Source: Bartonella vinsonii subsp. arupensis OK-94-513
GTDB lineage: Bacteria > Pseudomonadota > Alphaproteobacteria > Rhizobiales > Rhizobiaceae
NCBI RefSeq assembly: GCF_000278235.1
Contig: NZ_JH725037.1
Location: 780,580-843,671 of the forward strand
Length of the DNA: 63,092 nucleotides
Direction of reading: 5' to 3'
Made by a program: the position numbers and the translations under genes. The notes beneath the pieces are model-generated. The model saw nothing but the letters and a program-made list of their open reading frames with translations. It was not told where the DNA came from and ran no database searches. Every line of letters starts with the position of its first letter. Position 1 is the first letter of the stretch. Positions 1 through 63,092 of this stretch are shown piece after piece.

Positions 1-3000
1 ATCATCACCAAATGTTTTGATCAAGTTGACTTTTCCATAGAAAGACATCAGACGGTTGTTTTCAGTGGAAAGGGTTTTGGTCAGACGCCCACCAACACGG
101 ATTAACCATTGAGAAGGATTGTTCATATCAATGGTCATATCATTCGCATCTTCAATGGGTTTAAACATTAAATTTTGATAAACAATTTGTGCTTGAGGCT
201 CAAACTCTATTCCTACCATCCCTGTAGTAAATTTTTTACCAACGGTGGCAGAAGCGCTCAAGGTTTTTGTATCCTTTAATTTCGCAGCATTTTTAACAAG
301 AGCCGTGGCAATATCTCCGTTTACCATGCCATAGGATGCTAAGAGATTGACATACAAGCCATTGTTATGTTCTAGACTACCGTAAGCTGTGAGAGCCCAT
401 TTGTTGAGTGTGCTCTTATCAGCATCCTCCATCTCTTTGGGGGTAAAAGACAGTTGCCCATAGGTACCCATAAGTCCCAAATGCGTGGTAATGTTTTGGC
501 CTTCTATTTCTACCAAAGAAGCTCCTGCTTGTGTGGTTGCATAGCGAATATCAGCGCCATAGCCATATTGGAAATGACCCCGCGCGGAAGCTAAGGTTGC
601 AGTACTGCCATAGGCTGAAAAGAAGAAAGAATAATTCTGTGTTGTGGATATATCAGCTAATAGTGCACTTTGTTTAGCAATGTCGGTAAAGCCAGCATAG
701 AAGAGAGCATTGGGCATCACTATATAACTTGCTGATTGCGGTACGAGAGCAGGTATGTCACCACCAGAGCCAGAACCCGCCCCTGTTTCAGTGTTAGAGT
801 CAAGAAATGCCTTGTGTAAGCGGAAATCCCAGAAATCTTTATTCTTTTCATCAAAGAGGTTTTGTGCAATATCGGCTTTGCCTTGGCTTGATGTTGGTCC
901 ATAGGCAGTGAGCGTGTATTTATAAGGTAAACCACCTAATGTGGTATAGCCATTTACCAGTTTAAAAGAGTCTTCTTTTGCTGTTCCAGAGACTTGGATA
1001 AGAGAAAGGCCTCCTGTATTTGAGGGATCAGCAGTATTTTCTCCATTCTTTTTATTCCCTAAATCGCTTTTGACATAAACTGTTGTGGTGCCAGAGACAT
1101 CTCCATGGATGAGGAGGCGGTCTGTTTTTTGTTCATCTCTTGCAACTCCATCACTCCATGCCATGTTAAAGCCAATCTTGGCATTCCCAGAGGCATTGTA
1201 AACTTCTGTGGTATCAGGCTTGCCTGTTCCTATATGCAATGTATGATAATGCTCTTCTATTGGTCCTTGAAAAACAATTTCACTGTCATCGAGATTAAGC
1301 ACAGAAATATCGGAACGTGATCTTTGAGTGATATGAAGTGGAATGCCATCATTATTTTTTTCGTTTATGCTTGTTTTTAAGAGCCATGTTGTACCATTTT
1401 TTAGATCAAAGAGTATTCTGCCATTTTTGTCATTGTTTACTCTACCTTGTAAAGTTGTGTGATCGGTAACCAGTGAGAAAGCCCTATCGGGTTTTGTTTC
1501 ATTCATTGTGTTTGTAAGTAGCGTATCAGCAAGGATTTTTGCGTTTTTAAGATTAACTTTTCCTGTTGATCCCTGTGTACTGATCCCAACAGCATTTTCA
1601 ACTTGTAATATTGTATTGGTCAAATTGATCTGTGAGGTTTTGTCTTTCTGAGATTTATCAAACCTTATGCCATTGTTTTCTGCTTCTGCAGTGATCTTTC
1701 TTCCATTAATCTGTCCGCCATCTTTTACAACAAATGCAGCTTCTCTTGCTTTTACAGTTCCTTCTATCATTGTGATTTTAGATTGTTCACCATCTGCATA
1801 GAGCCCATCACCATAAGATGTTACTGTAACGTTGTCGTCTAGAGTAATGGTACTGCCATTTTGAGCTTGTATACTATTTATTTCAGTATCAAAAGTTCCT
1901 CCTGATACTGTTATTTCAGAATGACTATCTGCATTTATACCATTTTCTGCGTTTTTAACAGTGACGTTTTTTAAGGTGACTTTACTTTCAGAAGTATTGA
2001 TTCCTACTTTTGTCAGGGTTTCATAGTTATGGCTTGTTATTACGAGATTTTCCAACGTATTTTCGTTACTTTTGCTGTTTTTAAAAGAAGCACCAGTTCC
2101 TATTGCGGTAATAACTCCTTGCTTTAACTTGATGATACCACCGTCGTTTGCCTCGATCCCGATTAAAACATCTTCAATCGTTGTATTTTGCAAATTGATC
2201 ATGCTGTTTTGGAAATTAGCACTTACACCCGTTCCGTTGCCATCTGTTTTAAGAACAGCATCTGTGATAGTGATACGCCCACCAGTAGTAGATCCATTTA
2301 ATGATGTTCCTGTTAACACAGCAGTTTGTTGCCCAGAGACTTTGATAGGTGTATCTGTTGATCCGGTTACTTTGATTTGGCTATTAGCTTGCGCCCAGAG
2401 CCCGATTAAAGCATCTTTAATCTCTGTATTTCCACTCAATTCAAGAATGCTACTTCCAACGGCTTGTACGCCGATTCCGTAGCCATTTGTTTGAAGCAGA
2501 ACATTTGTGGCAGTGATGTGTCCCCACGTTGCTGCTACCATAGCAGTTTGTTGCCCAGTGATTTTGATAGGTTTATCTTCTGATCCCGTTACTTTGATTG
2601 TACCACTACCTTCTGCTTTGAGCCCGATTAAGGCATCTGTAATCTCTGTATTTCCATCCAATTCAATCATGCTGTTTTGGTCAGTAGCTTGTACGCCAAT
2701 TCCATTGCCATCTGTTTTGATAAGAACATCCGTAACAGTGATATGCCCAGCATGTGCTGCATTCACTCCGATTTCTTTTCCGGTGATTTTGATAGGCGTA
2801 TTTATAAAGGGATCTTTTGATCCAAGCACCTTGATTTCACCACTACCTTCTGCCTTGAGCCCGATTAAGGCATCTGTAATCTCTGTATTTCCACTCAATT
2901 CAATTAAGCTGCTTGGGGAATCGGAAGGTGATTCGTTATCGTTACGCTGTGGGCGGTAGGAATATGCGCCAATTCCGCTTCCATTTGCTTTTATAGTGAC

Positions 3001-3993
3001 ATTTTCGGCAAAGATATGCCCGGAGTTTGCTGCATTCACTCCGATTTTTTTTCCGGTAATTTTGATAGGCTTATCTTTTGAGCCATATACGTTGATTTTG
3101 CTGTTGTTGTAGCCTGCTACTTCGAGCCCGATAGAAGTATCTGTAATTTCTGTATTCCCATACAGCTCAATTGTGCTATCGGCGGAACGTACACCGGTTC
3201 CATTACCACCTGCTTTTATAGAAACATCTGTGAGCATGATGCGCGTATTGTTTGTTGCTACTACTGCAGTTTCTTTTCCGGTGATTTTTCCTCCTATCAT
3301 CTGGATTAGTGATTGTGGATCTTTTGCCCAGAGTCCATATTGATTAGAGGTTATTTTAACATTGTCTGTCAGAGTAATAAAGCTGCCGCTCTCAGCACCC
3401 ACTTGTCCATTAAAGGATCCCCCTGATACTGCTACACTGGCATTCTTTCTTGCCTGTAAAGCAATGCTAGCTGAAGCAGTTACATTTTTCAAAGTGAGGA
3501 AGCTGTTATAGGCATCTATCGCGGTGTATTGCGGCTCGCTGCCAATGACTGAAATTTTTACATTTTCTAGTATGTTTTTGTCACCATAAGGTCTGCTGTT
3601 GAAAAAAGAAACAGCAAATGCAGTAGCTGTAATGGATCCTCCAGTCATTTTAATTGCGGCATCATTTTTTGCTTCAAGCCCGCGGAAAATATCAGAACCA
3701 GTTCCTTTAATGGTTGTGTTAGATAATTGAATATAACTGCCTTTGTCTTTAGCTGCTACAGCAAATTCCATTGTGATTTTATTTATATCTTTATTTCCAA
3801 TGATTTCTAAATTAGTGCCAAAGATTCTGCCGCCATCTAATGCTTGGAGTTTTTCGTAGGTTGCTCCTGTTGTAGCTGTTTTTACTGCTCCTTTACCAGC
3901 TTCAAGTTTTTCAGAAGCTTGTAGGTTATGATGGGTGCCAAACAGCACAACTGCTGCAGCTGTTGTGCAGGACAAAAGGAATTTTTTAGACAT
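1..3993 (-). CDS. Autotransporter (type V secretion) adhesin, C-terminus beyond window edge
   Basis: The frame is open for 1331 codons from an ATG at 3993 to the left edge, so the last part of the gene is missing. The protein begins with a Sec signal peptide (MSKKFLLSCTTAAAVVLFG, likely cut near residue 27 after LQA). A long passenger of beta-helix character follows, rich in G, N, T, S and I/V. It contains four imperfect tandem units with the core GNTEITDALIGLKAEGSG (about residues 280-530). Around residue 1085 a linker (PQSASYIVMPNALFYAGF) leads into a pertactin-like outer-membrane beta-barrel, of which perhaps 40-50 residues lie outside the window. This architecture is that of Bartonella inducible autotransporters (Iba/Cfa type). 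Such proteins display the passenger on the cell surface and often bind host cells or matrix; the ligand here is unknown. An AT-rich gap upstream probably holds the promoter. Confidence 0.9.
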   Translation of the reverse strand, partial: MSKKFLLSCTTAAAVVLFGTHHNLQASEKLEAGKGAVKTATTGATYEKLQALDGGRIFGTNLEIIGNKDINKITMEFAVAAKDKGSYIQLSNTTIKGTGSDIFRGLEAKNDAAIKMTGGSITATAFAVSFFNSRPYGDKNILENVKISVIGSEPQYTAIDAYNSFLTLKNVTASASIALQARKNASVAVSGGSFNGQVGAESGSFITLTDNVKITSNQYGLWAKDPQSLIQMIGGKITGKETAVVATNNTRIMLTDVSIKAGGNGTGVRSADSTIELYGNTEITDTSIGLEVAGYNNSKINVYGSKDKPIKITGKKIGVNAANSGHIFAENVTIKANGSGIGAYSYRPQRNDNESPSDSPSSLIELSGNTEITDALIGLKAEGSGEIKVLGSKDPFINTPIKITGKEIGVNAAHAGHITVTDVLIKTDGNGIGVQATDQNSMIELDGNTEITDALIGLKAEGSGTIKVTGSEDKPIKITGQQTAMVAATWGHITATNVLLQTNGYGIGVQAVGSSILELSGNTEIKDALIGLWAQANSQIKVTGSTDTPIKVSGQQTAVLTGTSLNGSTTGGRITITDAVLKTDGNGTGVSANFQNSMINLQNTTIEDVLIGIEANDGGIIKLKQGVITAIGTGASFKNSKSNENTLENLVITSHNYETLTKVGINTSESKVTLKNVTVKNAENGINADSHSEITVSGGTFDTEINSIQAQNGSTITLDDNVTVTSYGDGLYADGEQSKITMIEGTVKAREAAFVVKDGGQINGRKITAEAENNGIRFDKSQKDKTSQINLTNTILQVENAVGISTQGSTGKVNLKNAKILADTLLTNTMNETKPDRAFSLVTDHTTLQGRVNNDKNGRILFDLKNGTTWLLKTSINEKNNDGIPLHITQRSRSDISVLNLDDSEIVFQGPIEEHYHTLHIGTGKPDTTEVYNASGNAKIGFNMAWSDGVARDEQKTDRLLIHGDVSGTTTVYVKSDLGNKKNGENTADPSNTGGLSLIQVSGTAKEDSFKLVNGYTTLGGLPYKYTLTAYGPTSSQGKADIAQNLFDEKNKDFWDFRLHKAFLDSNTETGAGSGSGGDIPALVPQSASYIVMPNALFYAGFTDIAKQSALLADISTTQNYSFFFSAYGSTATLASARGHFQYGYGADIRYATTQAGASLVEIEGQNITTHLGLMGTYGQLSFTPKEMEDADKSTLNKWALTAYGSLEHNNGLYVNLLASYGMVNGDIATALVKNAAKLKDTKTLSASATVGKKFTTGMVGIEFEPQAQIVYQNLMFKPIEDANDMTIDMNNPSQWLIRVGGRLTKTLSTENNRLMSFYGKVNLIKTFGDD
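2300..3200 (-). repeat. Four imperfect tandem repeats inside the autotransporter passenger
   Basis: The stretch encoding GNTEITD (or close variants) recurs with its plus-strand copies near 2411, 2635, 2872 and 3138, which gives units of about 224, 237 and 266 bp. Each unit also carries a version of KPIKITGKEIGVNAA and of a T-D-V-x-I-K-x-D-G-N-G-I-G-V segment. The middle two copies are the most alike. The unequal unit length comes from insertions between the cores. Such repeats can expand, contract or recombine; that behaviour is inferred here. Confidence 0.8.
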
Positions 3994-4962
3994 TTGTATT
4001 TTCCGATACTCATAAGCGGCCAGTGTCATTCCCCCGCTTATAAGAAGGCTAAACAATGGATGTCTTATCATTAATAATATTTATTTATATAACATGAGTT
4101 AATTGTTGTTGTTTGTCAAATATTAATAATTTACTTTAAATGGTAAAATAAATCATTTTTATTATTTAATACATAATGTGTATATTTTTAATATATACTA
4201 ATAATTAATATTTTTATTTAAATTTATAATTTATTATATTTGTGTTAAAATAAAATTGATAATATATTTAAATTATAAACTTAACTTATTGTCTATTATT
4301 ATGCTGTTATTATTCATAAATAGTGCATATTATCTTATAATAATCTTAATAGATTTAAGACACAAAGAGAAAATAATGAAATGGTAGCTAAAAAACCAAA
4401 AAGAAAAAATGATGAATGAGAATGATGGTGTCTGTGCAGCTATAATCATGCAATAGAAAATGTTTTTATGGTGCCACCTCAGAATCAGAATGGGAGAAAT
4501 TTGAGGGGGTTCTTATAAAAATATCAGGAGATTTAAAATAATTTTTGAAAGGTTTTTGTAGAACTTTTGAGTGTCCCTTAAAAAGGCTCAACTGTAACAT
4601 GCGCTTTTGTGCTAAGTGGAAAGAGGTGGATGAGAGAGGAATACTTGATAATATATTGTCTTTATGTGTATTTTTATCATTAAAGGCATTATTTCCAAAT
4701 GAAAGTTTGATACCAAAAAATCAAAAATGAAATTCGCTTCAAAATCAGCAAAAAGTCATAATAAAGATTTTTATACTCATGAGATTATATCCCTGTAAAA
4801 AGAATTATGCTCTTTTTATGAGATGGCTGCTAAACTGTTTTTGTGTAATTGTTGGTGCTTTCTTAATGTGAATTTGTCGTTTTTAGAGTTTTGTACAAAA
4901 CACGCTGACAAAGCAAACAGACGAACAATAAAACTCTTTAAAAAGCATTCTGAAAAACAAGA
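3994..4962. other. AT-rich non-coding gap upstream of the autotransporter
   Basis: No convincing gene lies here. The part from about 4080 to 4350 is almost pure A/T and probably contains the autotransporter promoter on the minus strand. At 4383 a 12-codon open frame (MVAKKPKRKNDE) ends in a stop and may be a gene remnant, but it is too short to assign. A 61-codon frame at 4545 starts with TTG, lacks a ribosome site and resembles nothing I recognise. Confidence 0.6.
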
Positions 4963-5039
4963 TGGTAGCGGAGGAGGGATTTGAACCCCCGACACAAGGA
5001 TTATGATTCCTCTGCTCTAACCTACTGAGCTACTCCGCC
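4963..5039 (-). tRNA. tRNA-Met (CAT), elongator
   Basis: On the minus strand a 77-nt cloverleaf starts GGCGGAG and ends with a complementary CTCCGCT acceptor arm plus encoded ACCA. The D arm (GCTC...GAGC), the anticodon stem GAGGA/TCCTT with loop ATCATAA (anticodon CAT) and the T arm GGGGGTTCAAATCCC are all present. The sequence is close to the elongator tRNA-Met of other Hyphomicrobiales. The initiator type is excluded by the fully paired first acceptor position and by the anticodon stem, which lacks three consecutive G-C pairs. A lysidine-modified tRNA-Ile(CAT) is the less likely alternative. Confidence 0.93.
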
Positions 5040-5211
5040 AAAACAGATAAATATCATTGCAATTCATCTTATCTTTTGCGGATATAAGAGGTAGAATAGT
5101 AAGATGTCAAGCATCGTTTTTAAGCTTTTCTCTTGTCATTCTATTTCATCCTCGATATGGAATGAATGAAAGTATATTTTTTTTATTGATGGGTAGGGGT
5201 AAAGCATAAAA

Positions 5212-6177
5212 ATGGTGCCACGTGTAGCGGTTTTAGGATGCGGTCATTGGGGGGGGAATCATATACGAACACTCCAACAACTTGGAGCTTTAGCAGCAGT
5301 TTCTGATATGAATGTTGAGCGTGCTGCAAGCTTTGCTTGCATGTATGGGGTTGAAGCTATTGCGCCTGAAGATCTTTTTACTCGTAAAGATATTGATGCA
5401 TTGATTCTGGCATTGCCTCCACAACTTCATACAGAAAATGCACTGTGTGCTCTTAAAAATGGTAAGGATGTTTTGGTTGAAAAACCAATTGCATTGAATG
5501 TAGCGGATGCTGAATATCAAGTCCAAGTTGCTGGTGAATATGAACGAATTTTTATGGTTGGTCATATTTTGCGGTTTCATCCTGCTTTTGAAAAAATGTG
5601 TGAGTTGGTAGCAAAAGGAGATCTGGGTGATGTACGTTATATTTATTCTCACCGATTAGGTTTTGGAAAATTTCATACACAAAGCGATGCTTTATGGGAT
5701 CTTGCTCCTCATGATCTCTCAATGATTTTGGCTTTAACAGGATGTGAACCTTCTGAGGTTCGTGGCGAGGGGGCTGCTGTCATTGATCAGATTTCTGACT
5801 TTGCTCATATTCATATGACTTTCCCAAATGGTATACGGAGTCATCTTTTTACTTCACGTCTTAGTCCTTATCGCGAGAGGCGCTTAACGGTTGTTGGGAC
5901 AAAAGCTATGCTCGTTTTTGATGATATGGAACCATGGAACCGTAAATTGGCATTACACCGTTTTGCTGTTTGGAAAGAGAATCAAGAGTGGGCTTTTAGC
6001 ACTGATGCGTTGAATTACATTGATGTTTGTGAAGATTTGCCGCTTACTTGCGAATTGCAACATTTCCTTCATTGTGTTGAAACGCGTCAATCGCCTCGCA
6101 CAAATGGTGATGATGCTATTGCTGTTTTACGGATTTTAACTGCTGCTAGTTTCAATTATATTAAAGAAGATAAGTAA
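5212..6177 (+). CDS. gnnA: GnnA-like UDP-GlcNAc 3-dehydrogenase (Gfo/Idh/MocA family)
   Basis: This 321-residue protein has the family's N-terminal Rossmann motif (VAVLGCGHWGGNH, residues 5-17) and the EKPIA signature (residues 90-94) that places the catalytic lysine, followed by the alpha/beta substrate domain. It sits 36 bp before a PLP sugar aminotransferase. In Acidithiobacillus, GnnA oxidises C3 of UDP-GlcNAc and GnnB then transaminates it, giving the diamino sugar for lipid A with amide-linked 3-acyl chains. Bartonella lipid A is known to have a 2,3-diamino-2,3-dideoxyglucose backbone, so this pair is the natural source. A WbpB/WlbA-type role in O-antigen synthesis is the alternative, but I see no partner genes for that here. 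The family and pairing are seen in the sequence; the exact substrate is inferred. Confidence 0.85.
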   Translation: MVPRVAVLGCGHWGGNHIRTLQQLGALAAVSDMNVERAASFACMYGVEAIAPEDLFTRKDIDALILALPPQLHTENALCALKNGKDVLVEKPIALNVADAEYQVQVAGEYERIFMVGHILRFHPAFEKMCELVAKGDLGDVRYIYSHRLGFGKFHTQSDALWDLAPHDLSMILALTGCEPSEVRGEGAAVIDQISDFAHIHMTFPNGIRSHLFTSRLSPYRERRLTVVGTKAMLVFDDMEPWNRKLALHRFAVWKENQEWAFSTDALNYIDVCEDLPLTCELQHFLHCVETRQSPRTNGDDAIAVLRILTAASFNYIKEDK

Positions 6178-6213
6178 TGCTCGTACATTATTGTGATGAT
6201 CAATGGAGTTAAT

Positions 6214-7332
6214 ATGCAATTCATCGACCTTGAAGCGCAGCGTGTGCGCATTAAAGATAAAATTAATTCTGCAATCGCGCATGTGGTCGCTAGTGGTAAG
6301 TATATTTTAGGGCCAAAAGTAACAGAGTTTGAAGAACGATTAGCAGATTATCTTGGTGTTAAACATGTGGTTGCATGCGCTAATGGAACTGATGCATTGA
6401 AAATGCCTCTTATGGCTCATAATGTCGGTCCAGGGGATGCTGTTTTTTGTCCTAGTTTCACATTTTCCGCAACCGCTGAAGTTGTCGCTTTAGTAGGAGC
6501 TGAGCCGGTTTTTATTGATGTTCTGCCTGACACATTCAATATTGATGTTGAAAAACTTTGTGAAGCAATCAAAATGATTAAAAAAGAGGGGCGTCTTAAA
6601 CCAAAGGCAATTATTGCTGTGGATTTATTTGGGCTTCCTGCTGATTATGCACAAATTGCTAAAGTAGCAGTAAAGGAAAATCTTTTTGTTATTGAAGATG
6701 CTGCTCAATCGATGGGGGGAAGAAGCGGTAATATTATGTGCGGAGCTTTTGGTAATGTTGCCGCGACAAGCTTTTATCCTGCAAAACCATTGGGATGTTA
6801 TGGCGATGGAGGTGCTATGATGACCAATGATGATAATTTGGCAACACTTTTACGTTCTATTTTGTTTCATGGTAAAGGTGAAACGCAATATGATAATATA
6901 CGTATCGGCATGAATTCACGTCTGGATACTATTCAGGCTGCAATTTTGCTAGAAAAACTTGAGATCTTTGAAGATGAAATGGAAAAGCGAGTGGCAATTG
7001 CTCGACGTTATTCCGAGGGTTTAAGAGATATTGTCACAGTTCCAGAAGTGGCAGAGGATGTGCGGTGTGCCTATGCACAATATACGATTAAGGTGAAAGA
7101 ACGTGACAAATTAAAGGATTATTTACAGAAAGAATCTATTCCTACAATGGTTTATTATAAAACTCCATTGCATCAACAGCCCGCTTATAAACACTTCCCT
7201 TCTGTAAAAAATTCTCTTTCTGTTTCTGAATCTTTGGGAAACTGTGTTTTAAGTTTACCGATGCACCCTTATTTAACGCACACTGATCAGGATATGGTTA
7301 TTCAGAAAATAAGGGATTTTTATCATTCTTGA
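6214..7332 (+). CDS. gnnB: GnnB-like UDP-sugar 3-aminotransferase (DegT/DnrJ/EryC1/StrS family)
   Basis: I chose the ATG at 6214 because it follows TGGAG at a good distance; an in-frame ATG at 6193 would add seven residues. The 372-residue product has the fold type I aminotransferase features of the family: GTDALK near residue 59, VIEDAAQSMGG near 160-170, and the PLP lysine in SFYPAKPLGCYGDGG (about K191). The C-terminal half has the conserved G-M-N-S-R-L-D-T-I-Q-A-A-I-L segment. Together with the upstream dehydrogenase it should transfer an amino group to 3-keto-UDP-GlcNAc to make UDP-GlcNAc3N, the lipid A precursor used by a dedicated LpxA. The two genes are co-directional and about 36 bp apart, so they are likely co-transcribed. 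Confidence 0.85.
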   Translation: MQFIDLEAQRVRIKDKINSAIAHVVASGKYILGPKVTEFEERLADYLGVKHVVACANGTDALKMPLMAHNVGPGDAVFCPSFTFSATAEVVALVGAEPVFIDVLPDTFNIDVEKLCEAIKMIKKEGRLKPKAIIAVDLFGLPADYAQIAKVAVKENLFVIEDAAQSMGGRSGNIMCGAFGNVAATSFYPAKPLGCYGDGGAMMTNDDNLATLLRSILFHGKGETQYDNIRIGMNSRLDTIQAAILLEKLEIFEDEMEKRVAIARRYSEGLRDIVTVPEVAEDVRCAYAQYTIKVKERDKLKDYLQKESIPTMVYYKTPLHQQPAYKHFPSVKNSLSVSESLGNCVLSLPMHPYLTHTDQDMVIQKIRDFYHS

Positions 7333-7528
7333 TGGAATGTTTTATTTCTTAAAGCTGTTTAAGAATGAATTTTGTTTTTGGTTTTATCTTGGAAAGTATT
7401 TTTGATTTGTGATTAAAAAATAAAGTCAGAATGAGCAGTTCTTTTGCTAAGAGAATAGCTTACCTCTCTATAAAGATCGTCAGTGTTTATTATTCTAGAT
7501 CTTCACTTAAGTGGTTTTAAAAGACAAT

Positions 7529-8176
7529 TTAAAGAGGTATTTTTTTGGTGGAGGCTATTTTTTTCTGAATAAGCGATGCTAGGTCATTTTTACTTTTAGA
7601 ATTTTTTGTCAATATGTTGATAGGGGATGATTCACCCTCTTGTAATGCTATTTGAGCAGCTAACATTGCTGCTAATTCCTTTGTTTCTTCACGCAATTCA
7701 TTTAGGAGTTTTTGGTTCTTTGTGCTGTCAAGCTCGTTGGTTTGAATTTTTTCTAAACATTGCTGATAATGTGCAATTTTTTCATGCATAGTTTTCATTT
7801 CCATTATAAAAATATTTGTCGCATCAGAACTTTGTTCGATTATGAGTGCTTCTTTTGGGGAGGAAGATGTATCTGGTATGGGAAGACATAATCGATAAAG
7901 CTGTTCTGTTACTTGGCTAAGTTGTATTTTCTGTTGAGCATATTTTTTTTGCAAACAGTCGTATTTTTGTTCATTGTGCGCTTGTTCCACAGCATGTTGT
8001 GCGCGAAGAAAATCGTAGTTCGCTTGTATTTCAGTATATGATAACGGGATTTGTGCAGAAATATCTTTATGCGCAAAATGAACAGCTCTGCGCCAAATAA
8101 GAGGAGCAAAAAGCACGAGTAACCAAGAGGTAAAAGCAACTCCAAAAATAAAAAAAAGAAACGATTGGATAAGCAT
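7529..8176 (-). CDS. Conserved membrane-anchored coiled-coil protein, function unknown
   Basis: The start at 8176 follows AGAGG with four bases spacing; an in-frame ATG at 8218 would overlap the upstream gene. The 215-residue product has one N-terminal membrane segment (about residues 3-27, LIQSFLFFIFGVAFTSWLLVLFAPLIW). A mostly helical, charged, Q/E/K-rich region follows with heptad character (about 50-170), then a basic C-terminus. It would be anchored in the inner membrane; which side the coiled coil faces is uncertain. It lies 26 bp downstream of eipA on the same strand, so the two are probably one operon. The position suggests envelope work, but I do not recognise a named family. Confidence 0.7.
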   Translation of the reverse strand: MLIQSFLFFIFGVAFTSWLLVLFAPLIWRRAVHFAHKDISAQIPLSYTEIQANYDFLRAQHAVEQAHNEQKYDCLQKKYAQQKIQLSQVTEQLYRLCLPIPDTSSSPKEALIIEQSSDATNIFIMEMKTMHEKIAHYQQCLEKIQTNELDSTKNQKLLNELREETKELAAMLAAQIALQEGESSPINILTKNSKSKNDLASLIQKKIASTKKIPL

Positions 8177-8202
8177 AAAACCTCTTTTTAGTAAAAGTTC
8201 AT

Positions 8203-8799
8203 TTAAAACGGGTTCCATGTTGGTGTGGGCGTTAATTTTAAATATCCCACATTAATACCAAGACGTGCGCCAATGCCTGTACGTATTGGAACTAATAAAA
8301 CATTGTGGCGTTTAAGAACATGAAAACCAACACCTGCAATTAAATAGGCCGAACCTGAAATACCGCCATAGCGTCCCCATAAATTATTTATAGTATTAAG
8401 ATCGTAAACTAACACCATTAAACGAGAACCTTGTCCGCCAAGATCCCATCCCACAGAGGGACCTTGCCAAAAAACTTTATGCTGACCGTAGTTTTTGGTA
8501 AAAAGTTTTCCTTCACCATAGGTTAAGCCAGCAAAAAAAGCACCAGAAGCTTCTTCTCCTAATATATAGGCATTGGGATAACCGTATTGTGAAAAAATAT
8601 TTTGAATTGCTACTGCTATACCGCTGGCAGTTTTTCCAAAAAAAGTATGACCAGAATCGATAATTTCTTGCAACGAATAGTGGGGTTCATTTTGTTCTAT
8701 TGGTCGGAGGTGAGCATTTGCAGTATTTATGATGACGAATAAAAGGAAGATGACAGATACAATATTTTTGTACCAGCGTATGAGAAGAGAGAGAGCCAT
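8203..8799 (-). CDS. eipA: EipA-like periplasmic envelope integrity protein (DUF1134)
   Basis: The 198-residue product begins with a signal peptide (to about ANA, residue 29). The rest is a compact domain rich in glycine and aromatic residues, with GYPNAYILGEEASGAFFAGLTYGEG near residues 72-96, GPSVGWDLGGQGSRLMVLVY near 112-131 and a GIGARLGINVGYLKLTP ending. This is the DUF1134 family. Its Brucella abortus member EipA is a small periplasmic beta-barrel-like protein needed for envelope stress resistance and virulence, and in Brucella it interacts genetically with LPS O-polysaccharide synthesis. In this window it is followed by a membrane coiled-coil protein in the same direction. In Brucella eipA is regulated by CtrA; the neighbouring chpT and ctrA genes make that worth testing here. 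Confidence 0.88.
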   Translation of the reverse strand: MALSLLIRWYKNIVSVIFLLFVIINTANAHLRPIEQNEPHYSLQEIIDSGHTFFGKTASGIAVAIQNIFSQYGYPNAYILGEEASGAFFAGLTYGEGKLFTKNYGQHKVFWQGPSVGWDLGGQGSRLMVLVYDLNTINNLWGRYGGISGSAYLIAGVGFHVLKRHNVLLVPIRTGIGARLGINVGYLKLTPTPTWNPF

Positions 8800-9015
8800 A
8801 GAGTTTTTCCCTTTTATTAGTTAGAAACAAAAAGATAATATTAGGATTTTTATTCTATTCAAATAAAAAATAAGAAGTAAATTTATTTCGATTTTTGAAT
8901 TTGTTTCTGAAAAAAATATCCTGATTGTTAAAGTTTCCTTGTATGTATGCATTGGATGTTAAGAGTTTTTCTTTAAAATGAAGTTTATTTTTAAATCGAG
9001 GAGTTCTCAATAATT

Positions 9016-9654
9016 ATGACTTTAGCTATTTCTTTAAATCCTACTGATCTTGCTGCTTTGCTTTGTAGTCGTATTTGCCATGATTTGGTTTCACCTGTTG
9101 GCGCTATTCAAAATGCAATGGAGCTCTATGATGAAGGAGGAGCTGAAGAAGATGCTTTGCAATTGGTGCGTTTGTCTGTTGCGAGTGCCTCTGCGCGTCT
9201 ACAATTTGCGCGATTGGCTTTCGGTTTTGCAGGAGCAAGTGGGGGACAAATAGATACACGTTCTGCTGAGCAAGTTGCACAACAATATATGAAAGAAGAA
9301 AAAGCAATTTTAAAATGGAAAGCACCCTCTCTGCTTTTACCAAAAAATGAAGTTAAGCTTTTGCTTAATTTATTATTGATTGCAAACGCAACAGTTTTTC
9401 GTGAGGGAGAAATCGTTGTTATGATTTTGCAAGATGAAGAGAAGCGTTCTTTTCGATTTGAGATTTGCGGTAAAATTTTACGTCTTCCGCCTCATTTTAT
9501 TGCGTTATATAAAGGAGACGTTCAAGAAGAATTTGTCGATGCTCATGCCATCCAATTTTATTACACACTGTTACTTGCTGAGATAACAGATATGCAAATA
9601 AATATCGATGAAACTGAAGGCTGTATTATTTTAGAAAGTATAAAGAAGCTTTGA
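9016..9654 (+). CDS. chpT: Histidine phosphotransferase ChpT
   Basis: The 212-residue product carries the ChpT signature LCSRICHDLVSPVGAIQNAMEL, with the phospho-accepting histidine at about residue 22, in an N-terminal helical hairpin. A degenerate GHKL-like C-terminal domain follows, lacking the usual ATP-binding N, G1 and G2 motifs. In Caulobacter and Brucella, ChpT receives phosphate from the hybrid kinase CckA and passes it to CtrA and to CpdR, which controls CtrA proteolysis. Here it sits tail-to-tail with ctrA, and a shared hairpin terminator lies between them. The ATG follows a GAGGAG ribosome site at a normal distance. The length matches the family. Confidence 0.95.
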   Translation: MTLAISLNPTDLAALLCSRICHDLVSPVGAIQNAMELYDEGGAEEDALQLVRLSVASASARLQFARLAFGFAGASGGQIDTRSAEQVAQQYMKEEKAILKWKAPSLLLPKNEVKLLLNLLLIANATVFREGEIVVMILQDEEKRSFRFEICGKILRLPPHFIALYKGDVQEEFVDAHAIQFYYTLLLAEITDMQINIDETEGCIILESIKKL

Positions 9655-9797
9655 AAAAAAGAGAAGCACTTAAACCATGCTAAAGAAAAGACGGCTTAGA
9701 TTGTATCTGCAAACCGGACGTTTGGACTATTAAAGCCTTAAGCATTCTCTATATACAAGAGATTATTTGTGTGCGAGCCGTTTATTATAACAGAGAA

Positions 9798-9828
9798 AAA
9801 ATCTCGGCCCGCTACACTCCGAGATTTT
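9798..9828. terminator. Hairpin terminator between chpT and ctrA
   Basis: A perfect 10-bp inverted repeat (AAAATCTCGG / CCGAGATTTT) with an 11-nt loop. The outer A and T tracts let it act in both directions, which suits the convergent genes on either side. Confidence 0.8.
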
Positions 9829-9847
9829 ACAATGTGCATTTCACTGC

Positions 9848-10549
9848 TTAAGCGGTTTTACGAACGTTCTCTTCAATTGGATCACGTAACACATAACCAC
9901 GTCCCCAAACGGTATCAATGTAGTTTACATTAGAAGAGATTGCTTCCAATTTCTTCCGCAGTTTACAGATAAAGACATCAATAATTTTAAGTTCTGGTTC
10001 ATCCATTCCACCATAGAGATGATTGAGAAACATTTCCTTGGTGAGTGTAGTACCTTTACGTAGAGAGAGAAGCTCTAGCATTTGATACTCTTTACCAGTT
10101 AAATGCACAGGATGCCCAGCAACTTCTACTGTTTTTGCGTCAAGGTTAACGGTGAGATCGCCGGTAACAATAACTGATTGCGCATGCCCTTTCGAGCGAC
10201 GAACAACCGCATGAATACGCGCAATAAGCTCATCTTTATGGAATGGCTTCGTCATATAATCATCTGCACCAAAGCCAAAACCACGAACTTTATCTTCAAT
10301 GGCATTCATACCGGAAAGAATGAGGACAGGGGTCTTTATTTTTGCTAATCTTAGAGTCCTTAAGACATCATAACCTGATATATCAGGGAGATTGAGATCA
10401 AGCAAAATAATATCATAGTCATAAAGCTTACCTAAATCGACACCTTCTTCACCTAGATCAGTGATATAAACATTAAAGTTTGCTGACTTTAGCATTAATT
10501 CAATGCTTTGAGTCATCGCTTTATCGTCTTCAATTAATAATACGCGCAT
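9848..10549 (-). CDS. ctrA: Cell-cycle response regulator CtrA
   Basis: The 233-residue OmpR/PhoB-type regulator has a receiver domain at residues 1-120, with the acidic pocket E7-D8-D9, phospho-acceptor D51 and K103-region KPF, then a winged-helix DNA-binding domain (about 125-225) with [34 protein letters not shown]. The sequence is nearly diagnostic for CtrA, the essential alphaproteobacterial cell-cycle regulator. CtrA binds TTAA-N7-TTAA boxes and controls division, polarity, envelope and, where present, motility genes. The Caulobacter C-terminal AA degradation tag is roughly mirrored by the ending RKTA. The start at 10549 has GAGGG upstream. The long upstream region contains inverted repeats and a GANTC site, listed separately. 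Confidence 0.97.
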
Positions 10550-11116
10550 TTTAGATCCCTCACTTTGCTCCTCCGAATCAAAAGGAGCATTTTTTTATCA
10601 ATAGCGGGTTTACCAGCCGTGATAAAAACAATTCATGAAATCAAACACTTATAATATAAAGTGTCTATGAATATTTCAGTAGTACGCGTAACAATCACTA
10701 CTGCATTTCCCACTATCTGCGATAGTGGTTAACAAAATATTTTTATTTTTGAAAGAGGTTAAAAAATTATTTTAGAAATAACCGCATATCTTTTCATTTA
10801 ATGAAAAATGCAGCATTTTTTTACTTAATCTTTAACTTAAAAAAAATCTTATAAGAGATCATTTTAAATTACTTTTTTACAATTTCAGTTTTTATTTACT
10901 GAGCTTTAAACCTCTTCACTCTATAGTGCAGGTGAAAAGTAAAGAAAGAGTTATATCTTTTTAAAGTAAGTTGTGTTCACAAACGCTTTAAGGATGTCGA
11001 GAAATTATAGTTTTAAATAACCAAAAGGACTGTTTTCGTTAGAAAGAGCATAACGAGAAGTTCATGTAAGAATGCGAATACGCGTTTTGAGTTGGCGCAA
11101 TCGAGGAGTAGTGAGT
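10550..11116 (-). promoter_or_regulatory. ctrA upstream region with dyads and a GANTC site
   Basis: This 567-bp gap separates ctrA from the FliJ-like gene. About 20 bp before ctrA, GCTCCT and AGGAGC (10568-10589 region) form a hairpin whose loop holds GAATC at 10575, a CcrM methylation site. Farther up are ACACTT-N8-AAGTGT (10645-10664), CAGTAGT/ACTACTG (10677-10683 and 10697-10703) and CCACTATC-TGC-GATAGTGG (10710-10728). Arms of this length occur by chance in an AT-rich window, but four dyads in 160 bp suggest regulatory DNA. TTAA half-sites cluster at 10825-10840 without exact CtrA-box spacing. No gene is visible. Confidence 0.45.
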
Positions 11117-11497
11117 ATGAAGCCACGGGAAAGTATGGTGCGATTAAGGATGTTTCAAGCGCGTGGAAAGCGTCGTGAAATTGCACAGCTTGAAATGATG
11201 ATCGCAGAATTTGAGCGAATGGTGTTAGAACTGGAAGCACAAATTATTAACGAAGAGCGCAAATCTGGAAACAATGATGTGCACCATTTTGCTTATTCTG
11301 CTTTTGCCCGTGCGGCGCGGCAAAGGCGTGATAATCTTATAAATTCGATTCGTGATTTGCAGATTCAAAAAACAAATGCTGAAATTGCTCTCCATGAAAT
11401 TAATACAGAGTTGCAACATGCACAGCTTCTTGAGGCACGGGAAAAGAAAGCAATTGCAGATGATGATTCAATTCATTCTCACTCAATGACTGGATAA
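11117..11497 (+). CDS. FliJ-like coiled-coil protein
   Basis: I prefer the ATG at 11117, which follows GAGGAG closely; an earlier in-frame ATG at 11072 would add 15 residues without a ribosome site. The 126-residue product is almost entirely charged helix and fits the small FliJ family protein found next to ctrA in Brucella and other Hyphomicrobiales (start MKPRESMVRLRMFQ, later HFAYSAFARAARQRRDNL). FliJ proteins help the flagellar export ATPase. Many Bartonella lack flagella, and no other flagellar gene occurs in this window, so the protein may have another role or be retained through its ctrA linkage. The gene ends before a strong terminator. Confidence 0.75.
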   Translation: MKPRESMVRLRMFQARGKRREIAQLEMMIAEFERMVLELEAQIINEERKSGNNDVHHFAYSAFARAARQRRDNLINSIRDLQIQKTNAEIALHEINTELQHAQLLEAREKKAIADDDSIHSHSMTG

Positions 11498-11550
11498 TAA
11501 AAGTGAGATTTTAGAAATAAGTTCTTTGAGATGCTTAATACTGAAAGCAC

Positions 11551-11588
11551 AAAAAACAGCCAAACTTTTTAAAAGTTTGGCTGTTTTT
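11551..11588 (+). terminator. Rho-independent terminator after the FliJ-like gene
   Basis: A 13-bp perfect hairpin, CAGCCAAACTTTT / AAAAGTTTGGCTG, is followed by TTTTT. The A-tract on the other side allows it also to serve sciP transcripts coming from the minus strand. Confidence 0.9.
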
Positions 11589-11629
11589 AAAGTGTTTTTG
11601 AGCCGCTATCGAAACATTATCAATGGCAA

Positions 11630-11905
11630 CTAGTGCCTGTAATGTTGGATTCTGGTCGTTCGCAATCCAGCTAAACCGTGTTCATCAATTAAACTTTGCC
11701 ATGAAAGAAATTCTTCTACGGTCAAAGTATAGCGCTGACACGCTTCATCAAGACTTAACAATCCACCTCTAACAGCCGCAACAACTTCAGCTTTGCGACG
11801 GATTACCCAGCGCCTTGTTGTTTTCGGCGGTAGATCGGCGATTGTAAGTGGACTTCCATCTGGCCCAATAACATATTTCATTTGTGTTTTTATCAAATTG
11901 GTCAT
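11630..11905 (-). CDS. sciP: SciP, CtrA-inhibiting small protein (DUF1153)
   Basis: The 91-residue product is a full-length DUF1153 protein: KYVIGPDGSPLTIADLPP, then TTRRWVIRRKAEVVAAVRGGLLSLDEACQRYTLTVEEFLSWQ, then HGLAGLRTTRIQ. The helix-turn-helix-like region spans about residues 30-75. In Caulobacter, SciP (small CtrA inhibitory protein) binds CtrA at its target promoters and blocks transcription after replication. It is conserved wherever CtrA is. Here it lies about 1.1 kb from ctrA and converges with the FliJ-like gene, so chpT, ctrA and sciP form a physical cell-cycle cluster. The ATG follows AGAGGAT. Two GANTC sites lie just upstream. Confidence 0.93.
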   Translation of the reverse strand: MTNLIKTQMKYVIGPDGSPLTIADLPPKTTRRWVIRRKAEVVAAVRGGLLSLDEACQRYTLTVEEFLSWQSLIDEHGLAGLRTTRIQHYRH

Positions 11906-11920
11906 TGTATCCTCTACCTT

Positions 11921-11938
11921 GAGTCAAGGACTTGATTC
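11921..11938 (-). promoter_or_regulatory. Paired GANTC sites in a near-palindrome before sciP
   Basis: GAGTC (11921-11925) and GATTC (11934-11938) sit at the ends of an 18-bp imperfect palindrome, GAGTCAAG-GA-CTTGATTC, 16 bp before the sciP start codon. GANTC is the CcrM adenine methylation site of Alphaproteobacteria, and sciP transcription in Caulobacter is cell-cycle timed. A methylation-sensitive control is an inference. Confidence 0.45.
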
Positions 11939-12227
11939 GTTTGTAAAACATGAAATTTAAAAAAGAACTAAACCCGTTGAAAAAAAATTAATAAAGTAAG
12001 TCAGCGTATAAAAATGAGTGCAAAGTGAAGTGCATAGAAGAGCTTATTGCAATATTTTATCGGATTTTTATTATGCCTTATTTCTATCACTCTTTTTTTG
12101 TTTGCAGGCATTTTTAAGAAAATGATGCTCTTGGTTGTGAAAAGGATAAAAAAACAATATAAGCGGATAATGAAGAGCACCCATAAGAACATGAAGGAAT
12201 GGGTATCCATTAATAGAGAATGAATAT
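11939..12227. other. Non-coding gap between sciP and mnmA
   Basis: This divergent intergenic stretch is AT-rich and must hold the promoters of both genes. I see no RNA gene or repeat. The overlapping minus-strand open frames of about 100 codons in and beyond it run into mnmA and look like shadows. Confidence 0.5.
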
Positions 12228-13436
12228 ATGTTTTTAAACAGTCTTGATTTACCAGGACAACCTGAGAATTCTCGCATTGTTGTAGCAATGTCGGGAGGAG
12301 TTGATTCATCAGTTGTTGCAGGCCTTTTGAAAAAGGAAGGGTATGATGTCATTGGGATCACGTTACAGCTTTATGATCATGGTGCTGCAACACATCGGGT
12401 AGGGGCGTGTTGTGCTGGGCAAGATATTGAAGATGCCCGCCGTGTAGCAGAGACATTGGGGATACCTCATTATGTTCTTGATTATGAAAAGCGATTTCGT
12501 GAAGCGGTGATTGATCCTTTTGCAGAAAGTTATGCACATGGGGAGACACCAGTGCCCTGTGTTGCATGCAATCAGACTGTCAAGTTTGCTGATTTATTAG
12601 CGACTGCGCGCGAATTAGGTGCAGATGCTTTGGCAACAGGACATTATATTCGTTCGCGCCCCCATGGTGTGCATCGGGCACTGTTTCGTCCTCTCGATAA
12701 TGATCGTGATCAGAGTTATTTTCTTTTTGCAACAACACAAGAGCAGATTGATTATTTGCGTTTTCCACTTGGTGATCTTCCGAAAGCACGTGTTCGTGAA
12801 ATAGCGGCAGAAATGGGCTTTGTTGTTGCTAATAAACATGACAGCCAAGATATTTGTTTTGTTCCACAAGGCAAATATTCTGATGTTATCACAAAATTGC
12901 GTCCGGAAGCTGCTAATCCTGGAGTTATTGTGCATATTGATGGGCAGGTTTTAGGAAAACATTCAGGGATTGTTAATTATACTGTTGGTCAACGTCGCGG
13001 TATTGGTGTTGCAACGGGTGAACCACTTTATGTGGTTTATCTCGATGTAGAAAATGCGCGTGTTATTGTTGGTCCGCGTGAAATGCTGGAAACACATAAG
13101 CTTTTTTTGCGTGATGTAAATTGGCTTGGGGATGAGCGGTTGGATAATTTTCCTCCCGATGGTGTTGAAGTGGCTGTAAAAGTTCGTTCAACGCGCCCTC
13201 CACATCTTGCGCGCTTACATTATCAAGAAGGTGTTTTTTCCGTTGACTTGTTGGAACGTGAGAATGGTGTAGCACCAGGGCAAGCTTGTGTTCTTTATGA
13301 TGGGAATGGTGATGCCGCACGTGTTCTGGGCGGTGGATTTGTAACTCATTCGGAACGTGCTGCTGATACTGAAATGATGTTAAAGCGCGTTTTGTGTAAT
13401 CTGGAAACAAAAACGGCCGTTACTTTTCAAACTTAA
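12228..13436 (+). CDS. mnmA: tRNA-specific 2-thiouridylase MnmA
   Basis: The 402-residue enzyme adds sulfur to U34 of tRNA-Lys, -Glu and -Gln. It carries the PP-loop ATP-binding motif SGGVDSS (residues 22-28), the catalytic cysteine in [10 protein letters not shown] (C114, matching E. coli C102) and the partner cysteine in [10 protein letters not shown] (C210, matching C199). The tRNA-binding segment with ATGHY and DQSYFLF lies between them. The central and C-terminal beta domains (GQRRGIGVA, then GQACVLYDG) complete the normal family length. The ATG at 12228 has AGAGAA upstream. The gene diverges from sciP and appears to be single. Confidence 0.97.
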
Positions 13437-13507
13437 ACCGCCTTTTATAAATAAAAATGACATGCTCGGGTGGGAGATATTTTCCTCCACTTGAATTGTT
13501 ATTATTG

Positions 13508-14323
13508 TTAGTGAAGTTTAGCAAAATCACAAAAGTGAGCGAGTGCAATACCTGAGGCTGTGGCAACATTGAGGCTATCAAAACCGCGGGCCATGGGAAT
13601 ACGTAAGGTTTCTGATTTTTCTAGTACATGGGATGGCAAACCATCACCTTCGGTTCCAAAAATAAGCGCTGTTCTTTTGGATGTTTTTGCTTGCTTGAGA
13701 GTGCATGAAGCAGAGGGGGAAAGTGCATAAGTATGAAAATCTGCATCATGGAGAGTTTCTAGAATGTTATTAATATCAGCACCTTGCGTATAGGGTACTT
13801 TTAGAGCTGCGCCAGCAGAAACTCTGATTGATTTACGGTAAAGCGGATCGCATGAGGTTTTGTCAACGATAATACCATTAATAGCAAAGGCTGCTGCGTT
13901 GCGAAAAATAGAGCCCATATTATCATGGTTAGAGATACCGCATAAAATGAGAATCAAAGCTTCTTCTGGTAAATCGTGTAAAAATTTTTGTAATGACGGT
14001 AATATTCTGCGTTTGCCTATACCGAGTATACCACGATGAACATGGAAGCCTACAATATTGTCCATAATTTTTTGCGGAACGCAATAAATAGGACATGTTG
14101 GCTGTGTTTGCTCTAAAAGGGGCATAAGTCCAGGAAGGCGTTCTGTCACTATTAACAGGGAGAGAGTAGAAAATTCTTTCGAATGCAGTAATGCTGACAA
14201 TATTACTTTACCTTCAGCAATAAATTGTCGTTGCCGACCAACAAGATCTTTTTCACGGATGTTCTGATAGTCTCTCAAACGTGTGTCATCAATTTCGGAG
14301 ATTGTTGTAATATTCAAATGCAT
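13508..14323 (-). CDS. TrmH/SpoU-family RNA 2'-O-methyltransferase
   Basis: The 271-residue protein has a substrate-binding N-terminal domain (residues 1-115) and a C-terminal SPOUT methyltransferase domain. The three family motifs are NHDNMGSIFRNAAAF (about 131-145), LIFGTEGDGLP and LNVATASGIALAHF. The SPOUT trefoil knot binds S-adenosylmethionine and methylates a ribose 2'-OH in tRNA or rRNA. The target cannot be read from the sequence. No Shine-Dalgarno sequence is evident before the ATG at 14323. It is transcribed away from the small RNA locus at about 14467. Confidence 0.9.
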   Translation of the reverse strand: MHLNITTISEIDDTRLRDYQNIREKDLVGRQRQFIAEGKVILSALLHSKEFSTLSLLIVTERLPGLMPLLEQTQPTCPIYCVPQKIMDNIVGFHVHRGILGIGKRRILPSLQKFLHDLPEEALILILCGISNHDNMGSIFRNAAAFAINGIIVDKTSCDPLYRKSIRVSAGAALKVPYTQGADINNILETLHDADFHTYALSPSASCTLKQAKTSKRTALIFGTEGDGLPSHVLEKSETLRIPMARGFDSLNVATASGIALAHFCDFAKLH

Positions 14324-14434
14324 AGGGGGAATTTTTAGTGCTCTTTTTTTTAAATTGCTAGATGTTAAATGTTTGCTTTATTTTGAATAAGAAAAACGAA
14401 AAAAATATTATTTAAACCTATGGTAGAATTTATG

Positions 14435-14461
14435 TTGACACAATGCAACTATTAGTATACT
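14435..14461 (+). promoter_or_regulatory. Predicted sigma-70-type promoter of the 14.5-kb small RNA
   Basis: A perfect -35 TTGACA lies at 14435-14440. A -10-like TATACT at 14456-14461 is 15 bp away, and TACTAA at 14458 gives 17 bp. The start of transcription would be near 14467-14470. Confidence 0.5.
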
Positions 14462-14466
14462 AATGA

Positions 14467-14602
14467 GATACCGAGTGCGATGCAATTAGTTTTGTTCTCG
14501 TGTCGGGTGCAGGGTTTTAGGTCCCCGCTATTTCCTAAACTCTGCATATCCTTAAATTTCTAAGGGAAAAGAATCTGGGTCCCCAATGCCCAGATTCTTT
14601 TT
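14467..14602 (+). ncRNA. Predicted structured small RNA, about 135 nt, unassigned family
   Basis: No open frame fits here, but the stretch has all parts of a small RNA gene. There is a TTGACA promoter just upstream, then a hairpin from TGCAGGGTTTTAGG to CCTAAACTCTGCA (about 14508-14545). A small hairpin CCTTA-AATTTC-TAAGG (about 14550-14565) follows, and then a perfect 12-bp terminator AAAGAATCTGGG / CCCAGATTCTTT (14568-14600) running into T's. The first 40 nt contain CCGAG and CTCGTGTCGG segments that can pair. It lacks the SRP, RNase P and tmRNA hallmarks and does not sit beside a helix-turn-helix gene as Bartonella Brt RNAs do. A 6S-like RNA or a lineage-specific trans-acting RNA are possible. 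The terminator works on both strands, so plus-strand orientation rests on the promoter. Confidence 0.6.
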
Positions 14603-15107
14603 GGGGAGTGATTGTCTTTCTTTTTTTCTGAAAATAGTTTTCATATTGTTTTCGCGGTCATACTTTTTGACACGTTAAAGTATAAGCTTGTCTAAGCGAT
14701 TTTTTTTGCTGTGTGCAATTATACTGCTCTCTTGATGCGTTTGATACGCATAAAAGTTTGATAAACGGTATATGAATAAATACGGTTGAGGAAAGATAAC
14801 AGATATTTTTGCGATTATAGGAACCTATCGGTATTAAGCCACTCAAAAATTTATTAATCATGAGGGTAGTGGGGTTGTTTTCTTTTAGAGAATTTTTTTC
14901 TTGTTTGAGACATATCCACATTACTCTATTTGTTATGTTATATCTTATAGCTTGGCTGTTTTTGCGAAACAATGATGCGTTGCGGGAGCCGTTTATTGTA
15001 TAGTCAGCTTTTGTGATATTGAGAAAATATTGGTAACATTTCAAAAATATCATAGAGTATGTGGTTGAAAGTGTTCTTTCTTATTGAGTGAAGAAGAGGG
15101 TATGGTT
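14603..15107. other. Non-coding gap before the CDF transporter
   Basis: About 500 bp without a supported gene. The minus-strand 131-codon frame here has no ribosome site and unusual composition, and I consider it chance. The promoter of the downstream transporter is expected near its end. Confidence 0.5.
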
Positions 15108-16016
15108 ATGAATGTAAAAACCAATATACAAAGCTTAACTTTATACTCTATTTTCGTTGCTTGTATCGTTTTTGCTTTGAAATATTGGGCATATCACATT
15201 ACCGGTTCAGTTGCGCTTTATTCTGATGCATTGGAATCAATCGTAAATATACTTGCTACATTGGCAGCGTGGTGGGCTGTTAAAGTAAGTATGAAGCCGG
15301 CGGATCATGATCATCCTTTCGGACATCATAAGGCGGAATATTTTTCTGCGATTCTTGAAGGAATCCTGATCATTATTGCGGCAATTATTATTTTAAGAGA
15401 AGCATGGATAGCTCTTTCGACCGTTAAATTATTACAAAAACCCGGTATATGGCTGGTTATTCATCTTGTTGCAAGTGTCATTAATTATCTATGGGGGTGG
15501 GTTTTAATTCGACAGGGAAATATCCACCGTTCACCGGCTCTTAAAGCTGATGGAGTGCATTTCATAACGGATGTTTTTACTTCTGTTGCCATTTTAATTG
15601 GTTTGGTTGCTGGTTTTATGGGGGGATGGAGTATTTTAGATCCGATTTTAGCAATCATTGTTGCTGTTAATATTCTTTTGCAAGGGTGGAAGGTGATTAG
15701 GAGTGCCGTACAAGGGTTGATGGATGTTGGAGTTGAGTTGAATGAAACCATGCGGATTCGTGAACTTATTTCTGCAAATGCACAGGGTGCACTTGAAGTC
15801 CATGATTTGCTTACACGTGTTGCTGGGAGAGTCACTTTTATAGAGTTTCATTTGGTTGTACCAGCTGCAATGTCTGTAGGAGAAGCGCATCAGATTTGTG
15901 ATAAAATTGAAGCTGTTCTTCAAGAAGAATTTGATAATGTGCGTATTTCTATTCATGTTGAGCCTGAAAATGAGGCTAAGTTGCCTCTAGGTACAACGGT
16001 TGTTCCTTTTATATAA
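15108..16016 (+). CDS. Cation diffusion facilitator (CDF) metal exporter
   Basis: I chose the ATG at 15108, seven bases after AGAGGG; ATG 15102 and TTG 15084 are in frame but badly placed. The 302-residue product has the CDF layout: six membrane segments across about residues 10-210 and a cytoplasmic C-terminal dimerisation domain. Metal-site residues are visible in YSDALESIVN (helix 2) and HFITDVFTS (helix 5), and the HDHPFGHHKAEYF loop carries histidines typical of zinc, iron or cobalt exporters. It uses the proton gradient to expel divalent metal from the cytoplasm. The asp in helix 2 and the H-x-x-x-D in helix 5 favour zinc or a broad specificity. The exact metal is not determined. Confidence 0.9.
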   Translation: MNVKTNIQSLTLYSIFVACIVFALKYWAYHITGSVALYSDALESIVNILATLAAWWAVKVSMKPADHDHPFGHHKAEYFSAILEGILIIIAAIIILREAWIALSTVKLLQKPGIWLVIHLVASVINYLWGWVLIRQGNIHRSPALKADGVHFITDVFTSVAILIGLVAGFMGGWSILDPILAIIVAVNILLQGWKVIRSAVQGLMDVGVELNETMRIRELISANAQGALEVHDLLTRVAGRVTFIEFHLVVPAAMSVGEAHQICDKIEAVLQEEFDNVRISIHVEPENEAKLPLGTTVVPFI

Positions 16017-16390
16017 AAAATTTCTTCTCATTGTCTGTAGCACTGTAAAATATTGTGTTGCGGAAGAGAGATATAAGGATACATCATATGTAAATAATGG
16101 CTGTCTGTATCTCGTTTTTGTGTTCTTTTGCATCAACTAAGCAGAGAAAAGTGAAGTTAAATGGAATATTTTTGATCAGGACTTTTTCAGTGAGCTTATG
16201 GCGTGAATCACATCAGTGTCCAGAAGATGGAACATAATCTCGAGAGAAATTGATCCGTCATGATTTTGGTGGTTTAAGATTTTTTACCTTAGAATAAGGG
16301 GGAGACAAAGCTATTATTTAAAGGGATATAAAGCAAAAATATTTTTTTTTTGATTATTTTGGTAGCTTTGGGATTATTTTTACAAAGCGT
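16017..16390. other. Non-coding gap between convergent genes
   Basis: A 374-bp stretch separates the convergent transporter and phosphoesterase genes. I see no gene, RNA or strong terminator in it. Confidence 0.5.
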
Positions 16391-17287
16391 TTAAAGATTA
16401 ATTGTTTCAGTGCAGGCTATTTCATTATTTTGATTGATAAGACTATAACGTTGTAATTGGCAGCTCCATTGATGGTGAGAGCCTTCAATAGCAAATAAGT
16501 TGAAGCCTGCAGGTGGTTTTTTATCACCAAAAGCTTGCGATGCAGAAGAAACACCAACAATGGGAATTGTTCCCATTGTTCCTTTAATAGTATGCAATGT
16601 GGGCAGATGGGTATGTCCGTGAAGAACGAGTTCACAACCGTGGTGTTTGATAACATCTAGAAAACGCTTGATGCCCCATAATTTTTTATGCCAAGGCGTT
16701 GCGTGGTGAAAGGGAGGATGATGTATCATAACGACACGAAAAAGATTGCGTGTTGCTGCCTCATTTAAAAGTTTTGATAAAGCTTGCGCTTGCCTTTTGC
16801 CAAAATAACCAGAAGCTAGAAAAGGTGGTGTAGCAATAGCTGAGGAAGTTCCTATAATGGCGACATTTTTGCGAATGCGCATGTAAGGAAAGAGAGGATT
16901 TTGAGGGAAATCATCTGTAATCCACGGTTGAAAGAAAGTACAGGCTTTTTGAAATGTTCCACGAACATAGGCGTCATGATTGCCAAAAATTAAAGAAATA
17001 TTTTGAGGCTGGCCTTGGGTAAGCAACCAATTGTGTGCTTGTTCAAATTCTTTATCTAGAGCAAGATTAACAAGATCCCCAGAGATGACAAGGTGATCAG
17101 GATTTGTTTTTTTTAAGGCATCCATTAAAGTTTCAAGAACATTCGTTGCCATTTTGTGTTTGCGTTTTTTTTGCCAATTAAGATAGCCGGTAAGGCGTTT
17201 CCCACAAAGTTCAAATAAAGAAGGTTGTGGCAGAGGTGAAAGGTGCACATCTGATATATGGGCAAGGTAAAACATAGACGATAGCAT
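16391..17287 (-). CDS. Calcineurin-like metallophosphoesterase
   Basis: The 298-residue protein has all five blocks of the metallophosphoesterase fold in order: HISDVHLSP (about residues 10-18), VISGDLVN, IFGNHDAYV, MIHHPPFH and VLHGHTHLP. These coordinate a two-metal centre that hydrolyses phosphoesters. Between the blocks, the helix-rich insertion KRLTGYLNWQKKRKHK is common in alphaproteobacterial members of unknown substrate. The ATG at 17275 (MFYLAHISDVHL) is an equally possible start; neither has a clear ribosome site. The gene lies downstream of, but 247 bp from, the MoxR operon on the same strand and is probably separate. Confidence 0.88.
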   Translation of the reverse strand: MLSSMFYLAHISDVHLSPLPQPSLFELCGKRLTGYLNWQKKRKHKMATNVLETLMDALKKTNPDHLVISGDLVNLALDKEFEQAHNWLLTQGQPQNISLIFGNHDAYVRGTFQKACTFFQPWITDDFPQNPLFPYMRIRKNVAIIGTSSAIATPPFLASGYFGKRQAQALSKLLNEAATRNLFRVVMIHHPPFHHATPWHKKLWGIKRFLDVIKHHGCELVLHGHTHLPTLHTIKGTMGTIPIVGVSSASQAFGDKKPPAGFNLFAIEGSHHQWSCQLQRYSLINQNNEIACTETINL

Positions 17288-17534
17288 AGCGTTGAAAACG
17301 ATTTAGGCAATAAGAATATAAGACAAGTGAGAGCATTTTTGAAACAAGAGAGAATTGTAAAATAAAAAACAATTTGTCGAAAATGTAAGAAAGCGTGAGG
17401 GAAATTTATGCTTCATAGTTTTGAATAACCAAAAGATGGCATCATGCACTACGTTATTCTTTATCTTATCAGGGTATAATTTTTTGTAAGATACGCTGTA
17501 TTCTAACAAGGGTGGCATAAATTCTCAAGGTTTC

Positions 17535-19631
17535 TTAACGGCTTTCACGATACCACATGCTGTTCAAGAGTAGAAGACAACAAATGAGCGCAAAAAAACC
17601 AGAAAAGATCGCAAAATAGAAACGATCGATTAAACGGCTTTCTGTTGCGTCTTTCAGAACAATTGAATGAGTAAGAGAAGATATTCGGTCTGTTTGCGAT
17701 TGAATAACTTTAAGTGGAGGAAGATAAAAGTCATCTTTTTCTTTGTTGTGTAAACGCATGGTATATCCCCCCGTGTTTTTACTGATGGGAGTGAGTTTTT
17801 CTGTCGTTGAAATTAAATCAAACAATTCGAGATTATCAACGATCCCTACAGAAGAAAGTGCTGTTAAATCACCGTTTTGGATGGTAAAAATCCCTATTTC
17901 ATCAGTATTAATAGCCGCTGTAAAGACGCCTTCCTGCTCTTTTGTAAGAATGATATTTTCTTTTTTTCCAGAAGGAAAAGTTATTTCGGCTTGTTCTGGT
18001 TGATCTTTGAGTGTTTGGCGACGAATCGTTAAATGATTATGGTTGCTGGTAGCAGTTAATTTTTCCTCTTCAAGTTCCGGTTCTTTCATAAGCCAATGAG
18101 CAATGCGGCGATAAAGCGCTGCATAAGGGCCGCCACCTTCGAAACCTCTTGCCCAAAGCCAGCTTTCATCGGAAAGTAGCATGCCTACACGCCCTTTACC
18201 AACATGGGAAAGAAGTAAGAGTGGTTGTTCGTCAGCACCTTTCATGAGAGCAGTGCCTTTGTGTGGATTTTGAATGGCGATTTGTCGTAGCCATTGTCCC
18301 CATTGAGAAGCTGGATAAGCAGGGGTTGCAAGATCTCTTGTAACGGGATGACGTTCACCCTCTTTGGTTAATTGAGGGCGAAAAGGCTTTTGAAGAATAA
18401 CACCATCCGGTAATGCAGGTAGGACACTGATTAAAGGTGTTTTCGCCAGCGAGTTTTCTTTGGTAAATTCGGGTCCGGTTACTATCAGCAAAGCACCACC
18501 CTTTTGGACATATTGAGCAATATAATCATAATAGATTAATGGGAGAACGCTAGAATGCTGGTAACCATCAAGAATGACGAGATCAAAATTATCAATCTCT
18601 TCGACAAAAAGCTTTCTTGTGGGAAAGATCACAAGTGACAATTGGCTTGCTGGTGTATTGTCTGCTTTGTTGGGGGGACGCAAGATAGTAAAATGAATAA
18701 GATCAATATTGGAGTCACCTTTCAAAAGATCACGCCATGTCCGTTCACCATTGTAAGGCGCGCCTGAGATAAGAAGGACACGTAAGTTTTCTCTGATTCC
18801 TTCAATAATTGCTACGGCGCGGTTGTTTTCAAAGCTTAATTCACCTTTATGCACATCAGTAGCAACTTGAATGATATTTTTTTCAGCATGGGGAAGAGTG
18901 ATTTCAGTTTGAAAAATAATACCAGGGGTTACAGAATAGTGGCCAACTTCTTGTCCATTGACACTTACAGTAACATTTGCTTGCGTTGGTAGGGATTCTT
19001 GAGGGTGCCCTTTATCTTCTACCAAGATGGAGAGCATTTGTGGTTTATTGACAAGGGCAAAGCGAGGAGGAGAAATGATTTTGATTTGGCGGTCAAATTC
19101 ATCTGCTCTCCCTGTTATAAGAGCATTGACAGGCGCTTTATGATGAAGGTCTGAAATTTGAGGAATGTCATGTACTTGTCCATCGGTGATCAAAATTGTT
19201 CCTGCATAACGTGACGGTGGGACGTCAGAGAGTGCTTGTGTTAAAGCATGAAATAAATCTGTTGAGGGTGCATATTGATGATCGGCAAGTTTTCCAGCTT
19301 CAATAAAGCGTGGTTCAAATTGTGGATAATGCGATAAGGTATTGGTTAATTGCGCGCGTGCTTTATCAGTATCGTTTGTGCGTGTAGCAAATGTTTGGCT
19401 TTTGCTGCGATCAATGACAATGCCTACCGTGCTTTTAAGTGGTTCACGCTGCTCTTTTATAATCATTGGATTCAGCAAAGCAAGGATGAGTGACGCCAGT
19501 GCCATGAGGCGTAATAAAGATCCTTTACGCTGTGTAATGAGACCAATAATGACAAAAAGGGCAGATATTCCCCCTAAGAAGAGAATCCAAGAGAGAGGCA
19601 AAAAAGGCTGAAAAGTGAAAAATGATATCAT
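17535..19631 (-). CDS. Membrane-anchored VWA-like / glutamine-amidotransferase-like protein of the MoxR operon
   Basis: The 698-residue protein starts with two membrane helices (about residues 10-30 and 37-57). A VWA-like segment follows with the partial MIDAS-type motif VIDRSKSQ and the later LITDGQVHD. A domain resembling class I glutamine amidotransferase folds comes next (LRVLLISGAPYNGERTWRDLL, FDLVILDGY, GGALLIVTGP); I see no catalytic Cys-His-Glu triad, so it is probably not an enzyme. The C-terminus has one membrane helix (FAIFSGFFALICCLLLL). Its start overlaps the end of the preceding gene by 4 bp, so translation is coupled. It is the last gene of a four-gene cluster related to the Bat (aerotolerance) systems; the substrate of the system is unknown. 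Confidence 0.85.
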   Translation of the reverse strand: MISFFTFQPFLPLSWILFLGGISALFVIIGLITQRKGSLLRLMALASLILALLNPMIIKEQREPLKSTVGIVIDRSKSQTFATRTNDTDKARAQLTNTLSHYPQFEPRFIEAGKLADHQYAPSTDLFHALTQALSDVPPSRYAGTILITDGQVHDIPQISDLHHKAPVNALITGRADEFDRQIKIISPPRFALVNKPQMLSILVEDKGHPQESLPTQANVTVSVNGQEVGHYSVTPGIIFQTEITLPHAEKNIIQVATDVHKGELSFENNRAVAIIEGIRENLRVLLISGAPYNGERTWRDLLKGDSNIDLIHFTILRPPNKADNTPASQLSLVIFPTRKLFVEEIDNFDLVILDGYQHSSVLPLIYYDYIAQYVQKGGALLIVTGPEFTKENSLAKTPLISVLPALPDGVILQKPFRPQLTKEGERHPVTRDLATPAYPASQWGQWLRQIAIQNPHKGTALMKGADEQPLLLLSHVGKGRVGMLLSDESWLWARGFEGGGPYAALYRRIAHWLMKEPELEEEKLTATSNHNHLTIRRQTLKDQPEQAEITFPSGKKENIILTKEQEGVFTAAINTDEIGIFTIQNGDLTALSSVGIVDNLELFDLISTTEKLTPISKNTGGYTMRLHNKEKDDFYLPPLKVIQSQTDRISSLTHSIVLKDATESRLIDRFYFAIFSGFFALICCLLLLNSMWYRESR

Positions 19632-22435
19632 TGCCTTCTTTCTCTTTTAAAACGTTCTAAGAGTGCTGGAACATGAACTTGGTCAGCTTTATAGTTTCCT
19701 GTAAGCACGTAGATAACAATATTTAATCCTGCACGAAATGCCCATAGGCGTTGTATTGGGTCATTGGGAATAAGGGGGTATTTCCACATGCCTTTTTCAT
19801 CTAAGGCCCAAGCACCAGCAAAATTATTTGCGGTAATCAGGAGAGAACTTACATTATCACCGAAGCCGAGAGAATTTTTTTCTTTTTTGTTGGTTGATGA
19901 TGATTCAACCCACAAAGGGGAACCACGATAGAGACCGGGAAAATCTGGCATAATATAAAAAGAGCGTGCAACAACATGATCTGTTGATGCTGGTTCAATG
20001 GCTGGAATATTTAATCCCTTTAAAATGATCCGTAGTCTTTGTGTGGCTGGGGTTGCTGCGCCTTCAAGATTAAGGTTGCTCTTTATCTGATCGCGCGTGT
20101 CAAATAAAATTGTGCCTCCGTGTTTCATAAAGCTATTTATTTTTTCAAGGCTCTTTTGTGTTGGGAGAGGACTGTTCTCATCAATGGGCCAATAAATGAG
20201 AGGATAGAAGGCAAGTTCATCTTTATCGAGATCAAGTGCTTTCACTGAGCTGGGCGAGAGCATTGTACGTTCTGCGATAAATTGACTGAGTGCTTCTAGG
20301 CCACTCTTGCTCGTTGTATCAATTTCGTGATTATGTGTGACAACGTAAGCAAGATGCGTTGTGCCAGCTGCTTGAATTATGTCTTCATTATGATTTTCTA
20401 TACCTTGTGCATAAACTCTTGAGTCATGGAGAAAAAAGGCAATGAAACCTATTGCAAGGGGGAGGAAAAGAAGCACATTGCGCTGGCGGTTAAGGAAAAA
20501 AGCACCCCCCATCCATAAAATGAGAAAATTATCAAAAGCAAATAATAAGATAGCTAATCCTAAAAGTGGACCAATAAGATGCTTTTCTTTTGTATCGTAA
20601 GATAAAGGACTCTTACTTAAGGAGGAGGAAAGCGATGATTGTTTCATCAAGTGTGATGAATCGTTGAGGAGGTTAAGCGCATAAAAATTATTTTTTGCAC
20701 CGTAAAGTCCAGGTGGAGTACGATAGGAGGGACGGGGTGGATTTTGGGTATCAAGGACTAGTGGAACAACAGAAGAGGGAGGCATTTGTAATTGTCCATC
20801 AGTGGTTATTGTTCGCCAAGGGTTTTGTATTGTTGTTTCTTTTTTTATGTGTGTTGGATTTGTATTTTGATAGGCACTCAATGTGATCAGTTTTTGCAAC
20901 ATTTGTGCAAAAAAACCAGAAAGTGGAAGGTTTGACCATGTGGGGTCGGGAGCAACGTGAATAAGAATGAGTGTTCCTTTGCTACGTTTAGCCGCTGTAA
21001 TGAGGGGGGTACCATCAGAAAGACTGAGCCACGTTTTTTCAAAAAGATCTTGGCTTGGTTCTGCTAAAATTTGGCGTGAGACAGTGACTCCTTCTGGAAA
21101 AGGAAGATCAAAGAATAAGCTATTTTTTGCAAATGGTGCAAGTTTTTGTGGTTTCGTCCAAGACATAATACTGCCAAGTGAACGTTGACCCTGACGCAGT
21201 GGTACCGGAAGCAGACTATCATAGTGTTCTGCCGTACTCAGATTTTCTCCTGCAAAGCGGATGAGTGTTCCCCCTTCATTGACAAAATCAGACAGCTTTT
21301 TTTCTGCTTTTTCTGACATGTTTACAATGTCACCTATAATGATAGCAGAAGGATTTTGTTTGAGTAAATGATCAAGATCAGTTGAAAGTTCTCTTCCTCC
21401 AGCTGTTATAAGCTGTGTAGTGCCTTGTAACGCTTTGATAATATAGTAAAATGGAGAAAGCAAAGGTTGTGCCATTTCACTGGTATTGGGTGAAAGGAGA
21501 GCAACGCGACTCATTTTATTATGGCTGTCCACTAAGAAGGTAGCAGCAGCATGGTTTTGGTTGTTAATTTTTATCCAAGCAATGTCATTGCGCAGTTCAA
21601 GTGGTACATTAAAAGGAACAAGCGTCGTTGTTTCTCCTTCAGGGAAGTCTTTTGTAAAATGACCAAGAAGTTGATTGTTTGCATCGTAAAGGTTCAGTGT
21701 GACGGGAGCCTTGCCGTATGTTGTTGAACGGATGATACGCGCTACCATATTTCCATTGTTGTTTTCTATGGCTGTTATGGCAGTTAAATCAGAAATATCA
21801 GATAAGTACCATAAAAATGTTTTGGGTTTTAATTGTTCAATCAGTGCAAAAGTTTTATCATTTTCATTTGTTTGTAACCCATCACTTAAATATGCAATAT
21901 CAAGAGGTTTTCCTTTGGTTCTTTCAATCAGTTTTTTTAATGCATCCGTACGATTGACAGGCCAAGGACGAGGTTGCAAATGCATTAAATGTTGTTTTAT
22001 GGTTTTTGCAGGAAGGGGACCTATATTGGAGGTGTCATTTTCAGCTGTGGCAAGAAAATAAATATCTTTTTGCTGTCTTTCTGCTTGTGTAAGGAGGACT
22101 TCGGCAATAGAAAGGCGTTTTTTCCATTCTTTCACTGATGCCCATCCGTTATCAATAATGAGTGCAAGTGGTTGAGAGCCAGAAAGTATAATTGGTTTTT
22201 GATTCCAAGTGGGGCGTGCCAAAGCGATGATAATGAGCGCAGCTATGATTAAGCGTAATAACAGTAACCACCAAGGTGTATGTTTTGCGTTTTCCTGTTG
22301 ATGCGTTGGTTTTGGTAGAAAGCGCAAAGGAGGAAAGGGTTCTTTATGCGGGGATGGAGGTGTTATCCGTAACAACCACCAAATGACGGGTAAAAATAAA
22401 AGTCCTAGTAAAAGCAAGGGAGCAGAAAAACTCAA
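19628..22435 (-). CDS. BatA/DUF4159 double-domain membrane protein
   Basis: The 935-residue protein opens with the BatA N-terminal hairpin of two helices (LLLLGLLFLPVIWWLLRITPPSP and WWLLLLRLIIAALIIIALARPTW), followed by a long extracytoplasmic part. Two further membrane helices lie around residues 640-690 (LIGPLLGLAILLFAFDNFLILWMGG and LLFLPLAIGFIAFFLHDS). The C-terminal DUF4159 domain (about 710-930) is recognisable from LAYVVTHNHEID, then GGTILFDTRD. The gene overlaps its upstream neighbour (DUF58) and its downstream neighbour by 4 bp each. Together with MoxR and DUF58 it forms a conserved alphaproteobacterial membrane assembly. MoxR-type systems are thought to be chaperones that insert metals or assemble complexes in the envelope; the job here is unknown. 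Confidence 0.9.
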   Translation of the reverse strand: MSFSAPLLLLGLLFLPVIWWLLRITPPSPHKEPFPPLRFLPKPTHQQENAKHTPWWLLLLRLIIAALIIIALARPTWNQKPIILSGSQPLALIIDNGWASVKEWKKRLSIAEVLLTQAERQQKDIYFLATAENDTSNIGPLPAKTIKQHLMHLQPRPWPVNRTDALKKLIERTKGKPLDIAYLSDGLQTNENDKTFALIEQLKPKTFLWYLSDISDLTAITAIENNNGNMVARIIRSTTYGKAPVTLNLYDANNQLLGHFTKDFPEGETTTLVPFNVPLELRNDIAWIKINNQNHAAATFLVDSHNKMSRVALLSPNTSEMAQPLLSPFYYIIKALQGTTQLITAGGRELSTDLDHLLKQNPSAIIIGDIVNMSEKAEKKLSDFVNEGGTLIRFAGENLSTAEHYDSLLPVPLRQGQRSLGSIMSWTKPQKLAPFAKNSLFFDLPFPEGVTVSRQILAEPSQDLFEKTWLSLSDGTPLITAAKRSKGTLILIHVAPDPTWSNLPLSGFFAQMLQKLITLSAYQNTNPTHIKKETTIQNPWRTITTDGQLQMPPSSVVPLVLDTQNPPRPSYRTPPGLYGAKNNFYALNLLNDSSHLMKQSSLSSSLSKSPLSYDTKEKHLIGPLLGLAILLFAFDNFLILWMGGAFFLNRQRNVLLFLPLAIGFIAFFLHDSRVYAQGIENHNEDIIQAAGTTHLAYVVTHNHEIDTTSKSGLEALSQFIAERTMLSPSSVKALDLDKDELAFYPLIYWPIDENSPLPTQKSLEKINSFMKHGGTILFDTRDQIKSNLNLEGAATPATQRLRIILKGLNIPAIEPASTDHVVARSFYIMPDFPGLYRGSPLWVESSSTNKKEKNSLGFGDNVSSLLITANNFAGAWALDEKGMWKYPLIPNDPIQRLWAFRAGLNIVIYVLTGNYKADQVHVPALLERFKRERRQ

Positions 22436-23343
22436 GGCAACCTCCTAGAGTGAGATGGAGAGCTCCCCATTTTGTTTGCAAGATACAAAATGGCCTCTGT
22501 GAAGGGTTGATTTGTTTCACTCACGTGATAAGTCCATCCTTGGCGTGTGCAAAAGTTTGCTAATTCTTGTCGTCTTGCTTGATATAGCTTGCGATAGTGT
22601 TTACGAAGATTCTCTGCTTTGCCGAAAATATGCTTTTCTTTTGTTTCAGGATCAAAAAATTCTGTACGGCCTGTGTAGGGAAAGTTTTCTTCTGCAGGAT
22701 CAGCAATTTCAATTAAATGAGCCGTGACCTGTTTTGTGGATAAAAGGGTTAAATGTTCGATGATTTTTTCAGGATGATCGAGAAAGTCACTTATTATAAT
22801 GGCGTGTGAAAAACGCGTAAGAGTTGAAAAATTTGCAAATGGATTTTCACTTTGATGATTTGCTAAAGCTAGTGCCATGCGTTCTAATACATTGGATGCT
22901 CTTGTGGGAGGCATGAGGTTAGGGATAGCTATATGTTCGCCGCTATGTGTAAGCAGTGATGCCAAGATGAGGGTAAGAATGATGGCATAATCTCCCTTAG
23001 GGATTTTAGAAAAGCGTGAACAGTAATGCATAGAGGCACTTTGATCAGGACAAAGCCAAACTGTCTGTGTTACTTGCCATTCATTTTCGCGTAGGTAAGT
23101 ATGTTCATCACGTGCGGAGCGACGCCAGTCAATGCGTGTAATAGATTCTCCTTCAACATAAGGTCGAAATTGCCAAAAATTTTCCCCGTTTCCCCGTTTA
23201 CGTTGTCCATGCCATCCAGTGATGAGTGTATTTGCAATCCGACGTGCTTGTAGAAGAAAAGACGGCATTTTTGCAACATCTTCATGCAGTTTAGCAGCAA
23301 GTGATATGGGAGGCTTTGGGGAAACTTTTTTGCCAATAGCCAT
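22432..23343 (-). CDS. DUF58 protein of the MoxR operon
   Basis: The 303-residue protein has the DUF58 core ITRIDWRRSARDEHTYLRENEWQ near residue 70-92 and a degenerate VWA-like fold after it (VWLCPDQSASMHY, IIISDFLDHP). Upstream is the typical GWHGQRKRGNGENFWQFRPYVEGE, which precedes it in this family. It has no membrane helix of its own and should act in the cytoplasm, bridging the MoxR ATPase and the membrane partners encoded downstream. The start abuts the moxR stop with no gap, and its end overlaps the BatA gene by 4 bp. Confidence 0.93.
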   Translation of the reverse strand: MAIGKKVSPKPPISLAAKLHEDVAKMPSFLLQARRIANTLITGWHGQRKRGNGENFWQFRPYVEGESITRIDWRRSARDEHTYLRENEWQVTQTVWLCPDQSASMHYCSRFSKIPKGDYAIILTLILASLLTHSGEHIAIPNLMPPTRASNVLERMALALANHQSENPFANFSTLTRFSHAIIISDFLDHPEKIIEHLTLLSTKQVTAHLIEIADPAEENFPYTGRTEFFDPETKEKHIFGKAENLRKHYRKLYQARRQELANFCTRQGWTYHVSETNQPFTEAILYLANKMGSSPSHSRRLP

Positions 23344-24375
23344 TTAGAGAACGTCTTTCATGAGATTATTAATAATATCTTTTACGGTGATGTCTTCTGC
23401 GTGTGCAGAAAAATTAAGTGCCATGCGGTGTTGTAATACGGGATAAGCCAATGCTTTAACATCATCAAGTGAAGGTGCTAAACGCCCATAATAAAGTGCA
23501 CGTGCACGCACACAAAGTGAAAGTGCTTGTGATGCACGTGGGCCAGGCCCCCAAGTCACATAAGTATTTGCAAGAGTGTTTTCTTTATGAGGGCGGGCCA
23601 AACGGACAATCTTTAAAATGGCTTCTACAACATTTTCTGAGAGGGGCATTTTACGAACGATTTTTTGAATTTTTTGTAGTTTTTCTGTTGACAAAATTGG
23701 TTTTGCATTTTGGTTTTTTTCTTTTGTTGTTTCTAAAATAATACGACGTTCTGTTGTTAGATCAGGATAATCAATATCAATTTTCATCAAAAAGCGATCT
23801 AATTGTGCTTCCGGAAGGGGATAGGTTCCTTCCTGTTCAAGAGGATTTTGCGTTGCAAGCACATGAAAAGGTTGTGGCAAATCGTAACGAGTACCAGCAA
23901 CGGTGACATGGTATTCTTGCATGGCTTGTAAAAGAGCGGATTGTGTTCGAGGAGAGGCACGATTAATTTCATCAGCCATAAGAAGTTGGGTAAAAATAGG
24001 ACCTTTAACGTAGCGGAAAGAACGTTTACCGCTTTTATCCGAATCCATAATCTCAGAACCGATAATGTCTGAAGGCATTAAATCTGGGGTAAATTGAATG
24101 CGTTTTTCATCAAGTCCCAATACTGTTGCCAATGTTTGGACAAGACGTGTTTTAGCAAGTCCTGGAGCACCAACAAGCAGAGCGTGTCCACCAGCAAAAA
24201 TAGCTGTTAAAGCATATTCAATTACATGATTTTGCCCAAAAATGACTTTGTCAATTTCCTGTTGTAGAATGTTCAATTCTTTATGTGCTGCATCAATATC
24301 TTCAATGATCGCTTGGGCTTCATCCTTGATATTGGCCTTTTTAAGAGAATTGGTTGATGTATCACGTTGGTTCAT
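23344..24375 (-). CDS. MoxR family AAA+ ATPase
   Basis: The 343-residue ATPase has Walker A GAPGLAKTRL (near residue 73-82), Walker B LLMADEINRASP, the sensor segment HVLATQNPLEQEGTYPLPEAQLDRF and the C-terminal lid domain. MoxR proteins work as ATP-driven chaperones or inserters with VWA and DUF58 partners, which are the next three genes. The four overlapping reading frames (24375 down to 17535) almost certainly form one operon under a promoter in the 235-bp gap before cca. The ATG at 24375 follows AAGGAAG. Confidence 0.94.
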   Translation of the reverse strand: MNQRDTSTNSLKKANIKDEAQAIIEDIDAAHKELNILQQEIDKVIFGQNHVIEYALTAIFAGGHALLVGAPGLAKTRLVQTLATVLGLDEKRIQFTPDLMPSDIIGSEIMDSDKSGKRSFRYVKGPIFTQLLMADEINRASPRTQSALLQAMQEYHVTVAGTRYDLPQPFHVLATQNPLEQEGTYPLPEAQLDRFLMKIDIDYPDLTTERRIILETTKEKNQNAKPILSTEKLQKIQKIVRKMPLSENVVEAILKIVRLARPHKENTLANTYVTWGPGPRASQALSLCVRARALYYGRLAPSLDDVKALAYPVLQHRMALNFSAHAEDITVKDIINNLMKDVL

Positions 24376-24610
24376 ATTGCTTCCTTAAGGCGTTTGTCGC
24401 AAAATCGGTAATTTTTTCTGCATGATAATGAATATTTTATAATTTGTAGCAGAAAATGAGAAGAAAAGAAGTGTAATATGTTGTTTTTTCATATTCTCAT
24501 ATACAGAGCATTTTTTGGGGGAATAAACAGGTATGTTGAAGACTCTCTTAGAAAATTCTCATGAGAGTATCTGTTTAAAGCAATGAAAGCAATTTTTGAA
24601 AGGCTAAAGG

Positions 24611-25864
24611 GTGAATAGAAGACAAAATTTCAAACAAGTAGAATGGTTGCAGCATAGTGACATCCAAACACTTCTTCGTGTTTTATCTTTGGGTGATGAA
24701 GAGGCCCGTATTGTTGGAGGCGCTGTACGCAATCAGCTGTTAGGGCAACCTATTAGTGATATTGATATTGCGACAACCTGTTTGCCACAACAGATTATAA
24801 TGCGTGTAGAAGAAGCAGGATTTAAGGCCATTCCTACAGGGATTGCATTTGGTACAGTAACAGTCGTCTCTCCTTCATGTTCTTATGAGGTAACAACGCT
24901 TCGCTGTGATATTGAAACGGATGGTCGTCATGCAAAAGTGGCATTCGGTCGTGATTGGCAAAAAGATGCTGAACGGCGGGATTTTACGATTAATGCACTT
25001 TATTGTGATGCTGCTGGCTGTCTTTATGATGATGTTGGAGGCTTGAATGATATTGCCAGCCGAACAGTACGTTTTATCGGTATTGCAGAAAATCGTATTC
25101 GCGAAGATTATTTACGTATTTTGCGGTTTTTTCGCTTTTTTGCTTGGTATGGAGCCGGACGCCCCGATGTGCAAGGATTAAAAGCATGTGTTAGTTTAAA
25201 AGAGGGTCTACAAAAACTTTCCTCTGAGCGTATTTGGGCTGAGATGAAAAAACTTCTCGCTGCTTCAGATCCAACACGTGCTCTTTTATGGATGCGGCAA
25301 AGTGGAGTTTTAACACGCATTTTTCCGGAAACAGAAAAATGGGGCATTGATGCAATTCACTCATTGGTAAAAGCAGAGAAGGCTCTTGGCTGGAAAATCG
25401 ATCCATTGTTACGATTGGAAAGTCTTCTTCCTCCTGATCCTATACGTCTTCATGAAATGGCACAGCGTTTGCGTTTTTCTCATAAGGAAACAACGCGATT
25501 AAAGGAATGGGCAGAGTTAAAAATAATTCACCAAAACTGTTCAGAGGGGGAGGTGAAAAAACTAATTTATTTTCATGGTCGTCAGCCAGTTTTGGATCAA
25601 TTATCCTTGCATATGGCAGCAGCACATGTGGATGCTCAGGAAAGAGAGGAGGCTTTGCGAAAAGCAGAAAATTATACAAGGCTTTATCATCTTGCTCAAA
25701 AATGGCAGGTTCCTACTTTTCCTATTAATGGCAAGGATTTGATGGAGAAAGGTTTGTCTAAAGGAGTGCTTTTAGGAAAAAAGCTTAAAGAACTAGAGAT
25801 GATATGGATTGAAAGTGGATTTTTAATGGATCGTAATGCATTGTTAGAAAAAATTAATGTGTAA
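24611..25864 (+). CDS. cca: CCA-adding tRNA nucleotidyltransferase
   Basis: The 417-residue enzyme adds or repairs the 3'-CCA of tRNAs. The nucleotidyltransferase head shows IVGGAVRNQLLGQPISDIDIAT (G-G-x-V-R and D-x-D metal ligands), then ERRDFTINALY and the EDYLRILRFFRFFA motif typical of bacterial class II poly(A)/CCA polymerases. The C-terminal part is helical. The start codon is GTG at 24611. It diverges from the MoxR operon. In relatives a DUF1285 protein and a CoA pyrophosphatase usually sit between MoxR and cca; neither is here, which suggests genome reduction (from memory of synteny). Confidence 0.93.
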   Translation: MNRRQNFKQVEWLQHSDIQTLLRVLSLGDEEARIVGGAVRNQLLGQPISDIDIATTCLPQQIIMRVEEAGFKAIPTGIAFGTVTVVSPSCSYEVTTLRCDIETDGRHAKVAFGRDWQKDAERRDFTINALYCDAAGCLYDDVGGLNDIASRTVRFIGIAENRIREDYLRILRFFRFFAWYGAGRPDVQGLKACVSLKEGLQKLSSERIWAEMKKLLAASDPTRALLWMRQSGVLTRIFPETEKWGIDAIHSLVKAEKALGWKIDPLLRLESLLPPDPIRLHEMAQRLRFSHKETTRLKEWAELKIIHQNCSEGEVKKLIYFHGRQPVLDQLSLHMAAAHVDAQEREEALRKAENYTRLYHLAQKWQVPTFPINGKDLMEKGLSKGVLLGKKLKELEMIWIESGFLMDRNALLEKINV

Positions 25865-26178
25865 TATAGACTTTTATAAAAAAGCTTTTGTCATTTTTAT
25901 AGGAGGGGTATTTATAGTATCTTGATTATTGGTAGTGGAAATGGTGCGATGAAGTATTGCAAACTCTAAGTTTATTGAACTCTTCGTAGTTTTCCTGATG
26001 GTTTATAAAGGCGTTCAGTCACTTATTCTAGAAGCATCATTGAGAAGTGTAAGATTTTAATGCTATTCTCAAATTCTAAAAATATGATGATTTCACTCTT
26101 TTAAAAACTCTTTCTTATATGCAGAGCATTGGCATTTCTATCAATAGATTGAATTCTTTAATAGGATTTTTGTCTTTT
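25865..26178. other. Non-coding gap between cca and trmL
   Basis: A 314-bp AT-rich stretch between convergent genes. I see no gene, RNA or repeat. Confidence 0.5.
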
Positions 26179-26655
26179 TTATAAAGTTTCTCTTTTTTCA
26201 TAATAACCAATTTGGCGAAGTGCTTCTCCTGTCGTCATAGCTACACTCATTGCCAAATTTAAAGAGCGCGTATGGGGTTGCATGGGAATTTTCAATGCGA
26301 CATCAACAGCTTCATGAACATAATCGGGAACCCCTGCTGATTCACGACCAAAAAGTAAAACATCATTTTTTTGGTAGCATATTTGCGTATAGCATGTTTG
26401 TGCTTTTGTGCTTAAAAGCAAAAGACGACGGTTACAGCATTTCATGGTGTGCATAAAATGTTGCCAATCCATGTGTCTTTCTAGCGAAGCGTATTCAAGA
26501 TAGTCCAACCCCGCGCGCTTAAGGTTGCGGTCCGACAGATTAAAGCCTGCTGGTTCAATAATATGTACATGTAAACCAAAACAGGCGCTAAGACGCAAAA
26601 TTGTTCCTGTGTTACCAGCAATATCAGGTTGAAAAAGAGCAATGTGAAGTGTCAT
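26179..26655 (-). CDS. trmL: tRNA (cytidine/uridine-34 2'-O)-methyltransferase TrmL
   Basis: The 158-residue protein is a minimal SPOUT methyltransferase without extra domains. It has the family motifs QPDIAGNTGTILRLSACFG (residues 9-27), VLLFGRESAGVPDYVH and MQPHTRSLNLAMSVAMTTGEALRQIGYY. TrmL methylates the wobble ribose of certain tRNA-Leu species using S-adenosylmethionine. The length matches the E. coli enzyme. The gene lies upstream of and divergent from petABC, an arrangement I remember from other Hyphomicrobiales. Confidence 0.93.
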   Translation of the reverse strand: MTLHIALFQPDIAGNTGTILRLSACFGLHVHIIEPAGFNLSDRNLKRAGLDYLEYASLERHMDWQHFMHTMKCCNRRLLLLSTKAQTCYTQICYQKNDVLLFGRESAGVPDYVHEAVDVALKIPMQPHTRSLNLAMSVAMTTGEALRQIGYYEKRETL

Positions 26656-27478
26656 ATGCTCTATGGTATGATTTTTTCTTTATGTTTGTAAAGAAGCTGT
26701 GTTGCTTATTCGAAAAATATAATTGAGAAGCGCGGAGTTTTTGCTTTTCACAACCATTTTATTCTGGATTGTAGGGAAAAGTTACGCTCCAAAGTTTATT
26801 ATGAGATGCACAGAATGTCATCAATGAAAGATGACAGGAATTAATGCGTTTCGATACAAATGATAATTTATTAGAAGAACGCGTTCTCTTTAAAAAGTAT
26901 TCAGAACTATTTTATTTGTGCAACTTTATTGCATGGGGAGAATGCTTATGAGAGCAAGAACTCTATTGTAATTAAAATAACGTGTGGGGGAATAGCGATT
27001 TAAAATAAGCATTTTTCTTTACCAGTACCAATGGAAGCCTAAACTCTATGCTTTCGACGAGGCATTACATTGAATGCAAAATTTAAGTCTTGTTTGTAGA
27101 GGTTTGGTTGTGAAAGGGGTTTGTAATCGTTTTCTATGAACAAAGACTTTTGGGTTGAGAATGGATGGTTGAAACGTTGCTTGAGTTAAAAGATTTTTGG
27201 TTTTCAAAATAAGTGATAGTAGAGAATATATTTGATGATATTCTCTTATATTTGAGGAGGGTGAAGTCGGAAAGCATAAGAAATAGGGGAGAGGAGGCAC
27301 CATTTTGGGGAGTGAGCGACATAAAGTTCTTTATGAGAGAAGGCAGAACACAAAAATGGTAGGAAGTTTTTTTGGGGGAATTTTTTCATGATTCAGAGAA
27401 CTGAATGATCAGGGATTGTGCAATGAAGGAGGGTGTAGTAAAAGAATATTTTGGAGAAAGAGCTCTTTAGTTAAGGTA
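26656..27478. other. Long non-coding gap before petA
   Basis: About 820 bp without a convincing gene. A 35-codon frame near 26844 (begins MRFDTNDN) has no family I recognise. The minus-strand frames around 27046-27322 overlap each other and look random. Gene remnants are plausible in this AT-rich genome, but I cannot show one. The petABC promoter must lie in the last part. Confidence 0.5.
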
Positions 27479-28027
27479 ATGAGTGAGCAAACAAGGCGCG
27501 ATTTTCTGTTTTTGGTAACAGGTCTTACAGGGGCAGTTGGATTGGGTGCCGTTGCATGGCCTTTTATTCGTCAGCTGTCTCCAGATGAGGCTGTTTTGGC
27601 ATCTTCTTCTGTTGAGGTGGATCTTTCGGGAATTGAAGAGGGTATGTCGGTGACGGTTAAGTGGCGGGGACAGCCTGTCGTTATCCGCAACCGCACTGCA
27701 AAAGAAATTGCTGAAGCGCGTGCTACTGAATTGAGTATTCTGAGAGATCGTCAAGCGCGCAACCCTAATCTTGAAAGTGAAGAAGACGCGACGGATTTCG
27801 CGCGTTCAGCAGGGAAAGGGCGTGAGAATTGGCTTATTATTATTAATCTTTGTACGCATCTAGGTTGTGTAACACTTGGGCAATCAGGGAAATTTGGAGG
27901 GTGGTTGTGTCCATGTCATGGATCTGTTTACGATACAGCTGGAAGAGTACGCTCAGGGCCAGCTAACCGTAATTTAGCTATTCCACCTTATCAATTCCTT
28001 TCTGATACTTTGCTGAAAATAGGATAA
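27479..28027 (+). CDS. petA: Ubiquinol-cytochrome c reductase, Rieske iron-sulfur subunit
   Basis: I chose the ATG at 27479 because it yields a start with a twin-arginine signal-anchor, EQTRRDFLFLVTG, directly followed by a membrane helix (about residues 10-30). An upstream in-frame ATG would add an odd 21-residue tail. The 182-residue subunit has the Rieske [2Fe-2S] ligands: CTHLGC (C125, H127, plus disulfide C130) and CPCHGS (C144 disulfide, C146 and H147 ligands). It transfers electrons from ubiquinol to cytochrome c1 in complex III at the outer face of the inner membrane. It is the first gene of petABC. Confidence 0.97.
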   Translation: MSEQTRRDFLFLVTGLTGAVGLGAVAWPFIRQLSPDEAVLASSSVEVDLSGIEEGMSVTVKWRGQPVVIRNRTAKEIAEARATELSILRDRQARNPNLESEEDATDFARSAGKGRENWLIIINLCTHLGCVTLGQSGKFGGWLCPCHGSVYDTAGRVRSGPANRNLAIPPYQFLSDTLLKIG

Positions 28028-28031
28028 GAGG

Positions 28032-29288
28032 ATGCCCAAATTTTCTCCCTATGTTCCTAAAAATGCTGTTGCCCGTTGGTTTGATAAGCGTTTACCTATT
28101 CCCCGTTTTTTTTACAATGCATTTGTTATTTTTCCTGTTCCCCGTAATCTTAATTATTTTTATACATTTGGCGGTATTTTGACCGTTATGCTTTTATCAC
28201 AACTTTTGACCGGTATTGTCTTGGCACTGCATTATGTGCCAGATGTTCATTTGGCTTTTGAAACTGGTGAACGATTTAGGCGTGAGGGGCAGTTTGGTTG
28301 GCTTTTTCGTCCATGGCATTGTGTAGGATCTTCGTTCTTTTTTATTGCTGTTTATATCCATTTAGCACGTGGACTTTATTATGGTTCTTATAAGAATATG
28401 CGAGAAATGGTTTGGGTTACAGGCATTTGTATCTATATAGTCATGATGGCAACAGCATTTTTTGGTTATGTGCTGGTTTGGGGGATGATGTCTGTTTCTG
28501 CGGCTTCAGTGGTTGCTGGACTTGTAAAAGCTATTCCTTTGGTAGGAACGGGGCTACATGAGGCACTTCTTGGTGGTTATAGCGTAGGACAACCGACGTT
28601 GAACCGTTTTTATGTTTTTCATTATTTTTTGTCATTTGTTTTGCTTTTTCTAGTGGGGCTGCATATTTGGGCACTTCACCAAGTTGGACAGGGTAATCCA
28701 ACCGGTCTTGCAATACAATCAGAGAAGGAAATTGTTCCTTTTGCACCTTATGCGCTTATCAAAGATATTTTTGCCATTATTGTTTTTTTAATCTTTTTTT
28801 CTTGGTTTTTGTTTTATATGCCCGATTATATGGGACAGGCTGAAAATTATAGTGTTGCTGATCCTTTAAGGGCTCCTCTTCGTGTAGTGCCAGAGTGGTA
28901 TTTTTTACCTTTTTATGCGATGCTGCGTGCTATCACTTTTAATATTGGTGCTTTTTCATCAACTTTTTTGGGCGTTGTGATATTAGCTGGCTCAGTTTTC
29001 GTTTTGATTTTTGTTCCATGGTTAGATCGCTCTAAAATATGCTCCGCAAGATATAGGCCTGTTTATAAGATTTTCTTTTGGGCATTCATTATTGATGTCG
29101 TTTTTCTTGGTTGGCTTGGGTCAAGAGAAATCAGTGACAACACTCTTTTATGGACGCAATTGGCCACGGCTTATTATTTTATATTCTTTTTAATTGTTTT
29201 GCCAGTTCTACCGACTTTTGAAAAGGAGCGTTCTCTTCCTTCTTCAATTACTGAAGATCTGAAACAGAAAAAAAATAAGTTATGGTGA
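28032..29288 (+). CDS. petB: Cytochrome b of the bc1 complex
   Basis: The 418-residue integral membrane protein has eight or so hydrophobic helices and the paired heme histidines of cytochrome b: the first pair in LTGIVLALHYVPD / FRPWHCVGSSFFF and the second in FHYFLSFVLLFLVGLHIWALHQVGQGNP. The quinol-site PEWY motif is present (VVPEWYFLPFYAMLRA). It carries low- and high-potential hemes b and the two quinone sites. It starts 4 bp after petA and overlaps petC by 7 bp, so the three are translated together. Confidence 0.98.
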   Translation: MPKFSPYVPKNAVARWFDKRLPIPRFFYNAFVIFPVPRNLNYFYTFGGILTVMLLSQLLTGIVLALHYVPDVHLAFETGERFRREGQFGWLFRPWHCVGSSFFFIAVYIHLARGLYYGSYKNMREMVWVTGICIYIVMMATAFFGYVLVWGMMSVSAASVVAGLVKAIPLVGTGLHEALLGGYSVGQPTLNRFYVFHYFLSFVLLFLVGLHIWALHQVGQGNPTGLAIQSEKEIVPFAPYALIKDIFAIIVFLIFFSWFLFYMPDYMGQAENYSVADPLRAPLRVVPEWYFLPFYAMLRAITFNIGAFSSTFLGVVILAGSVFVLIFVPWLDRSKICSARYRPVYKIFFWAFIIDVVFLGWLGSREISDNTLLWTQLATAYYFIFFLIVLPVLPTFEKERSLPSSITEDLKQKKNKLW

Positions 29289-30160
29289 ATGCTTTTATTG
29301 GTTTGATTTTTCTTGCAGTGATAAGCTTTTCTTTTCAGAGTGTTGCTAACCATACCTCTGATAAAGAAGAAGAGTTTATTTCTTTTCCCTTACAGGTTCC
29401 TAAAAAACAAGAATGGAGTTTTTCAGGACCATTTGGGCTTTATGATAAGGCACAGCTGCGGCGTGGGTTAAAGGTTTATAAACAGGTTTGTTCCAGTTGC
29501 CATGGGCTGAAATATGTGGCTTTTCGTGATTTAAAGGCACTAGGCTATGATCAGCAACAGATTCAAGATTTTGCTAAACAATATGAAGTGAGCGATGGCC
29601 CTAATCGAGAAGGAAAATTTTTTAAACGCGCTGGTGTTGCAACAGATAGTTTTCCTTCTCCCTTTGTTAATGAAGAAGAAGCAAGATTTATTCTTCATGG
29701 TGCTTATCCTCCAGATTTATCACTCATGGCACGTGCACGTGCCATATCTTTGCCATTTCCTGCTGTTATCTTCGATATGCTGAATCATTATAATACTGCT
29801 GGTCCAGATTATATTACAGCTCTTTTAACAGGATATCAAAAGGCGCCAGAGAACACAAAAATTGCTGAGGGTTATTGGTATAATCCTTATTTTATTGCAG
29901 GGACTTCTTTAGCTATGGCTCCTGCATTGAGTGATGGTGTTGTTTCTTATGAGGATGGAACACCTGAAACGGTTGAACATTATGCGCGTGATGTCTCTGC
30001 TTTTTTAATGTGGGCTGCTGATCCCCATATGGAAGTTCGGAAAAAAACGGGTTTTCGTGTTATTTTATTTTTAATCATTTTTGGAGGGCTTATTTATATT
30101 TTAAAAGTCCGAATCTGGCGTGGTTTAGAAGAAAAATTGGGAGAAAAGACGAAAGACTGA
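29282..30160 (+). CDS. petC: Cytochrome c1 of the bc1 complex
   Basis: The 292-residue subunit has an N-terminal signal sequence (to about residue 23), the heme c motif CSSCH (C70, C73, H74) and the methionine ligand region GTSLAMAPALSDG. Near the C-terminus one membrane helix (FRVILFLIIFGGLIYILKVRIW) anchors it. It receives electrons from the Rieske centre and passes them to cytochrome c or the terminal oxidase. The gene overlaps the end of petB. The WYNPYFIAG and ADPHMEVR stretches are typical of alphaproteobacterial c1. Confidence 0.97.
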   Translation: MVNAFIGLIFLAVISFSFQSVANHTSDKEEEFISFPLQVPKKQEWSFSGPFGLYDKAQLRRGLKVYKQVCSSCHGLKYVAFRDLKALGYDQQQIQDFAKQYEVSDGPNREGKFFKRAGVATDSFPSPFVNEEEARFILHGAYPPDLSLMARARAISLPFPAVIFDMLNHYNTAGPDYITALLTGYQKAPENTKIAEGYWYNPYFIAGTSLAMAPALSDGVVSYEDGTPETVEHYARDVSAFLMWAADPHMEVRKKTGFRVILFLIIFGGLIYILKVRIWRGLEEKLGEKTKD

Positions 30161-30271
30161 AAGAAGAAAAGGCTAGAGATACTGATCTTGAAAGAGCGGA
30201 GGGAACAAATCTTTTTATGATGCATTGAGTTTTATAAAAATAAAAGCAAAATGAAAACGGAGATGTTAAAC

Positions 30272-30712
30272 ATGAAGAAAATTGTATGTGCTACTCTTAT
30301 GTCGGTTTTGATGGCTTCTAGTGCGTATGCTCAGTCTTTTGCAGTACCTTCTGAATCTGAAATGATTTCTTCGACGGGTATCGTACAGGTGGGGTCAGAT
30401 ATGTCTGTGCGTTATGTTACACCTTTAGCAACGGATTTTGTTGCTTCAAGCCTTATTGGTGCGAATATATACAATATAGAAAATGAAAATATTGGCGAAG
30501 TAAAAGATATTATCTTGCGTGAAAATAACATTGCAGGATTTGTTATTGCTGTTGGTGGTTTCCTTGGTTTAGGAGAGAGTTATGTGGTTATTTCTCCAGA
30601 AACAATCCAGATGATCAATGATTATGGCAAATGGAAGCTTATTACCAATGCAACAAAGGATTCTTTAAAGGAAGCTCCAACATTTAAGTATGAAGGACGT
30701 TGGACGCGCTAA
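30272..30712 (+). CDS. Exported PRC-barrel domain protein
   Basis: I chose ATG 30272, eight bases after ACGGAG; ATG 30251 would add seven residues. The 146-residue product has a clear Sec signal peptide (MKKIVCATLMSVLMASSAYA). A single PRC-barrel-type domain follows in about residues 65-125, with SLIGANIYNIENENIGEVKDIILRENNIAGFVIAVGGFLGLGESYVVIS. PRC-barrel domains are small beta-barrels best known from RimM and photosynthetic reaction centres; exported versions are common in Hyphomicrobiales and their function is not settled. It is 111 bp after petC and has its own terminator. Confidence 0.88.
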   Translation: MKKIVCATLMSVLMASSAYAQSFAVPSESEMISSTGIVQVGSDMSVRYVTPLATDFVASSLIGANIYNIENENIGEVKDIILRENNIAGFVIAVGGFLGLGESYVVISPETIQMINDYGKWKLITNATKDSLKEAPTFKYEGRWTR

Positions 30713-30740
30713 CTTTGTATTTTCATTCCCTAACAAGAGA

Positions 30741-30776
30741 ACAGTGCTACCATAATATATGATGGCACTGTTTTTT
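30741..30776 (+). terminator. Rho-independent terminator after the PRC-barrel gene
   Basis: ACAGTGC pairs with GCACTGT, extended by an ACCAT/ATGG segment, and TTTTTT follows. It also marks the boundary to the convergent ychF gene. Confidence 0.85.
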
Positions 30777-30849
30777 ATAGTCATACAACAGCTTTCCCTA
30801 TGAAATTGTTATAATCATTTAAGATGGAAATATTGAGACAAGGTGGGGT

Positions 30850-31953
30850 TTAAGTATTATGCTTAAACAACATGATATCGCCGTCTTGTACAATGTATTC
30901 TTTTCCTTCATCACGGGCTTTGCCCGCTTCTTTTGCACCGTTTTCTCCACCTAGAGCAATATAATCATCGTAGCTGATAGTTTGGGCACGAATAAAGCCA
31001 CGTTCAAAGTCTGAATGGATAACACCAGCTGCTTGGGGAGCTTTAGTACCACGCGTAATTGTCCATGCTCGTGTTTCTTTAGGTCCACAGGTGAAATAAG
31101 TAATGAGGTCAAGCAAAGAGTAGCCAGCGCGAATGAGGCGATTGAGACTCGGTTCAAAGAGCTCTAGAGCATGAAGATATTCGGAAGCTTCTACATCATT
31201 AAGTTGGGTGATCTCAGCTTCGATAGCAGCAGAAATAATAATGCTTTGAGCATTTTGCTCTGTTGCCATTTTTTCAACCATTTTTGTAAAATTATTTCCG
31301 TGAGCAGCGTCATTTTCGCTCACATTGCATACATAAAGTACGGGTTTTGAGGTTAACAGATTCAAATTATCAAGAATGCGACGTTCATCGGAAGAAATTT
31401 CTTTAAGGAGTAATCGGACAGGGCTTCCTTTCTGCAATAGATTTAATGCTGCTTCCATCATGGGCAGAATTGTGAGAGCTTCTTTATCTTTTCCGGTTGC
31501 ACGTTTACGAATTTGTACGATTCGTCGCTCAAGACTTTCAAGATCTGCAAGCATAAGTTCTGTTTCAACAGTTGTGGCATCAGAAACAGGATCAATGCGT
31601 CCTTCTACATGGGTAATATCATCATCTTGGAAGCAGCGTAAAACGTGGACAATTGCGTCTACTTCACGGATATTGGCTAAAAATTTATTACCTAAACCTT
31701 CACCTTTTGAAGCACCACGTACGAGTCCAGCAATATCAACAAAACTGATGCGTGTGGGAATAATTTCTTTTGAACCAGCGATAGATGCAATTTTTTCCAT
31801 TCGTAAATCTGGAACAGCGACTTCACCGGTATTGGGTTCGATTGTACAAAAAGGATAATTGGCAGCTTGTGCTGTAGCTGTTTTTGTCAATGCATTAAAA
31901 AGAGTTGATTTACCAACATTAGGTAATCCCACAATACCGCATTTAAAACCCAT
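30850..31953 (-). CDS. ychF: Ribosome-associated GTPase/ATPase YchF
   Basis: I chose the ATG at 31953 (MGFKCGIVGLPNVGKSTLFNALT), the normal start of the family; the longer frame from 32010 adds 19 residues without homology. The 367-residue protein has the P-loop GLPNVGKST, DIAGLVRGASKGEGLGN and an NVSEND in place of the G4 NKxD, which explains YchF's preference for ATP. A coiled-coil insertion follows, and the C-terminal TGS domain contains TRAWTITRGTKAPQAAGVIHSDFERGFIRAQ. YchF binds ribosomes and takes part in stress and translation control. It may share an operon with pth and rplY, which is the common arrangement, but here ldt lies between them. Confidence 0.96.
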   Translation of the reverse strand: MGFKCGIVGLPNVGKSTLFNALTKTATAQAANYPFCTIEPNTGEVAVPDLRMEKIASIAGSKEIIPTRISFVDIAGLVRGASKGEGLGNKFLANIREVDAIVHVLRCFQDDDITHVEGRIDPVSDATTVETELMLADLESLERRIVQIRKRATGKDKEALTILPMMEAALNLLQKGSPVRLLLKEISSDERRILDNLNLLTSKPVLYVCNVSENDAAHGNNFTKMVEKMATEQNAQSIIISAAIEAEITQLNDVEASEYLHALELFEPSLNRLIRAGYSLLDLITYFTCGPKETRAWTITRGTKAPQAAGVIHSDFERGFIRAQTISYDDYIALGGENGAKEAGKARDEGKEYIVQDGDIMLFKHNT

Positions 31954-32226
31954 GATTGTCTTCTTTTCTATTAATTTTATGATCGAGATTGCTATTGATT
32001 TTTTTGTCAAGATAAGGTGTTTTTATAGCACATTTTAAGAAGAGTCATAGTCTCCTGTTGCTGTAGAGAAGAAAAAAGTCTATGTTAAAAAGAGATTTTG
32101 CTTTTTTTATCATGTTTAAAGACCCTCTCTCTCATAATAAGGGATTTTAAAATTAACGTTAATAATACGCTAAGTTTTTCATAGTATGCCAATCTGCATA
32201 AAGAATTAATTGGAGAAAATATAAGA

Positions 32227-32970
32227 GTGTTATCTCGTCATGCTTTTTTAATTGCAGTACCTTTGGCTTTAATTGGATGTGCTACACGTCATTCAGATAT
32301 GTCGTTTGCTCCTTCTCAACAAGTTCGATATATTCCAGCAGAAATGCTGGCTTTGTATGGACCTGTAACCAATGAGCCTTACTTATTACCTGCTATCGAT
32401 CTTTCAACTATTGATCCAAAATTTTGGCGTCAAGAGGTGCTTTATTATACGTCTTATCCACCTGGGACATTGGTTATAGATACTCAGGAGTGTTTTCTTT
32501 ACCTTATTGGTGAAAATGGAAGAGCTTTGCGTTACGGTATTGGGGTTGGTAAGGAAGGACTAGCTTTTGAAGGTGAGGGGGTTGTGCAGCGCAAGCGCCG
32601 GTGGCCAAATTGGGCTCCTACGGCAGCAATGATGGCGCGAGAGCCAGAACGTTATGGTCATTTGGGGAAAGGAATGCCACCAGGACCTGATAATCCATTG
32701 GGGGCACGAGCACTTTACCTTTTCAAAAATGGGCAGGATACACTTTTCCGCATTCATGGTTCACATGAGTCATGGTCAATTGGTCGTGCTATTTCAAGCG
32801 GATGTATTCGTTTGCTTAATCAAGATATCATTGATCTTTATGATCGTGTTCCTGCTGGCGCGCGCGTGGTGGTATTGCAACATAATGACGCTTCATCAAA
32901 AGTTTTAAGTCAACAATCAAATATGTATGATCCGCTACAGTCTACTATTAATCCAGATGGATTTTTTTAA
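32227..32970 (+). CDS. L,D-transpeptidase (YkuD family) lipoprotein
   Basis: The 247-residue product starts with GTG and has a lipoprotein signal with lipobox LIGC (cysteine near residue 18). The YkuD domain spans about 75-220, with catalytic motif HGSHESWSIGRAISSGCIRL (His and the nucleophile Cys in SSGCIR) and a PPGPDNPLGARALYL segment before it. Such enzymes make 3-3 peptidoglycan cross-links or attach outer-membrane proteins to peptidoglycan, which is prominent in Hyphomicrobiales. The role among these cannot be chosen from sequence. Ribosome site GGAG lies about 10 bases before the GTG. Confidence 0.93.
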   Translation: MLSRHAFLIAVPLALIGCATRHSDMSFAPSQQVRYIPAEMLALYGPVTNEPYLLPAIDLSTIDPKFWRQEVLYYTSYPPGTLVIDTQECFLYLIGENGRALRYGIGVGKEGLAFEGEGVVQRKRRWPNWAPTAAMMAREPERYGHLGKGMPPGPDNPLGARALYLFKNGQDTLFRIHGSHESWSIGRAISSGCIRLLNQDIIDLYDRVPAGARVVVLQHNDASSKVLSQQSNMYDPLQSTINPDGFF

Positions 32971-33103
32971 TTCCAAGTAGGATTCGTTCGGTTAGCGTCA
33001 TTTGATGGTTTTTGTTTTTTTTCAAGGCTCTTTTTATCAAAATAAAGAGAGCACAGTGTACAACAATTGCACAATGTGATTTATTTTTCTCCTAGAGAAT
33101 GGG

Positions 33104-33688
33104 CTATGAGAGCGAATCTTTGTTTTTGATCACTTGTGCAACTTCATTCATAAAAAGGCATTGATTACCTTTTATGAGAAGAGTAATGTTTTTTGCAATT
33201 GCCTCTAAAAGAGGGGGAAGCCATTCTTGGTCGGATTTTGTAAAGTTTCCTAAAACATGCTGATGAACAAGTTCTTTTGAACTGGGGCGTCCAACTCCTA
33301 AGCGTATACGGCAATAATCAGTACCGCAATGGGCATCAATGGATTTTATACCGTTATGTCCATTATTTCCTCCACCAATTTTTACACGTATTTTCCCCGG
33401 TGGTAAGTCTAACTCGTCATAAATGACGATCAAATTCTTCAAATCTAATTTATAAAACCGCAAGGCTTCACCAATGGCTTGGCCAGAGAGATTCATGAAA
33501 GTTTGAGGTTTTATAAGAAGGGTTTTTTCATTATTTATAAAACCATTGGAGATTTCGGCTTGAAATTTTTTTGACCATGGAGAAAAAGAGAAGGTCTGAT
33601 AAATGGCATCAATAGCCATGAAACCGATATTATGGCGGTTATTTTGATATTGTGAACCAGGATTGCCAAGACCAGCAATAAGCCACAT
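33104..33688 (-). CDS. pth: Peptidyl-tRNA hydrolase
   Basis: The ATG at 33688 follows GAAGGTG at good distance; the frame can be extended to a TTG at 33700. The 194-residue enzyme frees tRNA from peptidyl-tRNA that drops off ribosomes. Visible motifs are [18 protein letters not shown] with the catalytic histidine, [12 protein letters not shown], and [12 protein letters not shown]; the conserved asparagine and aspartate positions are present. It lies 66 bp after rplY on the same strand, the usual L25-Pth pair, with a hairpin between them. Confidence 0.97.
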
Positions 33689-33737
33689 GTGCACCTTCAA
33701 TAAAGTGTGAGGGATTAATAAATGTCTTATAAGGTAA

Positions 33738-33755
33738 GGCGGGAAAATTCCCGCC
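33738..33755 (-). other. GC-rich hairpin between rplY and pth
   Basis: A perfect dyad GGCGGGAA-AA-TTCCCGCC sits in the 66-bp spacer of the rplY-pth operon. It is not followed by a T-run on the minus strand, so it is more likely an mRNA stabiliser, processing site or partial attenuator than a full terminator. Confidence 0.55.
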
Positions 33756-33766
33756 TGCTGAAATTA

Positions 33767-34393
33767 TTAACTTTTTTCGTTGTTTTCTTCATTTTCTTGT
33801 TCAGGAGCCTCATCACCGATATCCAGACCAGCAGGCGCTGCAATAGTTGCAATGGTAAAGTCTCGATCTTGGATGACTGGAGTAACCCCTTCTGGCAGCT
33901 GCACCGCTGAAATATGGATAGAATCACCAATAGAATAGCTGGCGAGATCAATCTCAATCGCTTCAGGAATAGCATTTGCTGGAGCGGTACATTCAATTTC
34001 GTGGCGGACAATATTGAGAACGCCTCCCTTTTTAAGTCCGGGAGCTGTGTCTTCATTGAGGAAGTGCACAGGAATATTCACTTCCACAACAGATTTCGCT
34101 GAAATACGTAGAAAATCTACATGGAGGGGAAAATCACGCACGGGATCGAGTTGGTAATCTTTTGGTAATACCGTAATTTTTTGTTTGCCAATGACAAGAG
34201 TTGCAATGGTAGTACGAAAGCCACCAGCATGAATTTTGTAGAAAATTTCTTTATAGGGAACTGTGATTGCCAAAGGGGGCTGCTTTTCACCATAAATGAT
34301 AGCAGGAATAAGACCGTTGCGACGAAGTTCACGGGAGGACCCCTTACCAACCCGCTCGCGTATTTCGGCCTTAAGAGTATAGCTTTTGCTCAT
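33767..34393 (-). CDS. rplY: 50S ribosomal protein L25/general stress protein Ctc
   Basis: The 208-residue protein is the long Ctc-type form of L25. The 5S rRNA-binding L25 domain comes first ([31 protein letters not shown]), and then a beta domain TL5-like, containing [40 protein letters not shown]. The C-terminus is acidic. It binds 5S rRNA in the large subunit. With pth it forms the usual two-gene unit. Confidence 0.97.
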
Positions 34394-34678
34394 AATTTAA
34401 GTCCTTTTATATGATTGGAGATCCATCAAAAACCAACAGCAGTTTTTGTATGAATATGAAGATATACGCTGTTAAGTAGCGATTGCTCCATCCTGCGCTG
34501 CCTCCAAGGGTGTCTACGCAGAAGGTTTTTCTATAATTCAAACTCTTCACAGATGCAAGAGTTGTGGGAAAAATCTATGATTTCTATCGTTGAATAAAAG
34601 GAAATGTTACAAGCATGGTTGTGATGGAGAATAAATAAATCCTAGCCGATATATTCAAAATCAAATACTGGAGATGTT

Positions 34679-36178
34679 ATGAAGGTTGAGATTGCCTTGG
34701 GTGAGACGGCAGAATGTAATGCTTTGCGTAAAGCTGCGCCAGCATTTGTTGATCTGGAAGAATTATTAGCGACTCGTCTTCTTGTTCAAGGCAATTCCGG
34801 TTCAGGAAAATCACATCTTCTTCGTCGTCTTCTTGAACAAAGTGCTTCATGGGTGCAACATTGTGTGATTGATCCAGAGGGTGATTTTGTAACTTTAGCA
34901 GATAAATTTGGTCATGTTATTGTTGAAGCACAACGCAGCGAACTCGAATTGACACGTATAGCCCATCGCATTCGCCAACATCGGGTTTCGGTGGTGTTCA
35001 ATCTTGAAGGTTTGGAGACTGAACAACAGATGCGCGCTGTGGGTGCTTTTCTTGGTGCATTGTTTGATGTGGAACGTGATTATTGGTATCCCATGCTTGT
35101 TGTTGTCGATGAAGCACAATTGTTTGCTCCAACTGCGGCAGGAGAGGTTTCTGATGAAGCGCGTAAGATTTCACTTAGTGCTATGACCAATCTTATGTGT
35201 CGGGGGCGCAAACGTGGTCTTGCTGGTGTCATTGCGACTCAGCGTTTAGCTAAACTTGCCAAAAACGTAGCTGCTGAAGCATCAAATTTTTTAATAGGGC
35301 GGACTTTTTTAGATATTGATATGGTGCGTGCGGCTGATCTTTTGGGAATGGAGCGACGCCAAGCGGAAATGTTTAGAGATCTTGAGCGAGGGCATTTTAT
35401 AGCTTTAGGTCCCGCTTTATCACGACGTCCTTTACCAATTATCATTGGTGCTGTCGAAACATTGGCACGGTCTTCTAGCCCCAAATTAATGCCTCTTCCA
35501 ACAGAGCGGGCTGATGCAAAGGAACTCGTTTTTACTGCTTCGCCGGAAGAGGTTTTAATTCCTTTTAAGCAATCACGAGAGCCGGTGAGAGAAAAATCAA
35601 TTCATGAGATGCTAGAAGAGGCTGTTCATAAAAAACAAGAAGTGTTAGAAGAAGAACCAAGCTTATTTCCTGAACTTTCTGTTGTTGATCGTGATATTCA
35701 AGCAGAACGTGTTATTCGAGAGATTCTTGATGATCCTGAAGCTTTTTATCGTTCAACAGCAGTGCTTTATCAAGATTTCTTGGTTCGTTGTCGTATTCAT
35801 GGTCTCTCAGGGAATCTTTTAAATCTTTCGCAATTTCGGCGCAAATTGGCTATTGCTCAGGCTTTCGTTGACGAAGAAACCGCGGTAAGTGAAAATTGGA
35901 AACGCATTTTGCATCTATCAGAAAGCTTGGAAGATGATGTCCAAGGCGTTTTCTTGAATGTAGCACAGGCTGCTTTAGGTGGAAAACCATGCCCATCAGA
36001 CGCATTTTTGGCACGCCTTTATGGGACACATTCTTTAAGTCGTGCCCGCCGACTTTTAACTTATTTTGAAGAACGCGGATTTATTGTTATCCATACACAT
36101 TTTAACGGTCAGCGCATTATAGCTTTCCCTGAACTTGGTGTAGAAACGGCGCCAGGAGATCCCAAGGAACCAGCTTAA
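34679..36178 (+). CDS. HerA-like/DUF87 P-loop ATPase
   Basis: The 499-residue protein has Walker [14 protein letters not shown] (near residue 38) and Walker [12 protein letters not shown] (near 140), followed by arginine-rich [34 protein letters not shown]. This is the core of the HerA/FtsK superfamily, DUF87 group. HerA in archaea pumps DNA with NurA nuclease, but no nuclease partner is next to it here, and the C-terminal half (about 290-499) is not a known domain to me. A DNA translocation or DNA repair role is possible. It converges with prs, with a 4-bp overlap of ends. Confidence 0.85.
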
Positions 36179-37107
36179 CCAAATAAGCTTGAGACAGATT
36201 GTTCTGCTGCTGTTCTTGCAATTGCTTCTCCAATGAGGTCAGCAATTGGTAAAACACGAATATTATGCGCATTTTCAATTGCTTTTGTTGGCATAATTGA
36301 ATCTGTAATAACCAATTCTTTCATTTCTGAGTTGGTAATGCGTTCGATAGCACTTCCAGAAAGAACACCATGTGTAATGTAAGCCGTAACACTATTGGCA
36401 CCGTGTTTAAGGAGAGCGCTTGCTGCATTACAGAGGGTTCCACCTGAGTCAACAATATCATCGAGCAAAAGACAATCTTTTCCGCATACATCTCCAATGA
36501 TATTCATAACTTCTGACTCACCAGGACGCTCACGACGTTTATCAACAATGGCGAGCAGACTGTTCAATCGTTTAGCGAGGGAACGCGCACGTACCACACC
36601 ACCAACATCAGGAGAAACAACAATAACATTTTCAAGAGAGTAATGCATTTTGACATCCCGTGCAATAACCGGAACAGCATAGAGATTATCCGTTGGAATA
36701 TCAAAGAAACCTTGAATTTGTCCTGCATGGAGATCCAATGTTAAAACGCGATGTGCTCCTGCTTCAGTAATGAGATTGGCCACAAGTTTTGCGGAAATGG
36801 GGGTCCGTGGTCCAGGTTTGCGATCTTGGCGGGCGTAACCAAAATAGGGTATAACAGCTGTGATACGACGTGCTGAAGAACGGCGAAGAGCATCAATCAT
36901 GATGAGCAATTCCATCAGGTGATCGTTTGCTGGATAAGATGTAGATTGCAAAACAAACACGTCTTGTCCGCGTACATTTTCATGCAATTCTACGAAGATT
37001 TCTTGATCAGCAAAGCGTTTCACGGTTGCTTTGCCTAAGGGAATATTTAAATAATTTGTAACATCTTCAGCAAGGCGTGGGTTGGAATTGCCGCAGAAAA
37101 GTTTCAT
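36175..37107 (-). CDS. prs: Ribose-phosphate pyrophosphokinase (PRPP synthetase)
   Basis: The 310-residue enzyme makes PRPP from ribose 5-phosphate and ATP, feeding purine, pyrimidine, histidine and NAD synthesis. It has both phosphoribosyltransferase-like halves, with [25 protein letters not shown], the ATP loop [21 protein letters not shown], the [19 protein letters not shown] metal-site segment, and the PRPP-binding loop [10 protein letters not shown]. The length is typical of class I bacterial Prs. Confidence 0.98.
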
Positions 37108-37529
37108 AGTAGAACCTCTGAATGATCACGGTAGAGACAGTTTTTAACTTCTTGTTACCAAAGCCAAGGAAACAATTACAAAAGCATTACAATTTTATCT
37201 CTCATTGTTAAAGAGTTATGCGTTGGGTTTTTGCTTTTTCCAAAATTTTGTTATTTTAAGAGAAAAGTTTTTTGATCATGAGGGAAAGAAATACATCTGT
37301 ATAAAGCTTTTTGCTTTAAAAAGAATGGTTTCAATATGTGTATTGTCTTAATATGTGATTTTTTTATTTGCTATCACAACTCAATACTGAAAATCATACA
37401 AATGTAAGTATTCGGATTCTATAAGTTAAGAGATCATTTTTTATAAAGAGGCACAGTATAAGAGAGCTTCTTGTTTTATTGAGATAAAAAAACATTGTGC
37501 AGTTTTTGTTTTTTTGGTCAAAAAGGCGC
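37108..37529. other. Non-coding gap between prs and pgeF
   Basis: About 420 bp of AT-rich DNA upstream of prs. I see no gene, RNA or repeat; the prs promoter is expected here on the minus strand. Confidence 0.5.
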
Positions 37530-38300
37530 TCATCCATTTTTCAGTAAAATAGCAGAAATTTGCCGTCCGTAATCAGGTTCGTTGCGGTGTATTGCACGAC
37601 GATAGGAGAAAAAGCGCTGTTCCTCTTGATAGGTACAAATCTCTACACAAGAAGCATGAACTCCTGCTTCTTTTAATTGCTCCATAATGAATGCCCATAG
37701 GTTAAAGCGAAGGTGATCGTCTGTTTTTAAAAAATGTTTTTCGAACTTGCTGTGGCAATCAATAAATTGGTTGTAAAATTCGCTTGTTACTTCGTAGTGA
37801 CAAGGACCAATACAAGGTCCAAGGACTGCTGTGATTGATTGTCTTTTGGCTCCTTGTTCTTCCATAACAGAAATTGTTTTTTCTATAATGCCATTTAAAC
37901 TTCCTCGCCAACCAGCATGTGCTGCAGCGATGACACCTGCTTGTGGATCAGCAAAGAGAACTGGACCACAATCTGCTGTCAGAATGCCGATAAGGAGCCC
38001 TTGTGTGGTGGTAACAAGAGCATCTGCTTTGGGAGGTGCACCAATAAAAGCTTGATTAACGACGACAACGTCACAAGAATGTATTTGATTGACAGTCACT
38101 AAATTTTGAACTTCAACACCAAAATAATCAGCAATCAAAAGACGATTTTGTGCAATATGTTCAGATTGATCATTTGAACCTTTGCCAACATTAAGGCTTT
38201 GTGAAACACCACCTTGACGTGTGAAAAAACCATGCTTTATCCCGTGCAAGCGTAAAGCAGAAAGATCTTTTGCAAGGATAGGAACAGGGACGGGATTCAT
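37530..38300 (-). CDS. pgeF: Peptidoglycan editing factor PgeF (YfiH/laccase-domain)
   Basis: The 256-residue protein belongs to the YfiH family, with motifs GIKHGFFTRQGGVS, VNQIHSCDVV, TADCGPVLFADPQAGVIAAAHAGWRGSLNGI and GPCIGPCHYEV holding the His-Cys-His metal ligands. E. coli YfiH keeps the D-Ala-to-L-Ser error out of peptidoglycan precursors; related proteins were first called polyphenol oxidases. It is 84 bp upstream of nothing in its own direction except that it follows the midA gene on the same strand, which together with lgt suggests one envelope-related transcript (lgt-midA-pgeF). Confidence 0.93.
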   Translation of the reverse strand: MNPVPVPILAKDLSALRLHGIKHGFFTRQGGVSQSLNVGKGSNDQSEHIAQNRLLIADYFGVEVQNLVTVNQIHSCDVVVVNQAFIGAPPKADALVTTTQGLLIGILTADCGPVLFADPQAGVIAAAHAGWRGSLNGIIEKTISVMEEQGAKRQSITAVLGPCIGPCHYEVTSEFYNQFIDCHSKFEKHFLKTDDHLRFNLWAFIMEQLKEAGVHASCVEICTYQEEQRFFSYRRAIHRNEPDYGRQISAILLKNG

Positions 38301-38383
38301 AAAAGTGCCTTAATAAGGATAGCTATTTTCAAAGTAAGAATGGTGTGTGAGATGCATTTGTCAATAAGCATTATTGTGGGTCA

Positions 38384-39463
38384 TTAAAATTGAGGAGGCA
38401 AAGGTATATTTTTATCACAGACATATAAGACTTTAAACAATTTGCCCATTTGATCTGGACCAGCTAATCGTTCGATATCTTGGCGGATTTTGTCTTGCTG
38501 TGTAGCGCTTTTACCTGCTCCAAGCTGTTTTGCGCGTTCCAGTAACCCCATTTTTAAAAGGAATTCTCCTTGTTCTAGAATTTCAGCAAAACAGCTTTCT
38601 TCAAGGGCTATTTTTTTTAAAAAAGAAAAACCAACATGGGATGTTAAATCATGTTCGCCGGGAGCGTCAAAAATATCACGGAATTTATGTTTTGAGACGG
38701 CTTGTAGTGTATCACCAAATGCGAGATCAGAAGCGCCATAATCGATAAGCAAAGCAGAACCTTTTACTTGGACTAAGTGGTGACTTATCTGTTGCATTAA
38801 TTGATGTCGTGTAGGCGCGTGTTCAAAAATTGTTCCATCAGGGATTTCAGAACAATAGGACTGTAAGCAAGAAGAGGGAAGTTTATCTGGAGCAGCAATA
38901 AAGATGAAGTCTCCATCTTGATTTACTGAAATACGGCGTTCTTTCCATTTTCCATTGATTTTAATATATTGGTTGATGGGAAGTGTATCGAAGAATTCAT
39001 TGGCAATTAAGAAGAGAGGTTTTAAGGGGATTTGGTCAAAGTTTTTAATGCTATAGATTTTTTTTTGATATGAAGAAAGACGCTTTTTTTGTTCTTCGGC
39101 GAGCTTTTTACTTATTTCAATAAGAAAAATTTCAGCAGCATGAAATGCTTCTGGAGATAATTTTTGAATGGTACGCAAAATATCATCCATGAGCGTTCCA
39201 CGTCCTGGGCCTATTTCAGCGAGAATGAAAGGTTGAGGGCAACCTTGAGCTTTCCAGCTTGCAAGGGTCCAAATGCCAATCATCTCTCCAAACAATTGGC
39301 TTATTTCAGGTGCTGTGATGAAGTCACCGTTACGTCCAAAGGGTTTTTGTGTTTGATAATAGCCAAATTGGGAATCAGTCAGGGCTAAGGTCATATATTG
39401 ACTGACTGTGATTGGTCCATTGTGTGCAATAATTTCTTTAATTTTTTCTTTGAGGGTAACCAT
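38384..39463 (-). CDS. MidA-family SAM-dependent methyltransferase
   Basis: The 359-residue protein matches the MidA/NDUFAF7 family (also DUF185). It has the N-terminal [42 protein letters not shown], the SAM loop [17 protein letters not shown] and the later [15 protein letters not shown]. The mitochondrial homolog methylates an arginine of a complex I subunit during assembly; the bacterial substrate is not established. The start overlaps the end of lgt by 26 bp, so the two are translationally coupled. Confidence 0.92.
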
Positions 39464-40328
39464 TTTTTGTAGACTTGTGTTTAAAGGCTTTGAGAAGCAG
39501 ATAAAATCCTATAAAAAGCATAGGAAGAGATAAAGCCATACCATAGGTAAATCCAGTAGAATGAAACAGGGTAGAAAACCATTCTGGATCTTCTTGAGGC
39601 GCGCGGTAAACTTCTGAAATACTCCGTGCTATTGCATAGCCTATAATAAATGTCCCTGCTACTGTGCCAGGGAGTTTTAATGCTTTGAAAGCAAAAATAA
39701 TAAGGGATAAAATGGTAAAAAGAAGAAACCCTTCCATGAATGCTTCGTAAAGTTGACTTGGATGGCGCGGTAGATAGCGGGGATCTAGGGGAAAGCAAAC
39801 CGCCCAAGGCATTGTGGTAGTGTTGCCCCATAGTTCTTGGTTAATGAAGTTGCATATTCTTACAATACCAATACCAATAGGAGCACCTGCAGCAACTATA
39901 TCAAACATTGCGCGTATATTGATATTGTTTTTGCTGGCAAACCAGATCATCGCAATGATAATGCCTATTAATCCTCCATGAAAGGACATCCCTCCATCCC
40001 ATACTGCAACGATGGCGCTTGGATGGCTAAAATAATAAACGGGATCCCATACAAGCACTTGTCCTAAGCGACCACCAACAACGACACTGATGGCAGACCA
40101 GACAACAAAGTCCCCTATTTTTTCTTCATTCATAGGAGGATGATTTGCATACCATAGAGATTGTTTTCTTAATAATTTTTGTGCATACCACCAAGCAAAA
40201 AGAATGCCTACTACGTAGCCAAGTCCGTACCAATGGAGCGATACGGGGCCTAAATGTATAATGACGGGATCGAGAAAAGATGGAAAAGCAATGGCTGGAC
40301 AAGAAAGATTGTTCATAGAGTTAAGCAT
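39438..40328 (-). CDS. lgt: Prolipoprotein diacylglyceryl transferase Lgt
   Basis: The 296-residue inner-membrane enzyme attaches diacylglycerol to the lipobox cysteine of preprolipoproteins. It shows about seven membrane helices, the Lgt signature [15 protein letters not shown], and [21 protein letters not shown] containing the conserved arginine and asparagine. The window has several lipoproteins that need it, including the L,D-transpeptidase and the DUF1460 protein. The ATG at 40328 fits the family; an in-frame M at codon 5 is also possible. It is the first gene of lgt-midA-pgeF. Confidence 0.97.
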
Positions 40329-40595
40329 TTCACATTATATAGAGTATAGATGGTAGTTAGGAATAACACAGGAATGACAGATGAATGCGCAATGGTCAAG
40401 CTAGGAGAGTAGTAGGTTTCCACTGGATTTTAGAGCTACAGCTTTATGATGGTAAAAGAAGTGTAAAAAAACTTAGAGTAAAATCTGCGTGGTAAAATAA
40501 AATCTGTAAGATACAAAGGAACAAAAATCATATCTAAATGTTATAAAAATACGCTATAATGCGTGTGTCAGTCATTTCAATTAAAGGAAAATCTC

Positions 40596-40853
40596 ATGCG
40601 TAACGGATCAAATCGTATTCTTGATGAATTAGCAAAATTAGCAACTGATGCAGCTGGCGTTGTACAAGGTATACAACGTGAAGCAGGAACAGCTTTTCGT
40701 TCGCAAGCTGAAAAGATAGCTAATAAACTTGATCTTGTTTCACGTGAAGAGTTTGAGACTTTTAAGGAAATGGTACTGAAAGCACATGCCGATAATGCTG
40801 ATTTGAAAAAACGTCTTGATGCGTTAGAAAAAGTAAAGAAACAAAAAAAATAA
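40596..40853 (+). CDS. UbiK-family accessory factor (membrane fusogenic/BMFP)
   Basis: I chose ATG 40596, which follows AAAGGA; the GTG at 40563 has no support. The 85-residue protein is helical: an amphipathic N-terminal part (RILDELAKLATDAAGVVQGIQREAGTAFRSQAEKIANKLDLV), then a C-terminal coiled coil (about 45-82) ending in lysines. UbiK-type proteins help ubiquinone synthesis by acting on the Ubi metabolon at the membrane in E. coli; the alphaproteobacterial members were first known as Brucella BMFP, a membrane fusogenic protein. It diverges from lgt. Confidence 0.88.
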   Translation: MRNGSNRILDELAKLATDAAGVVQGIQREAGTAFRSQAEKIANKLDLVSREEFETFKEMVLKAHADNADLKKRLDALEKVKKQKK

Positions 40854-41216
40854 GAAACTTAGAAAAAATATCCCCAATTTTTCAATGTGATGCGTTAAAC
40901 TAAAAAATGCTTAATCCTGAGTCTGTTAGAGCAGATTTACCCTTTATTTTTTGATTTGTTTTTTGTAGAAAACATTTTTTTTCAATCAGGGGGGCTAGTA
41001 CTCTGAAATTGTATCAATACACTGGAAGAGCTTGATGATTCGTTTTGTTATTATCAGGCTGCCTTAGAGAGCACTCTTGTGTTCTGGGTAGTTGTGTACT
41101 GTCGATTGTTTTTAATGTGTATTTGTTTGGTGTAAAAGCTTTGGTTGTAGCAAAATGTTGTTACAATTTAGGCGCTTTATGTTCTGTTGACAATGTTTTA
41201 ATATAATTGAGGGTTT
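40854..41216. other. Non-coding gap before the YbjN gene
   Basis: A 363-bp stretch with no gene that I can support. It probably holds the YbjN promoter. Confidence 0.5.
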
Positions 41217-41720
41217 ATGATGAGGCTTGCATTTTGCGCCACAGAAAGGGAAGAGCATCCTGTTGATTTTATTGAACAGATTGCCTGCAAATATGATTGG
41301 TCATTTGAGCGGGATGCACAAGATGAGATCAGTGTTTGTGTGGAAGGAAAGCGGACAAATTATCGCCTCGCTTTTTCATGGATGGAAGAGCAGGAGGCAC
41401 TTCATTTAGCTTGTGCATTTGATCTTTCTATTGAAAGTGCTCGGACAGCAGAAATGCATCGCTTATTGCTGACAATTAATGAAAAATTGCTGCTGGGACA
41501 TTTTGATTACTGGCAAGGGAATAATTCGGTTATTTATCGGCAGGGGCTTCTTCTGGCTGGTGGGGTGCATCCATCTCATGTACAGGTTGAAACATTGTTG
41601 ATACATGCGCTTAAAGTCTGTGAAAGCTATTATGTTGCATTTCAGATGGTTGCTTTGTGCGGGGAAAGTGCTTGTAAGGCACTGCAATACACTTTGTTTG
41701 AAACTGTAGGAAATGCCTAA
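41217..41720 (+). CDS. YbjN-domain protein
   Basis: The 167-residue protein has the YbjN fold: an N-terminal strand-rich half (DWSFERDAQDEISVCVEGKRTNYRLAFSWMEEQEALHLACAFDL) and a helical half (RLLLTINEKLLLGHFDYWQGNNSVIYRQGLLLAGG), like T3SS chaperones. The E. coli member affects motility and stress; the biochemical role is unknown. In related genomes this gene, the UbiK-type gene and proC follow one another; here proC is absent and the next gene is a convergent sensor kinase, which suggests loss of proline synthesis by this route (inference). Confidence 0.85.
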   Translation: MMRLAFCATEREEHPVDFIEQIACKYDWSFERDAQDEISVCVEGKRTNYRLAFSWMEEQEALHLACAFDLSIESARTAEMHRLLLTINEKLLLGHFDYWQGNNSVIYRQGLLLAGGVHPSHVQVETLLIHALKVCESYYVAFQMVALCGESACKALQYTLFETVGNA

Positions 41721-41772
41721 ATTATCAAGTTTGTTTTACAGTTTTTGGGGATAGACAATTTGTCTAATATTT

Positions 41773-43113
41773 TTAGAGGGGGATATCAAGAATGGCGCGC
41801 AATCCCCCTAGAGGGCTATCGTTTAATTGAATGTTGCCTCCATGGCTACGTGCTATATCTTGTGCAATAGAAAGTCCAAGACCCGTTCCACTTGCATCTT
41901 GATTGCGTGCTTTATCGATTCTAAAAAACGGTTTAAAAACTTCTGTACGCATATTTTCATGAATTCCAGGACCATCATCGTCGATAGTCATGATAAAGGA
42001 TTCTTGTTTGGATATGGCTGTTAGTTGGACAGTGTTAGCATAACAAAATGCATTTGATACAAGATTGTTGACGAGGCGGGTGAAGGCACGAGGGCGTACT
42101 TGTATGTGTGTAGGACCTTCAATACTATAGGAAAATTGACGTTTGTGGAGATGGGCATCGGCGGAGAATTTTTGCATAAGAGCATCTAAATCAAAGATTT
42201 TAACACTTTCACTTCCTTCGCCACGAGCAAAAGCAAGATAATCTTCTAGCATATTTTGCATGTCGCTCACATCTTGCTCAAGTGGTTTCATATCAAAATC
42301 AGTATTTGCTAACGCTAGTTGAAGTTTAAAACGTGTAAGAATAGTTCTTAAATCATGACTTACACCTGAGAGCATCATCGTGCGTTGTTCGATTTGGCGT
42401 TCAATACGTTCACGCATGCGTAAAAAAGCAATGCCAGCACGACGGACTTCATCAGCGCCTTGTGGTTGAAATCCTTTTGGTAAAGGACGACCACGTCCAA
42501 AACTTTCTGCTGCTTCAGCTAATTGTTGAATTGGTTTAATTTGATTGCGCAAGAAGTAAATAGCTATCAGCAATAAAACGAGAGCTGTGCCTACCATCCA
42601 ACTTAAAAAAATAGAGGTATTAGAAGCGTAGGCTTGGCTGCGCAATGCAAAGACACGTAAGATATTATGACCAAGGTGAATGCGGATTTCTACAAGATCA
42701 GAATCGCCTACTGTATCAATCCAGAAGGGACGGTTAATTTGGTGGGTAATTTCCTCACTGAGAAAATAATCAAGGATGGCAAAAAATGGTTTAGGCCCTG
42801 GAGAGGGAAGAGGAGCTGGGGGTAGGATAGATATGTTTAACCCCATGCGCTGTTGTGCAATACGCTTGATCTCTTCATAGTTATCTTGTTGCGGATAGGT
42901 TTCAATAATATCAATAATTGCGGAAATATCATGGACAACGGCGGTTGAAAGGCGTTCAGTTACCATTTGCCAGTGACGTTCCATAAAGATGTAGCCAATC
43001 ACTGTTTGCAGGAGTACCATAGGAGCGATAATAATGATCAAAGAGCGGGCATAAAGCCGTTTAGGCATTTTCTTTGTTAACCATCGGACAAATTTTCTTA
43101 AAGATTTGATCAT
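41773..43113 (-). CDS. EnvZ-like sensor histidine kinase
   Basis: I prefer the ATG at 43113 (the frame reaches a TTG at 43128), which starts 8 bp after the regulator gene stop. The 446-residue kinase has two membrane helices (about residues 24-43 and 172-190) around a periplasmic domain of about 125 residues, a HAMP linker, and the phospho-acceptor SGVSHDLRTILTRF (H253). The N, G1 and G2 ATP-binding boxes are visible (NNLVSNAFCYA, DDGPGIHE, GTGLGLSIA). It is the second gene of an OmpR/EnvZ-type pair. The signal is not known. Confidence 0.92.
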   Translation of the reverse strand: MIKSLRKFVRWLTKKMPKRLYARSLIIIIAPMVLLQTVIGYIFMERHWQMVTERLSTAVVHDISAIIDIIETYPQQDNYEEIKRIAQQRMGLNISILPPAPLPSPGPKPFFAILDYFLSEEITHQINRPFWIDTVGDSDLVEIRIHLGHNILRVFALRSQAYASNTSIFLSWMVGTALVLLLIAIYFLRNQIKPIQQLAEAAESFGRGRPLPKGFQPQGADEVRRAGIAFLRMRERIERQIEQRTMMLSGVSHDLRTILTRFKLQLALANTDFDMKPLEQDVSDMQNMLEDYLAFARGEGSESVKIFDLDALMQKFSADAHLHKRQFSYSIEGPTHIQVRPRAFTRLVNNLVSNAFCYANTVQLTAISKQESFIMTIDDDGPGIHENMRTEVFKPFFRIDKARNQDASGTGLGLSIAQDIARSHGGNIQLNDSPLGGLRAILDIPL

Positions 43114-43120
43114 TATATGT

Positions 43121-43825
43121 CTATTCAATTGTGAGTTTATAACCTATTCCTCGCACAGTTTGGAGCCATATGGGGATTGTTGGATTTTTTTCGATCTTAC
43201 GGCGAAGACGATTGATTTGTACATCAATAGAACGTTCACTGATATTGCTGTCATCCGCTGCAAATTTATGGCGTGGAATTGTATTACCCGCATTTTCGGC
43301 AAAAATGACCATCATGTCTTGTTCTCTCTCTGTCAATTTAATAATTTCTCCTCCTTTTTTAAGTTCGCGCCGTGAAATTGAAAATATGTAAGGTCCAAAA
43401 ACGATCTGCTCAATTTTGGGTTGATTCAGGGGAAAACCACGACGCAAAATGGCATTGATACGAAGGAGAAGTTCACGAGGATCAAACGGCTTAGCGAGAT
43501 AATCATCTGCTCCGGCTTCTAGGCCATCGATACGATTGTCTATTTCTGATAAAGCTGTGAGCATGAGAATGGGAACATCTTTTGTTTGACGCAGTGAGGA
43601 GGTGAGATCGATGCCATTTTCGCCGGGCATCATGATATCAACTATCAGAAGATCAAAATCTAAGCTTGCGAGCTGTCGTCTTACTTCATCAGCATTGGCT
43701 GAGACTGAAACACGAAATCCATTTTTCATGAGAAATTGAGATAAAAGATTGCGAATACGAGTATCATCATCAATCACAAGAAGGTGAGGGGCGTCGTCAC
43801 ATAAAACTTGAATGTGATCGGTCAT
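43121..43825 (-). CDS. OmpR-family response regulator
   Basis: The 234-residue regulator has a receiver domain (about 12-128) with D19-D20-D21, phospho-acceptor D63 (DLLIVDIMMPG) and the KPFDPRELLLRI segment, and a winged-helix domain (about 135-232) with EIIKLTEREQDMMVIFAENAGNTIPRH. The pair is of the PetR/OmpR type that is common in Hyphomicrobiales. It is distinct from BatR/ChvI, the known Bartonella virulence regulator. Regulator and kinase lie 7 bp apart in one operon. Confidence 0.93.
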   Translation of the reverse strand: MTDHIQVLCDDAPHLLVIDDDTRIRNLLSQFLMKNGFRVSVSANADEVRRQLASLDFDLLIVDIMMPGENGIDLTSSLRQTKDVPILMLTALSEIDNRIDGLEAGADDYLAKPFDPRELLLRINAILRRGFPLNQPKIEQIVFGPYIFSISRRELKKGGEIIKLTEREQDMMVIFAENAGNTIPRHKFAADDSNISERSIDVQINRLRRKIEKNPTIPIWLQTVRGIGYKLTIE

Positions 43826-43967
43826 TCTTCAAAACCTTGACAAAAATTTAGTTTACATAAAGCCCAACTTTACATAACTTGCATAAAGCTGTCGAGAAGG
43901 CTATTTTCCTACAAAGGAGAGGAATGCTCCTTGTGAGTTGAGAAATCTTACTTTTGAAAAGGATATC

Positions 43968-44612
43968 ATGGGGAAGCTTAGCACATATATTATTCCGGTT
44001 ACGCCTTTTCAACAAAATTGCACTTTGCTTTTTGATAATGAAAAAAAAGTGGGTGTTCTCGTTGATCCTGGTGGTGATTGGTTTCGCATTCAAGAAGTGA
44101 TCGAAAAGAGTGGTGTTATTGTTGAAGCTATTTGGATAACACATGGTCATTTTGATCATGTGGGAGCAGCGATGCAAGCAAAACAAGTGCTTGGTGTTAA
44201 AATTATTGGTTCCCATCGTGATGATAAGCCTGTGATGGATGCGGCAAGAGAAAGTGCAAAAAAATATGGCATTACTGACACATGCATTTGTGTTCCTGAT
44301 CAATGGTTAGAAGATAGCGAGTGCGTTCATTTTGCTGAACATATCTTCAAGGTTTTTCATACACCCGGACATTCTCCTGGTCATATTATTTATTTCAATG
44401 AAAAAGAACGTTTTGCCCTCTTGGGTGATGTCCTCTTTCGTGGTTCTATTGGACGCACTGATTTTCCATTCTGCTCTCATGAAAAGTTAATGAAATCTCT
44501 TCGAGAAAAAGTTTTGCCTTTAGGTGATGATGTTTGTTTTATTTGCGGCCATGGTCCAGGAAGCCGTATAGGCTATGAGCGTCAAAATAATCCTTTTCTT
44601 CAAGGAATTTAA
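43968..44612 (+). CDS. Metallo-beta-lactamase-fold hydrolase (glyoxalase II-like)
   Basis: The ATG at 43968 follows AAAGGATATC; the frame begins earlier at a TTG. The 214-residue protein has the THGHFDHVGA motif with metal-binding His and Asp residues, TPGHSPGHIIYF, LLGDVLFRGSIGRTDFP and the final FICGHGPGSRIGYERQNNPF. This is the short YcbL-type glyoxalase II subfamily, which hydrolyses S-lactoylglutathione-like thioesters; the exact substrate is unproven. The gene is single and ends at a terminator. Confidence 0.93.
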   Translation: MGKLSTYIIPVTPFQQNCTLLFDNEKKVGVLVDPGGDWFRIQEVIEKSGVIVEAIWITHGHFDHVGAAMQAKQVLGVKIIGSHRDDKPVMDAARESAKKYGITDTCICVPDQWLEDSECVHFAEHIFKVFHTPGHSPGHIIYFNEKERFALLGDVLFRGSIGRTDFPFCSHEKLMKSLREKVLPLGDDVCFICGHGPGSRIGYERQNNPFLQGI

Positions 44613-44625
44613 GAGAGAAATGCAT

Positions 44626-44653
44626 AAAAACCCGCCTTAGAGCGGGTTTTCTT
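44626..44653. terminator. Terminator between the MBL hydrolase and the BA14K gene
   Basis: AAAACCCGC pairs with GCGGGTTTT around a 6-nt loop, and T's follow on the plus strand. The A-tract on the left also permits action for the minus-strand gene, so the hairpin is probably bidirectional. Confidence 0.88.
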
Positions 44654-44683
44654 TAGAATGTTAATTTAATTTACCAAGTTAAT

Positions 44684-45412
44684 TCAATCTATCGGAGCAT
44701 AGCAGGGATGATCTAAGCCATCATGACCTCGAAAAGTTCCTGTTTTAGGGTTGAATGAACGGTATTTTTTTGTGCAATATTCAAGCCATTTAGCTTTCGA
44801 AGCTTGGTCGAGTGGCAGATTTTGCACTGATGGCTGTACGTTATAAATCACCTGCTTTTGTGGACTATTTTGATAAATTATCTTATTTTGTGGTGGGGTT
44901 TGATAGATAATTTTAGGCTGTTCTGATTTTGTGAGCATTTTACCTAAAACTGCAGCTGCCGCAAGCCCTAAAACACCTACAACTAAAGCTTCACCTGAGT
45001 TTCCGGAATTCACATGAACATTACGCTGCGTTGTCGTATGACGTTCCACATAATGATGTGTCTTGCGTTCAACATGATAATGACTTTGTTCTGTCCTTCT
45101 ATGGCCAACATGGTTAACATTATGGTGATGATGATGTTTCACAGAAGAATGAAAAGGGTGAGACTTTTGAAGAGTTGCATGAGAGCTAGAATGATTAGAA
45201 CGGATGCTAGAGTTGTGAGAAGGGGTGCCTGCCCACATGTTCCTCATCGTATCATCTATTCTTCTATTGACACTCTGCATTCGTCTATCTATTTCTCTTG
45301 AAATATGGTCACCATTAGTCCATGACATATCTGCAAGTGTTGTTTCTAGTGGCATCAAAACACTTGCTGTTGATATTGCGGATAATACTGTTAGCCTAAT
45401 CACTTTTTGCAT
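44684..45412 (-). CDS. Exported His-rich BA14K-family protein
   Basis: I chose the ATG at 45412, which has AAGGA seven bases upstream and starts a good signal peptide (MQKVIRLTVLSAISTASVLMPLETTLA). The 242-residue product has a low-complexity middle with many H, S and Q residues, including HHHHHNVNHVGHRR, a hydrophobic helix ALVVGVLGLAAAAVLGKML near residue 142, repeats of IIYQ-x-PPQN, and a C-terminal BA14K domain (WLEYCTKKYRSFNPKTGTFRGHDGLDHPCY). BA14K was described as an immunoreactive Brucella protein with lectin-like properties. The histidine region could bind metals; that is inference. Confidence 0.82.
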   Translation of the reverse strand: MQKVIRLTVLSAISTASVLMPLETTLADMSWTNGDHISREIDRRMQSVNRRIDDTMRNMWAGTPSHNSSIRSNHSSSHATLQKSHPFHSSVKHHHHHNVNHVGHRRTEQSHYHVERKTHHYVERHTTTQRNVHVNSGNSGEALVVGVLGLAAAAVLGKMLTKSEQPKIIYQTPPQNKIIYQNSPQKQVIYNVQPSVQNLPLDQASKAKWLEYCTKKYRSFNPKTGTFRGHDGLDHPCYAPID

Positions 45413-46086
45413 AGCGATATTCCTTATATAAATTCGTATTTTTTCACATCCTACACGTATCAAACTGAATAGAGCCTGAACAATTTTAGGCTTTACTGTG
45501 GCAAACGAATAAAAAGCCATTTAGTTGAGTATATATTACAAAATCATAAAATAATATCGTGACAAAAATTTGTTTTTTAAAAATATATTCTGCTCAGATT
45601 AAGTTATAAGCTTTTATAGATAGCAACTGATTTTTTATTATGAAGGAAAAATTCTCTGCATAAATACTTTCTTCATATCATTTAGGAAAATATAGACTGG
45701 AAAAAAGAGGTGTGAACAAAGAGCATTGGTTTTATCATCATAGACTTATAGAATGGTAATAAAATCTTAATTTTACCTCTTTGCATTATAGCGCACTGTC
45801 CTGTTTGATTGCTTTTGGGTTGATAAGCTATCATAGTGCAGTTGTATACGGATAATATATATAAGAAATATTCTCTTTAACTTATTTTTTAGCTTAATTG
45901 AAGCATGATTGATGTTTAGGGCACCATTTATAGAAAATGCTGTTTCCTGATCATTTTCTCAGTGATTTCAGATAAGATTTATTTTGGACAGTTTGAGATC
46001 TTTTGGTCATGGATTGGGTAAAATTTTCTTTGTTTTATTGTCATCTTATTTAGAAAAATATTTTTGGGCAAAAAGATTTTATTTTA
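45413..46086. other. Non-coding gap between uvrB and the BA14K gene
   Basis: More than 650 bp of AT-rich DNA lie between the end of uvrB and the BA14K start, on the same strand. I see no supported gene or RNA. The BA14K promoter should be in the part near 45450. Confidence 0.5.
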
Positions 46087-48255
46087 TCATGTAGTTTCAT
46101 GGATGGATTGTTCGCTGTGATGGGTTAAGGGATCATCCGCAATTGCCAATTCGATTTTCTGTAGTTGTTTGATTTCATCACGAAGGCGTGCTGCTTCTTC
46201 AAAGTTAAGGTTAGCTGCTGCTTCACGCATTGATTTTTCGAGTTGTTGAATCTGAAGTGCTAAATTGTTGCCAACCTTATTATTTTGCATCATAAAATCA
46301 GAAATATTTGTAGGAGTACGGTCATTTTCGCATCCTAAATTAAGAATATCGCTGATATTTTTTTTGATACTGGTTGGTGTAATATGGTGTTCTTCATTAT
46401 AGGCGATTTGTTTTTGTCGACGTCTTTGTGTTTCATGTAAAGCTCGTTCTATGGAACCCGTCATTGTATCTGCATAGAGGATAACACGCCCATCTACATT
46501 ACGTGCAGCACGTCCGATTGTTTGTATGAGTGAAGTTTCAGAGCGCAAAAAACCCTCTTTATCGGCATCTAGAATGGCGACAAAACCACATTCTGGAATA
46601 TCTAAACCTTCTCGAAGCAGGTTGATGCCAATGAGGACATCAAAGGTGCCAAGCCGAAGATCACGTAGAATTTCAATGCGTTCTAATGTATCAATATCAG
46701 AATGCATATAGCGTACGCGGATACCTTGTTCGTGGAGATATTCTGTCAAATCTTCGGCCATACGCTTGGTCAGAACAGTTACCAATGTACGGTAGCCTTT
46801 ATGAGTTGTTTTGCGAATTTCGTTCACAACATCATCAACCTGATTGCCTGCTGGACGAACTTCTGTTGAGGGATCAATAAGGCCTGTTGGACGAATAATT
46901 TGTTCAGCAAAAATGCCTTGAGATTGTTCCATTTCCCAGCGTCCAGGTGTTGCGGAGACAGCAATAGTTTGTGGGCGCATGGCATCCCATTCTTCAAAGC
47001 GCAAAGGACGATTATCCATACAGGAAGGGAGGCGAAATCCGTATTCTGCTAGGGTTGCTTTTCTTCGAAAGTCTCCTCGATACATGCCTCCAATTTGGGG
47101 AATCGTTACATGGCTTTCATCAATAAAAACAAGAGCATTGTTTGGAATATATTCAAACAAGGTTGGTGGTGGTTCTCCGGGTTTTCTTCCTGTTAAGTAG
47201 CGTGAATAATTTTCAATTCCGGGGCAAGATCCGGTTGTTTCCAACATTTCTAAATCGAAAATTGTACGCTGTTCTAAACGTTGTGCCTCTAAAAGACGTC
47301 CAGCAGCATTCAACTCATCAAGACGTTGAACGAGTTCCATTTTGATTGATTTCATCGCTTGATTGAGCGTTGGTCGTGGTGTTACATAGTGCGAATTGGC
47401 ATAAATTTTAATAGATTGAAGATTATCTGTTTTTTGACCTGTGAGAGGATCAAATTCGGTAATTGTTTCCACTTCATCACCAAATAGAGAGAGACGCCAG
47501 GCACGATCTTCAAGGTGAGCAGGGAAGATTTCGATTGTATCCCCTCGGACACGAAAGGAACCGCGAATGAAATTGATATCTTGTCGACGATAATGTTGAG
47601 AAACTAAATCAGTCAGTAATTTTCGTTGATTGAGTTTGTCACCTTTTTCTATTTTGAAAGTCATAGCAGTATAGGTTTCTACTGAACCAATCCCGTAAAT
47701 ACAGGATACAGATGCAACAATAATGACATCATCACGTTCAAGGACAGCGCGTGTTGCAGCATGGCGCATACGGTCGATTTGTTCATTAATTGAGGATTCT
47801 TTTTCAATATAGGTGTCAGAGCGTGCAACGTAGGCTTCTGGCTGATAATAGTCATAATAGGAAACAAAATATTCTACGGCATTGTGGGGAAAAAAGTTTT
47901 TAAATTCTCCGTAAAGTTGTGCTGCTAGAGTTTTATTGGGGGCTAAGATCAAAGCTGGACGCTGCGTTTTTTCAATGATTTTAGCCATTGTGTAAGTTTT
48001 TCCTGATCCAGTAACTCCCAAAAGCACTTGCGTACGTTCATTTTTTTCAATTCCTTCAACCAGAGTTTTGATTGCTTTAGGCTGATCTCCTGCTGGTTTA
48101 AAGGATGTCTCGAGTTGAAAGGAAATGCCACCTTCAGATTTTTCAGGACGAACAGGACGGTGGGGTGTCCATAAGGCTCCATTTTTAAAAAGAGGATTGC
48201 CCGAGGCAATCAGTGCGGAAAGAGCTTCAACTGTTGCTGTAACACCATTTTTCAT
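46087..48255 (-). CDS. uvrB: Excinuclease ABC subunit B
   Basis: The 722-residue UvrB binds damaged DNA with UvrA and hands it to UvrC. It has Walker [11 protein letters not shown] (near residue 80), the beta-hairpin [36 protein letters not shown], Walker B DESHV, helicase motifs [10 protein letters not shown] and QTIGRAARN, and the C-terminal UvrC-binding helical hairpin ([27 protein letters not shown]). An extra N-terminal stretch (to [14 protein letters not shown], about residue 43) is typical of the alphaproteobacterial proteins. Confidence 0.98.
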
Positions 48256-48387
48256 TCATTCTTCCTTGGATATAGAAATATATGTTTTTTTTAAGAAAAT
48301 ATCCCATTCACCAGTTTGATTAAAAGAACGATAAAGCGTTATTTAGCAGTTCTATTTCGGCTTATTGAGTATTTCATAGGATATTTA

Positions 48388-48795
48388 TTAGTTCTCTGAA
48401 GCGTTTCTTTTGACGTTTTTAGTGTGATGACAGCTTCTTTCGTTTATACCATAAAGATCTTCACCACGCTGATTACGGACATTGAGGCCATACATATTAC
48501 AATTTGTTTCTAGAGGCATTGCGTATGTATGATAAAGATCATTTCCCTCTTTAAAGGAGAGGTAACGAGATGATACCCAACCTGTTTGAGCGTTATATCT
48601 GATATGACACCAGTTTCCTTCACAGGTTCGGACAAAGACCACTTTTCCTGCGGGAATAAGACCACGAAGTGCATGTTGTATGCTTGGTCCTGCTCTAAAA
48701 TTAAGATTGCTTACAACAAAAGCATCTGCTGCTCTGGATACCGTTGTGTTGAGAGAGAGAAAGCTAAACACAAAAAAAAATATTAAGTTTTTCAT
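48388..48795 (-). CDS. Exported SH3-domain protein
   Basis: The 135-residue product has a signal peptide (MKNLIFFFVFSFLSLNTTVSRAA) and one bacterial SH3 domain (about 25-80: NLNFRAGPSIQHALRGLIPAGKVVFVRTCEGNWCHIRYNAQTGWVSSRYL). A cysteine-containing tail follows (NCNMYGLNVRNQRGEDLYGINERSCHH). Bacterial SH3 domains often bind peptidoglycan or proteins in the envelope. No enzymatic domain is attached, so this may be an adaptor or inhibitor. It is transcribed toward uvrB but separated by about 130 bp. Confidence 0.85.
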   Translation of the reverse strand: MKNLIFFFVFSFLSLNTTVSRAADAFVVSNLNFRAGPSIQHALRGLIPAGKVVFVRTCEGNWCHIRYNAQTGWVSSRYLSFKEGNDLYHTYAMPLETNCNMYGLNVRNQRGEDLYGINERSCHHTKNVKRNASEN

Positions 48796-49119
48796 TTTTC
48801 CACAGAGGGTCCCTTCAGAGATTTCTCTTCACTTCCTATGAGATCTCCTTCACTATATTATGATAAAGTAAAAAAAATACAATTGTTTCTTCTTTAAGCT
48901 TTTGATTATAGGAGCTTAGTTGAATATTTTAGTTTACCAATATTGGAATTATTTAAACAAAATTTGGTGAGTGCTTTGTCTTCCTTGTTATTTTTATATG
49001 GAAAATAAGGATGCGGTACTATATAATTATAAATTGTGGTTTTCGGATTCCAAAAGTGATTTTGGGAGCCGTTTTTTATGTTTTTATTGAGCCTTCCGTG
49101 TAACAGAAAGGGACGGATT
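48796..49119. other. Non-coding gap between the SH3 gene and greA
   Basis: About 320 bp separate these divergent genes and hold both promoters. I see no RNA gene or repeat. Confidence 0.5.
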
Positions 49120-49593
49120 ATGAAAAAAGTTCCGATGACTACAGCTGGTTTTGAAAGTCTTAAAGAGGAGTTGCGTTGGCGTCAGCAACAGGAACGTCCA
49201 CGAATTATTGAAGCAATTTCTGAGGCGCGTGCGCATGGGGATCTTTCAGAAAATGCTGAATATCATGCCGCTAAAGAAGCGCAAAGTCATAATGAGGGGC
49301 GTATCAATGAGCTTGAAGATTATATTGCACGGGCGGAAGTTATTAATGTCTCGCGTCTTTCAGGCGACAAAATTAAATTTGGTGCCACTATCAAGCTTTT
49401 GGACGAGGATACTGAAGAAAAAAAGGTTTATCAGATTGTTGGTGATCAAGAAGCTGACGTAAAAACCGGTAAAATCTCTATTTCCTCACCTATTGCACGT
49501 GCACTTATTGGGAAGCAAGAGGGGGATGTGATTGAAGTGAATGCACCTGGTGGAGCGCATAATTATGAAATTATTGAAGTTCAGTATATCTAA
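49120..49593 (+). CDS. greA: Transcription elongation factor GreA
   Basis: The ATG at 49120 follows AAGGGACGG; an upstream in-frame ATG (49078) adds 14 unrelated residues. The 157-residue protein has the N-terminal coiled-coil hairpin (about 1-78), including the tip [16 protein letters not shown] with acidic D/E residues, and the C-terminal FKBP-like domain ([26 protein letters not shown]). It enters the RNA polymerase channel and rescues backtracked complexes by transcript cleavage. It is 6 bp upstream of a glycosyltransferase gene. Confidence 0.98.
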
Positions 49594-49599
49594 ACTGTT

Positions 49600-50658
49600 A
49601 TGCGTGTATCTTTAAAAGAGACTGAGATCATTGCTCCTCATTTTAAAAAGCGTTTATCGGGCGTAACGTCTACAGTTATTCAGCTTATTCCATTACAGCG
49701 TAAGCAAGGTGTGTGTATATCCACTTTTGGTTTTGGATTACCTAAAAATTTGCCCGCTCTTGCTTTTAAAGATCTTTTCGGACTTTGGAAAAGTCCGAAG
49801 GGCAGGCCCTTTCGTATTTGGCATGCACGACGCAATATTGAAATGCTTTGTGGAGTCTTTTTACGTGATGTTTTGCGGATGAAGCTAAAGCTCATCTTTA
49901 CATCAGCTTCTCGACGTCATCATAAGCCTTTTACTAAATGGTTGTTGCGTCGTATGGATAAGGTGATTGCTACCAGTGCATGCACGGGGACTTACCTAGA
50001 GGTGCCTCACCAAGTTATTATGCATGGGGTGGATGTTAGGCGTTTTTCTCCACCACAAACTGTTGAAGATCATTTTGCTTCGTCGGGGTTTCCCGGAAAA
50101 TATGCTGTCGGGTGTTTTGGGCGTGTGCGTTATTTAAAGGGCATCGATTTGTTTGTCGATGCAATGATAACATTATTGCCACGCTATCCTGAGTGGACAG
50201 CACTTATTGCTGGTCGTACGACGGAACAACATTATCAGTTTGAAAAAAAATTACGTCAGAAGATTACTGAAGCCGGTTTGAATGACCGTATTATTTTTCT
50301 TGGTGAGGTGCTGAATACACCTGTGTGGTATCGTCGCTTGTCGCTTTATGTGGCGCCTTCTCGTATGGAAGGTTTTGGTTTAACTCCATTGGAGGCAATG
50401 GCGTCGCAAACAGCTGTAGTGACCAGTGATGTGGGAATCTTTAAAGAATTGGTGGTAGAGGGAACAGGAACGGTTGTTAAAGTAGGAGATGGAGATGCTT
50501 TAACAGAAGCGATTGAACCTTATTTTGCTGATTTAGAAAAAACCTTAAAAGCAGGACAAAAAGCATTAACGCATGTTCGCACCCATTTCCCTTTGGAAAA
50601 GGAGGCGGCAGCAATCGGAAGTGTTTACGCGGAAATGTTTGCGGAGAAAACATTTTAA
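49600..50658 (+). CDS. lpcC: LPS core mannosyltransferase, LpcC/LpsB type (GT4 family)
   Basis: The 352-residue glycosyltransferase has two Rossmann-like halves. Donor-binding residues are seen in FGRVRYLKGIDLFVDAM and APSRMEGFGLTPLEAMASQTAVV with the E-x7-E motif. It matches the LpcC/LpsB proteins of Rhizobium and Sinorhizobium, which add mannose to the inner core of LPS from GDP-mannose. In Sinorhizobium lpsB also follows greA, with trxB and lsrB a few genes later; here trxB and lsrB also follow after trkH, so synteny backs the assignment. Confidence 0.85.
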   Translation: MRVSLKETEIIAPHFKKRLSGVTSTVIQLIPLQRKQGVCISTFGFGLPKNLPALAFKDLFGLWKSPKGRPFRIWHARRNIEMLCGVFLRDVLRMKLKLIFTSASRRHHKPFTKWLLRRMDKVIATSACTGTYLEVPHQVIMHGVDVRRFSPPQTVEDHFASSGFPGKYAVGCFGRVRYLKGIDLFVDAMITLLPRYPEWTALIAGRTTEQHYQFEKKLRQKITEAGLNDRIIFLGEVLNTPVWYRRLSLYVAPSRMEGFGLTPLEAMASQTAVVTSDVGIFKELVVEGTGTVVKVGDGDALTEAIEPYFADLEKTLKAGQKALTHVRTHFPLEKEAAAIGSVYAEMFAEKTF

Positions 50659-51200
50659 ATATATAAAGAAATCTTCCTGAGAAGCTCAGAGTATGCGTAG
50701 CTCTAAAAATTTCTATAAAAAATCTTATCAAGATAACAGTTTAATAACAAATCTTGTGTCACAAGATTGAGATGTGTTTTTGAAGTAATGCAATGATAAA
50801 CTCTCAAAGTTTTTCACAAAAGAGCTGCCATTTTATGCTTTTAGAGTGATGGGGATTACAGGTAAAAAGGTGGTTATTTCTTACTTTTTAATGTTTTTTA
50901 AAAAGAGAGAGTGGTGTTCTTTACTATGGGGCTGGACTCTTGAAGCTGTTTTGTATTGCTCCTAGAGAGCAATGGTCGTGCATTTTTCAATAATAAAAAT
51001 TTTATGAAGTGTGCCATAGTAGAAGAAGTCTTTGTAAAATAATCGATTGTTATTCTAAATAAGAAGCCATTGTTAAAATAATTTAGCTGAAGTGCGTGAA
51101 GTTTTTAAAGACTATTCAATAAACTGAATTGAAGCCGAAGTTTATAATCTACATTATTTATCGTGTAATTTCTGATCATTACAGAAACAAATGCTATTCA
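50659..51200. other. Non-coding gap between lpcC and trkH
   Basis: About 540 bp without a gene between convergent ends. A perfect odd palindrome, AATCTTGTG-T-CACAAGATT at 50750-50768, is the only structure. It lacks a following T-run and such dyads arise by chance in this size of sequence. In Sinorhizobium, lpsE, lpsD, lpsC and lrp occupy this place; no trace is seen here. Confidence 0.5.
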
Positions 51201-52607
51201 TTAAAATTGTTCACGCCAAAAAGCGGGGATAAAAAGTACGAATATGGTTATAATTTCAAGACGTCCAGCGAGCATAAGAAAACTTAAAATCCATAGTGCG
51301 TTATCATTAATTGTAGAGAAATTACCAGCAGGACCAATGATATCTCCAAAACCTGGACCAATATTTGAAAGGGCGGTTAAAACTCCGGTAAATGCAGACG
51401 TAAAATCAAGACCAGTTGTGAGCAAAAGCGCAGTGCCGATAACAAGACAGAACATGTAAAGGCATACAAAAAACAAAACTGCTTTGGCAACGTCGTTCGA
51501 TATATTTGAATGATCATAGTGCGTTTTTACGATAACATTAGGCGAAAGAAGTTTTGCTATATTGGTTTGTGTGATACGCCAAAGGATAATGAGGCGATTG
51601 ATTTTCATACCACCAGAGGTAGAGCCTGCACATCCCCCTGTAAAAGAAATAATGAAAAAAATTCCAAGTGCCAAAGGTCCCCAAAGTTGGTAATCTTCTG
51701 CGCTATAGCCAGTGGTGCTTATAATAGATGAAAGGTGAAAAATAACATCGAGGAAAATCCAGTGAAAGGTGCGATGGTCATGAAGACGCAACCATGCTGC
51801 TAAGACAAAGCTGAAGAAAAAAACGATATTGAGAAAAACAATTACTTGGGGATCAATGAAGCGTTTGGAGTGACCTGGAAGCACTAATTTAACATAGAGC
51901 ACAAAGGGTAAGGCAGAGAGTAACATAAAGATTGTTGAAACAATCAAGATAGCTGGTTTATCAGAAAAATGGCCAAAAGAAGCGTCATGGGTTGAGAAAC
52001 CAGCTGTCGCTACTGTGCTCATTGCATGGTTGATGGCATCAAATAAGCTCATGCCTGAAGCAAAATAGGAAAGCATGCAAGCCAATGTTAGCCCAACATA
52101 AGCTATGATAATTCCGTTAGCAATTTGGTTGATGCGCGGCAATATTTTTTCAGATTTATCTGATGATTCCATATGAAATAGTCGCACTCCACCAACACGC
52201 AGTGAAGGCAAAAGCAACAATGCTAAACCGATAAAGCCAATACCTCCAATCCAACATATAAGTGAACGCCATAACAAAATACTTCGTGATAAATTGTCAA
52301 GACCAGTGAGTACTGTGGAGCCTGTGGTTGTAATTCCAGAGACGGATTCAAAGATTGCTCCTGCTAGCGAAATTGGTAGAGGAGAAAGATAAAGGGGAAG
52401 GGCGCCTACGACACTCCCTGTTAGCCAAAGACAAACGGTAAGCATAAAGCCAAGCCGTGCCGAAAAACGACAGGTAGCACCACTCGTTGCTAAAAGAATC
52501 AGCGTTGCTAGCATGGTAGTTATGGCACAAGAGTAGAGAAAGATTACCCAATTATGATTGTTGTCGTGCAAATCCACAAAAATTGGCAGAAGCATTGCTC
52601 CTCCCAT
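51201..52607 (-). CDS. trkH: TrkH-family potassium uptake channel, start uncertain
   Basis: The frame gives 468 residues from the ATG at 52607. It has the TrkH repeat structure of about ten membrane segments, with P-loop filters such as SGITTTGSTVLTGLDNL, TAGFSTHDASFG, SSIISTTGYSAEDYQ and LSNIGPGFGDIIGPAG. TrkH takes up potassium together with the cytoplasmic TrkA regulator. The first helix looks short: the frame is open for 18 more codons upstream of 52607 and those codons read like the missing half of the helix, but contain no ATG, GTG or TTG. A non-canonical start (ACG or ATT) is therefore possible. Confidence 0.9.
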   Translation of the reverse strand: MGGAMLLPIFVDLHDNNHNWVIFLYSCAITTMLATLILLATSGATCRFSARLGFMLTVCLWLTGSVVGALPLYLSPLPISLAGAIFESVSGITTTGSTVLTGLDNLSRSILLWRSLICWIGGIGFIGLALLLLPSLRVGGVRLFHMESSDKSEKILPRINQIANGIIIAYVGLTLACMLSYFASGMSLFDAINHAMSTVATAGFSTHDASFGHFSDKPAILIVSTIFMLLSALPFVLYVKLVLPGHSKRFIDPQVIVFLNIVFFFSFVLAAWLRLHDHRTFHWIFLDVIFHLSSIISTTGYSAEDYQLWGPLALGIFFIISFTGGCAGSTSGGMKINRLIILWRITQTNIAKLLSPNVIVKTHYDHSNISNDVAKAVLFFVCLYMFCLVIGTALLLTTGLDFTSAFTGVLTALSNIGPGFGDIIGPAGNFSTINDNALWILSFLMLAGRLEIITIFVLFIPAFWREQF

Positions 52608-52903
52608 GATTAATGCAAAACGTGCACAGACATTGATAATAAACTGAAAAATGACCGTTACCTATCTTTGTATGACTTTTTGTTAAGATTTTATGTTCAT
52701 AAGAATTTACGTTTTTTTCTTTATAGGATAAAGATTAATTTCTATATTATACGTGCCTTGATGAATTGACGATGATCTTTTTACTAAACTTCAAAAGGGT
52801 TACATATACACAATAATTTAAATTGTTGAAAAATGTTTTTTTAAAAAAGCTCCATTTCGTTGTAATTTATAATAATTAAATAAGAAAAAATGAAGGGGAT
52901 TCT

Positions 52904-53863
52904 ATGGTACCGTCGCATATTCGTTTGCTTATCATTGGCTCAGGTCCAGCTGGTTATACAGCGGCGATTTATGCAGCAAGAGCAATGCTCAAGCCCGTTT
53001 TGGTTACTGGTTTGCAGCAAGGTGGACAGTTGACGATTACAACGGATGTTGAAAATTATCCAGGTTTTGCTGATTCAATTCAAGGACCATGGTTGATGGA
53101 ACAAATGGCAAAACAAGCTGAAAATATGGGTACAAAAATTGTCTATGATAGTATTATAAAGGCTGATTTATTAAAGTACCCTTTTATCTTATATGGAGAT
53201 TCAGGAACGCAATATTGTTGTGATGCCCTCATTATTGCAACAGGGGCGCAGGCACGTTGGCTTGGTTTGGAAAGTGAACAGACTTTTATGGGCGGTGGTG
53301 TTTCTGCTTGCGCTACGTGTGATGGATTTTTTTATCGTGATAAGGATGTCATTGTGGTGGGAGGGGGAAATACAGCTATTGAAGAAGCGCTTTATTTATC
53401 ACATTTGGCAAAGAGTGTAAGTGTGGTTCATCGGAGAGGTTATTTTCGGGCAGAGAAAATTTTGCAAGATAGATTGCTTGCTCGTGATAATGTACGTGTT
53501 CTTTGGGATCATGTGGTAGAAGAAATTGTTGGTTTGCCAGCGCAAGATTCAAGAGGGGCTGTTGTGACAGGTGCGCGGCTTAAGAATGTTAAGACTGGTC
53601 AAGAAATTAAGGTAAATGCCGAGGGAATATTTATTGCCATTGGTCATGATCCTGCTGTTTCTTTGTTTGAAGGACAATTGAAACAAAAACAAGGGGGCTA
53701 TTTATGGACTGTACCAGATTCAACAGCAACAAGCATTGCTGGTGTTTTTGCTGCAGGGGATGTTGCAGATGAGGTATTCCGTCAAGCTGTAACCGCGGCG
53801 GGAAGAGGATGTATGGCGGCGTTGGAAGCGGAACGTTTTTTAGATTTGCAAGCGCAAAAATAG
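52904..53863 (+). CDS. trxB: Thioredoxin reductase
   Basis: The 319-residue flavoprotein reduces thioredoxin with NADPH. It has the FAD-binding motif IIGSGPAGYTAAIYAARA (residues 10-27), the redox-active pair C136-A-T-C139, the NADPH motif VVGGGNTAIEEAL and the C-terminal FAD motif GVFAAGDVADEVFRQAVTAAGRG. The length is normal. It lies 11 bp upstream of the LysR gene, so the two are co-transcribed, as in Sinorhizobium and Brucella. Confidence 0.98.
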   Translation: MVPSHIRLLIIGSGPAGYTAAIYAARAMLKPVLVTGLQQGGQLTITTDVENYPGFADSIQGPWLMEQMAKQAENMGTKIVYDSIIKADLLKYPFILYGDSGTQYCCDALIIATGAQARWLGLESEQTFMGGGVSACATCDGFFYRDKDVIVVGGGNTAIEEALYLSHLAKSVSVVHRRGYFRAEKILQDRLLARDNVRVLWDHVVEEIVGLPAQDSRGAVVTGARLKNVKTGQEIKVNAEGIFIAIGHDPAVSLFEGQLKQKQGGYLWTVPDSTATSIAGVFAAGDVADEVFRQAVTAAGRGCMAALEAERFLDLQAQK

Positions 53864-53874
53864 GAGGCTAAATT

Positions 53875-54780
53875 GTGACATCACCGTTGGATTGGGATAA
53901 GCTAAGGGTTTTTCATGCTGCGGCAGAGGCAGGTTCTTTTACCCATGCAGCCCAAAAGCTTTATTTATCTCAATCAGCGATTTCACGGCAGGTTTCCGCT
54001 TTAGAGCAGGAGGTGGGTGTATCCTTGTTTCAGCGTCATGCTCGTGGGTTAATCTTAACTGAGCAAGGAGAAATTCTTTATCGTACAACCCATGAAGTTT
54101 TGATGAAGCTTGAGAGTGCACGCTCGCAATTAAGTGAAAGTTGTGAAAAGCCAACAGGGAGTTTACGTGTTACATCGACCTTTGGAGTAGGGGCAGGATG
54201 GCTTGTGGAGCGTATGCCAGAATTTCTGAGTCTTTATCCAGATATACAAGTTCAACTCTTGTTTGATGATAAAGAACTTGATTTGACAATGGGGCACGCA
54301 GACTGTGCTGTTCGTTTACATCAGCCTCAACAGCCTGATCTTATACAAAGAAAGCTCTTTACAATTCATATGCATGTTTATGCTTCGGAAAATTATATTA
54401 CAAATTATGGCAAGCCAGAAACACTGTCTGAGCTGGATGCGCATCGTATTATTTCATTCGGTGAACCTGTTCCATCTTATTTATCTGGTTTAAATTGGTT
54501 GGAAAAGGCTGGTAGAAATGATGGGTCTTTGCGTCTTTCAGTATTACGAATCAACAATATCATCTCAATCAAGAATGCAATTATGTGTGATCTTGGTATT
54601 GCTGTGCTTCCTGATTATATTGTAAATAATGATGAACGACTCGTACGTCTTTTCCCTGATATAGTTGATATTCCTTCTTTTGATACTTTTTTTTGTTATC
54701 CTTACGCTTTAAAAAATTTGGCTAAGTTGAAAGCTTTTCGAGATTATATTTTTTTAAAAGCGCGTCAGTGGTCTTTTTAA
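53875..54780 (+). CDS. lsrB: LysR regulator of the LsrB/VtlR group
   Basis: The 301-residue regulator starts with GTG after AGGAGG. The N-terminal winged HTH (about 1-65: DWDKLRVFHAAAEAGSFTHAAQKLYLSQSAISRQVSALEQEVG) and the LysR substrate domain (about 95-290) are complete. The start MTSPLDWDKLRVFHAA and location after trxB are those of LsrB (Sinorhizobium, redox-linked, controls LPS genes) and VtlR (Brucella virulence regulator that activates AbcR2). Cysteines are at about residues 90, 144, 238 and 274; C238 agrees in position with a Sinorhizobium LsrB redox cysteine from memory. A small RNA locus lies right downstream. Confidence 0.9.
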   Translation: MTSPLDWDKLRVFHAAAEAGSFTHAAQKLYLSQSAISRQVSALEQEVGVSLFQRHARGLILTEQGEILYRTTHEVLMKLESARSQLSESCEKPTGSLRVTSTFGVGAGWLVERMPEFLSLYPDIQVQLLFDDKELDLTMGHADCAVRLHQPQQPDLIQRKLFTIHMHVYASENYITNYGKPETLSELDAHRIISFGEPVPSYLSGLNWLEKAGRNDGSLRLSVLRINNIISIKNAIMCDLGIAVLPDYIVNNDERLVRLFPDIVDIPSFDTFFCYPYALKNLAKLKAFRDYIFLKARQWSF

Positions 54781-54796
54781 TGGTGTAACATTTTAA

Positions 54797-54817
54797 GCTA
54801 TGTGTTTATTGCATAGC
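54797..54817 (+). promoter_or_regulatory. Candidate LsrB/VtlR operator (LysR box) for the abcR promoter
   Basis: A perfect dyad GCTATG-N9-CATAGC contains the LysR-type T-N11-A core. It starts 17 bp after the lsrB stop and its centre (about 54807) lies near -70 from the predicted start of the small RNA, a common distance for LysR activators. The protein that binds is inferred. Confidence 0.6.
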
Positions 54818-54879
54818 AGATACGCTGAAGTCTTTATTGTGCTTTTTCTTATAAAATGACATAGAGTATTATCTCTTGA

Positions 54880-54993
54880 TTATGTTGCCTCCCATTGCAT
54901 TTTCTTGAGTGTTCCCTTACGAAAGTCTGTCAGATTGATTTTATCTCTGGGGATTTTCCAAATTTGCCGGGCAGTTTGTCCGGCTTTTTTTTT
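54880..54993 (+). ncRNA. abcR: Candidate AbcR-family (alpha-r15) trans-acting small RNA
   Basis: Directly downstream of lsrB, about 114 nt with no open frame end in a rho-independent terminator. Near the 5' end are the unpaired, pyrimidine-rich anti-Shine-Dalgarno-like motifs GCCTCCC and, 20 nt later, GTTCCCTT, which are the hallmark of AbcR RNAs. A small hairpin TGGGGATTTTCCA precedes the terminator. In Sinorhizobium and Brucella, AbcR genes are controlled by LsrB/VtlR, and in Sinorhizobium they lie next to lsrB. A -10-like TATTAT is at 54867-54872. AbcR RNAs, with Hfq, repress many ABC transporter mRNAs. I could not align it to known AbcR, so identity rests on motifs, position and control elements. 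Confidence 0.65.
54966..54993 (+). terminator. Rho-independent terminator of the candidate AbcR RNA
   Basis: GCCGG and CCGGC flank a 9-nt loop and nine T's follow. The long T-run is typical of Hfq-binding small RNAs. Confidence 0.88.
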
Positions 54994-55466
54994 GATTCTA
55001 GAATAGTATCCCAAAATGCAGATCTCTTGGCAGATGATAAAAAAAATATAACTTTTATGGATATCCAACGTTTTTTCTAGGTACATCAAGGTATGATAGC
55101 TTTGAAGATTATTTGAATTATGATGATCATTGCGCAATAAGTAAGGTTTGATAAGGAAGCATAGTACTTAGTAAGTGACCACAGTTTCTTTAGCTATACA
55201 AATTTAATGAATAAGTATGGACTTTACGAGCTATAAAAAGCTTTGAAAGAGTACGTTATATAAGAGACTCATTTTTAAAATTTCTTGTTTTTCACAAGGC
55301 GAAATAGGATATTTCATTTTTTGTTTCTGTTTTCGATAGATATATCGCTTCACTAGTACTATTTTCTAAAAAGCCTCTTTATTCATGCCATAATCTTACG
55401 GATGAAAATCTCTCAGATAAACTGATCTACAAAAAAAACTATAACAGTAGATGATGCTCAAAGTTT
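54994..55466. other. Non-coding gap after the small RNA
   Basis: About 470 bp between the small RNA terminator and the aspartate aminotransferase end. I looked for a second AbcR copy in tandem, as in some relatives, and see none. Confidence 0.5.
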
Positions 55467-57512
<2,046 letters not shown>

Positions 57513-57549
57513 AAAAAAACCTTCGTCTTTACAGACGAAGGTTTTTTTT
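57513..57549. terminator. Terminator after cspA
   Basis: A strong hairpin AACCTTCGTCT / AGACGAAGGTT with A and T tracts on both sides lies 21 bp beyond the cspA stop. It should end cspA transcripts and also block read-through in the other direction. Confidence 0.92.
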
Positions 57550-57569
57550 AATATTGCAGAATTAAAAGA

Positions 57570-57779
57570 TTAAAGTGCTGCAAGGTTGCTGGCGGCAAAT
57601 TTCCCAGAACGACGATCTTGAAGAACGTCATAAGAAATTTTTTGCCCTTCATTAAGGTTATTTAAACCAGAACGCTCAACAGCGGAAATATGCACAAATA
57701 CATCTGCACTGCCATCACTAGGCTGAATAAATCCAAAACCTTTTGTTGTATTAAACCACTTAACTGTTCCTGTAGACAT
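57570..57779 (-). CDS. cspA: Cold shock protein CspA family
   Basis: The 69-residue protein is a single cold-shock domain: GTVKWFNTTKGFGFIQPSDGSADVFVHISAVERSGLNNLNEGQKISYDVLQDRRSGKFAASNLAAL, with both RNA-binding motifs (KGFGFI and VFVHIS). It binds single-stranded RNA or DNA and melts structure in mRNA. AAGGA lies about eight bases before the ATG. A leader of more than 150 nt precedes it, as for other csp genes. Confidence 0.96.
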   Translation of the reverse strand: MSTGTVKWFNTTKGFGFIQPSDGSADVFVHISAVERSGLNNLNEGQKISYDVLQDRRSGKFAASNLAAL

Positions 57780-57950
57780 AGGAGATTCCTTAAAATATAT
57801 AATTGTATTGTGTACTGGAACTAAAAAGCTCTCAATACGGTTTTAGATCGAAATTAGGTGGGAGAAGTTTCGTCGAGAGTGCATGTCGCACAGGAAAGAA
57901 AGTCACATAACCGAAAGTCCGATAAGACCCGTATAAAAGTCTTTAGAATA
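57780..57950 (-). promoter_or_regulatory. Long 5' leader of cspA
   Basis: The region before the cspA start has no open frame and is less AT-rich than usual for a gap here. It contains short self-complementary segments such as GAAACTTC and GACTTTC-GGTTATGTGACTTTC. Cold-shock mRNAs often carry structured leaders that act as temperature-dependent switches. The promoter itself was not located with confidence. Confidence 0.35.
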
Positions 57951-58015
57951 AAAAGCAAGCCTTAATTTATATTTTCATATAAAGAATGTGTATGCATTGT
58001 ACCATAGCAAGAAAC

Positions 58016-61000
58016 TCAAGTGAAATAGCTTTGCAGTGAGCGCACTTCGAGACACTTTTTTTTGAGTGCTTTGATCGCTTGTACGACAGCTTCAGCTCCA
58101 GTTATTGTTGTATAATAGGGGACTTTTTGCATAAGTGCTGCTTGGCGTAATGATTTAGAATCTGAGATGGCACTGGCAGTGCTGGTTGTATTGAAAATCA
58201 ATTGAATTTGTCGATTACGAATAGCGTCCTCAATATGAGGGTGCCCCTCTAGAACTTTGTTAATTTTTTTTGCCTCAACGTTATGTTCGGTAAGAAATTT
58301 TTGTGTTCCACTTGTTGCTAAAACAGTAAAACCAAGCTCAGTTAAACATTTTACGGGGTTTAAGATACGTTTTTTGTCTTCATCTCTCACAGAAACGAAC
58401 AAAGTTCCCTCCTTTGGGAGCTCAACACCAGCTCCAAGTTGCGCTTTAGCGAAAGCAAGGGCAAATTCATAATCAAGCCCCATAACCTCACCGGTTGAGC
58501 GCATTTCTGGACCAAGAAGTGTATCGACACCTGAAAAACGAGCAAAAGGAAAAACTGCTTCTTTGACAGCAATATGTTGTTTTTGCTGCAGAGAGGGTAG
58601 TCCACCATAAGCTTGAAGAGTTTTGTGAAGAGTTTCTCCTGCCATAATACGTGCAGCTATTTTAGCAATGGGGCGACCAATTGTTTTTGCAACGAAGGGG
58701 ATAGTACGCGAAGCACGCGGATTGACCTCTAAGACATAAATTGTGCCGTCTTTAATGGCATATTGCACATTCATCAAGCCACGAACATGAAGCGCTTGTG
58801 CTAATGCTTTGGTTTGATGTTCTAATTCAGCGACTATGTTATGAGAGAGCGTATGGACTGGTAAAGAACATGCTGAATCACCAGAGTGAATGCCAGCTTC
58901 TTCAATATGTTCCATAATACCAACAACAAGTGTCTCTTTTCCATCACAAAGACAATCAACATCAACTTCAATTGCTTCTGTCAAATAGGTATCAAATAAA
59001 AGTGGATTTTTACCAAGCAATGTATTGATCTGTCCTGTTTTGTCGTTGGGATAACGGGCTTTGATATCTTCTGAAACCAATTCAGGGACACTCTCAAGCA
59101 AATAATTTTGCAAGCTGCGTTCATCACGGATAATTTGCATAGCACGTCCTCCTAGAACATAAGAAGGGCGCACAACCAATGGAAAGCCTAATTCATGGGC
59201 AATGAGGCGTGCTTGTTCGATTGAATGAGCAATACCGTTTTGAGGTTGGGTTAAGTTAAGTTTGAACAATAATTTTTGAAAGCGATCTCTATCTTCTGCT
59301 AAATCAATGGCTTCAGGTGAAGTGCCTAGGATGGGGATATTATGTTTTTCTAGTGCACTTGCCAACTTCAGCGGCGTTTGTCCACCAAATTGAACAATGA
59401 CTCCAACCAATTCGCCTTTTTGCTGTTCTGTTTCTAAAATAGCGATAACATCTTCTGTTGTTAGAGATTCAAAATAAAGACGATCAGAGGTATCGTAGTC
59501 TGTTGAGACAGTTTCAGGATTGCAATTGATCATAATGGCTTCGAAGCCTGCTTCACGGAGTGCAAAAGCAGCGTGGCAGCAACAATAGTCAAATTCAATG
59601 CCTTGTCCAATGCGGTTTGGTCCCCCCCCTAAAATAGCAATTTTTTTGCGTTCAGAAACTTGTGCTTCTGAGTGTTCTATCCCAGCAAAGGGAGCTTCAT
59701 ATGTTGAATACATATAGGCTGTAGGTGAAGAAAATTCAGCTGCACACGAGTCAATTCGTTTGAAAACGTGCTTAACATTAAGTGCTTTGCGCAAAGCAGC
59801 AATATCATCAGGCTTTTGTCCTGTAAGGGTGGCTAAACGTGCATCCGAAAAGCCCATCGCTTTTAACATGCGTAGATTATCTGCGTCTTGGGGCAATCCA
59901 TGGATGCGGATGTATTGTTCCATTTCAATAATTGAGGCTATTTGTTCCAAAAACCACGGATCAATTTTGCTGATTTGATGAATTTCATTTAAGGGTAACC
60001 CCGAACGCATTGCTTGGGCAATGTAGCGCAGGCGATCAGGACTTGGGATTGCAATGGCGGAGCGTATAGAACTTTTTTCATCACCTTCAGCATGTTCAGG
60101 GATCACAATTTCATCAAGACCAGTAAGACCTGTTTCAAGTCCACGCAGTGCTTTTTGCAGTGATTCTTGAAAGGTGCGTCCTATTGCCATTACTTCTCCT
60201 ACAGATTTCATCGCTGTTGTGAGGACGGGTGATGAACCTGGAAACTTTTCGAAGGCAAAACGAGGAATCTTGGTGACAATATAGTCAATAGAAGGTTCAA
60301 ATGATGCTGGTGTTACACCGCCTGTAATATCATTTTTTAATTCATCAAGTGTGTAGCCAACAGCCAGCTTAGCTGCTACTTTTGCAATGGGAAAACCTGT
60401 TGCTTTTGAGGCAAGTGCTGAAGAGCGGGAAACACGCGGGTTCATTTCAATAACAACAAGGCGACCGTTTTCAGGATTAACAGCAAACTGTACATTAGAC
60501 CCACCAGTTTCAACACCAATTTCACGCAGTACAGCAATGGAAGCATTGCGCATACATTGATATTCTTTGTCTGTTAAGGTGAGGGCAGGGGCTACGGTGA
60601 TCGAATCACCGGTATGAATACCCATAGGGTCAATGTTTTCAATGGAACAAACAATGATACAGTTGTCGTTCTTATCGCGAACAACTTCCATTTCATATTC
60701 TTTCCATCCCAAAACACTTTCTTCAATCAAAACTTCTGTTGTAGGTGAAGCTTCAAGTCCTCGTTCAATGATTTCATAAAATTCAGAGCGATTATAGGCA
60801 ATTCCTCCGCCGGTTCCACCAAGGGTGAAAGAGGGACGGATAATAGCTGGAAGACCAATAATATCAAGAGCTTGAACCGCTTTTGCTGTAGCATGTGCGA
60901 TATAATGTTGTTTACGGTCAGCTTCTGTGTGACGCCAGTTTCGTTCAAGCTTTTCCAGTGCTTGATCAAGAGCATCACCGGAAAGTTTTGCTTTCAGCTC

Positions 61001-61501
61001 ATCGCGTTTCTTTGCATGTTGTCGGCGATTTTTTTCTTTAAGTTCTGTTGCGTTGGCTAGCATGGAACGTGGTGTTTCCAAACCGATTTTTGCCATCGCT
61101 TTGCGAAATAAAGCACGATCTTCAGCTTTATCAATCGCATCGGCATTTGCACCTATCATTTCAACGTGATAGCGGTCTAAAATTCCCATACGCTTTAAGG
61201 ATAAGGCTGTATTAAGGGCTGTTTGCCCTCCCATGGTGGGTAAAAGTGCGTCGGGACGTTCAAGAGCAATAATTTGTGCAACGATTTCAGGAGTAATAGG
61301 CTCAATATACGTCGCATCAGCTAAATCCGGATCGGTCATAATAGTGGCAGGATTAGAGTTAACCAAAATAATTCGGTAACCTTCTTCTTTTAGTGCTTTA
61401 CAAGCTTGTGTGCCTGAATAGTCAAACTCACATGCCTGACCAATAACAATAGGTCCTGCTCCAATAATAAGAATAGATTTTATATCTGTGCGTTTTGGCA
61501 T
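58016..61501 (-). CDS. carB: Carbamoyl-phosphate synthase large subunit
   Basis: The 1161-residue enzyme makes carbamoyl phosphate for arginine and pyrimidine synthesis. It consists of two homologous ATP-grasp halves (first with [15 protein letters not shown] and [16 protein letters not shown], second with [13 protein letters not shown] and [16 protein letters not shown]), an oligomerisation domain in between, and a C-terminal MGS-like allosteric domain (about 1020-1161). An extra helical insertion of about 60 residues ([21 protein letters not shown]...) in the first half explains the extra length over E. coli and is typical for Alphaproteobacteria. carA is not in the window. Confidence 0.98.
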
Positions 61502-62074
61502 GGTTTTTTCCTATGACAAACATCTGTGCGCAATTGCGTCAGGCAAAATATTTAAATTTTAAGGCTAAAACTGTTTTATAGGTTAAGTGATAAAGAAAGT
61601 AAGCCATAAAATGCCTTTTCCATGTTTTTTTTATAGCATTGAAGATCAATTGCTTTTTTGTGTTGACAAAATTTATATCGTAGCATGAATACAACTTTTA
61701 AGAGAAAAAAGGCTTCTTATACGGAGTGGAGTGCTAATGTACTTACCACTATTGCATTATTGTTATGTTTGTCATTCTCAATTTTTGAGCTATGATCTTT
61801 TGCATTTCCTGTTTTGTGATGATACTAAATTTAATCAACGTCATGAACAGCATTCTTTGATCAAAAATTGAGAATGACAAGAAATATCATAAGCTGGTTC
61901 TTTTACTTAAGATGTAAAGCTAAAGTAAGATATCCCTGATCTTATGCTTCAAAATACCAACAAAGATGTTGTATGTGTATAGATGACATGAATTTGAATA
62001 TTTAGTTTGATAATTTGAGGGCTTGTTCGAATATGTATTGATAATTATAGGGGACATTTCAGTCCCCCTAGAGG
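61502..62074. other. Non-coding gap upstream of carB
   Basis: About 570 bp with no supported gene. It includes the inverted-repeat element listed below and a TTGACA at about 61664 on the plus strand, which may be a promoter but has no gene after it. The carB promoter is expected near 61520-61650 on the minus strand. Confidence 0.5.
61769..61880. repeat. 112-bp element with perfect 20-bp terminal inverted repeats
   Basis: Bases 61769-61788 and 61861-61880 are exact reverse complements (TTGTCATTCTCAATTTTTGA). The 72-bp interior has no open frame, and its ends show weaker inverted similarity (CTGTT and GTGATGA against TCATGAACAG). No direct target duplication is obvious. A MITE-like mobile element, a folded RNA hairpin or a site for a recombinase are the options. 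Confidence 0.75.
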
Positions 62075-62914
62075 TCATTTTATGGCTCTTAAAACAACAA
62101 TTCCTGGTGTTTTTGCTACATACTCCATAAAAGGGGAGTCCACGACTTTTTCATTTTCTTTTCGTGAAGAAGCATTTCGTAACATCGGGCCATTATCTGT
62201 TAAGATGAAAAAACCCACATGGGTTACATCCAATCCATCGAGTTTCGTGTATATACCAATGAAATCACCAGATTGTAATTGGCTTATAACATCCTCATTA
62301 ATAAGGTTACTTGGAATATATGTTATATTGCGCTTAACAATTGGTAATCCAGGAAGATACTTCCCGCCATCAGATTTTTTATTGAGATATTTTTTGGTAC
62401 TTACTGCATTGGGACTGATCTGTGCGGTAATGTCATCGGCAAGTTTATATTCTTTGTAAGCCCAATCAGTGAAAAAATGTTTTCGATTCAAAAAGCTTAT
62501 ATTACCGTCAACATAACGTGTTCGGATAACGTTATTTATAAATTCTGTTTGTGAAGTTGATTTCCGTAATGCTTCAACATAGTCTAGATAAGTAAAGCAA
62601 TCTAAACCTCTAAAGTCGATTATGAGTTCTTCTGGTACATTCTCTGAACCTTGTAACATATTGGCTTGGTAAGGTGTTCCTAAAAAAGCTCCAGAGAGAA
62701 ATTCGATTATTTTTCCTGTCTCATGGTCATTGATTTTCGAGCGCTCTTTAAGAAGAATATTGAGTTTTTTTAAAGTATCGGGATCTAGATTCACTTGTTG
62801 TTCTTGCTGTATTTCCGTTTTAATTTCAGAAGTTTCTTTATTTCCATCAGAGTTCTGAAAGTCACATCCCGTAACCAATGCTGAAATTAAAATGAATTGG
62901 AATATTTTTCGCAT
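62075..62914 (-). CDS. DUF1460 lipoprotein (NlpC/P60-like amidase fold)
   Basis: The 279-residue product begins with a lipoprotein signal ending in lipobox VTGC (cysteine near residue 17). The DUF1460 domain covers about residues 60-275, with GTPYQANML, then DFRGLDCFTYLDYVEALRKS (Cys nucleophile candidate), SGDFIGIYTKLDGLDVTHVGFFI (His) and a final RNASS. The family is related to NlpC/P60 cysteine peptidases and to amidases that cut peptidoglycan stem peptides. It is common in gamma-proteobacteria and Bacteroidetes, so transfer into this lineage is plausible. An N-terminal Q/E-rich linker separates the anchor from the domain. Confidence 0.85.
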   Translation of the reverse strand: MRKIFQFILISALVTGCDFQNSDGNKETSEIKTEIQQEQQVNLDPDTLKKLNILLKERSKINDHETGKIIEFLSGAFLGTPYQANMLQGSENVPEELIIDFRGLDCFTYLDYVEALRKSTSQTEFINNVIRTRYVDGNISFLNRKHFFTDWAYKEYKLADDITAQISPNAVSTKKYLNKKSDGGKYLPGLPIVKRNITYIPSNLINEDVISQLQSGDFIGIYTKLDGLDVTHVGFFILTDNGPMLRNASSRKENEKVVDSPFMEYVAKTPGIVVLRAIK

Positions 62915-63092
62915 TTTTTCACCATTTTTGAATTTAATAATGAGCGGTACTTTTCTGCGTTAATCAGATTATCTTGCACTCACTATAACATATCATAAAT
63001 ATAGCATAAAGAGGTATATGTATGGTTTTATGCTAGGTAATGTTGAATGCATACTATATAAATACTTTTAAAAAAGAAGTATACAAAATTTT

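What the first reader, a model, noticed from the sequence alone, without database searches (positions are those of the whole stretch)
54781..54993. Probable LsrB/VtlR-controlled AbcR small RNA next to its regulator gene
Just after lsrB/vtlR there is a perfect LysR-type dyad (GCTATG-N9-CATAGC), a -10-like TATTAT about 50 bp later, an RNA-like stretch of about 114 nt with CCTCCC and TTCCC motifs, and a terminator with nine T's. Known: in Brucella and Sinorhizobium, VtlR/LsrB activates AbcR RNAs. Inference: Bartonella keeps a one-locus version of the same switch, with regulator, operator and RNA in about 1.1 kb. That could control ABC-transporter mRNAs during host change.
Basis: partly seen in the sequence, partly recalled or inferred. 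Interest (0 to 1): 0.8.

Follow-up and report, generated by a model that had tools for sequence, protein, structure and literature searches.

The report
Bartonella AbcR RNA beside its regulator
Next to a stress-sensing gene switch, this Bartonella genome carries a small regulatory RNA of a known family (AbcR), and comparing relatives suggests the RNA is kept in some branches of the genus and falling apart or gone in others.

Summary
The finding holds up. Window 54797-54993 is an AbcR (alpha-r15) orthologue with a LysR-type operator, beside lsrB/vtlR in a Bartonella close to B. vinsonii. The window copy is below the Rfam ar15 cut-off (25.4 of 40 bits), but the same locus passes it in 14 of 71 Bartonella genomes. 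M1 (CUCCCA) and M2 (GUUCCC) sit in the open loop and linker of a three-hairpin fold. Operator-to-M1 spacing is 91-93 bp in 55 of 55 intact genomes while the lsrB-to-operator gap runs from 1 to 1964 bp, so the operator goes with the RNA. Corrections: the conserved -10 is CATAGA (54860-54865), and the RNA starts near 54871. Unexpected: 16 of 71 genomes lack exact M1 and 12 of these also M2, none M2 alone; three have no recognisable copy. LsrB and its redox-cysteine pair persist in 71 of 71. Transcription, LsrB binding and targets are untested; target prediction gave no support. New member of a known kind, with a lineage-specific decay that my searches did not find in print.

The parts
52904..53863 (+). 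trxB, thioredoxin reductase, 11 bp upstream of lsrB (likely operon)
   Evidence: ORF; TIGR01292 388 bits, above its cut-off
53875..54780 (+). lsrB/vtlR, LysR-type regulator, 301 aa, GTG start
   Evidence: Pfam HTH_1 and LysR_substrate; best PDB sequence match 9hh1, 450.5 bits, E 1.7e-134 (that 9hh1 is the A. tumefaciens LsrB structure is my inference from PMC11975290); C144 and C274 conserved in 71 of 71 Bartonella and 5 of 5 outgroups
54797..54817 (+). LysR-type operator dyad GCTATGTGTTTATTGCATAGC, centre about 63 bp before the inferred RNA start
54837..54842 (+). possible -35 element TTGTGC
   Evidence: cross-species alignment; weak, inferred
54860..54865 (+). -10 element CATAGA, aligned with CATATA in relatives outside the genus
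   Evidence: alignment; not found by the consensus scan
54871..54993 (+). AbcR (alpha-r15) small RNA, about 122 nt; 5' end inferred
   Evidence: RF02345 full-length 25.4 bits, below its cut-off of 40; genus model R1 146.7 bits, but the sequence itself trained R1; fold z -2.74
54889..54894 (+). M1 seed CUCCCA in the 11-nt loop of hairpin 1
   Evidence: motif as defined in PMC5461406
54911..54916 (+). M2 seed GUUCCC in the unpaired linker between hairpins 1 and 2
   Evidence: PMC5461406
54921..54958 (+). hairpin 2
   Evidence: fold; covariation
54966..54993 (+). hairpin 3: Rho-independent terminator, 8 pairs then nine T

Best explanation
This is an AbcR (alpha-r15) sRNA gene, the only copy found in its genome, transcribed toward a converging aminotransferase gene from its own promoter. 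LsrB/VtlR, encoded just upstream in a trxB-lsrB operon, activates it from a dyad centred near -63. The RNA folds into three hairpins, exposes M1 in the first loop and M2 in the linker, and presumably with Hfq pairs with ribosome-binding regions of target mRNAs to lower their translation or stability. Shown here: orthology, synteny, operator-RNA linkage, fold with covariation, presence of hfq and of the redox-cysteine pair in LsrB. Inferred from relatives: that it is transcribed, that LsrB binds the dyad and activates, that Hfq is used, and that targets are transporter mRNAs. In other Bartonella branches the RNA has decayed, apparently M1 before M2, while lsrB stays open, so LsrB probably has further duties.
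For: RF02345 has the best E-value of all families over 801 bases, at 54871-54988, full length, and is above cut-off at the same locus in B. tamiae and bee-associated Bartonella. Genus model R1, trained on 29 Bartonella copies, finds one match beside lsrB in each of 66 of 71 genomes and scores the 4 untrained loci outside the genus that I gave it at 48-73 bits (4 of 4). Pairs: 99.4% of cells paired, 27 cells with both-side changes against 9.1 in shuffles, slid controls 35-51% paired. Dyad-to-M1 is 91-93 bp in 55 of 55 intact genomes while lsrB-to-dyad varies 1-1964 bp; outside the genus it is 95-98 bp in the 22 of 35 loci where both were found. LsrB binds PabcR1 in S. meliloti and activity falls >22-fold on removal of the predicted site (PMC8844928, passages); VtlR controls abcR2 in Brucella (PMC5461406, passages). 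Hfq in 70 of 71 genomes; C144/C274 in 71 of 71.
Against: The window copy is under the ar15 cut-off, and in the genus-wide ar15 search with strict filters its genome gave no match even at E 1. No transcript data. The consensus scan shows no promoter at the inferred place. In the pair counts, further pair types did not exceed the shuffles (368 of 500 as high), and the structure was derived from the same alignment, which favours it over slid controls. Target pairing is no better than shuffled seeds for M2 (107 of 200 as low); M1 is better on the mean (2 of 200; 22 of 200 for the count of strong sites), which an anti-Shine-Dalgarno sequence would give with any gene. In 13 of 35 loci outside the genus no M1/M2 pair lies in the 2.5 kb after lsrB.
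Confidence: 0.9

Rival explanations
1. The dyad and terminator belong to lsrB: an autoregulatory site and the end of the trxB-lsrB mRNA, with the conserved stretch being a 3' untranslated region rather than a separate RNA gene.
For: In 22 of 55 intact genomes the dyad lies within 30 bp of the lsrB stop.
Against: In 32 of 55 intact genomes more than 100 bp, up to 1964 bp, separate lsrB from the dyad, yet dyad and M1 stay 91-93 bp apart. A -10 is conserved between them across families. Related RNAs are independent transcripts in S. meliloti (PMC3712013, passages).
Confidence: 0.05
2. An anti-Shine-Dalgarno sRNA of another family (for example a cuckoo-like RNA) that only resembles AbcR.
For: Low ar15 score in the window; CU-rich anti-Shine-Dalgarno loops occur in other Rhizobiales sRNAs (PMC3927594, passages).
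Against: Same locus, same two spaced motifs, same promoter layout, and intermediate sequences that pass the ar15 cut-off.
Confidence: 0.03
3. In branches outside the large radiated lineage the RNA is not decaying but retuned: M1 CUCCCA becomes CUCCUA, a better match to canonical AGGAGG sites. (Not exclusive of the best explanation.)
For: CTCCTA appears in G004 and G014, whose copies still fold with hairpins and terminator, and in AR15-3, whose fold I did not test.
Against: In four genomes including B. melophagi both motifs are gone and the terminator looks degraded, in B. melophagi (L133) the fold is no better than shuffles (z -1.04), and in three genomes nothing recognisable is left.
Confidence: 0.2

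Closest known systems
Brucella abortus AbcR2 with VtlR
   Same: Orthologous LysR regulator, M1 CUCCCA and M2 GUUCCC placed in loop and linker (PMC5461406, passages)
   Different: Brucella abortus has two functionally redundant AbcR copies; here one copy was found. Function untested here.
Sinorhizobium meliloti AbcR1/AbcR2 with LsrB
   Same: sRNA beside lsrB, LsrB-dependent AbcR1, three hairpins (PMC8844928, PMC3712013, passages)
   Different: Two tandem copies with separate inputs (LsrB, RpoH1); here one copy with an LsrB-type operator
Agrobacterium tumefaciens AbcR1 with VtlR/LsrB
   Same: AbcR1 is regulated by the neighbouring VtlR (as stated in PMC8844928), whose site was derived from the abcR1 and atu1667 promoters (PMC7486931, section 10 read); conserved redox cysteine pair C144/C273 (PMC11975290, passages) matches C144/C274 here
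   Different: The 15-bp VtlR site of that paper is in a figure I could not read, so site identity was not compared
Rfam RF02345 ar15
   Same: Full-length match at the window locus; over cut-off in 14 of 71 Bartonella genomes
   Different: Window copy 14.6 bits under cut-off; hairpin 1 weaker and hairpin 2 longer

Membership tests
AbcR / alpha-r15 (RF02345) | Covariance-model match at or above the gathering score | tested here: inconclusive
   Window copy 25.4 of 40 bits, not met by itself; orthologous copies at the same locus 50.9-59.5 bits in 14 of 71 genomes
AbcR / alpha-r15 (RF02345) | M1 CUCCCA in the loop of hairpin 1 and M2 GUUCCC in the linker | tested here: met
   definition from PMC5461406
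AbcR / alpha-r15 (RF02345) | Three hairpins, the last a Rho-independent terminator | tested here: met
AbcR / alpha-r15 (RF02345) | Location next to lsrB/vtlR | tested here: met
AbcR / alpha-r15 (RF02345) | Multiple copies per genome (reported for Rhizobiaceae and Brucellaceae, PMC3712013) | tested here: not met
   One R1 match in each of 66 genomes; the first look scored 50 candidates a genome with strict filters, so a diverged second copy could be missed. I read this as a description of those families, not a requirement.
AbcR / alpha-r15 (RF02345) | Hfq binding and negative control of ABC-transporter mRNAs | not testable with these tools
   hfq gene present; target scans gave no support
LsrB/VtlR-activated promoter | LysR-type dyad at a fixed distance near -65 of the sRNA start | tested here: met
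   the start is inferred, and the -65 rule is recalled textbook knowledge
LsrB/VtlR-activated promoter | Binding by LsrB and LsrB-dependent expression | not testable with these tools
   shown only in relatives

The most novel reading that the evidence does not exclude
In Bartonella the RNA arm of the LsrB-AbcR circuit is being taken apart lineage by lineage in a fixed order (M1 first, then M2, then operator and terminator, then deletion), while the redox-sensing regulator is kept. This natural series would rank the two seeds by importance and show that LsrB's essential work in these pathogens does not need AbcR.
Probability: 0.5. Interest if true: 0.6.

Novelty: new member of a known kind. Interest (0 to 1): 0.45.

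Why it matters
AbcR RNAs are described as always multi-copy in Rhizobiaceae and Brucellaceae (PMC3712013, passages), and in Brucella abortus the two copies are redundant (PMC5461406). A version with one copy found, one regulator and one operator in about 1.1 kb is a cleaner system. The graded loss across Bartonella offers natural comparisons of genomes with M1+M2, M2 only and neither. It also fits the B. bacilliformis sRNA survey, whose seven listed conserved sRNAs do not include AbcR (PMC7717549, passages including the abstract), since no copy was found beside lsrB or elsewhere in that species.

Tried and rejected
Feedback of the RNA on lsrB: the window's lsrB ribosome site GGAGGC pairs with M1, but most relatives printed have other letters there, so I dropped it (3 of 71 genus rows were not parsed).

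A gltK-like permease gene (glutamate-type ABC transporter, L154) as M2 target: GGGGAACACT stands just before its start. The 7-mer GGGAACA is in the own genome and 0 of 29 relatives (these 30 are the best of 71 matched genomes). A shorter core survives more widely (GGAACA in 12, GGAA in 22 of 29 regions parsed of 30), and there M2 pairs better than shuffled seeds (0 of 200 as low). But the site was picked as the best of 130 genes, overlaps a Shine-Dalgarno and the end of the gene before it, and in 20 more distant genomes pairing hardly differs between M2 keepers (8, mean -10.1) and losers (12, mean -9.3), neither clearly beyond shuffles (18 and 38 of 200). So it stays an unproven candidate. The shuffles keep single-base composition only. 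In one search I first took a top-scoring ORF of L154 for a transporter gene; one search shows another, repeat-like protein.

Counting independent losses: lsrB alone and carB+lsrB for 38 of 71 genomes leave the deep branches open. AU tests do not reject one clade for the 15 genomes without M1 outside the radiated lineage (p 0.33, 0.16, 0.47) nor for the 12 M2 losers (p 0.13, 0.18, 0.23). So only a minimum can be stated: M1 was lost at least twice (DB5-6 and the others), assuming no regain.

Rows and slips: rows L007 and L019 came out empty through my slicing and L081 was not found by the pattern; they are not used from that call. In one search G049 scored as lost because its locus was cut short; I set it to intact by hand and confirmed it. 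For G062 and G039 the named loci L047 and L053 were used; searches show the genomes' own copies intact. One search stopped on an error of mine and was rerun.

Scope: the lsrB scan of genome contigs found 218 loci and kept 80, 45 of them Bartonella and 35 not. In 150 genomes of the order ar15 matches at E 0.001 in 18 and over cut-off in 5, so the Rfam model is narrow and absence of a match says little.

Full report
What is there. The window lies in a 1.79 Mb Bartonella genome whose LsrB is 97-98% identical to that of two B. vinsonii subspecies. trxB (52904-53863) is followed after 11 bp by lsrB (53875-54780). After the lsrB stop come a perfect dyad (54797-54817), a conserved CATAGA (54860-54865), the motifs CTCCCA (54889-54894) and GTTCCC (54911-54916), and a terminator with nine T (54966-54993). 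The next gene converges: a class I/II aminotransferase (55467-56669, minus strand), whose best NCBIfam match, aspartate transaminase, is below that model's cut-off.

Is it an RNA of the ar15/AbcR family? At Rfam's own thresholds the window has only a tRNA. With a permissive threshold over 801 bases ar15 has the best E-value, full length, 25.4 bits against a cut-off of 40. Bee-associated Bartonella and B. tamiae carry the same RNA at the same place and pass the cut-off (14 of 71 genomes). Alignments of 29 Bartonella copies and of 44 copies including 15 from outside the genus, all picked by hand from intact loci, show a graded path from canonical AbcR to the window's form. The Bartonella alignment forms three hairpins: 6 of 23 pairs have both-side changes, 99.4% of cells pair, slid controls pair in 35-51%, while further pair types do not exceed the shuffles (368 of 500 as high). 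Related sequences can beat the shuffles without structure, and the structure comes from the same alignment, so the agreement with the published AbcR fold carries weight too. The window strand alone folds better than all but 3 of 200 shuffles.

Operator and promoter. In the 55 of 71 Bartonella genomes that keep M1 and M2, the dyad starts 91-93 bp before M1 (92 bp in 40, 93 in 14, 91 in 1), while the distance from the lsrB stop to the dyad is 1 to 1964 bp and exceeds 100 bp in 32. Outside the genus the spacing is 95-98 bp in 22 of 35 loci; in the other 13 no M1/M2 pair lies in the 2.5 kb searched. With the start at about 54871 the dyad is centred near -63, where LysR regulators usually bind (recalled). 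In S. meliloti LsrB binds and drives abcR1 (PMC8844928, passages); the same passages say that VtlR regulates AbcR1 in Agrobacterium; in Brucella VtlR controls abcR2 (PMC5461406, passages). LsrB binding here is therefore likely but not shown.

Regulator. No stop lies in the last 297 codons of lsrB in 71 of 71 Bartonella genomes; C144 and C274 are invariant there and in 5 of 5 outgroups, while C90 and C238 are not. C144/C273 is the conserved redox pair of A. tumefaciens LsrB (PMC11975290, passages). hfq is found in 70 of 71 genomes; the one without a match is 93% complete in about 600 contigs.

One copy. The genus model finds exactly one match in each of 66 of 71 genomes, and in 66 of 66 its coordinates lie beside lsrB (compared by eye). 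55 of the 66 are intact and 11 damaged. The search scored 50 candidates a genome with strict filters, so a strongly diverged second copy could escape.

Decay. 55 of 71 genomes keep M1, M2 and the dyad; 4 keep M2 but not M1 (DB5-6, G004, G029, G030); 12 have neither; none has lost M2 alone. 'Lost' means a departure from the exact motif: in G014 M1 reads CTCCTA and M2 TTTCCC, so partial function is possible. The four genomes G021, G024, G060 (WD12.1) and G064 (B. melophagi) have neither motif and, by eye, a degraded terminator; relics still score 29-44 bits with the genus model. B. bacilliformis (G009), its sister G050 and G032 show no match there at all. That M1 goes first agrees with Brucella, where only M2 was linked to virulence and most targets use M2 or both (PMC5461406). 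How often each loss happened is not resolved.

Targets. Over 130 genes (window and 30 transporter loci of the same genome) M2 pairs with start regions no better than shuffles, M1 somewhat better, as any anti-Shine-Dalgarno sequence would. The best M2 site, before a gltK-like transporter gene, is not kept exactly in relatives, though a shorter core is, and pairing hardly differs between genomes that keep and lack M2. The ABC-transporter role is therefore carried over from relatives, not supported here.

Literature. Searches for AbcR/VtlR with Bartonella, ar15/AbcR1/lsrB with Bartonella, r15 with Bartonella, Bartonella small RNAs and Bartonella LysR/small RNA listed no paper whose title, abstract start or passages that I read report an AbcR in Bartonella. 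Of the five listed papers on sRNAs that hold both words, I read the passages (PMC7143759 for Bartonella and LsrB; PMC3927594, PMC5596092, PMC4228915 and PMC6237742 for both words); PMC7143759 says only that a few rhizobial sRNAs reach Bartonellaceae. The library holds open-licence papers only and supplements could not be read, so an earlier report may exist. The B. henselae Brt RNAs (PMC5387305, passages) lie before helix-turn-helix protein genes and are described there as specific to Bartonella, so they are another family.

Verdict. A real AbcR orthologue with an inferred LsrB operator: ordinary in kind, useful as a system with a single copy found, and more interesting for its graded loss.

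Noticed in passing
L090: A record titled Bacillus subtilis SK6B4 carries an lsrB-AbcR locus like those of Pseudochrobactrum: probably mislabelled or contaminated.
   Followed up: no
L118, L053, L047, L060, L061 (lsrB to dyad): In a group of Bartonella around B. elizabethae, B. tribocorum and B. queenslandensis up to 2 kb of DNA lies between lsrB and the dyad; its content was not examined.
   Followed up: partly
PMC7717549 (B. bacilliformis): BbsR14 has two anti-Shine-Dalgarno loops (TTCCTCCTAA) and is a possible stand-in where AbcR is gone.
   Followed up: no
L078, L080, L083, L089, L092, L096, L097, L100, L101, L103, L104, L106, L108: In these 13 of 35 loci outside Bartonella (most titled Brucella or Ochrobactrum) no M1/M2 pair lies in the 2.5 kb after lsrB, so abcR there lies farther off or elsewhere.
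   Followed up: no
L130, L132, L135 (lsrB start): In three related genomes the usual GTG start of lsrB is not at the expected place, so the start codon there is unclear.
   Followed up: no
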